A DNA stretch of 58,727 nucleotides from an uncultured Pelagibacteraceae bacterium. GTDB taxonomy: Bacteria > Pseudomonadota > Alphaproteobacteria > Pelagibacterales > Pelagibacteraceae. The notes under the pieces are model-generated. The model searched no databases, was not told where the DNA came from, and saw nothing but the letters and a program-made list of their open reading frames with translations. The translations under genes were made by a program, and so were the position numbers. The DNA lies in assembly GCA_902597425.1 (NCBI GenBank), contig CACJXT010000003.1, positions 1 to 58,727 of the forward strand, written 5' to 3'. The number at the start of each line of letters is the position of its first letter. Position 1 is the first letter of the stretch. This document shows positions 1-58,727 of this stretch, one piece after another.

Positions 1-502
1 ACAAAAAAAAAAATATTTTTTTTGAAAAATTTAAATCTGTAGATATTATTTTATAATAAAAAATTAAATTTATTGTACTTAATAAAAAAACAAGGGTATA
101 TGGTCTAGTTACTTGTGAATATTTGATTAAATATATATTTATACTTATTAAAAAAATAGATAATAAAAAAGAATTATTTTTTGAGACTTGGTAAGAAAGT
201 ATTCCTAAAAATGGTATAGCTAGTATCCCAAAAAAAAGAGGTACATGCCTTCCAATATCAGGATCGTAGCTAAAAAGCTCTAAATATTTTTTTAAAAATA
301 AATCGAATATTGGAGGTGTATGAAAATCATTACTTCTAGTAAAAGTATCTTCTAAAGAAATTTTTGGATCTGCAACCCAAAATGAAGTCATTTCATCTAA
401 CCAATAATTTTCAAAATTTAATTGATATATTCTTAAGAAAATTCCTATTAAAACGAATAATATAGAAGCTAATAAAATATTATTTTTATTTGATGAAAAC
501 AT
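1..502 (-). CDS. GT-C / ArnT-like polytopic membrane glycosyltransferase, truncated by window start (C-terminus missing)
   Basis: Manual reverse-strand translation from ATG at 502: MFSSNKNNILLASILFVLIGIFLRIYQLNFENYWLDEMTSFWVADPKISLEDTF...HTPPIFDLFLKKYLELFSYDP...; open to position 1. The 'WLDE...' luminal motif after TM1 is typical of GT39/GT83-like proteins. Absent from the ORF track because it is truncated. Confidence 0.75.
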   Translation of the reverse strand, partial: MFSSNKNNILLASILFVLIGIFLRIYQLNFENYWLDEMTSFWVADPKISLEDTFTRSNDFHTPPIFDLFLKKYLELFSYDPDIGRHVPLFFGILAIPFLGILSYQVSKNNSFLLSIFLISINIYLIKYSQVTRPYTLVFLLSTINLIFYYKIISTDLNFSKKIFFFL

Positions 503-513
503 TGCGTAAAGGT

Positions 514-2526
514 TTATTTATTATTTAATTTAAATGCAACAATAGCATCTCCAAATGTAACTAGATCAGGATAACCCTGTTTTAAAGACGATGATCCAGT
601 AGATTGAACTATAACATATTGTTCTCCATTTGCCTTATAAATAGACGGTGGTGATGATCCTATGTAAGGTAATTTTTTTTCCCATAATTGTTCACCTGTA
701 AATGTATCATATGCATATATATTAGAATCTAAAGTTCCAGTCGCAAAAATTAAATTTCCTTTTGTGGCTGTAACTCCACCAAAATTCTCAGTTCCAGTTA
801 TAATATTTTTTTCTTTTAATTCTGAATAATAACCAAATGGAATGGTCCAATTTATTTTTCCAGTATTCAAATTCATTGATGAAATTGTTCCCCAGGGTGG
901 TTTTGAGCCAGGAAAACCATTTTGATCAATAAGTCTAGAAAAACTAGAACTATAACTATATTTTTGATTCTCTTTTTGAGTCAATTTTGCGTTCCAAGGA
1001 ATATTATTAGAATTAACATACATAGTTTGATTTGCGTGATCAATCGATGCTCCCATCCATTCTGCACCCCCATGAAAATTGTAAATAATAGTATTTTTAT
1101 TTAAGCTTACAGGTTTGAAAAAACCATATTGAGAATCTTTGACAATTGAATTTATATAATTTGCACTTTTTTCACTAATATTTGTAATATCATTCTTATT
1201 AAAAACATTTTTTCCAAATGGTTCAGGTATTTTTAAATCTAATTGATAAAGGCTAGTTTTTTCTCCTGGAACAGTTGATGCTTCAGCAACTCTATAATTT
1301 AAGTCAAATATATTTTTTCCTGAAACTCTATCAAAAATCAAAGTGTTTGCTCTTTTTGTTGCGGCTACAACTACATCAATCTTATGATTATCTTTAATAA
1401 CGCTGGTTAGTATAGGAGGGCCAGGTAAATCGAAATTCCAAATATCATGTGCTGTTTCTTGAAAAGACCATATTTCACTTTTTTTGTTCAAATCAATTGC
1501 TATCAAACTGCTAGAATTTTTATTTTTTCCAGATCTCCTTGTTCCGTCAAAATAACTATAAGCATTGCCTGTAGTAATATAAACTATGCCTCTATCTAAA
1601 TCTGCAGAAATACCTCCCCATGGATTTCCTCCTTTGCTATTATCATATAAATAACCTCCAAATCTTCCTGTTTTATTGTCTCCGAAGAAATATTTCCATT
1701 TTAACTTTCCGTTATAAATATCATAGACCTCTAGAGTTTTTTCCCATGATACTACAATTATTTGATCTTGATAAATAATTGGAGTTATTTTGCTATAACC
1801 AGTTTTTACATTTAAAAAATTTTTATTTTGTTTACCATCTTTTGCATTAAGGGCTATTAATTCTGATCCATTGCTATTTGCATTAAAAAAAATTCTTGGC
1901 TCTACATTATCTGTCCCTCTCCAATAAATCAGACCTCTTCGAGCAACATCATTATTTAGTTTTTTTGATCTCCAAATTTCCTGACCATTGGTTCCATCTA
2001 TTGCTACAATAAAACCTCCAGGTACAGGTGTATAGATAATTCCATCTACAATTATTGGATTACACTGAATATCAATATCTTTTCCTTTGTTTGAGTTACT
2101 ATTATATATCCAAGCGATATCAAGAGAAGCAATATTGCTTCTATTAATTAAATCCAAATTCGAAAATCTATTTGAATGACTATTTCCATGACTCCTTTCC
2201 CAATCATCTGTATTTAATGGATTTTCAAAAACACTTTTTGTAAAATCATTTGTTTTTTTTATTGTATAAGTTTTTTTTAAATCTTTTCTTAAGTTTTGAT
2301 TGTCTGTTTCCCAATATTTTTTATGTTTTGTAGAATAATTATATAAATAATACTCATATTTTTCATTTATAAACCTGTAAGATTTTTTAACTATGCTAAT
2401 ATCAAAATTCTTAAAACTAAATTCTATAAATGGTTTATTTATAAATTTTTGATTTATTGAAGCACTATCAAATATGATTAAAAAAACTAAAACTGATATT
2501 AAATAAGTTGCAATTTTTTTTGTCAT
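514..2526 (-). CDS. PQQ-dependent (quinoprotein) dehydrogenase-like beta-propeller protein with N-terminal membrane anchor
   Basis: 670 aa; repeated W-motif blades (ALDGTNGQEIWRS, YDIYNGKLKWKY, IDLNKKSEIWSFQ, YDTFTGEQLWEKKL), 'TAHDIWNFDLPGPP' and 'WGGISADLDRGIVYITTGNAY' typical of glucose/alcohol quinoprotein dehydrogenases. Confidence 0.8.
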   Translation of the reverse strand: MTKKIATYLISVLVFLIIFDSASINQKFINKPFIEFSFKNFDISIVKKSYRFINEKYEYYLYNYSTKHKKYWETDNQNLRKDLKKTYTIKKTNDFTKSVFENPLNTDDWERSHGNSHSNRFSNLDLINRSNIASLDIAWIYNSNSNKGKDIDIQCNPIIVDGIIYTPVPGGFIVAIDGTNGQEIWRSKKLNNDVARRGLIYWRGTDNVEPRIFFNANSNGSELIALNAKDGKQNKNFLNVKTGYSKITPIIYQDQIIVVSWEKTLEVYDIYNGKLKWKYFFGDNKTGRFGGYLYDNSKGGNPWGGISADLDRGIVYITTGNAYSYFDGTRRSGKNKNSSSLIAIDLNKKSEIWSFQETAHDIWNFDLPGPPILTSVIKDNHKIDVVVAATKRANTLIFDRVSGKNIFDLNYRVAEASTVPGEKTSLYQLDLKIPEPFGKNVFNKNDITNISEKSANYINSIVKDSQYGFFKPVSLNKNTIIYNFHGGAEWMGASIDHANQTMYVNSNNIPWNAKLTQKENQKYSYSSSFSRLIDQNGFPGSKPPWGTISSMNLNTGKINWTIPFGYYSELKEKNIITGTENFGGVTATKGNLIFATGTLDSNIYAYDTFTGEQLWEKKLPYIGSSPPSIYKANGEQYVIVQSTGSSSLKQGYPDLVTFGDAIVAFKLNNK

Positions 2527-2608
2527 TTAAAAGACTTATATAAGAAAGTTCTTATTAAAAAAAACATGTAGGATCAAGAAAACGTTATCTAAAAAAAAAC
2601 ACTAGCTA

Positions 2609-2698
2609 TGGCGGAGAGAGTGGGATTCGAACCCACGGTACCTTTAACAGTACACACACTTTCCAAGCGTGCGCCTTAAACCGCTCGGCCATCTCTCC
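2609..2698 (-). tRNA. tRNA-Ser (GGA)
   Basis: Reverse strand GGAGAGATGGCCGAGCGGTTTAAGGCGCACGCTTGGAAAGTGTG...GTGGGTTCGAATCCCACTCTCTCCGCCA; 7-bp acceptor, long variable arm, anticodon loop with GGA, encoded CCA. Confidence 0.95.
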
Positions 2699-2727
2699 TA
2701 ATTTACTCTTGATTTTATAAAATAATA

Positions 2728-3534
2728 CTAGATTTTTGGATCAAAGAATACCCACGGCCAATTCAAAGTCTTAGTATGTTTATTAAACCAAAAAGATAAA
2801 TATCTTTCCGCTAAATAAGCATAAAGTCTTTGGGTATCGTATCCCTTAAGATTTTGAAAACCAAAAATTTTTTCACAATTAAATAACCATAAAAATAAGC
2901 TTTTAAACCATTTATCAGCAATTAATGGTTTTGTTATAAATATTATATGAGGATTAAATGAAGTAGAAGTATTTACAAAATGTCTAAATTCTTCTCTATC
3001 AGTATCTTCCATTACGTCTATTGCTTTATGTAAATTTCCATATCCATGATGCATATCAAAATGAAGATTTATAGTACGTTTAGTTTTGTCATAAAAAATA
3101 CTTGGATTTTTTATTAAAGATTTAAATCCCCTTTTTATTATTTTCATCTTTTTTATATTGTTAACTTCTACTGAGTCACAAATAATTGAGTCATAATTTT
3201 CCCATTCAATTGGTGCTTCTTTTAAAAAATGTTCATGGAAATTTTTAAGATTTATAGTTTCATTTTTTGAATTTTTTTTTATCCAAAAACGTCTTTTTTG
3301 ACAAAAACCTAGCCAATTATTTTGATTTATATCTAATTTATTTTTCCAATACCAATATTGAAATGTCAATTCCGAATAGTATTTTTCTTTATTAAAAATA
3401 TTATCACCATAATTACACTTTATATATTTATCTGAAAAATTATCGGTTCCTACAGTTGCAAGATTATAGTTAAAACTTTCCAAATAAGATAATTTTTTAT
3501 CGGTAACACAATAAATTTCTAGTTTATTATTCAT
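2728..3534 (-). CDS. DUF4422-type glycosyltransferase-like protein
   Basis: 268 aa; 'SELTFQYWYWKN...NWLGFCQKRRFW' and 'MHHGYGNLHKAIDVM' resemble DUF4422 capsular polysaccharide proteins. Confidence 0.65.
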   Translation of the reverse strand: MNNKLEIYCVTDKKLSYLESFNYNLATVGTDNFSDKYIKCNYGDNIFNKEKYYSELTFQYWYWKNKLDINQNNWLGFCQKRRFWIKKNSKNETINLKNFHEHFLKEAPIEWENYDSIICDSVEVNNIKKMKIIKRGFKSLIKNPSIFYDKTKRTINLHFDMHHGYGNLHKAIDVMEDTDREEFRHFVNTSTSFNPHIIFITKPLIADKWFKSLFLWLFNCEKIFGFQNLKGYDTQRLYAYLAERYLSFWFNKHTKTLNWPWVFFDPKI

Positions 3535-3564
3535 TTAAGTTTATTTTTGGTTTGATAATTAGTT

Positions 3565-4377
3565 TCAAGCTATAAATTCCTTAAATTTATCTATATTTTT
3601 TTTTAAAAATTCTGGAAAACTTTTATCTATTTCAATTTTATAATATCTTTCATCTCGACCAATTATATCTAGGCCTAATTTTATATTTTGTTCAATTAAC
3701 TTAACATCAAGAAATTTTTCGTCTATTTTTTCCTTAAAAACATATGGATCGTTTGTTTCACAAAGGTTTTTATATTTATATAAAAGTTGTTCGGGATTTT
3801 TTAAATTACAAAAATGCCAGCCACCATCTTCAATAATATTGTTTAGTCTAAATTTATCTATTCGCCAGAATGGTCTTTTTTTAAATTTTAAATCTCTTAA
3901 CCATTGAGGTGATTTAAGATATTTTTTAACACAAATTCTACTGCCATACCAATAAGGATTTTTTTTACTTGCAAGATTTAATTTATAATAAAAATGTCTT
4001 TGTTTTAAAACAGCATATCTCATTTGAGTTTTAAAATTATTTATTGATATTGGGTTTGGTATTTCATCTAAATCTGAAATAATAATTAAATCATCTTCAA
4101 TTGTATTTTTTAAACCTCTAAAAATACAATTTCTTTGAAAATTCTCTCTCAGATAAGGATTATCTCCATCTGGCATATCTTCAACTGGAATATAAATAAT
4201 CTTGTCTTTAAACTTTGAAAATTTACTAATATCAAATCTAAATTTTTTATAGTTATTTTGCCATGTTTTATTACCTTCTACGATAACAAAATAGTCTACG
4301 TGGTTATTTAAAATATTTAATCTTAATTCTAAAAGTAAATCTTCATCCCAATAAGAAAAACAGTCGTAAATTTTCAT
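3565..4377 (-). CDS. Glycosyltransferase family 17-like protein
   Basis: 270 aa; MKIYDCFSYWDEDLLLELRLNIL...VDYFVIVEGNKTW...LIISDLDEIPNP, characteristic of GT17 proteins. Confidence 0.75.
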   Translation of the reverse strand: MKIYDCFSYWDEDLLLELRLNILNNHVDYFVIVEGNKTWQNNYKKFRFDISKFSKFKDKIIYIPVEDMPDGDNPYLRENFQRNCIFRGLKNTIEDDLIIISDLDEIPNPISINNFKTQMRYAVLKQRHFYYKLNLASKKNPYWYGSRICVKKYLKSPQWLRDLKFKKRPFWRIDKFRLNNIIEDGGWHFCNLKNPEQLLYKYKNLCETNDPYVFKEKIDEKFLDVKLIEQNIKLGLDIIGRDERYYKIEIDKSFPEFLKKNIDKFKEFIA

Positions 4378-4394
4378 TTATCTACCTTTGCATT

Positions 4395-5417
4395 TTAACT
4401 TAACCAGTTATCTAAAATTTTCATATTTCCTAAAGTATCGTCTATTGTTAAGCCTGGATAATCTGGATTTTTTTTATTTTCTAATATGCACTGACTTAAC
4501 TTATTTATTTCATGTGAAAAAATATTACCACTATCATTAATTTCAATCTTTTGAGGATTTTCGCCCAATATATTAATTATTGAAGGGCTAGCATGCCATG
4601 TGCTTTCCACAATCAACTCTCCTTTACTTCCTACTATTTTGCTATACTGCCCTAAATTCCTTGTAAAAGATGCACTTACATTACATTTAAAATTATTTTC
4701 AAAATTAAGTTCAGCATAAGAATCTATATCTACACCGGTGCTTCCAATTTCTTTTTTTTTATTTAAAACTCTAACTTTACTATAATCTATTTTTGAAATT
4801 AAAGATGCTATCAAAGTGCTAAAAGAGACTGGGTAACAACCTAAATCTAATATTACACCACCTCCTAAATTTTTATTATAAATTCTTCTTTCTTTATTTA
4901 ATTTTTTTTTTATTTTAAATCCAAAAAAATTTTTTGTTATAATGTTTATTCCAAAAACTGAATCCATTGAAATTAATTTTCCAATTACTTTTTTGTTTAG
5001 TAATTCTATAACTTTTAAAATTTGAGGATGATACCTATACATAAATGCTTCAGCAAAAAATATATCACTATTATAATGAAAATCTTTAATATCTTTTATT
5101 TCAGAAAAATTTACAGTAGCAGGTTTTTCGACTAAAACTTTTTTATTATTTTTAATGCACTCTACTATCCATTCATGGTGTAATGAATTTGGTAAGGCTA
5201 TATAAACTATATCTATTTCATTACATTTTAATAAATTTTTATAATCATCAAAGCAATAATTTTCTTTTATTTTAAATTCTTCTTTAAATTTTTTAAGCTT
5301 ATTAATATTCCTGCTTGATATCCCAATTAATTTTGCATTTTCTGAATTTTTAAAACCATCAGCAAATTTATTAGCAATATTTCCTAAACCTATGATGCCC
5401 CAATTAACCTTTTTCAT
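4395..5417 (-). CDS. Gfo/Idh/MocA family oxidoreductase
   Basis: 340 aa; N-terminal Rossmann 'WGIIGLGNIANKFADGF', 'VLVEKPATVNFSE' motif. Confidence 0.85.
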   Translation of the reverse strand: MKKVNWGIIGLGNIANKFADGFKNSENAKLIGISSRNINKLKKFKEEFKIKENYCFDDYKNLLKCNEIDIVYIALPNSLHHEWIVECIKNNKKVLVEKPATVNFSEIKDIKDFHYNSDIFFAEAFMYRYHPQILKVIELLNKKVIGKLISMDSVFGINIITKNFFGFKIKKKLNKERRIYNKNLGGGVILDLGCYPVSFSTLIASLISKIDYSKVRVLNKKKEIGSTGVDIDSYAELNFENNFKCNVSASFTRNLGQYSKIVGSKGELIVESTWHASPSIINILGENPQKIEINDSGNIFSHEINKLSQCILENKKNPDYPGLTIDDTLGNMKILDNWLS

Positions 5418-5421
5418 AAAA

Positions 5422-7227
5422 TTAATCTTTACTTATTTTTAAAACACCTATGAATGCTTTTTGTGGAATTTCGACTCTGCCAAATTGCTTAGATCTTGTT
5501 TTACCTTTTTTTTGTTTATCAAGTAATTTTCTTTTTCTATCTCTTGCTCCGCCACCATGAATTTTGGTCAATACGTCTTTTTTAAAACCCTTAATAGTTT
5601 CTCTAGCAATAATTTTACCTCCTATTGCAGCTTGAACTGGTATCATAAAATTATGTCTTGGAATTAAATCTTTTAATTTTTCACAAACTTCTCTTCCTAT
5701 AGACTGAGCAAAATCTTTATGTATCATCATTGATAAAGCATCAACTGGTTCAGAATTTACTAAAATTCCTAATTTTACCAAATCTCCTTCTCTATGTTCA
5801 ATAATTTCGTAATCAAAACTTGCATATCCACTGCTTAATGATTTTAATTTGTCATAAAAATCAAAAACAACTTCATTAAGAGGAAGTTCGTAGTTTAAAA
5901 CCGCACGATTTCCTGAATATGTTAAATTTTTCTGTATACCTCGCTTATCTTGACATACTTTAATAATTGGTCCTAAATATTCATCAGGTGTTATAATAGT
6001 GGCTTTAATCCAAGGTTCTTCTATAGACTTAATATGTGTTAAATCTGGTAGACTTGAAGGATTTTGCAAATCTATTACTTTTCCATTATTTAGATGAACT
6101 TTATAAACAACTCCAGGAGTAGTTGTTAATAAATTGATGTCAAATTCCCTTTCTAATCTTTGAGTGATTATTTCTAAATGAAGTAAACCTAAAAAACCAC
6201 ATCTAAATCCCAAGCCAAGAGCTGATGAAGATTCTGCTTCAAATAAAAAACTAGAATCATTTAACTGAAGTTTTGCCAAACCATCTTTAAGTTTTTGATA
6301 CTCAGAACTATCAACGGGAAAAAGTCCACAAAAAACAACAGGTTTGCTTGGCTTAAAGCCTGGCAACGATTCTTTTAAAGGTTTATTTGCATCACATATA
6401 GTATCACCTACTTTTGTTTCAGATAAATTTTTTATACCAGTAATAATAAAGCCAATTTCACCACTGCTCAAAGACTCTATGTCTTTAGGTTTAGGTGTAA
6501 AAACACCTACTTTTTCAACTAAATATTCTTGGTTTGTAGACATCATTTTAATTTTCATATTTTTTGAAATTATTCCATCAATTACTCGTACTAGTGTCAC
6601 TACACCCAAATACGAATCATACCAACTGTCAACCAGTAAACATTTAAGAGATTCATTTTCTTTGCCCTTTGGTGCAGGTAATTTTTTAATAATTTCTTCT
6701 AAAATTTCCTCTACACCTTCTCCAGTTTTTCCAGAACACGGAATTGCATCTTCCGTTCCTATACCAATTACATCTTCAATTTGTTTTTTTGTTTTATCAA
6801 CGTCTGAAGCTGGTAAATCAATTTTATTTAAAACAGGAATTATTTCATGATTTATTTCTAAAGCTTGATAAACATTAGCCAATGTTTGTGCTTCAACTCC
6901 TTGTGTGCTATCAACTATTAATATAGAACCCTCGCAGGCATATAGAGATCTACTTACTTCATAACTAAAATCTACATGTCCAGGTGTATCAATAATATTT
7001 AGAATATATTTTTTTCCATCCTTAGCATTATAATTTAGACGAACTGTTTGAGCTTTAATTGTAATGCCTCTTTCTCTTTCAATATCCATCGAGTCAAGAA
7101 CTTGTTCTTTCATTTCTCTGTCAGTTAAACCTCCACATTTATGAATTAGTCTATCTGCTAACGTAGATTTACCGTGATCAATATGCGCAATTATAGAAAA
7201 ATTACGTATAACTTCATTGTTAGACAT
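5422..7227 (-). CDS. lepA: Elongation factor 4 (LepA)
   Basis: 601 aa; [49 protein letters not shown]-terminal '[40 protein letters not shown]'. Confidence 0.97.
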
Positions 7228-9629
7228 TATGATCTTAGTATTGCACCTGTTGTCTCTTGAACTGTTGATATAATTTTTTTGCTTACTTCTTCTATATCTT
7301 TATCACTTAAAGTTTTGTCTTTAGGTTCCAGAGTTACATTAAATGCAATTGATTTCTTTCCTGAAGTAATATTATCTCCTTGATAAACATCAAAAATTTT
7401 TACTTCTTTAATTAATTCTTTATCAATTTTCTTAACTAAATTAATAATCTCTCCAGAGCTATATTTTTCATCAATAACAAATGCAAAATCTCTAACTACT
7501 TTTTGATAATCAGAAATAACAAATTGAGGTTTTGCTTCTCTAATTTTCTTTCTTGACTTGGGTATATTGTTTAAAATAATTTCGAAACCTAAAACATTAT
7601 CAATTTTAAGATCGAACTTTTTAATAATAAATGGATGAATTTCACCAAAATATGCTAGTTCTGGGCCACTAGGTGAACCCAAAGATAACAAACCAGATCT
7701 TCCAGGATGATACCATTTTTTTGTCTTATTGCTCACCACTATCTTAGAACTGTCGATGCCAATTTCATTTAAAGTTCTTAAAGCATCATTTTTAATATCA
7801 TAAACATCAAAGTTTCGTTCTTTTTCTATCCAATTTTTTCTAGAATACTTTCCTGTTTTAATTGCACCAATCATTGTTGTTTGTTCTCCGGGTTCGTTAC
7901 CTTTAAAAACTGGTCCTATTTCAAACATCATTAAATCTTCAAAATTCCTATGAATATTTTTTTTTGCACTAATCATTAAATTAGAATAAAGAGATGATCT
8001 TAAAACATCCAAATCACTTGAAATTGGATTAGATAACTTAATTTCATTTTTTAATTCAGAGAAAAGAATATCTATTTTTGAATCTGTAAATGACCAAGTA
8101 ACTGCTTCGGTATATCCTTTTGATGCAACAGATCTTTGAGCAAAATGAAAAAGTTTTTGTTTATCATTTAAAGTATCTTTTATATTTTCCTTTTCAGGAT
8201 TTATTAAAGGTATTTTGTCATAGCCTTTGATTCTTGTTAATTCCTCTATGAGATCAATATCTTCCTTAATATCTGGTCTCCAAGTAGGGGGTAAAACTTT
8301 AATTTTTTTTCCACTCATTCTTAAAGAACATCCCAATGAAAGTAAAATTTTTTTAATTTCAGAGTTTGTAATTGAAAATCCTATAACTTTTGAAAACTTT
8401 ATTGTTTCTAAATCAATTATTTTTCTTTCATCTTTTATTTTTCCTACTATTGAAAACTTGCTAGCCTCACCACCACATATATCTAGTATTAATGCTGTTC
8501 CAAGTTCTAAACCCAATTTTATAGAATTTGGGTCTATGCCCCTTTCAAATCTATATTTTGCATCAGTATCAATATTTAATAATTTAGAAGTTTTTCTAAT
8601 TGGAGATGGAAAAAAATATGCAGATTCTAATAAAATATTTTTTGTTGAAAATTCTGTACCAGATCTAGTTCCTCCAATAATACCTCCAAGACCTAAAACT
8701 CCAGATTTATCACTAATTGCACACATATTGTTTTGAAGTTTATATTTTTTATTGTCCAAGGCTTCAAAAGACTCTCCTTTTTTTGAATTTCTAACAATAA
8801 TTTCTTGATCAATCTTGTCAGCATCATAAGCATGCAAAGGTCTATTTAAATCAAACATTACATAATTGGTAACATCTACAATTGCTGAAATAGGTTTTAA
8901 ACCTAAAGAAATAATTCTTTTTTTGAGCCAATCTGGGCTTTCTTTATTTTGAACATTTCTAATATATACGCATCCAAAAATACCACAGCCCTGATCTTTT
9001 TCTTTTTTTATTGAAACTTTAATTGGATTATTAAATTTTTGATTTATTTTAATTGGAGTTTGTTTTTTTAAATTACCTAAACCAGAAGATGCTAAATCCC
9101 TGGCAATACCTTTAACACCCAAACAATCAGGTCTATTAGGTGTAATAGCTATATCAAGAGTTTTTTCCCCGATGTTATTAAAATATTTATCACCAATATT
9201 TTTTTCTTTTTTATTTAATTCAATAATTCCTTCTTTATCTGAAGATTCATCAAGTTCATATCCTGAACAAAGCATGCCATGAGACTCTATTCCTCTTATT
9301 TTTGCTACTTTTAATTTCATATTAGTTTTTGGAATAACTGAACCTGGAGGAGCGTAAACTGCGAATAGTCCTTCTCTAGCATTTTGAGCTCCGCAAACAA
9401 CTTTGACTAAATTTCCAGAACCTATATCAACATTACAAAGCTTTAATTTATCTGCATTTGGATGTTTTTGAGATTTTATTATTTTACAAACAATAAAATT
9501 ATCTAAATTATCATTTGATGATCTTATATTTTCTACCTCTAAACCAATTTCTGTCAACCGTTCTGCTACTTGATTTAAGTTTGCTTTAGTTGCTAAATGA
9601 TTTTTTAACCATGATAAAGAAGTTATCAT
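7227..9629 (-). CDS. pheT: Phenylalanyl-tRNA synthetase beta subunit
   Basis: 800 aa; N-terminal tRNA-binding domain, B3/B4 and B5 domains; '[19 protein letters not shown]', '[10 protein letters not shown]'. Confidence 0.96.
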
Positions 9630-10693
9630 CTACTTAAACCTCTATAATTTGTTGGAACATCTAATGGATCAAATCCATAAAATTCTAACCATCTAATATC
9701 ACTCTCAAAAAAAGCTCTAAGGTCATTTATTCCATATTTTAACATAGCCAATCGATCAATTCCTACACCAAAAGCATAGCCTTGGTATTGTTTTGGATTA
9801 ACTTTTGCATTTTTTAGAACGTTAGGGTGTACCATTCCACAGCCAAGAATTTCTAACCATTTATCACCTTCTCCAATCTTAATTTTTCCATCTTGAATTT
9901 TATATCCAATATCCACTTCTGCTGATGGTTCAGTAAAAGGAAAATGGCTCGGTCTAAACCTTATTCTTACTTTTTCAACTTCGAAGAACTTCTTAACAAA
10001 GTAATATAAGCAACCCTTAAGATGACCCATGTTAACGTTTTTATCTATATGCAAACCTTCCAATTGATGAAACATGGGTGAATGTGTTTGGTCACTATCA
10101 TGTCTGTAAGTTCTTCCAGGAACAATTATTTTAAATGGTGGTTTGCTCTTAAGCATTGTTCTAATTTGAACTGGTGATGTATGTGTTCGTAAAAGTAAAT
10201 CCTTTGAATTATCAAGATAAAAAGTATCGTGCATGTCTCTCGCGGGATGATTTTCTGGAGTATTAAGTGCAGAAAAATTATAATATTCATTCTCTACATC
10301 TGGTCCTTCTTCAACAGAAAAACCAATTTCAGAAAAAATAGAAGTAACTTCATCGATTACTTGTGAAACAGGGTGAATTTTTCCAGCAAAATAAGTTCTG
10401 CCTGGTAAAGTTATATCTATCTTTTCATTTTCAAGTTTTTTGTTTATTTCCTTGTTTTGAATATTTTCATTTTTCTTTAAAATTAATTCTTCTAATTCAT
10501 TTTTTAAATAATTTAATTCTGAAGCTAATTCCTTTCTTTTGTTTTCAGCAATTGATCCCAATTGTTTAAATTTAGTTGATACAACTCCATTTTTTCCAAA
10601 TAGTTCTGTTTTAATTTCATTGAGTTTATTTTGATCTAAATCTTTATTTAATTTTAAAAGATACTCTTCTTTTATTTTTTTAATCTCTGACAT
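9626..10693 (-). CDS. pheS: Phenylalanyl-tRNA synthetase alpha subunit
   Basis: 355 aa; '[17 protein letters not shown]', '[14 protein letters not shown]', '[16 protein letters not shown]'. Overlaps pheT start by 4 nt. Confidence 0.97.
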
Positions 10694-10736
10694 ATCTACA
10701 GATTATTTCTTCGCCAAAATAAAACAATAGCGAAGA

Positions 10737-11093
10737 TTAATTTAATGCTGATTGAGCTTTTTTTACGATTGTTTTAAAGGCTTCTGGGTTATCATAAGCT
10801 ATTTCTGCTAGTATTTTTCTATCAAGTTGAATTCCAGATTTATTTAGCCCATTAATAAATTTTGAGTATGTTAAACCTTCAGCTCTTACCCCAGCATTAA
10901 TTCTCTGTATCCATAAAGACTTAAAATCTCTTTTTTTTGCTCTACGATCCCTATAAGCATATTGCATTGCTTTTTCCATAGCTTGTTTTGCAACTCTAAT
11001 CGTATTTTTTCTTCTTCCCCACTGACCTTTAACAGCTTTTAAAACTTTTTTATGTTTAGCGTGGCTAGTTACACCTCTTTTTACTCTTGTCAT
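10737..11093 (-). CDS. rplT: 50S ribosomal protein L20
   Basis: 118 aa; [19 protein letters not shown]...[20 protein letters not shown]. Confidence 0.97.
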
Positions 11094-11094
11094 T

Positions 11095-11301
11095 TTATCC
11101 CCTTAAACTGTAAGGCATATATGATTTAACTATTTTGCCATCCTGTTTTGACATCTTAGTTGTGCCTCTTAATTTTCTTATTTGTGAATTTGTTCTTTTA
11201 ATCATACCATGCCTTTTACCAGCTTGAGCCATTATCACCTTCCCTCTAGCTGTAATTTTAAATCTTTTCTTTGCTGAACTTTTGGTTTTTAGCTTTGGCA
11301 T
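11095..11301 (-). CDS. rpmI: 50S ribosomal protein L35
   Basis: 68 aa; [22 protein letters not shown]. Confidence 0.96.
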
Positions 11302-11353
11302 AATTGGTCAGGTTATACAAATATTGATATAAATTTACAACACCTATTATTAT

Positions 11354-11899
11354 TTATAAAGGTTGGATAACCATTATTATTTGTTTACCATCAAATCTTG
11401 GGTCCAATTCAACCTTACCTACCTCTTGCATATCAATTTTAATTTTATCCATTAACTCTTCGCCTAAATGTGAGTGTTGTAATTCTCTTCCCTTAAATCT
11501 AATGGTAAATTTTACTTTATCACCTTTAGATATAAACTTTTGGGCATTCTTAATCTTAAATTGATAATCATGAGTTTCTGTTACAGGTCGTAGTTTAATT
11601 TCTTTTACTTCAATTTTTTTTTGTTTTTTTTTTGCCTGGTTAGCTTTTTTTTGAATATCGTACTTATATTTACCTATATCAATAATTTTACAAACTGGAG
11701 GTTTAGCATTAGGCGCAATTTCAATTAAATCCAAACCTTCTTCTTTTGCCATTGATATAGCTTCATTTGTATTTAATATTCCTAAATTTTCTCCATTACT
11801 AGCTATGACTTGTACTTCGGGTGAATTAATTCTATTGTTAGATTTTGGACCCCTATCCCTAGTTCTTTTTTGAAAATTATTTTGTCTAAATTCTGCCAC
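11354..11899 (-). CDS. infC: Translation initiation factor IF-3 (GTG start)
   Basis: 181 aa; 'NNRINSPEVQVI...LDLIEIAPNAKPPVCKIIDIGKYKY'; genomic start codon reads GTG (cac at 11897-11899), directly after the thrS stop. Confidence 0.96.
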   Translation of the reverse strand: MAEFRQNNFQKRTRDRGPKSNNRINSPEVQVIASNGENLGILNTNEAISMAKEEGLDLIEIAPNAKPPVCKIIDIGKYKYDIQKKANQAKKKQKKIEVKEIKLRPVTETHDYQFKIKNAQKFISKGDKVKFTIRFKGRELQHSHLGEELMDKIKIDMQEVGKVELDPRFDGKQIIMVIQPL

Positions 11900-13816
11900 T
11901 TAGTTTGATGGTGCTCTGTTTAAAGCAGCAAATTTTTTAAGAAATGTTTTTACTTCCATATTTTCCTGTTTATTAGAATCCAATCTTCTAATAGTTACCG
12001 TGTTACTGTCAACTTCTTTTTTTCCGCAAATCAATAAAAGTGGTATTTTCGCCATCGAATGTTCGCGAATTTTATAATTTAAATTGTGATTTTTCAAATC
12101 TACTTCAGAATTAATTCCAATATTATTGATTTTTTGATTGACTTCTTTTGCGTAAGTATCAAAATCTTCAGAAACTGGTATCACCATTACTTGTAGCGGG
12201 GCTATCCAAAAAGGAAGTTTGCCAGAATAATTTTCGATTAAAATTCCAATAAATCTTTCTAAAGATCCAAATAATGCTCTATGCAACATGACAGGAATTT
12301 TTTTACTACCATCTCTATCTACAAATGAAGCACCCAATCTCTCAGGCAAATTAAGATCAACCTGTAATGTTCCACATTGCCATTCTCTACCTATTGCATC
12401 TCTTAATACAAACTCAATTTTTGGCCCATAAAATGCGCCCTCTCCTTTATTGATGCTATATTCAAGTTTTGAAGCTTTAACTGCTTTTAATAAAGCTGCT
12501 TCTGATTTATCCCATACTTGATCTTCTCCAACTCTTACTTCGGGCCTGTCTGAATATTTTAGTATTACATTTTCAAATCCAAGATCCTTATAAATTTCTA
12601 AAATTAAATTTGTAACTGACAAACATTCTTCGGTAATTTGATCTTCAGTGCAAAATATATGGGCATCATCTTGAGTAAATGCTCTAACTCTTAATAATCC
12701 ATGTAAGGCACCAGAAGGTTCATATCTATGAACTTTTCCAAATTCTGACATTTTAAGTGGTAAATCCCTATAACTTTTTAATCCTTGATTATAAACTTGG
12801 ACGCAACCAGGACAATTCATTGGTTTTATAGCAAAAATTTTTTCATCTGGAGTTTCTGAAGTATACATATTTTCCCCAAATTTTTCCCAGTGGCCAGATT
12901 TTTCCCACAAGGATCTATCTAAGATTTCAGGTGTATTAATTTCTTTATATCCAGCTTGATCCTGTTTCTTTCTCATATAGGAGACAAGTTTTTGAAAAAG
13001 GCTCCATCCTTTTTCATGCCAAAATACTGATCCTGGACTTTCTTCTCTAAAATGAAATAAATCCATTTCTTTTCCTAATTTTCTATGGTCTCTTTTTTCG
13101 GCTTCTTCAATTCTTTTTAAGTATTCATCTAGTTCTTTTTGAGATGGCCAGGAAGTTCCATAAATTCTTTGTAACATTTCATTATTTGAATTTCCTCTCC
13201 AATAAGCTCCTGAAACTTTGGTAAGTTTAAAATACTTACCAATTTTACCAGTCGATGAAAGATGCGGACCCTTACAAAGATCATACCATTTACCATGATA
13301 ATACACGGAAACTTCTTGATCTTCTGGAATACTGTCTACTAATTCAACTTTATAATTTTCTCCAATTTTTTTATAATGTTCTTTTGCTTTTTTTCTTTCC
13401 CATACTTCTCTCTTTGTCGGCTCATCTTTCTCAATAATTTGTCTCATTTTTTTTTCGATTTTTTCTAGATCTTTAAGAGTAAATGGTTCTTTTCTTGAAA
13501 AATCATAATAAAAACCATCTTTAATTGCTGGACCAATTGCTATTTTAGTTCCGGGAAATAATTCTTGAACAGCCATTGCCATTATATGTGTAGTGTCATG
13601 CCTTATAGCATCTAATCCTTCGCTATCTTTAGGTGTTATTATTTTTACTGAAGAGTCGTTGTTTATTAAATAGCTTAAATCTTTTAACTCATCATCTACA
13701 GTCATTATTAAAGCCTGCTTAGATAGTGACTTGCTTATTTTTTCAGCTATTTCTTTACCTGATACTGCTTTATTAAATTCTAAAGTTTTACCATCAGGTA
13801 ATTTAATTATTGGCAT
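11900..13816 (-). CDS. thrS: Threonyl-tRNA synthetase
   Basis: 638 aa; TGS domain, 'RHDTTHIMAMAVQELFPGTKIAIGPAIKDGFYYDF', class II motifs 'MNCPGCVQVY', 'RVRAFTQDDAHIFC'. Confidence 0.97.
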   Translation of the reverse strand: MPIIKLPDGKTLEFNKAVSGKEIAEKISKSLSKQALIMTVDDELKDLSYLINNDSSVKIITPKDSEGLDAIRHDTTHIMAMAVQELFPGTKIAIGPAIKDGFYYDFSRKEPFTLKDLEKIEKKMRQIIEKDEPTKREVWERKKAKEHYKKIGENYKVELVDSIPEDQEVSVYYHGKWYDLCKGPHLSSTGKIGKYFKLTKVSGAYWRGNSNNEMLQRIYGTSWPSQKELDEYLKRIEEAEKRDHRKLGKEMDLFHFREESPGSVFWHEKGWSLFQKLVSYMRKKQDQAGYKEINTPEILDRSLWEKSGHWEKFGENMYTSETPDEKIFAIKPMNCPGCVQVYNQGLKSYRDLPLKMSEFGKVHRYEPSGALHGLLRVRAFTQDDAHIFCTEDQITEECLSVTNLILEIYKDLGFENVILKYSDRPEVRVGEDQVWDKSEAALLKAVKASKLEYSINKGEGAFYGPKIEFVLRDAIGREWQCGTLQVDLNLPERLGASFVDRDGSKKIPVMLHRALFGSLERFIGILIENYSGKLPFWIAPLQVMVIPVSEDFDTYAKEVNQKINNIGINSEVDLKNHNLNYKIREHSMAKIPLLLICGKKEVDSNTVTIRRLDSNKQENMEVKTFLKKFAALNRAPSN

Positions 13817-14971
13817 TTATTTTATTAATTTTTTATATTCTGAATAAGTAGAAAAACACATTTTTTCAATGTTAAATTTTTTTATTACATTTTTTCTACC
13901 CTCATTACCCATAATTTTCAATGTAGTATCATCTAATTTTAATGCTTCTATAATTTTTTGACTTAAAGACTCTGGTTTTCCTGACTCAAATAATAAGCCA
14001 GTCTTGTCATTAATGATCGTTTCATTAGATCCTCCAATATTGCTTGCTATAATTAGTTTTTCCATTGATTGAGCTTCTACCGAAACTCTTCCAAAGGCTT
14101 CTGGTTCAATTGATGATGAAACTACTATATCAGAAATTTTATACGCTAATGGCATATGTTTGCAGTGATCAACAAATTTAACTTGTTTATTTAACCTATG
14201 TTGTTCTACAAGTCTAAAAAGTTTTTTCTTATAAACATCTCTTCCTTGTGCATCCCCTAAAATTACAGCATTAAATACTTCTTGTTTTAATTCTCTATTT
14301 ACAAGATTAAGAGCTTCAATAAAAATTTCTTGTCCCTTCCAAGAAGTTAATCTCCCAGGAAGCAATATTAATTTTTTATCTTTTTCAATATTCCATTGTA
14401 AAATTAATTTTTTTTCTTCATTCTCTTTGATTTTTTTTGAATCAAAATAATCAACATTAATTCCTCTAAAAATAACCAAAAACTTTTTTTGCTCATTCAA
14501 ATATTTTGAATAATTTTCACTAATATGTGAAAAAATAAAATTTGATCCAGCTATCAATAAATCTGACCTTACCATTACTGAATTATAAAATTTTTTAATA
14601 GAACTATTAAAATTATAAGTTCCATGAAATGTAGTTACAAATTTTCTTCTAGTAATTTTTGTAGCAAATAAACATGACCAAGCAGGTGCTCTACTTCTTG
14701 CATGAACAATTGAAATATTAAAAAACAAAATGATAAAAATTAAAATTAACGAATTAAGAAAAATTAAAATCGGATTCTTAAGATGAACAGGAAGTCTAAT
14801 TACTGTTACTTTTTTTTTATTTACATATTTAAGTAATGAGCCACCACTTGTAACTATATAAGAAGAACAGTTATTTTCTGGTAAATAATGAGCTAAATCG
14901 TAACAACCAATCTCTGCTCCTCCATAACCCAATTTTGGAATAACTTGTAAAACTTTTATTTTAGATGACAT
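13817..14971 (-). CDS. GT4-like glycosyltransferase
   Basis: 384 aa; 'LQVIPKLGYGGAEIGCYDLA', 'LLPGRLTSWKGQEIFIEAL', 'VSSSIEPEAFGRVSVEAQSM'. Abuts thrS. Confidence 0.88.
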   Translation of the reverse strand: MSSKIKVLQVIPKLGYGGAEIGCYDLAHYLPENNCSSYIVTSGGSLLKYVNKKKVTVIRLPVHLKNPILIFLNSLILIFIILFFNISIVHARSRAPAWSCLFATKITRRKFVTTFHGTYNFNSSIKKFYNSVMVRSDLLIAGSNFIFSHISENYSKYLNEQKKFLVIFRGINVDYFDSKKIKENEEKKLILQWNIEKDKKLILLPGRLTSWKGQEIFIEALNLVNRELKQEVFNAVILGDAQGRDVYKKKLFRLVEQHRLNKQVKFVDHCKHMPLAYKISDIVVSSSIEPEAFGRVSVEAQSMEKLIIASNIGGSNETIINDKTGLLFESGKPESLSQKIIEALKLDDTTLKIMGNEGRKNVIKKFNIEKMCFSTYSEYKKLIK

Positions 14972-15013
14972 TTGGTAGAACTATATAATAAGAGATTAAT
15001 GTAATAAACTTTA

Positions 15014-15769
15014 ATGAATAAATTTAAATACTTAAAAATATCAAATAATAAAAAAATTAGATATTTAACCAATTATTATAAGGAAAATCTCTATATTGTT
15101 TTTCTTCCTGGATTTATGTCTGATTTGGAAGGTGATAAGCCCAAAGCTTTTTACAAATATTGCAAAAAAAGAAAACTAGGATTTCTTGGTTTGGAATATT
15201 CAGGTCATGGTAAATCTTCAGGAAAATTTACCAACGGTAATATCAGTAAATGGACTAATGAAATTCAAATAACAATAAAAAAAATTGTAAAAAAAAACAA
15301 TTTTATTTTAGTAGGTTCGAGTATGGGTTCTTGGTTATCATTAAATCAATTTAAATATTTTAAAAAGCAAATTAAAGGATTTTTGGGTATTGGTTCAGCA
15401 CCTGAATTTTTAGAAAGATTAATGTGGAAAAAATTTACAAAAAAAATGAAAAAAGAAACTATTAAAAAAGGAATATACAATTTAAAGCATGGTGATTATG
15501 AATATCCTATTTCCTATCAACTAATAAAAGATGGGAGAAAAAATAAGATATTAAATAAAAAGTTTACATCAAAAATCTATACAACTATGATTCATGGAAG
15601 TAAAGATGAGGTAGTTCCAATTATTTACTCAAGAAAAATTCTCAAATTATTTGATGGAGCTAAAAAAAAAATTATAATAATTAAAAATGGAGACCATAGT
15701 CTATCTAATAAAAAAAACCTTAAGAAAATTACTTTAGAATTAAATAAGATTGTTTCTAATGTGATTTAA
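15014..15769 (+). CDS. Alpha/beta hydrolase
   Basis: 251 aa; 'YIVFLPGFMSDLEGDKPKAF', nucleophile elbow 'LVGSSMGSWLSL', C-terminal 'NGDHSLSN'. Confidence 0.8.
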   Translation: MNKFKYLKISNNKKIRYLTNYYKENLYIVFLPGFMSDLEGDKPKAFYKYCKKRKLGFLGLEYSGHGKSSGKFTNGNISKWTNEIQITIKKIVKKNNFILVGSSMGSWLSLNQFKYFKKQIKGFLGIGSAPEFLERLMWKKFTKKMKKETIKKGIYNLKHGDYEYPISYQLIKDGRKNKILNKKFTSKIYTTMIHGSKDEVVPIIYSRKILKLFDGAKKKIIIIKNGDHSLSNKKNLKKITLELNKIVSNVI

Positions 15770-16615
15770 TCCTTCTATATAAGTTGGAAACTTTAGATTA
15801 TAATTAAAAAAACTTTTCATTTTTTTATTACTCACTTTTTTAGAATCTTTATAAAAATTTTTTAGCATTTCACTTTCAATGTCCTTAATCTCAACAGTTT
15901 TTAATTTGTTAATATCTAGAATTTTAGCACCATACAATGTTACTTCTTCTGAAGAAGAAGGTTTATCATCGGAAATATTGTATATTTCATTAGTTTTAAA
16001 ATTTGACAAGGATTTAAATAAAATGTTTGCAATATCTTCAACGTAAATTCTTGAAAAAAAATGATCTTTTTTCTTTATTATATTTGTGTTTCCAGATTTT
16101 AATCTAACTAATATATTTCTTTCTTTTGAATAAATTCCAGACAATCTAAATATCTGTAATGGTATTTTTTTTTTTTTTGCGAATGTTAACCAAGATTTTT
16201 CTGATGCGAGTCTATCCAGTCCATTTTTAGATGTTGGATTAGTTTTGCTTAGTTCATTTACCCATTTTCCTTGATGATCTCCATAAACACTTGTTGCAGA
16301 TAAATAAGTAATCCATTTAGGATTGCATTCTTGTATTATTTTTTCAAAATTTTTAATAACTATATCTGATCCATTAATTGGTGGTATTGAAATTAAAAAA
16401 TGATCCGATTTTTTAAGTTTATTGATTAAATTTTTATCAAAAGTGTCACCAATTAATTGAAAGTTATTATAGGTTATTTTATCAATTTTTTTTATTTGTG
16501 TTTTTTCTCTAGAAGTAACTGATAAGTTTACATTAAATTTTTCCAAATTAATTTTTTTTATAAAATTTTTTGCCACCTGACCAAACCCAAAACAGAAAAT
16601 GTTTATATTTTTCAT
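15740..16615 (-). CDS. NAD-dependent epimerase/dehydratase (YeeZ-like SDR)
   Basis: 291 aa; 'NIFCFGFGQVAKNFIKKI', 'WITYLSATSVYGDHQGKWVNE', 'LQIFRLSGIYSKERNI'. Confidence 0.8.
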   Translation of the reverse strand: MKNINIFCFGFGQVAKNFIKKINLEKFNVNLSVTSREKTQIKKIDKITYNNFQLIGDTFDKNLINKLKKSDHFLISIPPINGSDIVIKNFEKIIQECNPKWITYLSATSVYGDHQGKWVNELSKTNPTSKNGLDRLASEKSWLTFAKKKKIPLQIFRLSGIYSKERNILVRLKSGNTNIIKKKDHFFSRIYVEDIANILFKSLSNFKTNEIYNISDDKPSSSEEVTLYGAKILDINKLKTVEIKDIESEMLKNFYKDSKKVSNKKMKSFFNYNLKFPTYIEGLNHIRNNLI

Positions 16616-16616
16616 T

Positions 16617-19600
16617 TTAACTTACTTCTTGAACAATAGGGTCTTCTGTAAGTGGATTTGCTAACTTATTAATCATTTCTTTTGGACAAACCTGAACAAA
16701 ATTCAAAATTTCTTTGTCAAAATTATCAATTATTTTTTTTGATAACATAGAATTTGTTTCTTTATAATGTTCTTCTATTAAAATTTTCAGATAATTGTTC
16801 CAATATTTAGTTTCGATTTTTTGCCATATAACTGTCTCTGGATTTACAGACTTTTCAAAATCTGAAGTTATATCATAAATAAAAGCCATCCCTCCTGTCA
16901 TTCCAGCTGCAAAGTTATCTCCTACTTTACCTAAAATAACGACTGTGCCTCCAGTCATATATTCACATCCATTGGAATCGCAACCTTCAATCACTGAAAT
17001 AGCTCCTGAATTTCTTACAGCAAATCTTTCTCCAGCTTTTCCTGATGCAAATAATTTTCCTGAAGTTGCACCATATAATACAGTATTTCCTATAATTGTA
17101 TTTTCTTCACTTTTTAAATTACTTCCTATTGGTGGATGAATTACTAATTTAGCACCTGACAATCCTTTACCAACATAATCATTTGCATCTCCAAATATTT
17201 TTAATTTTAATCCTTCAATTGCAAATGCACCAAAGGATTGACCAGCTGAACCAAAAAAATCAATAGAAATAAAATCCTCTTGAAGTTTTCTCTTATTAAA
17301 TTTCTTATAAATATAGTGTGAAAGTCTAGTACCAACTGCTCTATGAATATTTTTTATGTCATACAAATGATGTATTTTCTTTTCATTATTAAATTTTTCT
17401 TTTACATCTTTATAAATTTGCTCATCCAAAGTATCAGGTACTTCGTTTATAATTTTTTTTTCACAATATCTTTTATTTTCACCAGGATCAGCTTGAACAA
17501 ACAATGGATTTAAATCAAGGTCGTCAAGACTTTCTGATCCTTTACTTACCTGTCTTAATAAATCAGTTCTACCAATAATTTCATTTAACGATTTAAAACC
17601 TAAACCTGCTAAAATCTCTCTTACCTCTTCAGCAATAAAATTAAATAAATTAACTACTTTTTCTGGTGTGCCTGTAAATTTTTCTCTGAGTTTTTCATCT
17701 TGAGTACATACTCCTACTGGACATGTGTTTGAATGACATTGTCTTACTAATATACAACCCATTGCTACAAGTGATGTAGTTCCAATTCCAAATTCTTCTG
17801 CCCCCATCATTGCTGCAATTACAATATCTCTTCCTGTTTTTATCCCACCATCTGTTCTTAAAGTTACACGATGTCTTAAATTATTTAATGTTAATATTTG
17901 ATTAGCTTCTGTAAGTCCCATCTCCCAAGGTATACCAACATATTTTATGCTTGTCTGAGGGCTTGCTCCCGTACCTCCAGAATGGCCAGAAATTAAAATA
18001 ATATCAGCTTTTGCTTTTGCAACACCGGCAGCAATTGTCCCAACTCCACTTGATGCAACCAATTTTACTCCAACACGAGCTTTTGGATTAACTTGTTTTA
18101 AATCATAAATTAATTGCGCAAGATCTTCTATTGAATAAATATCATGATGAGGTGGGGGAGAAATAAGTGTAACTCCAGGAGTTGAATACCTTAATTTTGC
18201 TATGTCTTTTGTAACTTTAAAACCTGGTAACTGTCCTCCTTCTCCTGGTTTTGCACCTTGTGCTATTTTTATTTCTATTTCATTACAATTGTTCAAATAA
18301 TCAATTGTGACACCAAATCTAGCTGAGGCTATCTGTTTTACTCTGGAGTTCGAACTATCTCCATTCTCTAAAACATTAAATCTTTTTGAATCTTCTCCTC
18401 CTTCGCCACTGCAAGAAGCTCCATTAATTCTATTCATGCCAATTGCAAGTGTTTCATGTGCCTCTTTCGATAACGCTCCATGAGACATACTTCCACTACC
18501 AAATCTTTTTAATATTTCTGCTTTATCTTCGACTTGTGAAATATCTATTGGCTTATTTTTATAATTCTTTTTAAAACCTATTAAATCTCTGAGATTAATT
18601 GGTGGCAAATCATAAATTGATTTTGCGTATTTTTTATAAGTTTCATATGAATTATTTGTAACAGCATGCTGTAACATATGAATTAAATTTCCTTGATACT
18701 GATGTGTTTCACCATTTTTTCTATATTTATAAATGCCGCCAATTGGCAAAACGCTAATGTTTTCTTTAAATGCTTGCTTGTGGATTTCTCTGATTTTTTT
18801 TTCAATTCCAATCATACCTATTCCAGAAATTTTTGATGTAATTCCTGGAAAAAATTCAGATACAATTGTTCTGCTTAATCCAACAGTTTCAAAATTACCT
18901 CCCCCTCTGTATGAACTTAACACTGAAATTCCCATCTTAGACATAATTTTTAACAAACCGTTATTTACTGTTTCAATATAACGCTTAACACATTCATCTA
19001 TAGTGAATTTGCTGAATAATTTTTTTTCATATCTTTGATGTATTGTATCTAATGCTAAATATGGATTTATTGTTGTGGCTCCAGCTCCTAATAAAGTAGC
19101 ATATGAATGAGTATCTAATGCTTCACCAGTTTGGATGTTAAGAGACACATAACCTCTTAATCTTTTTTTAATTAAGTAAGAATTAATTGCTCCAACTGCT
19201 AAAAGCATTGGAATAGGTATATTATTTTCATTTAAATTTTTATCAGTTAAAATTATTTGTTTTATACCTTCTCTAACAGCTATCTCTGATAAATTAACAA
19301 TACTATTTAAAGCTTTTTTTAATGTAGAATCTTTTTCAAATGTGCAGTCAATAATAATAAAACTTTTCTCAAAATATTCTTTAAATTTTAAAAACTGCGA
19401 ATTTGATAATATTGGACTATCCAAAACATAAATATTTTCTTTAGTTAAATTACTAAAATCTAAAATATTTCCCATATTTCCAAATCTGGTTTTTAAACTC
19501 ATAACTTTATTCTCTCTTAAAGAATCAATTGGTGGATTAGTAACTTGACTAAAATTCTGTCTAAAATAATGGTTAAGTGGTCTATATCTATCTGATAAAA

Positions 19601-21122
19601 CAGCAATAGGAGTATCATCACCCATAGAACCAGTGGCTTCTTTGGAATCTTCTACCATTGGATGTAAAATTAATTCTAAATCTTCAATAGTTAGTCCAAA
19701 AACATATTGTCTTTTTCTTAATTCTTCTCCAAAAAAAAATCTTTTTTCATTTTTAACATAAAATTTTTTATCAAGATTAATAATTTGATTATTGAAATGC
19801 TTGTATTCTTTTGCAAGGTAATTTTTAATTTCAGCATTATGATAGACCCTACCTTTATCTAATCTTATACCTATTATCTGTCCTGGTCCCAATCTACCTT
19901 TGCTTACAATCTTATTTTCTTCCAAAGATACCATTCCGGTTTCAGATCCAGCAAAAAGAAGTTTATCATTTGTAACAATATACCTTAAAGGCCTTAATCC
20001 ATTTCTATCATTTGCAGCAATAATCCACTCATTATCTGTTGCAGCAATAGCTGCAGGTCCATCCCAAGGTTCAATAGTGCTATTTAAAAAATTAAATAGT
20101 TGCTGCTGGTTTCTTGACAATGTCTTGCTTTTTTTTGACCAAGCATCTGGAATCAACATTAATTTCGCCAATGGTGCAGATTGTCCAGAACGATTTAACA
20201 ATTCAAAAACATTGTCTAGTGCAGCCGAGTCTGAGTTGCCTGAATTTATTACCGGTTTTAGATTTTCTATTTCTTTAAACAAGTCGCTACCCATTTCCTC
20301 CTCATGAACTTTCATCCAATTAATATTGCCTTTTAATGTATTTATTTCTCCATTATGTGCCAAAACTCTAAATGGCTGTGCTAGATCCCAGCTTGGAAAA
20401 GTGTTTGTAGAATACCTTTGATGAAAAATTGCAAATCTAGAAATAAATCTTTTATCTTGTAAATCAGGATAAAAATCTGACAATGTTTCAGCAAGAAACA
20501 TGCCTTTATAAATTATCGATTTTGAACTAAACGAAGGTATATAAAAATCTTTTAATTGAGAATTTAAAGCTTTTTTTTCTATTATTCTTCTAATTATATA
20601 AAGTTGCCTCTCAAGTTCTTTGTGCTTAACGTTTCTGTCTTTTGACTTAAAGATAACTTGAACTATTTCTGGTCTTGTTAATTCTGCTTTGAGACCAAGT
20701 ACGCTAGTATTGATTGGAACTTGTCTCCACCTATAAATATAAAAATTATTGCTTAAAAGCTCTGCTTCAATCAATGTTTTACATTTTTCTTGAGAGTTAT
20801 AGTCATTACGAGGCAAAAAAATCATTCCAACACAAACTTCTCCACCATCATATTGACGGCCATAATTTTCTATTTTTTCTTTAAAAAAATCTTTTGGAAT
20901 TTCCACATGAATTCCAGCACCATCACCAGTTTTTCCATCAGCATCTACTGCTCCACGGTGCCAAACGGCCTTTAGTGCTTCAATCCCATACTCAACAATT
21001 TTTCTAGATTTTTTTCCTTCAGTAGAAGCCACAAATCCAACACCACATGCATCATGTTCCATATTAGGATTGTAAACTTTGCTATTAATTAGTTTATTTA
21101 AATTTTTTTTATAAAGTTTCAT
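16617..21122 (-). CDS. gltB: Glutamate synthase large subunit
   Basis: 1501 aa; glutaminase N-terminus 'HDACGVGFVAS', FMN domain 'LISGHSGGTGASPQTSIKYVG', 'CHSNTCPVGVCTQD', C-terminal GXGXG repeats. Confidence 0.97.
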   Translation of the reverse strand: MKLYKKNLNKLINSKVYNPNMEHDACGVGFVASTEGKKSRKIVEYGIEALKAVWHRGAVDADGKTGDGAGIHVEIPKDFFKEKIENYGRQYDGGEVCVGMIFLPRNDYNSQEKCKTLIEAELLSNNFYIYRWRQVPINTSVLGLKAELTRPEIVQVIFKSKDRNVKHKELERQLYIIRRIIEKKALNSQLKDFYIPSFSSKSIIYKGMFLAETLSDFYPDLQDKRFISRFAIFHQRYSTNTFPSWDLAQPFRVLAHNGEINTLKGNINWMKVHEEEMGSDLFKEIENLKPVINSGNSDSAALDNVFELLNRSGQSAPLAKLMLIPDAWSKKSKTLSRNQQQLFNFLNSTIEPWDGPAAIAATDNEWIIAANDRNGLRPLRYIVTNDKLLFAGSETGMVSLEENKIVSKGRLGPGQIIGIRLDKGRVYHNAEIKNYLAKEYKHFNNQIINLDKKFYVKNEKRFFFGEELRKRQYVFGLTIEDLELILHPMVEDSKEATGSMGDDTPIAVLSDRYRPLNHYFRQNFSQVTNPPIDSLRENKVMSLKTRFGNMGNILDFSNLTKENIYVLDSPILSNSQFLKFKEYFEKSFIIIDCTFEKDSTLKKALNSIVNLSEIAVREGIKQIILTDKNLNENNIPIPMLLAVGAINSYLIKKRLRGYVSLNIQTGEALDTHSYATLLGAGATTINPYLALDTIHQRYEKKLFSKFTIDECVKRYIETVNNGLLKIMSKMGISVLSSYRGGGNFETVGLSRTIVSEFFPGITSKISGIGMIGIEKKIREIHKQAFKENISVLPIGGIYKYRKNGETHQYQGNLIHMLQHAVTNNSYETYKKYAKSIYDLPPINLRDLIGFKKNYKNKPIDISQVEDKAEILKRFGSGSMSHGALSKEAHETLAIGMNRINGASCSGEGGEDSKRFNVLENGDSSNSRVKQIASARFGVTIDYLNNCNEIEIKIAQGAKPGEGGQLPGFKVTKDIAKLRYSTPGVTLISPPPHHDIYSIEDLAQLIYDLKQVNPKARVGVKLVASSGVGTIAAGVAKAKADIILISGHSGGTGASPQTSIKYVGIPWEMGLTEANQILTLNNLRHRVTLRTDGGIKTGRDIVIAAMMGAEEFGIGTTSLVAMGCILVRQCHSNTCPVGVCTQDEKLREKFTGTPEKVVNLFNFIAEEVREILAGLGFKSLNEIIGRTDLLRQVSKGSESLDDLDLNPLFVQADPGENKRYCEKKIINEVPDTLDEQIYKDVKEKFNNEKKIHHLYDIKNIHRAVGTRLSHYIYKKFNKRKLQEDFISIDFFGSAGQSFGAFAIEGLKLKIFGDANDYVGKGLSGAKLVIHPPIGSNLKSEENTIIGNTVLYGATSGKLFASGKAGERFAVRNSGAISVIEGCDSNGCEYMTGGTVVILGKVGDNFAAGMTGGMAFIYDITSDFEKSVNPETVIWQKIETKYWNNYLKILIEEHYKETNSMLSKKIIDNFDKEILNFVQVCPKEMINKLANPLTEDPIVQEVS

Positions 21123-21128
21123 ATTATT

Positions 21129-22568
21129 CTAAGCAGCCTTAATTTTTTTCAATAATTTTTTTTTTAAATATTTTTCAATTGAAATAGCAGCATCTCTACC
21201 ATCCTTAATAGCCCAAACTACCAATGAGGCGCCTCTTATAATATCTCCAGCTGCAAACACACCTTGTAAATTTGTTTCCATAGTATCAAAATCAGTTTTT
21301 AATGTTCCCCATTTAGTAACCCGCAAATCTTCAGATCCAAATAATTTTGGCAAATTTTCTGGATCAAAACCTAGAGCTTTTATGACCATATCTGCTTTTA
21401 AATTGAATTCAGAACCTTTTTGAATTTCTGGCTTTTTTCTTCCACTTTCATCAGGATCACCTAGTTTAATTTTATTAACAATTAAACTTTCTACTTTATT
21501 TGTGCCTAAAAATTCTTTTGGGCTTGAAAGCCAAATAAATTCAACTCCTTCTTCTTCTGCATTTGCAACTTCTCTTGCTGAACCTGGCATATTTTCCCTG
21601 TCTCTTCTATAAAGACACTTAATAGAATTTGCATTTTGTCTAACAGATGTTCTAACACAATCCATTGCTGTATCGCCTCCACCAATAACTACTACATCTT
21701 TTTTTTCACTGTTTAGTATTCCTCGATCAAATAATTCTACCTTGTCTCCTAAACCTTTCCTATTTGAAGCAGTTAAAAAATCCATTGCAGGAAAAATATT
21801 ATTTAATTTGCCTCCTGATATTTCTATTTCTCTTGGTTTATAGACTCCAGTTGCAATTAGTATTGCATCATGTTTTTCTCTTAATTGATCTAATGATGAG
21901 TCTTTACCAACTTCAAAATTTCGAACAAACTTTATTCCACTTTCTTCTAGAATTTTTGTTCTTCTTTCAACAACATATTTTTCAAGTTTAAAGTTTGGAA
22001 TTCCATAAATTAATAATCCGCCTGATCTATCGTACCTATCATATATTGTGATTTGATAACCTTGTTTTCTTAATTGTTCTGCGCAAGCCAATCCTGCAGG
22101 ACCTGCACCTATTATTCCAACATTTTGTTTTTTTTCATTTTCAAAGTGAATTGGCTTAATCCATCCTTGTTTCCAAGCATTTTCAGTAATATATTTTTCT
22201 ACAGAACCTATTGTTACTGTTCCATGGCCAGACTGTTCTATGACGCAATTTCCTTCACATAATCTATCTTGAGGACAAATTCTTCCACACACTTCTGGCA
22301 TATTATTTGTGCTTTGAGCTAATTCATAAGCTTCTTGCAACCTTCCTTCTGCAGTTAGTTTTAGCCAGTCTGGAATATTGTTACTTAATGGACAATGAAT
22401 CTGACAGAAGGGAACTCCACATTGTGAACATCTGCTTGATTGTTCCGATGCTTTTTCGTGAATATATTCCCCATAAATTTCATTGAAATCATCTCTCCTG
22501 TTTATAGCTTCTCTTTTAGGTGGGTTTTGTTGACCTATATTCGTAAATTTCAGCATTTTTTCTGACAT
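21129..22568 (-). CDS. gltD: Glutamate synthase small subunit
   Basis: 479 aa; 'RCSQCGVPFCQIHCPLSNNIPDWL', 'CGRICPQDRLCEGNCV', FAD 'VGIIGAGPAGLACAEQL'. Confidence 0.96.
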   Translation of the reverse strand: MSEKMLKFTNIGQQNPPKREAINRRDDFNEIYGEYIHEKASEQSSRCSQCGVPFCQIHCPLSNNIPDWLKLTAEGRLQEAYELAQSTNNMPEVCGRICPQDRLCEGNCVIEQSGHGTVTIGSVEKYITENAWKQGWIKPIHFENEKKQNVGIIGAGPAGLACAEQLRKQGYQITIYDRYDRSGGLLIYGIPNFKLEKYVVERRTKILEESGIKFVRNFEVGKDSSLDQLREKHDAILIATGVYKPREIEISGGKLNNIFPAMDFLTASNRKGLGDKVELFDRGILNSEKKDVVVIGGGDTAMDCVRTSVRQNANSIKCLYRRDRENMPGSAREVANAEEEGVEFIWLSSPKEFLGTNKVESLIVNKIKLGDPDESGRKKPEIQKGSEFNLKADMVIKALGFDPENLPKLFGSEDLRVTKWGTLKTDFDTMETNLQGVFAAGDIIRGASLVVWAIKDGRDAAISIEKYLKKKLLKKIKAA

Positions 22569-22744
22569 AGTGATAGAAACTTACATTATATTTACACCAA
22601 ATAAACAATAACTAGGTCATAATTATTGACCTTATTTCGAAATTTGTCAGTATTTTAGTACTTTTTGACATATATACATGCCTGTTATGCACTAAATTAT
22701 ATTAAGAATTAGACACAATTTTACGTTATTTATAAATAATCTCA

Positions 22745-23512
22745 ATGAACTCAGATTTTTTTGAAATTTTTTTACTTTCAATCATTCAAGGTGTCTCAGA
22801 ATTTCTACCTGTTAGCTCTGCAGCACATCTAATTTTAGCTTCAAATATTTATGAATTTAAAAACCAATCTTTACTAATAGATATTAGTCTACATTTAGGA
22901 TCTTTGTTGGCAATACTTTTTTATTTTAAAAATGATATTTTTAATTTTAATAAAAATAAAAATTTATTTTATAAAATAATAATAGGTACTATTCCACTGA
23001 TAATTATTGGATATTTTTTATATACTACAAACATAATTGATTACTTCAGAAATATTAAAGTTATCGCATGGGCGACTTTATTTTTTGGAATTTTACTTTA
23101 CATAGCGGATAAAAATAAATTTTTAAAAAAAATAGATACTGATTTTAATATAAAATCAGTTTTAGTAATTGGTTTTTTTCAAGTTTTGGCTCTAATACCT
23201 GGAGTAAGTAGAGCAGGTATTACAATAACGGCAGGAAGAATATTAGGATTCGATAGAACAGACTCAACAAAAATTTCTTTTTATTTATCAATACCTGCTC
23301 TATTAGGTGCAAGTACTTTAGGAATAAAAGATCTATTCAAAGAAAATATTGATTTTAATTTATTAGTTTTAATTGGAGTCTTTCTATCTTTTTTATTTTC
23401 ATTAATAACAATTAAAATTTTTCTTAAATTTGTAAAAAATTTTTCTTTAAATGTGTTTGTTGTTTACAGAATATTTTTAGCAATAGTTTTATTTTATATT
23501 ATATATTTTTAA
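22745..23512 (+). CDS. uppP: Undecaprenyl-diphosphate phosphatase
   Basis: 255 aa; 'SIIQGVSEFLPVSSAAHLIL', 'ALIPGVSRAGITITAGRILGFDR'. Confidence 0.95.
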   Translation: MNSDFFEIFLLSIIQGVSEFLPVSSAAHLILASNIYEFKNQSLLIDISLHLGSLLAILFYFKNDIFNFNKNKNLFYKIIIGTIPLIIIGYFLYTTNIIDYFRNIKVIAWATLFFGILLYIADKNKFLKKIDTDFNIKSVLVIGFFQVLALIPGVSRAGITITAGRILGFDRTDSTKISFYLSIPALLGASTLGIKDLFKENIDFNLLVLIGVFLSFLFSLITIKIFLKFVKNFSLNVFVVYRIFLAIVLFYIIYF

Positions 23513-24398
23513 CTTTAGAGTCATATAAAGGTAAAAGCTGAGATAATAAAACTCCAAAAAGAATTAAAAAGCAGCCTATAATATTATTTAAACCTAAAAT
23601 TTGATTTAAAATTATCCATGCAGCAATAGTTGCAAAAACACCTTCTAAAGAAAATATAATTCCAGCTGGAGCTGGAGAAATATTCTTTTGTGCATAAATT
23701 TGTAATGTAAATGCAATACCTCCAGATAAAACTCCTGCATAAATTATTGAAATTGACTCATTCAATATATTTGAAATTGTTATTGTTTCAAAGAAAATTG
23801 CAAAAATAAAAGAAAAAAAAGAAACCACTAATGCTTGAAGTGCTCCAAAAAATAATGGCAAATTAAAAGATTTAGCAAAATTACCAATAAAAATTATATG
23901 CAAAGCCCAAAAAAGTGCACATAAGATTACCAGACCGTCCCCTAATCTAATTGTAGCATCTGAAAAATCACTTAATAAATAAACTCCAAAAACACAAAAT
24001 ACTACTGAAGGCCAAATACTCCAATGTATTGATTTAGAATAAATAAAAAAAAGAATGATAGGAACCATTGGAACATAAAAAATTGTAAAAAAGGCCGCAT
24101 TTGCAACATCTGTATAAAGTAAAGCAGCCTGTTGAAGATAAGTTCCTAAAAATAAGAATAAACCTATCAAAAAAAGCAGTTTAAAAAATAACTTCTTATT
24201 ATTATTTATTTCTTTAAAGATTTTTTTTTTTTCAATTAATAATGCAAATGGTATAATGGACAAAAAGCCAACAAAAAATCTTGTTGCATTAAAGGTTAGA
24301 GGGCCAATTTTATCCATGCCAGTATCTTGAGCAATAAAAGTTGTTCCCCAAATAAAAGTGCAAAAAATAGCACTAAATAAAGACATCGATTTAGACAT
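23499..24398 (-). CDS. EamA/DMT-family transporter
   Basis: 299 aa, about 10 TM segments; 'CTFIWGTTFIAQDTGMDKIGPLTFNATRFFVG', second repeat 'GGIAFTLQIYAQKNISPAPAGIIFSLEGVFATI'. Confidence 0.88.
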   Translation of the reverse strand: MSKSMSLFSAIFCTFIWGTTFIAQDTGMDKIGPLTFNATRFFVGFLSIIPFALLIEKKKIFKEINNNKKLFFKLLFLIGLFLFLGTYLQQAALLYTDVANAAFFTIFYVPMVPIILFFIYSKSIHWSIWPSVVFCVFGVYLLSDFSDATIRLGDGLVILCALFWALHIIFIGNFAKSFNLPLFFGALQALVVSFFSFIFAIFFETITISNILNESISIIYAGVLSGGIAFTLQIYAQKNISPAPAGIIFSLEGVFATIAAWIILNQILGLNNIIGCFLILFGVLLSQLLPLYDSKVKNI

Positions 24399-24402
24399 AT
24401 TT

Positions 24403-25329
24403 TTAGACTGCTAATTTATAAGCAAAATTTTTACCAAGATTTTCTTTTAATTCATTACAAAATCTTGCTGCTTCAGCACCATCAATAATTCTATGATCGT
24501 AAGATAAAGATAAAGGCAACATTATTCTTGATTGATATTTGTCTTCATAATAAGCATTTTTTTTTGAAGATCTTCCAACTCCTAAAATTGCAACTTCTGG
24601 ATAATTAATAATTGGAGTGAAAAAGGAACCACCTATACCTCCTAGACTAGTTATTGTCATTGAACCTCCAAAAAATTCCTTTTTATCTATTTTTAAATTA
24701 CGACATTTGTCACTGATAGTTTTTAATTCGTTGCTTATAAGATTAATATTTTTATTATTTACATTTCTTAGTTTTGGAACCATTAATCCATGAGGAGTAT
24801 CAACTGCAATACCTATATGATAATATTTTTTAATTGTGATTTTTCCCTTATCAATATCCTCTATTGATGAATTAAAACTTGGAAATTTTTTTAAAGTAGA
24901 AACTAATCCCTTTACAATAAATGCAAGAGGAGTTAATTTTTTTTTTTCACCTGTAAAGGAATCTGTAAGTGTACTTCTAAACTCTTCCATTTCTGTTATA
25001 TCTGCTTCATCGTGGTGTGTTACATGTGGAATATTTTTCCATGAATTTACTAAATGTGGGATTGCAATTCTTTTTACTCGCGCAATATCTTTAATTTCTA
25101 TTTCTCCAAAATCTGAATGATTATATTCATTTTTAATTTTACTAAATGGTTGACTATCTTCTTCTGTACTTTTCGGATCTTTTATTTGGTTACTTATAAA
25201 TTTTTTTACATCTTCTTCAGTAATTCTTCCTTTTCTTTCTGTTCCCTTTATTAAACTTACATTTGCTCCTAACTCTCTAGCAAATTTTCTAACTTTTGGG
25301 GTTGTAAAGATTTTTTTATCTTCTGTCAT
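24403..25329 (-). CDS. aceF: Dihydrolipoyllysine acyltransferase (E2) with peripheral-subunit-binding and catalytic domains, no lipoyl domain
   Basis: 308 aa; starts directly with E3/E1-binding domain 'TTPKVRKFARELGANVSLIKGTERKGRITEEDVKKFI'; catalytic 'LSYDHRIIDGAEAARF'. Confidence 0.9.
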   Translation of the reverse strand: MTEDKKIFTTPKVRKFARELGANVSLIKGTERKGRITEEDVKKFISNQIKDPKSTEEDSQPFSKIKNEYNHSDFGEIEIKDIARVKRIAIPHLVNSWKNIPHVTHHDEADITEMEEFRSTLTDSFTGEKKKLTPLAFIVKGLVSTLKKFPSFNSSIEDIDKGKITIKKYYHIGIAVDTPHGLMVPKLRNVNNKNINLISNELKTISDKCRNLKIDKKEFFGGSMTITSLGGIGGSFFTPIINYPEVAILGVGRSSKKNAYYEDKYQSRIMLPLSLSYDHRIIDGAEAARFCNELKENLGKNFAYKLAV

Positions 25330-25332
25330 TTT

Positions 25333-28300
25333 CTATAATTTTGTTGGTATTGGTTTTTCTGTATCAATATTATATTTTTTTATAGCATCTTTTGCATATT
25401 TTGAAGGAATTAATTGTTCTTTTGCCAAAGCACTTAAAGAGTATGCAACTAAATGTTCTTTATCTACTTCAAAAAATTTCCTTAAATTTTTTCTTGTATC
25501 GCTTCTTCCGTAGCCATCGGTACCAAAAGAATAAAAACCTTTTGAAATAAAAGGTCTTATTTGATCTGAATTCAATCTAATATAATCTGATGCAGCTATA
25601 ACTGGTCCTTCAGTTAATGATAAACATTTTTCTATATATGTTTTTTTTGGTTTACTATCAGGATGTAGTAGATTGTATCTTTCTACTTCCAATGCTTCTT
25701 TTCTTAATTCATTAAAGCTTGTTACACTCCATACGTTGCTATCTATTTGATAATCTTTTTGAAGGATTTCTGCTGCTGCAATCATTTCTCTTAAAATTGT
25801 ACCCGATCCAAGTAACTGAATTTTAGTTTTTTTATATTTATTATGTTCTTTAAACAAATACATTCCTTTTAATATTCCCTCTTCAATAGATTTATCTTTT
25901 GGCATTGCTGGATGACAATAATTTTCATTCATTGTTGTTATGTAATAAAAAATTTTTTCTCGTTTATCATACATTCTTCTCAATCCTTCTCTAAAAATAG
26001 TTGCCAATTCATAAGAAAAAGTAGGATCATACGATTTACAATTTGGAATAACAGATGACAGTATATGGCTATGTCCATCTGCATGTTGTAATCCTTCGCC
26101 TGCTAAAGTTGTTCTGCCTGCTGTCGCACCAATTAAAAAACCTCTAGTTTGGTTGTCTCCAGCTGCCCAAGCAAAATCACCTGTTCTTTGAAAACCAAAC
26201 ATTGAATAAAATAAATAAATTGGAATCATTTCTAAATCATGATTCGTATAAGAAGTTCCGGCCGCAATCCAAGACGACATTGCTCCTGCTTCTGTTATTC
26301 CTTCTTCTAATACTTGTCCTTTTATATCCTCTCTATACGAGCTTAGTTGTTCCGAATCTACGGGTTCATATTTTTGCCCTTCATGGGCATAAATACCAAT
26401 TTTTTGAAAAAATCCCTCCATTCCAAATGTTCTTGCTTCATCTGGAATAATTGGGACTAATCTAGGTGCAACATTTTTATCTCTTAATAAACTTGTAAGC
26501 ATTCTTACCAGTACCATTGTGGTTGACATTTCTTTCTTCCCTGTCGATTCTTTCATTGCTTTAAATATATCTTCCGAAGGAGTTTTAATTGATTTTGCAA
26601 AGGAAGATCTTTCAGGCAGATTTCCACCCAATTTTAATCTACGCTCTTTTAAGTATTTTATTTCAGGAGAGTTTTCTGGAGGTCTATAGTATTCAATATT
26701 TTTTACTTGTTGATCAGTTAAAGGAACATCAAATCTGTCTCTGTAATATAATAAATCTTTTTCATCTAATTTTTTTTGTTGGTGAGTAGTATTAATACTT
26801 TCTCCTGATTTACCCATACCATATCCTTTTATTGTTTTTGCTAAAATTATAGTTGGACTACCTTTATTTTGCATAGCTGCATGATATGCTGCATAAACTT
26901 TGTGTGGATCATGACCTCCTCTATTTAACTTCCAAATATCCTTATCATCCATTTGAGAAACTAAATTTAAAAGTTCTGGGTACTTGCCAAAAAATTTTTC
27001 TCTCACAAAAGCTCCTCCTTTGGCTTTAAATGCTTGGTACTCTCCATCAAATGCTTCATTCATTCGCTTAATTAATAATCCTGATTTATCTTTTGCTAAC
27101 AAAGAATCCCAATAAGAACCCCAGATAACTTTAATTACATTCCAGCCAGCACCTCTAAATATTCCTTCTAATTCTTGAATAATTTTTCCATTTCCCCTAA
27201 CAGGACCGTCTAGTCTCTGTAAATTGCAGTTAACTACAAAAATTAAGTTATCTAATTTTTCCCTAGCAGCTAAACCAATTGCTCCTAAAGACTCTGGTTC
27301 ATCTGTTTCTCCATCTCCTAAATGACACCAAATTTTTCTTCCTTCATCTTTTAACAATCCTCTATTAATTAAATACTTAGTAAATCTAGCTTGATAAATT
27401 GCCATCATTGCGCCCAGTCCCATTGAAACTACTGGAAACTGCCAAAACTTAGGCATTAACCAGGGATGAGGGTAAGAAGAAAGACCTCCAGGATTAACTT
27501 CTTGACGGAATCTATCTAGTTGTTTTGAAGTAATTCTTCCTTCAAGAAAAGCTCTAGCATACATTCCAGGAGCACAATGTCCTTGAAAATAAATTAAATC
27601 TCCACCAAATTTATTATTTTTTGCTCTCCAAAAATGATTCATACCAACATCATAAAGTGTAGCTGCTGATGCAAATGTTCCTATATGACCACCTAACTCT
27701 GGGGTTTTTTTGTTTGCTCTAACAACCATGGCTGCTGCATTCCATCTAATCAAAGCTCTTATTTTTCTTTCAAGATTTTGATCACCAGGAGATTTTGTCT
27801 CTTCATCTGGCGCTATTGTATTTATGTAGGGTGTGTTTCTTGACAAAACTAGATCTGAACCTTCTTTATAAGAATGTTCTATTAATTGTTTGATCAAAAA
27901 TTGAGCTCTACTTTTTCCATCTTTTTCAAGAACCGCAGAAAGTGATTCCATCCATTCTTTTGTTTCTATTGGATCAATATCACCACTTTGTACAACCTCA
28001 ATTTTTTCAACAATTTCTTTTTTTTTGTTTATTATTTTTGGTTTTTCATCTTCTTCTTTTAATACTAGAGTTTTTTCAGCTTCTTTAATAATTTTTTCTG
28101 TAACTGGAGGTATTTTTTCTTCAACATTTTCTTTAGACCGTTCCTCTGATTGAACTGTGTTTTGTAAAGTTATAAGCAAATCACCTTTGGAAACTTTATC
28201 TCCAATCTTAACATTTACATCTTCCACTACTCCTTCAGAAACTGAGGGAACTTCAACGCTAGATTTATCGCTTTCTAAGGTAACTATAGAATCGTTCTTT

Positions 28301-28389
28301 TTTATTGTGTCACCTTTTTTTACTAAAACTTCTATAATTTCTACTTGCTCAAAATCACCTATATCGGGAACTAATAATTTATTTTCCAT
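25333..28389 (-). CDS. aceE: Pyruvate dehydrogenase E1, homodimeric type, with N-terminal lipoyl domain
   Basis: 1018 aa; residues ~1-80 lipoyl domain 'KLLVPDIGDFEQVEIIEVLVKKGDTIKKNDSIVTLESDKSSVEVPSVSEGVVEDV'; then AceE-type E1 'IRALIRWNAAAMVVRANK', 'CHLGDGETDEPESLGAI', 'GDFAWAAGDNQTRGFLIGATAGRTTL'. Confidence 0.95.
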   Translation of the reverse strand: MENKLLVPDIGDFEQVEIIEVLVKKGDTIKKNDSIVTLESDKSSVEVPSVSEGVVEDVNVKIGDKVSKGDLLITLQNTVQSEERSKENVEEKIPPVTEKIIKEAEKTLVLKEEDEKPKIINKKKEIVEKIEVVQSGDIDPIETKEWMESLSAVLEKDGKSRAQFLIKQLIEHSYKEGSDLVLSRNTPYINTIAPDEETKSPGDQNLERKIRALIRWNAAAMVVRANKKTPELGGHIGTFASAATLYDVGMNHFWRAKNNKFGGDLIYFQGHCAPGMYARAFLEGRITSKQLDRFRQEVNPGGLSSYPHPWLMPKFWQFPVVSMGLGAMMAIYQARFTKYLINRGLLKDEGRKIWCHLGDGETDEPESLGAIGLAAREKLDNLIFVVNCNLQRLDGPVRGNGKIIQELEGIFRGAGWNVIKVIWGSYWDSLLAKDKSGLLIKRMNEAFDGEYQAFKAKGGAFVREKFFGKYPELLNLVSQMDDKDIWKLNRGGHDPHKVYAAYHAAMQNKGSPTIILAKTIKGYGMGKSGESINTTHQQKKLDEKDLLYYRDRFDVPLTDQQVKNIEYYRPPENSPEIKYLKERRLKLGGNLPERSSFAKSIKTPSEDIFKAMKESTGKKEMSTTMVLVRMLTSLLRDKNVAPRLVPIIPDEARTFGMEGFFQKIGIYAHEGQKYEPVDSEQLSSYREDIKGQVLEEGITEAGAMSSWIAAGTSYTNHDLEMIPIYLFYSMFGFQRTGDFAWAAGDNQTRGFLIGATAGRTTLAGEGLQHADGHSHILSSVIPNCKSYDPTFSYELATIFREGLRRMYDKREKIFYYITTMNENYCHPAMPKDKSIEEGILKGMYLFKEHNKYKKTKIQLLGSGTILREMIAAAEILQKDYQIDSNVWSVTSFNELRKEALEVERYNLLHPDSKPKKTYIEKCLSLTEGPVIAASDYIRLNSDQIRPFISKGFYSFGTDGYGRSDTRKNLRKFFEVDKEHLVAYSLSALAKEQLIPSKYAKDAIKKYNIDTEKPIPTKL

Positions 28390-28492
28390 TAAACAACTTT
28401 GATTTTAGTCACTTATTAGTAAATTCATAGAGATATTATTTTGGACATATTTATATCTTTTTTTGGTCATTCTTAAATGGGTAAATTGTAAC

Positions 28493-28609
28493 ATGTTAAT
28501 AAAACTTATTAAAAAAATTAAATCATTTAACAACAACCAAAATTTAGATGGTAGATTTTGGATACAAAGATTGTTGTTAAGAAAAAATTTAAATTCATTA
28601 AAATATTAA
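28493..28609 (+). CDS. Possible small protein (38 aa), uncharacterised
   Basis: Manual translation MLIKLIKKIKSFNNNQNLDGRFWIQRLLLRKNLNSLKY*; fills the aceE-thiolase gap; its TAA overlaps the convergent thiolase stop as 'TTAA'. No clear Shine-Dalgarno. Confidence 0.3.
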   Translation: MLIKLIKKIKSFNNNQNLDGRFWIQRLLLRKNLNSLKY

Positions 28610-29715
28610 TCTCTTTCTATACACATTGCAATTCCCATTCCACCACCTATACATAAAGTGGCTAAACCTTTTTTTGAATTTCTTCTAACCATTTCATGAA
28701 TTAATGTAACTACAATTCTAGCACCTGAAGCTCCAATTGGATGTCCTAAAGCTATAGCTCCACCATTAACATTAACTTTTTCAACTGGAATATTTAATTC
28801 CTTAATTACAGCTATATTCTGTGCTGCAAATGCTTCGTTAGACTCAACTAAATCTAAATCATTTATAACCCATCTAGCTTTTTCTAAAGCCTTTTTTGAT
28901 GCAGGAATTGGTCCCGATCCCATAAAAGCAGGATCTACTCCGCATGTTGCCCATGATACTATTTTGGCAAGAGGAACTAATCCTCTTTTTTCAGATTCTT
29001 CTCTGGTCATTAATAACACAGCGGCTGAACCATCATTAATACCAGATGAATTACCTGCAGTTACAGTTCCATTTTTTTTAAATGATGGTTTAAGTTTTGA
29101 TAAACTTTCAATTGTGATTCCTTTTCTTGGGTGCTCATCTTCTGAAGATTTATCAATTATTTCTTCCATAAATTTTTTATTTTTTATTGCTTCTTGCGCT
29201 TTTGATTGAGAAGAAGCTGAAAAAATATCTTGTTCTTCTCTTGAAATTTCCCATTTTTCAGCAACATTTTCTGCTGTAATTCCCATGTGATAATTGTTGT
29301 ACGCATCAATTAGACCATCTTTTAACATCATTTCTTCTTTTGAGTTAGTCATGCTTTCTTGACCTCCGGCAATAATTATTTTTGCATCACCTAGTAAAAT
29401 TGATTGATATCCAGCTACAACAGATCTTAAACCTGAACCACATACTTGATTTATTACGTACCCAGTTTTTTCTTTAGGTATTCCAGCTCTAATTGCTGCT
29501 TGTCGTGCTGGATTTTGACCAGTGTCCCCAGTAAGAACCTGTCCCATTATAACTTCGTCAATAAATTTTGCTTCAACTTTTGACTTACTCAAAATATTTT
29601 TTATAACAGCTTCACCTAAATCGTGAGCTTGGAATTTATGCCAAATACCCTTGTACTTTCCTATAGCTGTACGTAGCGCTGATACAAAAACTATATCTTT
29701 AGATTTTTTTGTCAT
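28606..29715 (-). CDS. Acetyl-CoA acetyltransferase / thiolase
   Basis: 369 aa; 'VINQVCGSGLRSVVAGYQSI', 'NVNGGAIALGHPIGASGARI', 'GLATLCIGGGMGIAMCIE'. Confidence 0.93.
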   Translation of the reverse strand: MTKKSKDIVFVSALRTAIGKYKGIWHKFQAHDLGEAVIKNILSKSKVEAKFIDEVIMGQVLTGDTGQNPARQAAIRAGIPKEKTGYVINQVCGSGLRSVVAGYQSILLGDAKIIIAGGQESMTNSKEEMMLKDGLIDAYNNYHMGITAENVAEKWEISREEQDIFSASSQSKAQEAIKNKKFMEEIIDKSSEDEHPRKGITIESLSKLKPSFKKNGTVTAGNSSGINDGSAAVLLMTREESEKRGLVPLAKIVSWATCGVDPAFMGSGPIPASKKALEKARWVINDLDLVESNEAFAAQNIAVIKELNIPVEKVNVNGGAIALGHPIGASGARIVVTLIHEMVRRNSKKGLATLCIGGGMGIAMCIERD

Positions 29716-29785
29716 ACAAATACAATAGTTGCTAAATTAGAAAATTACATTAAAAAATGTAATGTGCTATAATAATAACAGTGTT

Positions 29786-29862
29786 GCGCCTGTAGCTCAA
29801 TTGGATAGAGCGCTTGGCTACGGACCAGGAGGTTCTGGGTTCAACTCCTAGCAGGCGCGCCA
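29786..29862 (+). tRNA. tRNA-Arg (ACG)
   Basis: GCGCCTGTAGCTCAATTGGATAGAGCGCTTGGCTACGGACCAGGAGGTTCTGGGTTCAACTCCTAGCAGGCGCGCCA; 7-bp acceptor GCGCCTG/CAGGCGC, anticodon loop CTACGGA, encoded CCA. Confidence 0.93.
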
Positions 29863-30974
29863 TTTATTAATTTTTCAATTATTTTATTATATTTATTCAA
29901 ACTTTCTCCTGCTGAAAATTTACTCAAACTTTTTTTATAAAATTTTTTTTTTACAATGAAAATTTTTCTATTATTAAAGAATAATTCAATTTTTTTTGAT
30001 AAATCTATATGATCATTTTTTTTTACTAAAAAACCTGCTTTACCATTTAATAAAATTTCTCTAGGTCCAGTAGGACAGTTTGTTGAAATAATTGGTTTAT
30101 TTAATGACATAGACTCAATTAAAACATTTGGCAAACCTTCATAGTTTGAAGTTAATATAAATAAATCTGATTTTAATAAATATGGAAAAGGATTTTTTTT
30201 AAATTTAAAAATATAAAGATTTTCATTAAATTTATTTTCTTTTGCATATTCGATTAATTTTTTCTTTGCCTTTCCATCCCCCATTAAAACAATATCACAT
30301 CTAATTTTTTTTTTTATTTCGTTAAATGCTTTTAATAGCATCATTTGATTTTTAACTTCATCGAGTCTTCCTAAAGAAAATAAAATGGGTTTATTTTTAT
30401 TAAAAAAAGGTTTTTTTCTAATTGTGAATTCTTTAGATAATTTTTGATAGTCTAACTTTAAAGTTGGATTATAAATAAATACAACATTTTTTTCTTTTGA
30501 AATTTTTTTAAATTCGTTGGCTAAATCTTTAGAATTACAAATTATTTTTTTAGCATTTTTATATAATAAACTTGCTAAAAAAATTATTACTCTTCCCTTG
30601 ATAAAAGTATGTTTAAATTTCTCTATTGAAAGTCTTTCACAACAAACTACTTTTAAAGTATTATTAAATAAAAACTTATTAACTGCCAAAACCAGCACAT
30701 TAGCATGCATTTGAATAGGAATAATTATATCTGGTTTTAATTTTTTAAATATTTTTGATAGTTCAAAAAATGAAAATATTGTCCTTTTTGAATTTAATTT
30801 AATTTTTTTTATCCCTATTCTTTTGAAATCACTTTCAAATTTATTTGAAAAATAATTTGAAATAAAAAAGACCTCATATTTTTTAGCTAATTTTTCTGAA
30901 ATAAGTAAATTTGTCTTTTCCACACCTCCATCCTTGAAAAAAGGATGGTAAAATAAGATTTTCTTTTTTTGCAC
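29841..30974 (-). CDS. GT4-like glycosyltransferase (GTG start)
   Basis: 377 aa; 'HPFFKDGGVEKTNLLISEKLAKKYEV', 'FSLGRLDEVKNQMMLLKAF', 'TSNYEGLPNVLIESMSLNKPIISTNCPTGPREIL'. The last codons lie antisense within tRNA-Arg. Confidence 0.88.
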   Translation of the reverse strand: MQKKKILFYHPFFKDGGVEKTNLLISEKLAKKYEVFFISNYFSNKFESDFKRIGIKKIKLNSKRTIFSFFELSKIFKKLKPDIIIPIQMHANVLVLAVNKFLFNNTLKVVCCERLSIEKFKHTFIKGRVIIFLASLLYKNAKKIICNSKDLANEFKKISKEKNVVFIYNPTLKLDYQKLSKEFTIRKKPFFNKNKPILFSLGRLDEVKNQMMLLKAFNEIKKKIRCDIVLMGDGKAKKKLIEYAKENKFNENLYIFKFKKNPFPYLLKSDLFILTSNYEGLPNVLIESMSLNKPIISTNCPTGPREILLNGKAGFLVKKNDHIDLSKKIELFFNNRKIFIVKKKFYKKSLSKFSAGESLNKYNKIIEKLINGAPARS

Positions 30975-31059
30975 TAATTATATTTATTGTTTTAAAAAAT
31001 TAATATCATATTGGAATTTCATCAAATTTAAAGATAATACATTCTAATAAAATAAAATT

Positions 31060-31143
31060 ATGAAAGTATCTTTACAAAAAGCTGTTGTATATTTTTTTAT
31101 TATAGTACTTATTATATTAATAATAATTTCTTTAATAATTTAA
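31060..31143 (+). CDS. Possible single-TM micro-protein (27 aa)
   Basis: Manual translation MKVSLQKAVVYFFIIVLIILIIISLII*; ends 3 nt before the next ATG at 31147. Confidence 0.35.
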   Translation: MKVSLQKAVVYFFIIVLIILIIISLII

Positions 31144-31146
31144 ATA

Positions 31147-31545
31147 ATGTCTAAAAAATTTGAAAAAATAGCTATTAAACCTGGTTTTATGAAACATAAT
31201 GGTGGATTGCTATTTAGAGAAATTTCAAAAAGTGAATATGAATTTAAAACAACTATTAAAGAAAATAATTTAAATACAGCGGGTATTACTCATGGAGGAT
31301 ACATTGCAACAATTATAGATTCTGGAGCAGGTACTGGAGCACATAGGACCGCAAAAAATTCTCAATGTGTTACAATTTCTTTAGATATAAAATTTATTAG
31401 AGCAACTAAATTAGATGATGAAATTATTGGTTTTGTAAAAATTTTAAAAAAAACTAAGTCAATGGTATTTTTAATTTGTCATCTAAAAAAAAATAAAAAA
31501 ATTATTGCTTCTGCATCTGGAATTTGGAAAATTCTTAATAAGTAG
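31147..31545 (+). CDS. PaaI/YbgC-like hotdog thioesterase
   Basis: 132 aa; 'NTAGITHGGYIATIIDSGAGTGAHRT...CVTISLDIKFIRATKLDDEI'. Confidence 0.85.
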   Translation: MSKKFEKIAIKPGFMKHNGGLLFREISKSEYEFKTTIKENNLNTAGITHGGYIATIIDSGAGTGAHRTAKNSQCVTISLDIKFIRATKLDDEIIGFVKILKKTKSMVFLICHLKKNKKIIASASGIWKILNK

Positions 31546-33862
31546 GTTTTCTTTTATAATTTAAATATCCAAAAATAAATAGTAATAATGTAGCAAATGG
31601 ATAAACTATTATTTTTTTTGGTCTATCTGAATTTTCTATTTTAAATTCACTTATAAAATCACCTACTTTAAATCCTTCTTTTTTAGCTAAACTATTCTGT
31701 TTTAATGTATCTACCACAATTTTATTTTCATCTTTAGCTAAATTAATTCCATACTCTTCTAAATTAAAGTTATTTTTAAAGGTGTTTTTTTTAATAACAA
31801 ATAATTTATATCTTTCGCCATATTCACTTGATCGAGTTATTTTCAAATGTACTTCCTTCTTTGGATCTAAATTTAATGAATAAATACTATTTAAATCTAT
31901 ATAATTATATTTAGGATAAAATTTATTTAAAATAAAATCAGGTGATAAGAAAGATATCGAAATAAATAAAAAAACTATAATTTCATACCATCGAAGTTTA
32001 TCAAAAAACCATCTTTGGGTAGCAGAGGTAAACACTAATATTCCAATTAAAGAGGTTAAAATCACTAATAATGCATGCCAAATATTTTCAACTCCAATTA
32101 AAAGTAATTCATGATTAAATAAAAAAACAATAGGGAGTATCCCTGTTCTTAAACTGTACCAAAAAGCTTGTACACCAGTCCTAAGTGGATCTCCTCCTGA
32201 AATAGCAGCAGCTGCATATGATGCTAAGCCTACTGGTGGAGTAACATCGGCCATTAATCCAAAATAAAATACAAATAAGTGAACAGCTATAAGTGGAAAT
32301 ATAAATCCAGAAGCATTGCCTACATCTACTAAAACCATTGCCATCAATGAAGCTACGACTACATAATTAGCCGTTGTTGGGAGTCCCATTCCAAGCAACA
32401 AACATAATATAATGGTCAAAAACAATAAAATTACGACATTATCTTTAGCAACGGACTCTATAACAACAATTAAATTTGTACTTAGCCCTGTAGATCCCAC
32501 GGCTCCTACTATTACTCCAGCAGTTGCTATGGCTATCCCAACACCTACCATATTTATTGCACCTTTTTCAAAACCTATAATAGTTTGATTAAACCAAGTT
32601 TTAAGGGCATCTTGAAAATTAGATTGTTTAATCAATTTATTTATCAAATTTACAAAAATTAATGCAACGGTCGCATAAAATATTGAATAAGAAGCTGTAA
32701 ATCTTAAAACTACTAATAAATATATTAAAACAAAAATTGGAATTAAAAAATGTAACCCAGCTAAAAAAGTATTTTTTAAATTCGGCACATCTTTTTCTTC
32801 CATACCCTTAAGATTTAATTTTAAAGCTTCAAGATGAGAAATATAAAACAAAGCTATATAAGATATAATTGCAGGTAAAAAAGCATGTTTAACAACTTCA
32901 AAATATGTAACTCCTATAAAACTTGCCATAACAAAAGCTGCTGCCCCCATTACTGGAGGCATTAATTGACCATTAACTGACGATGAAACTTCTATTGCTC
33001 CTGCTTTTTCTTTTGAAAAGCCAGTTTTTTTCATAATTGGGATTGTAAAGGTTCCTGTGGTAACAGTATTTGCAATTGAAGAGCCTGAAATTAAACCAGT
33101 CATTCCTGATCCTAATATAGCTGCTTTTGCAGGCCCTCCTCTCATTTTTCCAACCATAGCAAAAGCTAAATCTAAAAAGTATTTTCCTCCTCCTGCTGTT
33201 TCTAAAAGTGCACCAAATAAAACAAACAAAAAAATAAAATCTACCGAAACGCCTATTGGAATTCCAAATATAGCTTCTTGATCAAACCATTGAAATCCTA
33301 CAAGTCTCTTTAACGAAAGTCCTCCATGAGAAATTATTTCTGGAGCATATTTTCCAAAATAAGAAAATAATAGGAAACAAATTGCTATTATTACTAAAGG
33401 TAAACCAATAGCCCTTCTGGTAGCCTCAAGCAAAATTAAAATTCCACTTATTCCAATAATTAACTCAATTGGTATATTAATATTTTGACTTAAACTAATA
33501 TTTAAAAGAAATCCTCCTCTATCAACAAGTTGATCATAAAAAAAATAAATATATAAACAGCAAAAAGCTGCAGTTAAACTAATTAAAATATCTAAGATTG
33601 AAATTTTTTTAGATTTAGAAATAGGAAATATTAAAAATGTTAGAGTTAAAGCAAAACCTAAATGAATAGCTCTAGCAGGCAACCCTTTAAACATTCCAAT
33701 GTCAAACATAAAAGGGAAAGGTGAAGCATACCAGAGCTGAAATAATGTCCAAATGATTGCTATAGCAGCAACAACTTTTAAATGTAAACCTGTGAGATTC
33801 CTAGTCGGTGACAAATCTTCACTAATTTTATCTTTTATATCAGTACTTATGTTCTGATTCAT
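31535..33862 (-). CDS. TRAP transporter fused 4TM/12TM permease with DUF3394-like C-terminal region
   Basis: 775 aa; 'GLISGSSIANTVTTGTFTIPIMKKTGFSKEKAGAIEVSSSVNGQLMPPVMGAAAFVMA', 'LLLGMGLPTTANYVV'; soluble C-terminal segment with PDZ-like 'LKQNSLAKKEGFKVGDFI'. Confidence 0.93.
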   Translation of the reverse strand: MNQNISTDIKDKISEDLSPTRNLTGLHLKVVAAIAIIWTLFQLWYASPFPFMFDIGMFKGLPARAIHLGFALTLTFLIFPISKSKKISILDILISLTAAFCCLYIYFFYDQLVDRGGFLLNISLSQNINIPIELIIGISGILILLEATRRAIGLPLVIIAICFLLFSYFGKYAPEIISHGGLSLKRLVGFQWFDQEAIFGIPIGVSVDFIFLFVLFGALLETAGGGKYFLDLAFAMVGKMRGGPAKAAILGSGMTGLISGSSIANTVTTGTFTIPIMKKTGFSKEKAGAIEVSSSVNGQLMPPVMGAAAFVMASFIGVTYFEVVKHAFLPAIISYIALFYISHLEALKLNLKGMEEKDVPNLKNTFLAGLHFLIPIFVLIYLLVVLRFTASYSIFYATVALIFVNLINKLIKQSNFQDALKTWFNQTIIGFEKGAINMVGVGIAIATAGVIVGAVGSTGLSTNLIVVIESVAKDNVVILLFLTIILCLLLGMGLPTTANYVVVASLMAMVLVDVGNASGFIFPLIAVHLFVFYFGLMADVTPPVGLASYAAAAISGGDPLRTGVQAFWYSLRTGILPIVFLFNHELLLIGVENIWHALLVILTSLIGILVFTSATQRWFFDKLRWYEIIVFLFISISFLSPDFILNKFYPKYNYIDLNSIYSLNLDPKKEVHLKITRSSEYGERYKLFVIKKNTFKNNFNLEEYGINLAKDENKIVVDTLKQNSLAKKEGFKVGDFISEFKIENSDRPKKIIVYPFATLLLFIFGYLNYKRKPTY

Positions 33863-33888
33863 TTTGTAAAAGATACCTTATTATAAAA

Positions 33889-33918
33889 AAAAAGGCCCAA
33901 AAAATATTGGGCCTTTTT
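33889..33918 (-). terminator. Rho-independent terminator-like hairpin between TAXI binding protein and permease (bidirectional symmetry)
   Basis: AAAAGGCCCAA-AAAATA-TTGGGCCTTTTT with A/T tracts on both sides. Confidence 0.8.
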
Positions 33919-33939
33919 AATTTAATTTATGTATTTAAA

Positions 33940-34956
33940 TTACATTAATCCGGCTTCTTTATAGTATTTAATTGCACCAGGATGTAATGGAGCAGATAAG
34001 CCATCAGCAATCATGTTTTTCTTTTCTAATGGACCAAAAGCAGGATGTTGTGCTCTAAAAGAATCAAAGTTTTCAAAAACAGCTTTAGTTACTAAATAAA
34101 CTAGTTCTTCAGAAACATCTGCGCTAGTTACTACAGTAGCTTTAACGCCAAATGTAGTTACATCATTTTTTTGATCTGTATAAGTCCACGCTGGAATTAC
34201 TGCTTTAGCGTAGTAATCTGCGCCATCAATCAAACCTTGAACAGGTCCACCTGTAAGATTAATTGGTGATGCGCTTGCCGCACAAGTTGCCGCTTGTTCC
34301 ATTGCACCATTTGGAAATCCTACTGAATAACCAAATGCATCTATTTTACCATCACACAATGCTTTAACTTGTTCAGATGAAGTTAACTCTGTAACAGATT
34401 TAAAAAAGCTATTATCAACTCCCATTGCTTTCATAAGTTCTTCCATGGTTCCTCTTTGACCAGATCCAGGATTACCTATGTTAACAACTTTACCTTCAAG
34501 TCCTGCAAAATCACTTATATTTGCACTTGCACTTGCCCAAATTTGAAACGGTTCATTATGAACAGAAAATACAGCTCTTAGATTGCTAAACTGTTTTCCT
34601 TCCCATTTACTTGAACCATTAACAGCATGATATTGCCAGTCAGACTGAGCTACACCAAATTGAAACTCACCTTCTTTGATTTTTCCAATATTGTAATTAG
34701 ATCCACCTGTAGATGGTGCTGTACATCTGTAAGCTTTTTCTGTTGCAGCTTTTTTTCTGCCATGTTCAGAGCTAGTTGCATATTTGTGCAACATTTTACA
34801 AATTGAATTTCCAGTTTGGAAATAAACTCCAGTAGGTCCACCAGTTCCTATCGTGAAAAACTCTGCTGTAGTTTTAGGTTTATTTTGTGAATAAAAAATT
34901 CCACCTATAATAACTATTGCTATAATTATTGTTATTAGGCCTTGATTTTTTTTCAT
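33940..34956 (-). CDS. TAXI-family TRAP transporter solute-binding protein
   Basis: 338 aa; signal anchor, 'FFTIGTGGPTGVYFQTGNSICKML', 'FQFGVAQSDWQYHAVNG', 'VVNIGNPGSGQRGTMEELMKAMG'. Confidence 0.93.
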   Translation of the reverse strand: MKKNQGLITIIIAIVIIGGIFYSQNKPKTTAEFFTIGTGGPTGVYFQTGNSICKMLHKYATSSEHGRKKAATEKAYRCTAPSTGGSNYNIGKIKEGEFQFGVAQSDWQYHAVNGSSKWEGKQFSNLRAVFSVHNEPFQIWASASANISDFAGLEGKVVNIGNPGSGQRGTMEELMKAMGVDNSFFKSVTELTSSEQVKALCDGKIDAFGYSVGFPNGAMEQAATCAASASPINLTGGPVQGLIDGADYYAKAVIPAWTYTDQKNDVTTFGVKATVVTSADVSEELVYLVTKAVFENFDSFRAQHPAFGPLEKKNMIADGLSAPLHPGAIKYYKEAGLM

Positions 34957-35031
34957 TATTTTCCCCCTCTATATTATATTTATTTATTCAATAATTTAAC
35001 AATATTGTGATAATGATGTCCAGAAAGTTAT

Positions 35032-36258
35032 TTAATTAGATTCAACCCAATCTTTAAGTTTTTTTGTACCTTCAATAATTTTAGGAGCAAATTTAGATAT
35101 AGAATTCATATCTATTTTTTTTGTTTTTTTTACATTTTGCATAAATTGATCTCCATTAAAATCTGTAAAGCTTAATCTTGTTATCATTCGTTTTTTTGAA
35201 AATCCAAAATCAGACCCTGGTAGTAAAGCTACTCCTGTTTCTTTAAGAATATTACTGCACATTTCTTCAGATGTAGAAAATTTTTCAATCGAAAATTCTG
35301 GCATAAGATAAAATCCACCTTGAGGTTTATTCATGCTAATTATGTTTGTTTTTAAATTCTCATAAACATATTCTCCAACTGCCTTAAGAATAGAGCGAGA
35401 ATTATTTATATATTCATTTTGATTATTGCTATAAGCAGCTATAGCAGCATATTGTATTGGTGCACTAACTGATGAAAAAGTTTCACTTGCTAAAATTTTA
35501 AGAGAATCCCTTAATTCTCTTAGATTTTCAGGTATTATAAAATATCCTAATCTCCAACCACCTGCTCCACACCATTTGCTGAGTCCAGTACTAATAATAG
35601 TTTTTTCAGGATAAAATTCCGAAATAGATTTAAAATCTTTGTTAAAACTTAATTCTGAATAAATTTCATCCGATAGAATTAAAATATTATATTTTTTTGC
35701 AATAAAACTTATCTCTTTTAAATTATTACAAATCTGACCTGAAGGATTATTTGGAGAATTTAAAAAAAGTAAATAATTTTTATTTTTATTCTTTAAAATA
35801 GTTTTTTCAATTTCTTCCGCCGTTGGAAACCAGTTATTTTCTTTAGTTGTTGTAATCCAGCATGTTTTATTTCCGCTTATTAAAGCCTGGGGAGCGTAAG
35901 ACACCCAACTAGGTACGGGAAGTAATATATCTCCATTAAAAAGCTGTTGTAACAAAAACATTAATTCTTTAGTTCCAGGTCCAATGATTACGTTTTCTTC
36001 TTTATAATAATTATTATTTTTAGCACTAGCGTATTTAGAAATTGCATTCCTTAATTCATTTAATCCTAGGATTGGAAGGTATTTATTTTGATGTGCATTG
36101 TTTTTTAATTCATCAATAACATCTTCAGGAACTTTAAAGGGTGATTGTCCAAAACCAAATTTATATATTTTTTTACCATCTGATTCTAACTTCTTTGAAA
36201 TTTCATTTATTCTTAAAGTTGAAGAAGTTTTCAAGTTTTTTACTATATCTTTTATCAT
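35032..36258 (-). CDS. Class I/II pyridoxal-phosphate aminotransferase
   Basis: 408 aa; 'LFLNSPNNPSGQI', 'ILSDEIYSELSF', PLP lysine 'STGLSKWCGAGGWRLGYFI'. Confidence 0.9.
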   Translation of the reverse strand: MIKDIVKNLKTSSTLRINEISKKLESDGKKIYKFGFGQSPFKVPEDVIDELKNNAHQNKYLPILGLNELRNAISKYASAKNNNYYKEENVIIGPGTKELMFLLQQLFNGDILLPVPSWVSYAPQALISGNKTCWITTTKENNWFPTAEEIEKTILKNKNKNYLLFLNSPNNPSGQICNNLKEISFIAKKYNILILSDEIYSELSFNKDFKSISEFYPEKTIISTGLSKWCGAGGWRLGYFIIPENLRELRDSLKILASETFSSVSAPIQYAAIAAYSNNQNEYINNSRSILKAVGEYVYENLKTNIISMNKPQGGFYLMPEFSIEKFSTSEEMCSNILKETGVALLPGSDFGFSKKRMITRLSFTDFNGDQFMQNVKKTKKIDMNSISKFAPKIIEGTKKLKDWVESN

Positions 36259-38214
36259 TTAGTGATTTAATTCTTCCAAATTTTTATATTGCTCTAAAAC
36301 TTCTGGATTTAATAATGCTTCTTTATTTTTTATCTCATTACCTTCTATTATATTTTTAACTGCTAATTCAACTATTTTTCCATTCTTTGTTCTTGGAATA
36401 TCAGTAATACTTATAATTTTAGCTGGAACATGTCGCGGTGATGCGTTTATCCTTATTTGTTTTTTAATCTTAATTGTTAATTCTTCTGTTAGATCATAAC
36501 CCTCAGCAAGCACTACAAATAATATTATTCTTATATCATTATCCCATGACTGACCAACCGCTATAGACTCTATAATCTCGTTAAATTTCTCTACCTCTAC
36601 ATAAATTTCAGATGTACCAAGTCTTACCCCACCTGGATTAAGAGTAGCATCAGATCTACCATAGATTATAAATCCCCCATTATCTTTAATTTCTGCATAA
36701 TCCCCATGATGCCATATATTTGGAAATTTATTAAAATAAGCTTTTTTAAATTTTAAATCATTTTTATCATTCCAAAACTTCAAAGGCATTGAGGGAAAAG
36801 GATTTACACAAACCAGCTCGCCTTTTTTATTTTTTATTGAGTTACCTGATTCATCAAAAATATTTACATCCATACCAAGACCTTTATTTTGAATTTGACC
36901 TGAAATTACTGGATCATAAAGATTACCTAGGACAAAACATGAAACAATATCTGTTCCACCTGATATAGAAGATAGATGCACATCTTTTTTTAAATTATTA
37001 TAAACATATTCAAACCCTTCTTTTGATAAAGGTGAGCCAGTGGAGCAAATAGTTCTTAATTCTTTAAGCTTATATTTGCTTTTAATATTAGCTTTATTTA
37101 ATGCGTCAATGTATTTTGCACTTACTCCAAATAATGAAATTTTTTCTTTTTCTACAATTTCTAATAAAAGATCTTGTTTTTTAAACATTGGAAATCCATC
37201 AAATAAAACAATTGATGCTTTAGAAGCAAGCACACTAATTAGCCAATTCCACATCATCCATCCACATGTAGTAAAATAAAAAACATTATCATTTTTTTTA
37301 ATATTACAATGCAATTGATGTTCTTTTAAATGTTGCAACAAAACACCTCCACTTCTATGACAAATGCATTTAGGTTTGCCTGTTGTTCCGCTAGAGTAAA
37401 GGATTGCTAATTCATGTTCAAAATCAAATTTAACAAATTTTATTTTTCTAACTTTAATTTTTTGAATATCACTCCAAAGAAATTGAGTAATATTTTTAAA
37501 TTGATATTTTTTTTTAATATATTTTTTACCTGGATAATTAATTAAAACCAAATACTTTATAGAACTTATCTTTTTTAATATTTCTGGTACTCTTTCTATA
37601 ATATTAATCTCTTTTCCATTATAAAAATACCTGTCACATACAAATAAAACTTTTGGCTTTATTTGAGAGAAGCGTTCAATAACTCCTTTTACTCCAAAAT
37701 CAGGAGAACATGAAGACCAAATTGCTCCTACAGATGTGGTTGCAATAAAACTTTCCACAGTTTCAATTAGATTTGGCATATATGCAGCAACTCTATCTTT
37801 TTTTTTAAGCTTAATTTTATGAAAAAAATTGTTTATTTTACTCACATTATTATTTAAATTTTTCCAATTTCTTTCTTCCTTAAAACCATTTTCACTAATA
37901 AATGTTACTGCTTTAGTATTATTTTTTTTAGAAAGTAAATTTTCTGCAAAATTTAATTTTGAGTTAGGTAAAAAAATATTTTTATAAAGTATATTTGATT
38001 TTTTAATTTTTTTTTTACCTTTTATACCTTTAACTTTACAATAATCCCAAATTGTATTCCAAAAATTATCTAAATTATTTACACTCCAACTTAATATTTT
38101 TCTATAATCTTGATCAAATTTTTGGTTAAATTTTTTTGATATAAATTTTTCATAATTATATAAATTTGAACTTGACTTTAGATTTGATGTTGCGACCCAC
38201 AGCTTTTTGGCCAT
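36259..38214 (-). CDS. Acetoacetyl-CoA synthetase
   Basis: 651 aa; 'LAILYSSGTTGKPKCICHRSGGVLLQHLKEHQLH', 'TTCGWMMWNWLISVL', 'YGRSDATLNPGGVRLGTSEIY'. Confidence 0.9.
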   Translation of the reverse strand: MAKKLWVATSNLKSSSNLYNYEKFISKKFNQKFDQDYRKILSWSVNNLDNFWNTIWDYCKVKGIKGKKKIKKSNILYKNIFLPNSKLNFAENLLSKKNNTKAVTFISENGFKEERNWKNLNNNVSKINNFFHKIKLKKKDRVAAYMPNLIETVESFIATTSVGAIWSSCSPDFGVKGVIERFSQIKPKVLFVCDRYFYNGKEINIIERVPEILKKISSIKYLVLINYPGKKYIKKKYQFKNITQFLWSDIQKIKVRKIKFVKFDFEHELAILYSSGTTGKPKCICHRSGGVLLQHLKEHQLHCNIKKNDNVFYFTTCGWMMWNWLISVLASKASIVLFDGFPMFKKQDLLLEIVEKEKISLFGVSAKYIDALNKANIKSKYKLKELRTICSTGSPLSKEGFEYVYNNLKKDVHLSSISGGTDIVSCFVLGNLYDPVISGQIQNKGLGMDVNIFDESGNSIKNKKGELVCVNPFPSMPLKFWNDKNDLKFKKAYFNKFPNIWHHGDYAEIKDNGGFIIYGRSDATLNPGGVRLGTSEIYVEVEKFNEIIESIAVGQSWDNDIRIILFVVLAEGYDLTEELTIKIKKQIRINASPRHVPAKIISITDIPRTKNGKIVELAVKNIIEGNEIKNKEALLNPEVLEQYKNLEELNH

Positions 38215-38299
38215 AATTTTTATTTAAATAATTATTGTAGAATTAATTTTATTTATGTTACTCTAAATTAGATATAAACACTAAAATGAGAACTTTTTT

Positions 38300-38357
38300 C
38301 CATATGATTCGGTCATGTTTTAGACTATTTTTGTTCTTTAAGACCAACTACATATGG
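38300..38357. promoter_or_regulatory. Nested inverted repeat upstream of Suv3-like helicase gene
   Basis: CCATATG(38300-38306)...CATATGG(38351-38357) enclosing GGTC(38311-38314)...GACC(38342-38345). Confidence 0.5.
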
Positions 38358-38389
38358 TAGGAAAATAATTTAATACACTAAAGATTGAA

Positions 38390-40873
38390 ATGGCAAAAAA
38401 AAAAATTACTGCTGTTCTAGGACCCACAAATACTGGAAAAACCTTTCAAGCTATTGAAACAATGCTCTCTTTTGAAAGTGGAATGATTGGTTTTCCTTTA
38501 AGATTATTAGCCAGAGAAGTTTACGACAAGATTATTCAAAAAATTGATCCTAGCAAAGTTGCACTAATAACTGGTGAAGAAAAGATTATACCAGTTAATG
38601 CTAAATATTATCTTTGTACAGTAGAATCTATGCCTATAGATAAAAATTTAGAATTTGTCGGGGTAGATGAAATTCAAATGTGTGCTGATAGTGAAAGGGG
38701 TCATATTTTTACTGATCGTTTATTAAACCTTAGAGGTGAAAAACTTACAATGTTAATGGGTTCTAACACAATTAAAAATATTATTGCTAAATTAGATGAA
38801 GATACTGAATTTATTAATAAAGAAAGATTATCAAAACTTTCTTATGTTGGTCACAAAAAAATTTCAAGAATAGATAGAAAAACTGCAATTATAGCTTTTT
38901 CAGCGGAAGAAGTTTACGCAATTGCTGAATTAGTAAGAAGGCAAAAAGGTGGTGCAGCAATTGTTATGGGTTCTTTAAGTCCAAAGACTAGAAATGCACA
39001 AGTTGAATTATATCAGTCAGGAGATGTAGATTTTTTGGTAGCAACTGATGCTATAGGTATGGGAATAAACATGGATTTAGAGAATGTTTATTTTTCAAAT
39101 TTAAAAAAATTTGATGGTAAAAAACTTAGAAGATTAAATCTATCAGAAATTGGTCAAATAGCAGGAAGAGCTGGAAGGTATTTAAATGATGGAAATTTTG
39201 GAATAACTGGAGATTGTGCAGAAATTAATGCTGAAGAAGTAGAATTATTAGAAAATCATAAATTTGAAGAAATTAGAACATTGATTTGGAGAAATTCAAA
39301 TCTAAACTTTAATAATGCAAATAGTTTAATTAAATCACTTGAAGAAAAGCCTAATAAAGATTGGTTAAGAAAAGTTCATGAATGCGAAGATGAAAAGGTT
39401 TTAAAATATTTTTTAAAAGATTTAACATCATTCAAAATATTAAATAATGAAAAAGTATTAAGTTTGTTGTGGGAATGTTGTCAAATTCCTGATTTTGTTA
39501 AAAAAACTTATGGTAATCACTTGGAAGTTGTAAGTAAAGTTTTTGGTTTTCTTAATGGAAAAAAAGGGAAAATAAGTAACAATTATATGAAACAACAACT
39601 ATCAGTTTTAGATAAATTAGAAGGAAATGTTGATTCTTTATCAAACAGAATTGCAAATGTTAGAACATGGTCTTATGTGTCGAATAAAGTTAATTGGGTA
39701 GAAAATCAAGATTATTGGGTTGAAAGAACAAAATTATTAGAAGATAAATTATCAGATAGATTGCATGAAGAACTTACTAAAAGTTTTATTGATAAAAGAG
39801 CAAGTATTTTAGCTAGAGGATTAAAACAAGATGTGACTTTTAATACTAAAATAATCGAAAACGAAAAAGTTATAATAGACAATCAATTTATTGGAAAATT
39901 AAAAGGATTAAAATTAGAGCTAGACTTAAAAGTTGATACACTTGACACTGACATTAAGTCACTAAAGAAAGCTGCAAAACAAGGCATTGGTCCAGAATTA
40001 AACAAAAGAATTAAACAAATTATTAGCACTGGTTTGCTTGAGTTAAAAGATGATTTTAAAATTTATTGGGGAAAATTTTCAATTGCTAAATTACTACCTG
40101 GCAAAGATTACCTAGAACCTGAGTTAACCTTAATCATTGATGATATTGTTGAAATTTCTGAAAAAAAAAAACTTTCAGATTATTTGGAAAAATGGTTAAG
40201 TAAAAAAATCAGATTTGTATTAAAAAGCTTAATCGAACTTAAAGATTTAAAAGAAAAAAATTCTTCTATTAGAGCTTTGGCTTATCAATTATACGAAAAT
40301 AATGGTGTATTAAAAAGAGAGAACGTCATGGAATATTTAAAAAATTTAGAACAAAAAGAGAGAAAAATTTTAAGAAATTTAGGAGTAAAATTTGGTAGAT
40401 ATCATATTTTCCTTTTTAAATTATTAAAACCGGAAGCAGTTTCATTAAGAATTTTACTTTGGAAAAATTATAATCAAAAGTTATTTAATCTTAAGCCTCC
40501 AACTTTTGGATTAAATTTTTTAGAGAACAAAGATCTTAAAAATAAAAATTTTATGCTATTATGTGGATTTGAAAGTTTTGATGAATATTTTGTTAGAATA
40601 GATATTTTGGAAAGATTGTTTGTAAAAATTATAAATTCAAATCCAAACAAAAATAGTAAAATAAAACTTGTTCCTGAGATGCTAAATTTACTTGGTTGTA
40701 GCAAAGAAAATTTTTTAAAGTTAATAAAAAAAATGAATTATAAAACTCTTGAAGAAAATAACGAATTTTACTTTAAATATGCTCAAAATAAAAAAAAGGA
40801 TAAAAAATTTATTCCAAAAAATCAAAAAACTGATAATCCTTTCAGTATTTTAAAAAATATGAGTCTTAAATAA
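38390..40873 (+). CDS. Suv3-like ATP-dependent RNA/DNA helicase
   Basis: 827 aa; Walker A 'VLGPTNTGKTFQAIETM', 'FVGVDEIQMCADSERG', 'FLVATDAIGMGINMDLENVYFS', 'LRRLNLSEIGQIAGRAGRYLNDG'. Confidence 0.92.
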   Translation: MAKKKITAVLGPTNTGKTFQAIETMLSFESGMIGFPLRLLAREVYDKIIQKIDPSKVALITGEEKIIPVNAKYYLCTVESMPIDKNLEFVGVDEIQMCADSERGHIFTDRLLNLRGEKLTMLMGSNTIKNIIAKLDEDTEFINKERLSKLSYVGHKKISRIDRKTAIIAFSAEEVYAIAELVRRQKGGAAIVMGSLSPKTRNAQVELYQSGDVDFLVATDAIGMGINMDLENVYFSNLKKFDGKKLRRLNLSEIGQIAGRAGRYLNDGNFGITGDCAEINAEEVELLENHKFEEIRTLIWRNSNLNFNNANSLIKSLEEKPNKDWLRKVHECEDEKVLKYFLKDLTSFKILNNEKVLSLLWECCQIPDFVKKTYGNHLEVVSKVFGFLNGKKGKISNNYMKQQLSVLDKLEGNVDSLSNRIANVRTWSYVSNKVNWVENQDYWVERTKLLEDKLSDRLHEELTKSFIDKRASILARGLKQDVTFNTKIIENEKVIIDNQFIGKLKGLKLELDLKVDTLDTDIKSLKKAAKQGIGPELNKRIKQIISTGLLELKDDFKIYWGKFSIAKLLPGKDYLEPELTLIIDDIVEISEKKKLSDYLEKWLSKKIRFVLKSLIELKDLKEKNSSIRALAYQLYENNGVLKRENVMEYLKNLEQKERKILRNLGVKFGRYHIFLFKLLKPEAVSLRILLWKNYNQKLFNLKPPTFGLNFLENKDLKNKNFMLLCGFESFDEYFVRIDILERLFVKIINSNPNKNSKIKLVPEMLNLLGCSKENFLKLIKKMNYKTLEENNEFYFKYAQNKKKDKKFIPKNQKTDNPFSILKNMSLK

Positions 40874-41307
40874 TGTTCAAACTCTTCAAAAAAAAAAATG
40901 CAATTGATAATATACAAAATAGTAATGAACTATTGTCAAAAACTACTTCCTTACTTATTCACGCTGCAAAAATTGATGAAAATTACACTAATAAAGAAAA
41001 AGAAATTATCAAAAAAACACTTATAGAATTAGGTGCAAAACATTCTGAAGTTGATAAAATAATAATAAATGCGGAAATTAATGAAGAAAATTCTAATCAA
41101 ATATTAGATTTTACAAAAGAAATTAAAAATAAAGGTCATGATTTTAAAATTAAAATTATTGAAACATTATGGAATATTATTTATTCAAATAATGAAGCTG
41201 ACATGTATGAAGATAATTTAATGAGAAGACTGTCCGGTTTGTTATACTTAGATAATAAAACAATGGGTGACATAAAAGAAAAAATAAAAAAAAACTCAAC
41301 ACAATGA
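40873..41307 (+). CDS. TerB-family protein
   Basis: 144 aa; '[26 protein letters not shown]...[28 protein letters not shown]', TerB/DjlA-like helical repeat. Confidence 0.8.
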
Positions 41308-41630
41308 CTTATATTGTAAACGAAAACTGCATTAAGTGTAAATTAACAGACTGTGTTGAAGTTTGTCCGGTTGATTGTTTTTATGAGGGAAAAAATATGC
41401 TTGTAATTAAACCTGATGAGTGTATAGATTGTGGCGTTTGTGAACCTGAATGTCCAATTGATGCTATAAAACCAGACACTGAACCTGGAACTGAAAAGTG
41501 GGTAGAATTGAACAGTAAATATTCAGAAATTTGGCCAAACATAAACAAACAAAAGGATCCTTTAGAAGATAACGAAAAATATAGAAATGAAGAAAATAAG
41601 TTTGAAAAATATTTTAAAGAAAACATTTAA
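41304..41630 (+). CDS. fdxA: 7Fe ferredoxin (FdxA-like)
   Basis: 108 aa; '[27 protein letters not shown]...[18 protein letters not shown]'. Confidence 0.94.
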
Positions 41631-42438
41631 AAAATCTAATCTAAAGAAACCTACAAAAAAGGTTAAATCTGTTAAAAAGGTTAAATCTGTTAAAAAGGTT
41701 AAATCTACTAAAAAAATTAAATTTTCTAAAATAAGAAAAACTAATAAAAAAATTATTAAAAAAAAAAATACTATTTCGCCTAAAACAGCAACAGGTATTA
41801 ATCAAAAAAATAAAACAGATAATTTAAGAATCCCCAAAAGTAATGAAATAAAGCCAGAAATTAAAAAAATTAAAAAACAAGGAACTGCAGATAAAGAATA
41901 TAAACTTAAAGATTATGTAGTTTATCCTAAACATGGTGTTGGACAAATTCTATCTGTTGGTTCTAAAATTATAGGTGGAATCGAAGTTCAATGTTACAAT
42001 ATAAAATTCGATAAAGATAAAGCAATAGGATTACTTCCAATTAATAAACAATCTTATTTAAGACCACTAGCTACAATTAATCAAGTAAACAAATCAATTT
42101 CAATACTAAAAAGTAAACCAAAAATCAAAAGATCAATGTGGAGCAGAAGAGCTCAAGAATATGAACAAAAAATTACCTCAGGAAAAATTTACGATTTAGC
42201 TGAAGTTGTTAGAGATCTAAATAAAGGTGATGATTTGATGGTAGATCAATCTTACAGTGAAAGACAGCTTTTCGAAAAAGCATACGAACGAATATTGGCA
42301 GAATTTCAAATAGTTTTGGGTACATCACTAGAAAACGCTCAAAAAAAATTAGATAAAGCTCTTAAAAGAAACTTAGAACATCAAAAACCTAGATTAGAAC
42401 CAAAAACTGAACAACCAACAACAGAAGCAGTAGAATAA
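41587..42438 (+). CDS. CarD/CdnL-family transcription regulator with long basic N-terminal extension
   Basis: 283 aa; CarD domain from '[37 protein letters not shown]'; ~104-aa Lys-rich N-terminus. Overlaps fdxA by 44 nt. Confidence 0.9.
41656..41709 (+). repeat. 3 x 18-bp tandem repeat in the carD N-terminal extension, with a degenerate fourth copy to 41727
   Basis: AAAAAGGTTAAATCTGTT / AAAAAGGTTAAATCTGTT / AAAAAGGTTAAATCTACT; encodes K-KVKSV repeats. Confidence 0.95.
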
Positions 42439-42482
42439 AAGAACGCCTCCCACAACATTAATTGAAGGAAGCGTTCTTTAAA
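42437..42482. terminator. Bidirectional terminator hairpin between carD (+) and the basic micro-gene (-)
   Basis: AAAGAACGCcTCC ... GGAaGCGTTCTTT, one mismatch, flanked by A/T. Confidence 0.75.
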
Positions 42483-42492
42483 AGATACTTAA

Positions 42493-42561
42493 CTATCTTC
42501 TTCTTCTTTTCTTAGCTTTTTTCTTAGCTTTTTTCTTAGCTTTTTTTCTTCTTTTAGCCAT
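42493..42561 (-). CDS. Very basic 22-aa peptide MAKRRKKAKKKAKKKAKKRRRR (unannotated micro-gene)
   Basis: Manual reverse-strand translation ATG GCT AAA AGA AGA AAA AAA GCT AAG AAA AAA GCT AAG AAA AAA GCT AAG AAA AGA AGA AGA AGA TAG; upstream Shine-Dalgarno-like AGGGAG (CAGGGAGCTAAAG-ATG); terminator follows; TTGACA-N17-TAAAAA upstream. Confidence 0.75.
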   Translation of the reverse strand: MAKRRKKAKKKAKKKAKKRRRR

Positions 42562-42584
42562 CTTTAGCTCCCTGTTTTAGTTTT

Positions 42585-42602
42585 ACGAATCATGTGATTC
42601 GT
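42585..42602. promoter_or_regulatory. Inverted repeat in the presumed 5' UTR of the micro-gene
   Basis: ACGAATCA-TG-TGATTCGT, 8-bp perfect arms. Confidence 0.65.
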
Positions 42603-42613
42603 TGTTAAGTTTA

Positions 42614-42642
42614 TTTTTATTTTTTTTAACAACTTATGTCAA
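42614..42642 (-). promoter_or_regulatory. Sigma70-like promoter for the micro-gene
   Basis: Reverse strand TTGACA (42642-42637), 17-nt spacer, TAAAAA (42619-42614); overlapped by inverted repeat GTTGTTAA (42601-42608)/TTAACAAC (42626-42633). Confidence 0.5.
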
Positions 42643-42760
42643 ATAGTTAATTTTTTGTATTTTTAAATTATTTTTTTATTTTTTTATAAAAATTATTTTT
42701 AGTTAAAAACGCTTTGTTTTACTTGTCTAATTAGAGATTAAAACTTTTTATTTAATTTAG

Positions 42761-44494
42761 TTATGAATAAAGATTTTCTAACTCTTTTTTATATTTTTCC
42801 GTTACTTTTTTTCTTTTTACTTTCATTGTTGGTGTTAACAAACCATTTTCTATAGAAAAATTTTCATCTATTAATTGAATTTTTTTTATTCTTTCTACCA
42901 AAGTTAATTTTTTATTTATATCTTCAATTGTTTTATTAATTTTTTCTTTATCGCCTAAAAATTCCTTATTTGGAACTATTAAGGCTACTAAATAATTTTT
43001 CTTGTCTCCATAAATCATACATTGGTCAATTTCTGTCGCATTAGTAATCATATTCTCAATTTTTGCTGGTGAAATATTGTCTCCTCCAGCACTAACAATA
43101 ATATCTTTTTTTCTATCAGTAATTTTTAGATAACCATCTTGAGCATCTATTTCTCCTATATCTCCTGTGTGTAACCAACCATCTCTAATAACTTTTGCTG
43201 TTTCCTCTTTTTTATTCCAATATCCTAGCATCACATTTTCACCCTTAACTAATATTTCACCATCTTGAGCAATTTTAACTTTGTTTCCTTTAAAAGGAGG
43301 TCCTACAGTTTCAACCTTTATTTTGTGAATGGGGTTGCAACTCACTACAGGAGAGGTTTCAGTTAAACCATATCCTTGAAGAGTAGGAAGTCCAATAGCA
43401 TTTAAAAATTCTCCTATTTCTCTATCCAAAGCTCCACCTCCAGAAACAAAAGCTTTTAAATTTCCACCAAATTGTTTTTTTATTTTTTTTCTGACTAATA
43501 AATCCAACAGTGAATTTATTAATTTTTCAAAAAAAGTCATTTTTTCTTTTAACAATTTTTTTTTGCCCAATCGAATAGTTGTGTCAATTAACTTGGCTTT
43601 AAAGCCCGTCTGTTTTTTTATATTGTTATTAATTTTATTGTAAAGATTTTGATAGAATCTAGGAACAGCTGTCATAATTGTTGGCTTTGCTTCAGCTATA
43701 TTGTCTAAAAGTTTTTCTATTTTTTCCGCATAAAAAACTTTAGCACCTACTGCTATTTGCGCAAATTGAACACAGTGTTCATATGAATGTGAGAGAGGTA
43801 ACCAAGTTAAAAACACTGGCCTGGAATCAATTAATGGTTTCATAATTTCACAAGCTCCCACAAGGTTATTTAAAATACCACCGTGGCTTAAAATTACTCC
43901 TTTTGGATTGCCCCCAGTTCCAGAAGTATAAATTATACAAGCTGCTGATGATCTTTTTAAATTTAAATTTTGCATTTTATCTTTTTCAGATAAATCATTT
44001 TTTATTATAGAATTAAAATCTAAATATTTTTCCTTATTATCTATATTTAAATTATGAAGCACTTTTTCTACTCCATCAAAAGTAATTACTTTTTTTATAA
44101 AATTTTTCTCATTAATAATTTTGTTTAATTTTTTAAGCATGTCATTGTTAGAAACAATAATGACCGTTGGTTCACAATCTTCAATTAAATATTTATAATC
44201 TTCTTCTGTATAAGTTGTATATGCAGGCACTGTAATTGCACCAGATAACATAATGGCTAGATCAGAAATAAACCATTCAGGTCTATTTTCTGATACTAAA
44301 AGGCATCTATCTCCTTCTTTAACATTGTTTTTTATTGTTTTTGAAAGCTTAAATATATTTATTTTTGTTTCTTCCCATGTAAAAAATTTTTTTTTATTTG
44401 GATTTAACCACTTTAAAAAAATACTTTTAGGATCTTGTTTTTCTGACTGGTAAAAAAATAATTCAGTTAAGCTATTAAAATTGTCTAAATTCAT
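42761..44494 (-). CDS. Long-chain acyl-CoA synthetase (AMP-forming)
   Basis: 577 aa; 'CIIYTSGTGGNPKGVILSHGGIL', 'LQGYGLTETSPVVSCNP', 'WLHTGDIGEIDAQDGYLKITDRKKDIIVSAGGDNISP'. Confidence 0.93.
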   Translation of the reverse strand: MNLDNFNSLTELFFYQSEKQDPKSIFLKWLNPNKKKFFTWEETKINIFKLSKTIKNNVKEGDRCLLVSENRPEWFISDLAIMLSGAITVPAYTTYTEEDYKYLIEDCEPTVIIVSNNDMLKKLNKIINEKNFIKKVITFDGVEKVLHNLNIDNKEKYLDFNSIIKNDLSEKDKMQNLNLKRSSAACIIYTSGTGGNPKGVILSHGGILNNLVGACEIMKPLIDSRPVFLTWLPLSHSYEHCVQFAQIAVGAKVFYAEKIEKLLDNIAEAKPTIMTAVPRFYQNLYNKINNNIKKQTGFKAKLIDTTIRLGKKKLLKEKMTFFEKLINSLLDLLVRKKIKKQFGGNLKAFVSGGGALDREIGEFLNAIGLPTLQGYGLTETSPVVSCNPIHKIKVETVGPPFKGNKVKIAQDGEILVKGENVMLGYWNKKEETAKVIRDGWLHTGDIGEIDAQDGYLKITDRKKDIIVSAGGDNISPAKIENMITNATEIDQCMIYGDKKNYLVALIVPNKEFLGDKEKINKTIEDINKKLTLVERIKKIQLIDENFSIENGLLTPTMKVKRKKVTEKYKKELENLYS

Positions 44495-44501
44495 AATATT
44501 T

Positions 44502-44586
44502 TGGTGGGCGAAGAGAGAATCGAACTCTCACTTTTTACAAAACACGATTTTGAGTCGTGCGCGTCTACCAGTTCCGCCATTCGCCC
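44502..44586 (-). tRNA. tRNA-Leu (CAA)
   Basis: Reverse strand GGGCGAATGGCGGAACTGGTAGACGCGCACGACTCAAAATCGTG...GTGAGAGTTCGATTCTCTCTTCGCCCACCA; anticodon CAA, long variable arm, encoded CCA. Confidence 0.95.
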
Positions 44587-44693
44587 TCTAATCTAATTTA
44601 ATAATATTTATTTAAATCTAAATTAATTATCCGCAAAAGCAAATTCTTAGCTTACAATTGCCAAAAAAATCATTATTTTAAAGTAAAATTATT

Positions 44694-45980
44694 ATGAAAA
44701 TAAATTCCAAAAGAATATTTTTCTTTTACATATTATTATACTTAACACTTTTAATAGGGTTTTATTTTAATGAAGATTTTGCAGGTGGATATAAAGTTGA
44801 TTACCTTATTTATAAAAATACAATTAGTGCGTTTAATTTAGATTTAAAAAATTCATTAATTTTTTATGAAAAGTTCACAGTAATGGCTTCACCTGTTTTC
44901 TTATTATTACTAAATTATATAAATAAAGTTTTAAATAACGATACGTTTGTAAGATTTTTAAATTTAAATTTTTCATTAATATTACCATATCTTTTCTTTC
45001 TATGTCTCCAAGTGAAATACAGTGATACAAAAAAATATCTTCTATGTTTGTTGCCAGCAATTATCTTTATTTCTCCATATTTTAGGTCAAGCTCTATATG
45101 GATAGGTCCAGAAAATTTATCTTTAATCTTTTTTTTAGCTAGTGTTTATTTTTTCTTAAGACATGAAAAGCAAAAACAAAATTTATCTTTTATTCTATTA
45201 AACGCATTTTTTTTAGCCATGACAGCTTATATAAGACCAATATATTTCTTGTTTAGCATATATTTTTTTTTAAAGTTTTACTTCAATATTAAATTTTCTA
45301 AGAATTTAGTTTATTACATTATATTTAATATGCTGCTAAGTCTTCCTGCTTTCTATTATGTATTTATATTAAAAGTAAATTTCTTTTATGCAGCTTTAGC
45401 TAATGGATTAGGTTTTACAAATCAAATTAATCAATTTGCTATAACTATTTCAATAATATTTTTTTATTCAATACCTTTTTTATTAAATAATTATAAAAAT
45501 TATTTAGATATAAAAAATTATAAAATTATAAATTTTATTTTTTCAGTTTTTTTTATTTATTTAGTATTCACATATTTTAATTATGAAGAACGTTTTGGTG
45601 AAATAGTATATGGAGGTGGAATTTTTTATAAACTTTCAAATTTAATTTTTAAATCAAATTATTTTTTTTACTTAATTGTAATTATATCTTTCAATATACT
45701 GACAATATTAATATTTAAAGAAAATAAGAATATAGATAAATTTCTTAATTTTATTCTTTTATTAATATTAATTTTTTTAGAACCTGATGGATATTATTTT
45801 CATGAAACTTACGATCCACTTCTTTATTTTGTTTTTTTATTACTAATAAATAGTCAACAATTTTTACACTTTGTTGAAAAATTAAATTTTAAAAATTTAA
45901 TAATATTATTTTCATTTGTAATTATTTATTATTGTACATCGATAACTAAATACTTATTTTTTTTTGTATCTCAGATATAA
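44694..45980 (+). CDS. Polytopic membrane protein, possible GT-C glycosyltransferase
   Basis: 428 aa, many TM segments; 'NEDFAGGYKVDYLIYKNTISAF' luminal loop after TM1 and 'TAYIRPIYFLFSIYFFLKF'. Confidence 0.55.
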   Translation: MKINSKRIFFFYILLYLTLLIGFYFNEDFAGGYKVDYLIYKNTISAFNLDLKNSLIFYEKFTVMASPVFLLLLNYINKVLNNDTFVRFLNLNFSLILPYLFFLCLQVKYSDTKKYLLCLLPAIIFISPYFRSSSIWIGPENLSLIFFLASVYFFLRHEKQKQNLSFILLNAFFLAMTAYIRPIYFLFSIYFFLKFYFNIKFSKNLVYYIIFNMLLSLPAFYYVFILKVNFFYAALANGLGFTNQINQFAITISIIFFYSIPFLLNNYKNYLDIKNYKIINFIFSVFFIYLVFTYFNYEERFGEIVYGGGIFYKLSNLIFKSNYFFYLIVIISFNILTILIFKENKNIDKFLNFILLLILIFLEPDGYYFHETYDPLLYFVFLLLINSQQFLHFVEKLNFKNLIILFSFVIIYYCTSITKYLFFFVSQI

Positions 45981-46049
45981 TAAATTGTATCTTAAAAAAT
46001 TATTTATAATTACGTAGAATAAAAACTCAAATTATATTAAAACAAAATA

Positions 46050-46646
46050 ATGTTTAAAGAATTATTGCAAAAAACTTTAAAACTTGCTGCACATAAAAGT
46101 TCTAAATTTTTTTTAGCTTTAATATCTTTTATTGAAAGCTCTTTTTTTCCGATACCACCAGATGTTTTAATTGTTCCCATGGTTATTGCAAAAAAAAATG
46201 ACTATATAAAAATATTTATTATTGCTACATTATTTTCTGCTTTAGGTGGATTGTTTGGCTATTTTATTGGATCAGTTTTTTTGGAATTTGCTATGAAAGT
46301 TATAGAATTTTATGGTTATGAAGAAAATGTTTTTAATCTACAAATTAGGCTATCTGAAAAAAGTGGTTTATTTCTTTGGCTTGGAATATTATTTATTGCT
46401 GGCTTTACACCGGTGCCTTTTAAAGTTTTTACAATAACTAGTGGTATTATAAATTTTAATATATTTATATTTTTTTTTATTTGTATAATTTCGCGTGGAT
46501 TAAGATTTTTTATTATTGCTTTTCTTTCAGCTAAATTTGGTAAAGTTTTTGGTAATTTTTTAGAAAAAAAAGGAGCAAAATGGTTTACAGTTATTGGTAT
46601 AGCAATTGTAATAATTGCTGCGATTATATATTTTGTTTTAAATTAA
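46050..46646 (+). CDS. DedA/YqaA-family membrane protein
   Basis: 198 aa; 'FIESSFFPIPPDVLIVPMVIA', 'AGFTPVPFKVFTITSGIINF'. Confidence 0.88.
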   Translation: MFKELLQKTLKLAAHKSSKFFLALISFIESSFFPIPPDVLIVPMVIAKKNDYIKIFIIATLFSALGGLFGYFIGSVFLEFAMKVIEFYGYEENVFNLQIRLSEKSGLFLWLGILFIAGFTPVPFKVFTITSGIINFNIFIFFFICIISRGLRFFIIAFLSAKFGKVFGNFLEKKGAKWFTVIGIAIVIIAAIIYFVLN

Positions 46647-46647
46647 A

Positions 46648-47133
46648 ATGTCTCAAATAAAAAATAAAACTACTCTTAATGCAATTTTAATATTTAGTAT
46701 ATTTGCATTAATTGCAGCATATTTTGTTCAGTATGTATTAGGTCATAAACCTTGTAATCTTTGTTTAATTGAAAGAATTCCTTATATTTTTGCAGTATTA
46801 ATTATCATTTTAACTTTAATTTTAAAAAAATTTGAAAAACTTGTTTTAATTTTTTTAAGTTTAATTTTTGTTTCTGCAACTATTATATCTTTTTATCATT
46901 TTGGTATTGAACAAGGTTTTATTGCAGAATCTTCAGTTTGTGATTTAGGGAGTAAAAATGGCAATTTATCAAAAGATGATCTTCTAAAAGAACTACAACA
47001 AAGACCTATTAGCTGTAAAGATGTTAGTTTTAGAATTTTTGGTTTATCTCTTGCTACAATAAATACAATTATATCTTTTATATTAAGTATTATAACTATA
47101 AAACTTTTTACAAATTATGAAAAAAACAGATAA
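46648..47133 (+). CDS. dsbB: DsbB-family disulfide bond formation protein
   Basis: 161 aa, 4 TM; 'LGHKPCNLCLIERIPY' CxxC and second Cys pair in the periplasmic loop. Confidence 0.88.
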   Translation: MSQIKNKTTLNAILIFSIFALIAAYFVQYVLGHKPCNLCLIERIPYIFAVLIIILTLILKKFEKLVLIFLSLIFVSATIISFYHFGIEQGFIAESSVCDLGSKNGNLSKDDLLKELQQRPISCKDVSFRIFGLSLATINTIISFILSIITIKLFTNYEKNR

Positions 47134-47650
47134 TAAAAAAGTTGAAGAATTTATAAGAGTTGACCACGCTGGAGAACGTGGTGCCATCAAGATATATGAA
47201 GGTCAATTGTTAGCATTAAATACATTAATAAAAGACGAAAATTTAAAAAAAACGGTTGAAGAAATGAAAATTCATGAAAAAGAACACTGTGATTACTTTG
47301 AGAGTGAAATAAAAAAAAGAAATATAAAACCTACAAAACTATTACCTTTATGGGATTTGCTGTGTGTTGGTCTTGGTTTTGGATCTACAATTTTAGGAAA
47401 AAAAGCGGCAATGCTTTGTACTGCATCCGTAGAAGAGGTCATTGATACTCACTACATGAATCAAATTAATCAATTAAAATCAGATGAAAAAAAATTAAAA
47501 GAAAAAATTAAAAAATTTAGATTAGATGAATTACATCATAAAGATATTGCGTACAAAAAAGGTGCTACTAAAAAAGGCCCTTATTCAATATTAGATAAAA
47601 TCATCAAAACTGGCTCTAAGATTGCCATTAATATATCTGAAAAAATATAA
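47117..47650 (+). CDS. coq7: COQ7-type demethoxyubiquinone hydroxylase
   Basis: 177 aa; 'RVDHAGERGAIKIYEGQLLAL', 'HEKEHCDYFE', 'VEEVIDTHYMNQ', 'DELHHKDIA'. Confidence 0.92.
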   Translation: MKKTDNKKVEEFIRVDHAGERGAIKIYEGQLLALNTLIKDENLKKTVEEMKIHEKEHCDYFESEIKKRNIKPTKLLPLWDLLCVGLGFGSTILGKKAAMLCTASVEEVIDTHYMNQINQLKSDEKKLKEKIKKFRLDELHHKDIAYKKGATKKGPYSILDKIIKTGSKIAINISEKI

Positions 47651-48217
47651 CTAAGCTTCTAATTCAACATCCCAATATAAATAATCCATCCAGCTTTTAT
47701 GAAGAAAATTTGGAGGAAAATTTTTTCCATTCTTATGTAAATCTTCTGTTGAAGGTTGATATGGTTTTTGATTAAGCGTCATTCCTGAACGATCAAATAA
47801 GCGTCCTCCCTTTTTTACATTACAGTCAGAACAGGCTGTTACAACATTGTTCCAATCAGTTTTACCTCCTCGTGATCTAGGTAACAAATGATCAAATGTA
47901 AGTTCATTGCCACTACCACAATACTGACATTCAAATTTGTCTCTTAAAAAAACATTAAATCTTGTAAAATTTGGGTTTGATTTTGGGCTAATAAAATTTT
48001 TTAAGGCAATAACACTTGGTAGTTTCATACTAAAGGAAGGGCTTCTAATGATTCGATCATAATTATTAACTATTGTAACCCTGCCCAAAAATACAGATTT
48101 TATAGAATCTTGCCAACTCCAAAGAGATAATGGATAATAACTTAATGGCCTGTAATCAGCATTTAAAACTAATGCAGGACACTTTTCTAAAGAAATATTT
48201 TGTTCAAAAAAGTTCAT
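47651..48217 (-). CDS. HNH endonuclease family protein
   Basis: 188 aa; 'CQYCGSGNELTFDHLLPRSRGGKTDWNNVVTACSDCNVKKGG'. Confidence 0.92.
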   Translation of the reverse strand: MNFFEQNISLEKCPALVLNADYRPLSYYPLSLWSWQDSIKSVFLGRVTIVNNYDRIIRSPSFSMKLPSVIALKNFISPKSNPNFTRFNVFLRDKFECQYCGSGNELTFDHLLPRSRGGKTDWNNVVTACSDCNVKKGGRLFDRSGMTLNQKPYQPSTEDLHKNGKNFPPNFLHKSWMDYLYWDVELEA

Positions 48218-48287
48218 AATTAAGAAGAGACTAGCTTAATTAAATTATTTAATCAATAATTAGAAATAATTTTTTATTAAATATTTG

Positions 48288-48944
48288 CTAAAATTTAAAA
48301 TTATTTTTTATGTAATTTAATGCTAAGCTTGAAGCCTCAACTGGAATATGATGTTCACAATTTTTTATCATTTTGGTTTCGATCTGAATATTATTTCTAA
48401 TCATAAAATCTTTTGCTTCAAATAAGTTATTTGGAGAAACAATTGTATCATTATCTCCATGCATCAATAACATCTTAGTAGATGATGTTTTTCTTTTTGA
48501 AAGATCTTTTTTATCAATAATTTTTCCTGAAAACCCAACTACACAATTATAATTTTCATTAGTTGTTAAAGCCAAATTTATTGACATCATACATCCTTGG
48601 CTAAAGCCAGATAAACAAATTTGTGAATTTTTTAAATTATAATTTTTTTTAACTTCTTTTATAAATTCATTAATTTTTTTTTCTGCCTTTTTTGATTCTT
48701 CCAAAATATAATTTGGATCATCATTGGTTAAATCAAACCATTGATAGCCACTAGGATTTATAGAGCATCTCTCATGTCCATCTGGACATAAAAAAATTGT
48801 GTTAGGTAAAAATCTTTTCCAATTTAAAGTTAACATGCTTATATCTTTGCCATCACCACCATATCCATGAAGTAAAATTATAGCGCTAGTAATAGAAATA
48901 TTTTTTTCTGGTTTAATAATTGAAGTGTTAAGACTAAGTTTCAT
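48288..48944 (-). CDS. Phospholipase/carboxylesterase family alpha/beta hydrolase
   Basis: 218 aa; 'AIILLHGYGGDGKDISML', 'ICLSGFSQGCMMSINLAL', 'LLMHGDNDTIVSP'. Confidence 0.9.
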   Translation of the reverse strand: MKLSLNTSIIKPEKNISITSAIILLHGYGGDGKDISMLTLNWKRFLPNTIFLCPDGHERCSINPSGYQWFDLTNDDPNYILEESKKAEKKINEFIKEVKKNYNLKNSQICLSGFSQGCMMSINLALTTNENYNCVVGFSGKIIDKKDLSKRKTSSTKMLLMHGDNDTIVSPNNLFEAKDFMIRNNIQIETKMIKNCEHHIPVEASSLALNYIKNNFKF

Positions 48945-48952
48945 TTTTAAAA

Positions 48953-49483
48953 TTAGTTAAAATTTTTTAACCAATTAATAAATTTTTTATCATTAAAATC
49001 AACATAACCCATAATTCTTGCAAATTCTTGACCTTTTTTATTTATTAAAATGCTAGTTGGAAGTCCTCTTAATAAAAATTTATTTGCTAGGTCGACTGTT
49101 GGATCAAAATATATATTTAGATTTTTAATATTTAACTCTTTAAAAAAAACTTTTGATTTAAAAATATCTTCATTACCGACATTTATTGGAAAAACTTTTA
49201 AATTACTTAGTCTTTTATCAGTTTGTAATATATCCAATGAAGGCATTTCTTCTCGGCAAGGTGCACACCAAGTTGCCCAAAAATTTATTATTACCAGTTT
49301 ATTTTTAAAATCATCTAAATTTACATCTTGATTATTAACATCTTTAAAAATCACATTTTCATAACTTTTATTATCTTTGTTTATAATAATGTTGTTAATA
49401 TCGGGTGGTTCTATTGAATGGCTTGCACTAGTAATTATTAAATAAAATAATGCTAATAAAAATTTAAATACTAAAAATTTCAT
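48953..49483 (-). CDS. TlpA-like thioredoxin-fold protein
   Basis: 176 aa; signal peptide, 'LVIINFWATWCAPCREEMPSLD', 'LRGLPTSILINKKG'. Confidence 0.92.
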   Translation of the reverse strand: MKFLVFKFLLALFYLIITSASHSIEPPDINNIIINKDNKSYENVIFKDVNNQDVNLDDFKNKLVIINFWATWCAPCREEMPSLDILQTDKRLSNLKVFPINVGNEDIFKSKVFFKELNIKNLNIYFDPTVDLANKFLLRGLPTSILINKKGQEFARIMGYVDFNDKKFINWLKNFN

Positions 49484-49507
49484 AGTAAATGAGTATAGTT
49501 AATTATC

Positions 49508-50896
49508 ATGGCTAAAAATAAAAACAACCAGACAGTATGGAATACAAGAATTAAGAAAGATTCCTCATCACTATTTCAAAAAGTAGGTAATTCTATAGAC
49601 ATAGACAAAAAACTTTATAAAGAGGATATTGCTGTATCTATCGCACATGTTGAAATGTTATTTAGACAAAAAATAATATCTTTTAAAATAAAAAATAAAA
49701 TAATTTATGGATTAAATAAAATTGAAAGAGAAATTATTAAAAAAAAATTTGAGTATAATAAAAAATACGAAGATATTCACATGAATATAGAAAAAAGATT
49801 GTTTCAAATAATTGGTGAAGATGCGGGATATGTTCATACTGCAAGGTCTAGAAATGATCAAGTAATCACAGATTTTAAAATCTGGATAAGATCATCAACG
49901 AATGAAATAAATAAAAGTTTAGATAAAATCATCAAAACAATTTTAAAAATTTCAGAAAAAAATATTTATACAATTATGCCTGGATTTACACATTTAAAAA
50001 TTGCTCAACCTATTTCTTTTGCACATTATTTAATGGCTTATGTTGAAATATTTAACAGAGATAAAAAAAGATTCACAAACAACTTGGAAAATATTTATGA
50101 AAATCCTCTTGGTGTAGCGGCTTTAGCAGGAACTTCATTTAATATTGACAGAAACTTTACAACAAAAAAATTAGGTTTTAAGAAACCAACAAATAATTCA
50201 ATCGATACTGTTGCTGATAGAGATTTTGTCTTAGATTTTTTATATAGCGTTTCAGTATGTTCTTTACATATTTCAAGAATGGCAGAGGAATTTATAATAT
50301 GGAATTCGGATGGTTTTAATCTCATAAATCTTTCTGACAGAGTAGTTACTGGTTCATCAATAATGCCTCAGAAAAAAAATCCTGACCTGTTAGAATATTT
50401 AAGAGGAAAATCAGGTATTACTTTTGGAAATTTATTTTCAATGCTAACAATATTAAAAGGTTTGCCTTTATCTTATTTTAAAGATCTTCAAGATGATAAA
50501 GAAATAGTTTTTAAATCAAATGAAACATTAAATAATTGTATTAAAATACTTAATGAAATTTTAAAAAATTTTAGTCCAAATAAACAAAAAATGTTAGAAC
50601 TTGCAAATACTGGATATATCACAGCAACTGATCTAGCAGATTATCTGGTAAAAAATCATGAAATGCCTTTTAGAAAAGCATACCAGGTCACAGCTTCAAT
50701 TGTAAATCTCGCTGAAAAGAAGAAAAAAAAACTACATGAATTAAACATTATTGAATTAAATAAAATAGAACCAAAGCTCACTAAAGACGTATTGAAGGTT
50801 TTCGACTTAAAATACTCAGTTAATTCTAAAAAATCATTTGGTGGAACCTCTTTTGATAATATTAAAAAAATGATAACTAAATATAAAAAAACTTAA
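49508..50896 (+). CDS. argH: Argininosuccinate lyase
   Basis: 462 aa; 'HTARSRNDQVITDFKIW', 'GSSIMPQKKNPDLLEYLRGKSG'. Confidence 0.96.
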   Translation: MAKNKNNQTVWNTRIKKDSSSLFQKVGNSIDIDKKLYKEDIAVSIAHVEMLFRQKIISFKIKNKIIYGLNKIEREIIKKKFEYNKKYEDIHMNIEKRLFQIIGEDAGYVHTARSRNDQVITDFKIWIRSSTNEINKSLDKIIKTILKISEKNIYTIMPGFTHLKIAQPISFAHYLMAYVEIFNRDKKRFTNNLENIYENPLGVAALAGTSFNIDRNFTTKKLGFKKPTNNSIDTVADRDFVLDFLYSVSVCSLHISRMAEEFIIWNSDGFNLINLSDRVVTGSSIMPQKKNPDLLEYLRGKSGITFGNLFSMLTILKGLPLSYFKDLQDDKEIVFKSNETLNNCIKILNEILKNFSPNKQKMLELANTGYITATDLADYLVKNHEMPFRKAYQVTASIVNLAEKKKKKLHELNIIELNKIEPKLTKDVLKVFDLKYSVNSKKSFGGTSFDNIKKMITKYKKT

Positions 50897-50897
50897 A

Positions 50898-51014
50898 ATG
50901 ATGAAAAAAACAATATTAATTTTTCTGTGTTTATTTTTTTTATTTTCATGTGGAAAAAAAAGTGACCCAGAATATAAAGCAAATAAAAAAAATCTTCTTA
51001 TTAGTAGGATCTAA
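50898..51014 (+). CDS. Small LptM/YifL-like lipoprotein (38 aa), missing from the ORF track
   Basis: Manual translation MMKKTILIFLCLFFLFSCGKKSDPEYKANKKNLLISRI*; lipobox LFSC followed by GKKSDPEY; stop overlaps lysA start (TAATG). Confidence 0.75.
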   Translation: MMKKTILIFLCLFFLFSCGKKSDPEYKANKKNLLISRI

Positions 51015-52228
51015 TGAGATATATCAATAAAAGATTTTTAATAGAAAATATCAGTGTCACAAATTTAGCAAAGAAATTTAATACACCAATATATTGCTAT
51101 TCTTATAAAAAATTAAAAACTAATGTCATTAGTTTTAAAAATAAATTTAAATCTTTTAATCCATTAATTTGCTTTGCTGTAAAATCAAATACTAATGTAA
51201 ATTTATTACGTGAAATTAGAAAACTTGGCTATGGTGCTGATGTTGTTTCAATTGGAGAATTAATGAAAGCTTTAAAAGCAGGATTTAATCCAAAAAAAAT
51301 TGTTTTTTCCGGAGTAGGAAAAACATCAAATGAATTAAATTATGCTATTAATAAAAATATATTACTAATAAATGCAGAATCCAAAAGTGAAATAATAGAA
51401 ATTGAAAAAATTGCTAAATCTAAAAAAAAATATGTAAATATTGGAATTAGACTTAATCCAAATACAGATGCAAAAACGTTAACTCAAATTTCTACTGGTA
51501 AAAAAGAAAATAAATTTGGTGTCACGGAAAAAACTTTTATTGAATTAGTTAAACATGCAAAAAAAACTAAATATATTAATCTTAAATGTCTAAGTGTTCA
51601 TATTGGAAGTCAGATTGTTAATAATCAACCTTATGAGAAAATGTTAAAAGTTGTAGATAGAATTATAAAAAAAATAAACCATAAATTTGAATTTATAGAT
51701 TTAGGCGGAGGCATGGGAATATCTTATAATAATAAAGTAAAAAAATTGAATTACAAAAAATATAGTACTGCAATAAAAAATTTTTTGAAAAATCACAAAT
51801 CTAAAATTATTTTTGAACCAGGAAGATCAATAATTGGCAATACTGGAATACTTATTTCAAAAATAATTTATATTAAAAAAAATAAAGACAAAGATTTTAT
51901 AATATTAGACACTGCTATGAATGATTTAATGAGACCAGCTTTATATGGGGCAAATCATCAAATTATTCCAGCAATTAAAAAAAGTAAAAATTCCAAAAAA
52001 ACATATGAATTTGTTGGTCCGATTTGTGAAAGTACCGATAAATTTTTAACATTAAAAAATTTTCAAAAATTAAATGAAAAAGACTTAATAATAATTTGTG
52101 ATGTAGGTGCTTATGGAATGTCATTAAGTTCAAATTACAACGTTAGACCAAAACCTATAGAAATTTTAGTTAAAGGGTCTAAAATTAGAATAATTAAAAA
52201 AAGACAAAAGCTTAAAGATCTGATTTAG
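51014..52228 (+). CDS. lysA: Diaminopimelate decarboxylase
   Basis: 404 aa; 'ICFAVKSNTNVNLL', 'SVHIGSQIVN', 'FIDLGGGMGISYN', 'FEPGRSIIGNTGIL', 'GPICESTDKF'. Confidence 0.96.
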   Translation: MRYINKRFLIENISVTNLAKKFNTPIYCYSYKKLKTNVISFKNKFKSFNPLICFAVKSNTNVNLLREIRKLGYGADVVSIGELMKALKAGFNPKKIVFSGVGKTSNELNYAINKNILLINAESKSEIIEIEKIAKSKKKYVNIGIRLNPNTDAKTLTQISTGKKENKFGVTEKTFIELVKHAKKTKYINLKCLSVHIGSQIVNNQPYEKMLKVVDRIIKKINHKFEFIDLGGGMGISYNNKVKKLNYKKYSTAIKNFLKNHKSKIIFEPGRSIIGNTGILISKIIYIKKNKDKDFIILDTAMNDLMRPALYGANHQIIPAIKKSKNSKKTYEFVGPICESTDKFLTLKNFQKLNEKDLIIICDVGAYGMSLSSNYNVRPKPIEILVKGSKIRIIKKRQKLKDLI

Positions 52229-52231
52229 CTT

Positions 52232-52942
52232 TTGATTAAAATGATAAGAAGTTTTTTATTTTCAATTTTCTTTTTTTTAGGAATTATTTTAATTTCTATT
52301 ATTTTTTTACCTTCATTTTTTTTACCCCAAAAAATTGTATTATTTGGAGGAAAAATTATGGGACACTGGTCAGCTCTTTGTCTACGAATTTTTCTCTCAA
52401 CAAAAATAATTATCAAAGGAAAAGAAAATATAATTACTAACGAAAAATTTTTTATAGCTTGTTCTCACCAGTCAATGTTTGAAACATTTTACTTACAAAC
52501 AATATTTAATTCACCAATATTTATTTTAAAAAAAGAATTAGTTAAAATTCCTATATTTGGATGGTATTTAAAAAAAATTGGGTCAATATCAATTAATAGA
52601 AATATAATTACGAAAGATAATCTTGGTTTTTTTGATCAAATATCTTATATGGTCAATAAATCAAATAGACCTCTAATAATTTTTCCACAAGGAACAAGAC
52701 TAAATCCAGATGATAGGTCACCTTTTAAAAAAGGAGCAGGCAGAATATATGATGAATTAAAAATTAAATGTCAACCAGTAGCAATTAATTCTGGAAACAC
52801 TTGGCCAAAAAATGGACCTTTAAAATCAAAATTAATATTAACAATTTCAATTTTAAAACCTATTGAAGCTAGACTAGATAAAGAAATTTTTCTAAGAAAT
52901 TTACAAGATAATATTTATAGTGAATTAGATATTTTAAATTAA
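52232..52942 (+). CDS. plsC: 1-acyl-sn-glycerol-3-phosphate acyltransferase
   Basis: 236 aa; 'FIACSHQSMFETF' (HXXXXE-type motif), 'IIFPQGTRLNPDD'. Confidence 0.9.
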   Translation: MIKMIRSFLFSIFFFLGIILISIIFLPSFFLPQKIVLFGGKIMGHWSALCLRIFLSTKIIIKGKENIITNEKFFIACSHQSMFETFYLQTIFNSPIFILKKELVKIPIFGWYLKKIGSISINRNIITKDNLGFFDQISYMVNKSNRPLIIFPQGTRLNPDDRSPFKKGAGRIYDELKIKCQPVAINSGNTWPKNGPLKSKLILTISILKPIEARLDKEIFLRNLQDNIYSELDILN

Positions 52943-54048
52943 CCTTTCATTGGCATAACTATAAAAATACTATCAAAATCAGATGGGTCCTTAATTAAAG
53001 CAGGAGAGCCTGTGTCATTTAAAAATATTTCTATTTTTTCTCCATCTAATTGAGAAGCTATATCAATTAAGTATCTTGAATTAAAACTAATATCTAGATC
53101 ATGATCAAACTTTACATTTAAACTTTCTTTACCATCACCACTGTTGGCATTATTAACTGATAAATTTAATGTATCTTTTGTTAAATTAAATTTAACACCA
53201 TCTTTCTTATCAACTGAAACAGAGGCGACTCTATCTACTGAATCTAAAAACAGCTGTAAGTTAACCTCTAATTTTTTTTGATTATTTTTTGGTATTACCT
53301 GAACATAATTTGGAAATTTACCATCTATTAATTTTGAAATTAAAATACTATTATTTAATTCAAATTTAATCTTAGAATTGATATTAGAAATTTTTACGTC
53401 TCCTTCATAATCTTCCAATAATAAACACAATTGAAATATAGTTTTTTTTGGTAAAATAACTGGTTCAAATTCAATTTTTTCATTTAATCTTAATTTAGAT
53501 ATAGACATTCTATGACTATCAGTTGCAACCGCATTTAAAAATATTTTATCTTCAATTTGATTTTGGTGAAAAAAAATTCCACTTAAATAATGTCTAGTTT
53601 CGTCATTTGATATTGAAAATTTACATTTATTAAGTAATTTTAATAATTGCTTTGATTTAATTACAAATTCATTTTGATTAAAATTTTCATCTGTCAATGG
53701 AAATTCAGATGTGTTTATACAATTTAGGTGAAAAATAGATTTTTCCGATTCAAGTTGCAATTTATTATTATTTAGTGAAAAATTAATTTTTTTTCCTGAA
53801 GAAAATTTTCTTATTATATCATACATTATTGAAGATGTTGCTGTAGTTTTGCCTTCTTCAATTATTTCTAAGTTATTTATCGAGTGAATAAAAATCATAT
53901 CCAAATCTGTTGCAGTAACTGTCAGTTTTGAATCACTGGCATCTAAAAGGACATTTGATAAAATTGGTAGAGTGCTCCTTTTTTCTATAACGCCCTGACA
54001 ATAATTTAATGATTTTTGTAAATCTTGTTGATTAGCGTTAAACTTCAT
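52939..54048 (-). CDS. dnaN: DNA polymerase III beta clamp
   Basis: 369 aa; 'MKFNANQQDLQKSLNYCQGVIEKRSTLPILSNVLLDA', C-terminal 'FDSIFIVMPMKG'. Confidence 0.96.
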   Translation of the reverse strand: MKFNANQQDLQKSLNYCQGVIEKRSTLPILSNVLLDASDSKLTVTATDLDMIFIHSINNLEIIEEGKTTATSSIMYDIIRKFSSGKKINFSLNNNKLQLESEKSIFHLNCINTSEFPLTDENFNQNEFVIKSKQLLKLLNKCKFSISNDETRHYLSGIFFHQNQIEDKIFLNAVATDSHRMSISKLRLNEKIEFEPVILPKKTIFQLCLLLEDYEGDVKISNINSKIKFELNNSILISKLIDGKFPNYVQVIPKNNQKKLEVNLQLFLDSVDRVASVSVDKKDGVKFNLTKDTLNLSVNNANSGDGKESLNVKFDHDLDISFNSRYLIDIASQLDGEKIEIFLNDTGSPALIKDPSDFDSIFIVMPMKG

Positions 54049-55462
54049 TTTCTTTATTGTATAAAATTTTATTTTTTAGCAAGTCAATATTATTATTCAA
54101 TTCAAGATCATCTTTTTTCAATTTCTCTATAGTTTTTACAGAATGTATAATTGTGGTGTGATCTCTATTTGAAAATTCCCTGCCAATTTCTGGAAGTGAT
54201 TTTGAAGTAAGAATTTTAGTTAAATAAATAGCTGTTTGTCTAGGTCTTACCAAATATCTAGATCTTCGCGAAGACAACATTTCATTTTTACTTATTTTAT
54301 AAAATTTACACACAGTTGATTGAATGAGATCAATTGAAACTTTATTTTCCGTCAAGTTTAATAAATCTTTTAAAATTACTTTTGTCTCAGATATATTTGG
54401 AGCTTTGTTATAAATTCTTGAAAATGAAACTATTCTGTTAATCGCTCCTACTAATTCTCTAATACTAGTTCTTATTTCTGAACTAATAAATTTTTTAACC
54501 TCATCTGAAATATTTATCTGATTTGGATAATAAACATTTAATTCTTCAGTTTTAATTTTTACTATTTTGTGTCTAAGGTCATAATTAGATTTTTGAATAT
54601 CTACTACGAGACCACCAGAAAATCTTGATTTTATTCTTTCTTGAATTCTCGATAATTTGTTAGGAGCTCTATCTGCTGAAATAATTATTTGTGATCCCTT
54701 ATCTATTAAGGCATTAAATGTATGAAAAAATTCCTCTTGCATTGCTTCTTTTCCATTCATAAATTGAATATCATCAATCAATAAAATATCAGTATTTCTA
54801 AAATACTCTTTAAACTTAACCATTTCATTGGATTTAATTGATTTTACAAATTGGTACATAAATCTTTCTGCCGAAATAAACATGACTTTATTTTTTTCTT
54901 TTAAACTTAATCCTATGGCATTTAATAAGTGTGTTTTTCCCATGCCAACGCCACCATAAATATACAATGGATTATAACGAGAAATATTTTCGGTTATTTT
55001 TTTTGAAGCTTCAAATGCAAGCTTATTGCTAGATCCTATAATAAAATTCTCAAATTTTTTATTAGAGTCAATTGTATTATATTGAAGATAAGTATCTTTT
55101 AAAAATGCTACATTTTTATTTTCATTTAATGAGCTAATTTCTCCCTTAGTAATTTGATTAATATTTTCATCCCTATTTTCATTAATCTTTAATTCAACTC
55201 TATTAATATCTTTTTTATATATTTTTATAATTTGTAATATCTGATCCAAATATCTTGAAGTAATCCAATCTCTTATAAATCTTGTCGATACTGATAGTAA
55301 TACATAGTTTTTTAATTCTTCAACAAAACTGATTTTTTTAAGCCAACTTTCATAAACATCATTACCTAATTTATTTCTCATATCGGACTGAATGATTCTC
55401 CAATCAAGTTTATTAGAATTAAAATTTTCAGTATTTTTATTTAAAATATTTTTGTTATTCAT
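54038..55462 (-). CDS. dnaA: Chromosomal replication initiator DnaA
   Basis: 474 aa; 'NPLYIYGGVGMGKTHLLNAIG', 'DILLIDDIQFMNGKEAMQEEFFHTFNAL', 'RPRQTAIYLTKILTSKSLPEIGREFSNRDHTTIIHSVKTIEKL'. Confidence 0.97.
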   Translation of the reverse strand: MNNKNILNKNTENFNSNKLDWRIIQSDMRNKLGNDVYESWLKKISFVEELKNYVLLSVSTRFIRDWITSRYLDQILQIIKIYKKDINRVELKINENRDENINQITKGEISSLNENKNVAFLKDTYLQYNTIDSNKKFENFIIGSSNKLAFEASKKITENISRYNPLYIYGGVGMGKTHLLNAIGLSLKEKNKVMFISAERFMYQFVKSIKSNEMVKFKEYFRNTDILLIDDIQFMNGKEAMQEEFFHTFNALIDKGSQIIISADRAPNKLSRIQERIKSRFSGGLVVDIQKSNYDLRHKIVKIKTEELNVYYPNQINISDEVKKFISSEIRTSIRELVGAINRIVSFSRIYNKAPNISETKVILKDLLNLTENKVSIDLIQSTVCKFYKISKNEMLSSRRSRYLVRPRQTAIYLTKILTSKSLPEIGREFSNRDHTTIIHSVKTIEKLKKDDLELNNNIDLLKNKILYNKENEV

Positions 55463-55834
55463 GATGTGAAAAAATTACACTTAAAACTATAATTTAGTTA
55501 TTGCAATAAAAAATTTTCTTTAAAAAAAAAAAAATAAAATCTGAGAGTGCATTGCACCAATCCCGCAACCTGATAACGAATTAAATTAAATTAAATTAAA
55601 AAGAATCTTAAATTCCAAATTGAAACTTAAAGATGTAGAAAATAAATTTTATAATAATTTTGTCTACATCTAGTAATTATTTTTTAAAAAATTTTATATT
55701 TGGTGTAAATACTTTTGGTTGTAGTTTACTAAAACTTGAATCAACTATAAGTGGTCAATACAATTAATTTTTAAATTATTTATTAATAAAAAGATGTATT
55801 TTAAAATTTTATAATCAACTATGAGTAGTTAATT
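55463..55834. other. Repeat-rich dnaA-rpsT intergenic region (candidate oriC, unproven)
   Basis: 372-nt non-coding; GC-richer block (55541-55578), 4 x TTAAA tandem repeat (55581-55600), 9-bp inverted repeat (55631-55639/55663-55671), 17-bp imperfect direct repeat (55739-55755, 55813-55829). No perfect TTATCCACA DnaA box seen by eye. Confidence 0.35.
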
Positions 55835-56095
55835 TTATAAACTACTAATTTTTTTTGTAATTCTTGAAATATTTCTTGACGCGTTTTGCTTTTTTATTAT
55901 TCCAGTCTTAGCAATTTTCATAAGTTCTGAATTTAGCTTTGGTAAAAAGGCTAAAGCTTCTTTTTTTTTTTTAGAATCTAAAAATAAGTTCATTTTTTTA
56001 ATGGCATTTTTATACTTACTTTTTCTAGATTTATTCACTTCAGTCTGTCTCGAAATTCTTCTAATTTTTTTTATTGCCGATTTTGTATTTGCCAT
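55835..56095 (-). CDS. rpsT: 30S ribosomal protein S20 (start corrected from the longer track ORF)
   Basis: MANTKSAIKKIRRISRQTEVNKSRKSKYKNAIKKM...; canonical S20 start lies at residue 22 of the track ORF (55835..56158); a promoter-like element lies just upstream. Confidence 0.93.
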   Translation of the reverse strand: MANTKSAIKKIRRISRQTEVNKSRKSKYKNAIKKMNLFLDSKKKKEALAFLPKLNSELMKIAKTGIIKKQNASRNISRITKKISSL

Positions 56096-56104
56096 AAGCG
56101 CTGT

Positions 56105-56133
56105 GGTATAGCTTGAGAATTTAAAGTGGTCAA
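56105..56133 (-). promoter_or_regulatory. Sigma70-like promoter for rpsT
   Basis: Reverse strand TTGACC-N17-TATACC, then ACAGCGCTT-ATG. Confidence 0.55.
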
Positions 56134-56145
56134 CAGAATAATTAT

Positions 56146-57009
56146 TTAATTTTGGCACTTATTACAAAAAAATGTTGATCTTTTAGAGATAATTTTTTTT
56201 TTTATTTTGCCTTGGCAATCGTATTTTAAACATTTTAAATGTTCTCTTTGATAAACTTTAAATTCATTTTGAAATAAACCATTTTTTCCAGAAACATTTT
56301 TAAAATCTCTTATACTTGATCCACCTAGTCTTATAGCTTTTTTAAGTACTAATTTTGAAAAATAAATAATTTTTTTACATTCATCTTGATTTAGATTTTG
56401 GGCTTTTTTTTGGGGGTTAATTTTACATAAAAATAAGATTTCACTCGCATATATATTGCCAATTCCTGAAACAAATTTTTGATCTAATAAAAAACTTTTA
56501 ATATATTTTTTTTTGCTTTTTAGGTAATGTTGAACATAATTTAAATTAAATAATTTAGAAAAAGGTTCTGGCCCTAAATGACTAAATCTCTTAGAAAGTT
56601 TTTTTTTGTTTTTTATTAATTCAAAAAAACCAAATCTTCTTGGGTCATTATAAATTATACTAAAATTTTGAAATTGAATTTCTATATGGTTGTGTTTACT
56701 TGGTAAAATAGGTGACTGATAAAAACTAAGATTAGTAAATTTTTTTTTTTTATAATTTTTAACTAAATGTATTGTACCAGACATTCCAAGATGAATGATA
56801 CAAAATGAATCATCATAAAAATTAAGTATTATATATTTTGAAAATCTAGATATTTTTTTTATATTTTTATTTTTAAGAAAAATTTCAAAATTTTTTGGAA
56901 TTTTAGACCTTAAATTTCTGTTTCTTACTATTATTCTTTTTATTTTTTTAAATCTAATCTTTTTATCTAATGATTGTTTAACGATTTCTACTTCTGGTAA
57001 TTCTGGCAT
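56146..57009 (-). CDS. mutM: Formamidopyrimidine-DNA glycosylase
   Basis: 287 aa; 'MPELPEVEIVKQSL', 'DQKFVSGIGNIYASEILF', C-terminal zinc finger 'CLKYDCQGKIKKKIISKRSTFFCNKCQ'. Confidence 0.96.
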   Translation of the reverse strand: MPELPEVEIVKQSLDKKIRFKKIKRIIVRNRNLRSKIPKNFEIFLKNKNIKKISRFSKYIILNFYDDSFCIIHLGMSGTIHLVKNYKKKKFTNLSFYQSPILPSKHNHIEIQFQNFSIIYNDPRRFGFFELIKNKKKLSKRFSHLGPEPFSKLFNLNYVQHYLKSKKKYIKSFLLDQKFVSGIGNIYASEILFLCKINPQKKAQNLNQDECKKIIYFSKLVLKKAIRLGGSSIRDFKNVSGKNGLFQNEFKVYQREHLKCLKYDCQGKIKKKIISKRSTFFCNKCQN

Positions 57010-57047
57010 TTCACACTATATTATTAGTCATAAATATTTAACTTATC

Positions 57048-57752
57048 ATGCAACAATATCTTCAAAATAAAGAAAGGTTAGTTCATAACATTTTTGATAA
57101 AGTATACGATAAATATGACTTAATGAATGATTTTATGTCATTAGGTATTCATAGAATTTGGAAAAAAGACATGATTCAATTAATGAATCCTTCGAAAGGA
57201 AAAAAATTAATTGATGTTGCTTGTGGAACAGGAGATCTTGGAAAAATTTATTTAGATTCTATAGGTATTGGAGAAGAAATTTTATGTGTAGATCCAAACA
57301 ATAAAATGATTAACAAAGGAAAAAATAAATTAAGTAAATATAAAAATATTAAATGGTTAATTGCTAATGCTGAAAATTTACCTGTTGCTAAAAATTCTTT
57401 TGATTATTACACAATAAGTTTTGGTTTACGTAATACAAAAAACTTAAATAAATCGTTTTCTGAAGCTTATCGTGTATTAAAACCAGGTGGTCGTTATTTA
57501 TGTCTAGAATTTTCAAAAATAAAAAATTCAAATTTAAATTTTATTTACAATAATTATTCAAAATTAATTCCTTTAATAGGAAAAATTATTGTTGGTGAAA
57601 AAAAACCATATGAATATTTGATTGAAAGCATTAAAAAATTTCCAAATCAAAATCAACTAATCGATTTAATGAAAAAAAATAAATTTAAAAATTGCACCTA
57701 TAGAAATTTAAGTGGAGGTATTGTTGCTATACACTCTGGCTGGAAAATATAA
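57048..57752 (+). CDS. ubiE: Ubiquinone/menaquinone C-methyltransferase UbiE
   Basis: 234 aa; 'VFDKVYDKYDLMNDFMSLGIHRIWK'-type N-terminus, 'LIDVACGTGDLGKIYL', 'ISFGLRNTKNLNKSFSEAYRVLKPGGRYLCLEFS'. Confidence 0.95.
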   Translation: MQQYLQNKERLVHNIFDKVYDKYDLMNDFMSLGIHRIWKKDMIQLMNPSKGKKLIDVACGTGDLGKIYLDSIGIGEEILCVDPNNKMINKGKNKLSKYKNIKWLIANAENLPVAKNSFDYYTISFGLRNTKNLNKSFSEAYRVLKPGGRYLCLEFSKIKNSNLNFIYNNYSKLIPLIGKIIVGEKKPYEYLIESIKKFPNQNQLIDLMKKNKFKNCTYRNLSGGIVAIHSGWKI

Positions 57753-58727
57753 TGATTAATAAAATTATAACGTTATTTAAAATAGCTAGAAGGTTAGCTC
57801 AATCAGATGCTATAAAAATAATTGCAAAATTTCATGAACCTCCAAAGATTATAAAAATTTTCTCTTACCTATTATCTTTCTCTTTTTCTAGTAGAAATAA
57901 ATTAGTTGATAAAAACCTAAGTGAAGAACAAAAACTATGTAGTTCAATACAAGAAATGGGAACTACTTTTATTAAACTTGGACAATTTTTATCTACAAGA
58001 CCAGATATTATTGGTGATGAAATTGCACAACAATTAGAAAAGCTTCAGGATAAACTACCTCCATTTTCTTACACTGAAGCAAAACAAATTATGAAAAAAG
58101 AACTAGGTGAAAATAATTTTAATTCTTTAATTAATATAAGTAAACCAGTTGCTGCAGCATCTATAGCTCAAGTACATAAAGCTCAAATAAATGATAATGG
58201 AACAATAAAAGATATTGCAATTAAAATATTAAGACCAAATATTAAAAAAACTTTTAATGAAGAAATTGATGCATTAATGCTTCTAGCATTTATAATCGAA
58301 GGTACAGTAAAAAAAACTAAAAGATTAAAACTTGTTGAAGTTGTTTTTTTACTAAAAGAAATTACTAACCTAGAAATGGATTTAAGATTTGAAGCTGCCG
58401 CAGCTAATGAATTTCTTGAAAATACAAAAAATGATGTAGGCTTTAATGTTCCAAAAATTTTTTGGAATTTTACAAACGAAAATATATTAACTTTAGAATG
58501 GATTGAAGGAATATCCATTAGAGAAAAAGAAAAATTGGAAAAAAGAAATATAAATCCTAAAAAACTTGCAACAGATGTGATCCAACATTTCTTAAGACAT
58601 GCAGTTAGAGATGGGTTTTTCCATGCTGATATGCACCAGGGAAACTTATTTGTTAATGAAAGTGGTGAAATTATACCAATTGATTTTGGAATAATGGGAA
58701 GGTTAGATAAATTAAACCAAAGATACC
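57752..58727 (+). CDS. ubiB: UbiB-family protein kinase-like protein, truncated by window end
   Basis: Manual translation from ATG at 57752: MINKIITLFKIARRLAQSDA...EMGTTFIKLGQFLSTRPDIIGDEIAQQLEKLQDKLPPF...KPVAAASIAQVHKA...HADMHQGNLFVNESGEIIPIDFGIMGRL. Absent from the ORF track because it is truncated. Confidence 0.95.
   Translation, partial: MINKIITLFKIARRLAQSDAIKIIAKFHEPPKIIKIFSYLLSFSFSSRNKLVDKNLSEEQKLCSSIQEMGTTFIKLGQFLSTRPDIIGDEIAQQLEKLQDKLPPFSYTEAKQIMKKELGENNFNSLINISKPVAAASIAQVHKAQINDNGTIKDIAIKILRPNIKKTFNEEIDALMLLAFIIEGTVKKTKRLKLVEVVFLLKEITNLEMDLRFEAAAANEFLENTKNDVGFNVPKIFWNFTNENILTLEWIEGISIREKEKLEKRNINPKKLATDVIQHFLRHAVRDGFFHADMHQGNLFVNESGEIIPIDFGIMGRLDKLNQRY

Follow-up and report, generated by a model that had tools for sequence, protein, structure and literature searches.

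A lysine- and arginine-rich micro-gene convergent with carD in Pelagibacterales, putatively a very short variant of a basic H1-like protein

Organisation of the locus

The window, i.e. the whole 58,727-nt stretch of DNA from an uncultured Pelagibacteraceae bacterium that was analysed, carries a 22-codon ORF facing carD (Table 1). Lysine, arginine and alanine make up nearly the whole of its product, and among the ATG-initiated ORFs of at least 20 aa in the 58.7-kb window this ORF alone contains 50% or more of K+R. The original prediction had endowed this ORF with a TTGACA-N17-TAAAAA promoter, a dyad, an AGGGAG ribosome site and a terminator hairpin; all are present. The terminator hairpin starts within the carD stop codon. 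As read from these signals, the locus would specify a short mRNA with its own sigma-70-type promoter, a hairpin near its 5' end and a strong ribosome site, and the transcript would end at the terminator common to carD.

Table 1. Positions, in the window, of the features of the carD/micro-gene locus
Feature	Position	Strand	Remark
carD (CarD_TRCF_RID + CarD_C), convergent neighbour	41587..42438	plus	
Bidirectional terminator hairpin with T run	42437..42479		common to micro-gene and carD
Micro-gene, 22 codons, MAKRRKKAKKKAKKKAKKRRRR	42493..42561, stop included	minus	
Shine-Dalgarno AGGGAG	42568..42573	minus	ATG 6 nt further on
5' UTR hairpin ACGAATC-ACAT-GATTCGT	42585..42602	minus	
-10-like TAAAAA	42614..42619	minus	
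-35 TTGACA	42637..42642	minus	17-nt spacer to TAAAAA

A-rich genomes abound in AAA codons, and an ORF of this kind could in principle be a product of chance. The probability of this is practically nil: no comparable K+R-rich ORF turned up in 40 simulated windows having the dinucleotide make-up of the real one, and this result, together with the order-wide conservation described below, refutes the chance explanation. A known RNA family was also rejected, as no Rfam match was obtained for the micro-gene at the gathering score (the window yielded three tRNAs only).

A few relatives (L006, L007, L009, L016 and L035) show a frame that is open further upstream, to an ATG or TTG in or near the hairpin (e.g. 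MIRTNRELK-MAKRRKK...); this codon is probably not the start since it is not conserved.

Conservation of the gene pair and of the leader

Loci in relatives were located by using carD as an anchor. Among named loci of the public genome set, those with the nearest CarD belong to uncultured Pelagibacteraceae, Ca. Pelagibacter and SAR11. Seventy-three genomes of the same genus (the window's own counted in) possess carD, and in 70 of them a K/R/A ORF of 21-32 aa lies tail-to-tail with it. The exceptions are two loci where the contig ends inside the ORF (L008 and L033) and one genome (G068, locus L090) where one additional A within a run of As shifts the frame and interrupts the ORF after codon 15, which reflects either a real loss or an assembly error. 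The synteny search that had been proposed downstream of carD was thus positive, and frame disruption in relatives, which was to count against the gene, was limited to this single A-run frameshift among the 73 genomes, the rest being intact. At the family level, 40 of the 42 named Pelagibacteraceae loci display a K/R-rich ORF and the remaining two stop at a contig edge; the ORF found in other genera of the family has 36 aa in G241 and 21-24 aa in G395, G420 and G585. No K/R-rich ORF was seen in convergence with carD at the examined Rhodobacteraceae and other alphaproteobacterial loci (L109-L112 included). Viral copies were not found with CarD as query, a result that says little because the peptide itself was not the query.

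The gene beyond the carD/micro-gene pair is AMP-binding acyl-CoA-synthetase-like in Pelagibacteraceae; in the second family of the order (hereafter the sister family), genes for a tRNA-binding-domain-like protein and a photolyase-like protein were recognised there, from translations read by eye. As the outer neighbour differs between the two families, it is the pair itself which is kept. The gene had been described as lying tail-to-tail with a lysine-tailed CarD to which it could be functionally related. Both the convergence and the tail stood, the latter sitting at the N terminus of CarD; as to the functional link, it may exist, conserved convergence being its sole basis. In both families of the order, the Lys-rich tail is some 90-100 residues long (window 41587-41900), and a CarD with a Lys/Ala-rich N-terminal tail was also observed in another alphaproteobacterium (G146).

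In the distinct Pelagibacteraceae leaders, TTGACA is 76-87 nt 5' of the ATG and GGGAG is 5-6 nt ahead of it; the latter was required when these leaders were collected, and it was also observed in loci gathered without that requirement. The 5' arm of the hairpin, CGAATC (window 42596-42601), is invariant in 44 aligned leaders from both families. Hairpin pairing amounted to 91%, versus 14-54% in slid controls, and was not above shuffles (108/500); since covariation does not exceed the shuffled level, conservation of the hairpin is mainly at the sequence level. CGAATC remains constant in both families even when the 3' arm changes, and in G241 (L228) the pairing has moved downstream with CGAATC retained: the sequence itself may be what is recognised.

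The pattern CGAATCA-N(0-10)-TGATTC has a single site in the 879-kb genome to which the window belongs. A covariance model of the leader hit one place, and no more, in each of 241 Pelagibacterales genomes out of 297, a lower bound given the strict filters applied, and did so in 124 of the 150 good-quality genomes of the order. Outside the order no leader was detected: in a class-wide set of 240 genomes the model matched just two, both of the same genus, one being the genome of the window itself. Fifteen leader-negative genomes were re-examined; carD was missing as well from 11 of them, so the region was probably not assembled there. Among the others, the ORF is present at a contig edge in G405 and behind a leader that has diverged in G241, and the assembled sequence of G481 and G503 stops too early. 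By this distribution, the leader is a mark of the order Pelagibacterales.

A longer homolog and selection on the peptide

In the sister family, carD converges with a gene for a Lys/Ala/Pro-rich protein of 40-99 aa (e.g. MEELKVIFAKARKKAKKKAAPKKKRKAAKRKPAKKK...), found in 23 of the 27 genomes (contig edges account for the remaining four). The leader presents its elements in the same order as in Pelagibacteraceae, i.e. TTGACA, a ACGAATCA...TGATTC hairpin and a GGGAG-type ribosome site. The core of the protein, FAKARKKAKKKA, matches the start of the micropeptide, MAKRRKKAKKKA, with AK-x-RKKAKKKA common to the short and long forms. On the basis of leader, position and core, the two are taken as homologs. 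The long form is made of K/A/P repeats which resemble H1/AlgP-type tails in composition, and the original reading of the peptide as H1-tail-like and nucleic-acid-binding gains support from it. This long protein is the new element; it would make the micropeptide a homologous, very short version of a basic H1-like protein. The sister-family leaders (L091-L130) also contain a near-invariant AACCTCTAACTAAAC between hairpin and Shine-Dalgarno, followed by CCC-(A/T-rich)-GGG adjoining the ribosome site. Their CCTC/CCC could mask GGGGAG, which suggests translational control or autoregulation.

To characterise variation in the short form, nearest-neighbour differences were counted among 92 distinct intact copies, stop codons excluded. 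They comprised 74 synonymous and 40 non-synonymous changes, for an expected synonymous share of 0.30 under the observed substitution spectrum; the pairs are partly interdependent and the counts therefore descriptive, but their direction is clear. All but two of the non-synonymous changes (38/40) are K-R swaps, and K to E (AAA to GAA) is absent even though A-G is the commonest change. The length of the Pelagibacteraceae products, 20-36 aa, varies in frame by whole repeat units. The copies counted have 15 to 23 basic residues, K+R content goes from 65 to 83%, and the non-basic residues are limited to A, T, P and, rarely, G or S. KKA units are gained or lost as wholes while charge persists. That charge is kept as length and repeat number drift fits non-specific binding to a polyanion; such turnover is expected of a polycation rather than of a shape-specific binder.

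The same data bear on the possibility that the RNA is the functional molecule, either as a Lys/Arg attenuation leader or as an antisense sRNA directed at carD through the shared terminator. The 5' hairpin and the terminator are indeed conserved, and a leader peptide rich in Lys/Arg could, in principle, respond to the charging of tRNA. We nevertheless hold an RNA function for very improbable, because changes within the ORF conserve the protein and because the sister-family ORF extends over 40-99 codons. An attenuator was rejected as the strand carries no regulated gene further downstream: the terminator comes next and then carD, in antisense.

The carD synteny, the order-wide leader, the selection at the protein level and the presence of one copy per genome strongly support the original claim of an independent micro-gene, real and overlooked. 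Judged from sequence comparison, it belongs, in single copy, to the core genome of Pelagibacterales (SAR11).

Likeness to known basic proteins and proposed role

The bacterial H1-like lysine-rich proteins, chlamydial Hc1/Hc2 and Bordetella BpH1, are among the closest known systems. As in these and in the C-terminal domain of AlgP/PhaF (PMC9239181), the SAR11 form is Lys/Ala(/Pro)-rich, repetitive, presumed disordered and polycationic; the long form resembles all these tails in composition. Both forms have the Lys-rich repetitive K/A(/P) composition expected of the H1-like group (K+R at 65-83% for the short one, K/A/P repeats for the long one). Unlike the Hc1/Hc2/AlgP type, the short form has 20-36 aa, stands alone without a structured domain, exists in one copy next to carD and has no family-model match. 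A known protein family or structure was rejected: neither form matched a Pfam or NCBIfam model up to E = 1, a search in which correction for composition bias may suppress such matches, and neither gave a significant match to PHROGs or PDB sequences. The H1-like label therefore rests on composition, and by resemblance the peptide would be a new variant of H1-like basic proteins, not assigned to a named family.

The main rival is a lineage-specific ribosomal peptide threading into rRNA, like eL41, mycobacterial bL37/bS22 and bTHX. These are also very short, K/R-rich and clade-universal, and the resemblance to them of a 20-30 aa K/R peptide starting with MAKRRKK, in universal single copy and with strong expression signals, is a point against an H1-like role. 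The known ribosomal peptides are, however, non-repetitive, whereas the SAR11 peptide varies in repeat number and length. Low-complexity repeats, a range from 20 to 99 aa, the gain and loss of KKA and the existence of a K/A/P repeat homolog in the sister family are unlike what rRNA-fitted peptides display. Additional small proteins are known from mycobacterial ribosomes, where they lie close to the decoding centre and to the PTC (PMC6133939). In the PDB, the 22-mer had no sequence match, thus none to a peptide of known structure (phmmer, E up to 10), and the long form had one insignificant match, to L29 (E = 0.52). On balance, we regard a ribosomal role as unlikely.

In Pseudomonas, polyP granules are organised by AlgP, a protein with H1-like K/P/A repeats (PMC9239181). 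By analogy, the peptide could bind polyphosphate or another non-nucleic polyanion as a granule factor; alternatively, it could be an exported cationic antimicrobial. Such roles seem to us quite improbable: there is no signal peptide or hydrophobic face, and polyP kinases were mostly absent from the 15 clade genomes tested (PPK1 in 2/15, PPK2 in 0/15), which disfavours polyP as partner, sets the SAR11 form apart from AlgP and makes DNA or RNA the likelier polyanion. The two genomes with PPK1 are G387 and G091, indicating a patchy trait in the order.

We thus lean, modestly, towards non-specific binding of nucleic acid (most probably chromosomal DNA, otherwise RNA) with a compacting or charge-neutralising role. 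The product, a 20-36 aa polycation in Pelagibacteraceae or a 40-99 aa H1-tail-like protein in the sister family, would be disordered in solution, would bind nucleic acid via charge with little sequence specificity, and would act on the chromosome, alongside HU/IHF, as a small linker-histone-like factor that compacts or neutralises charge. HU/IHF (PF00216) has the nucleoid role proposed for the peptide, is unrelated to it in sequence and occurs in the same genomes. It was present in 15/15 genomes tested, so that replacement of HU was rejected; there being no nucleoid-protein gap to fill, this also counts against an H1-like role. A fuller version of the nucleic-acid-binding proposal is offered more tentatively: the gene might encode a mini-histone, i.e. 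a stand-alone 20-36 aa polycation, homologous to the longer H1-tail-like protein of the sister family and part of the order-wide core, that compacts the chromosome or shields RNA and is perhaps tied to carD via the shared terminator and paired expression.

No other heterotrophic bacteria are as abundant in the surface ocean as SAR11, whose genomes are highly streamlined. Universal retention, in such bacteria, of a gene that most gene callers miss because of its length, and whose product is about as basic as a protein can be, implies a conserved need, plausibly the packing of the genome into a very small cell. If the product is a nucleoid factor, it is among the smallest known; if it is ribosomal, the inventory of the SAR11 ribosome changes. 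Our literature search found no earlier description of the micro-gene or peptide, and the region is not listed in the table of P. ubique intergenic regions (of ~26% GC or more) of Meyer 2009 (PMC2704228). AMPSphere lists 6,675 candidate peptides from Pelagibacter (PMC10491242), and the peptide may be present, unremarked, in catalogues of small proteins or candidate AMPs.
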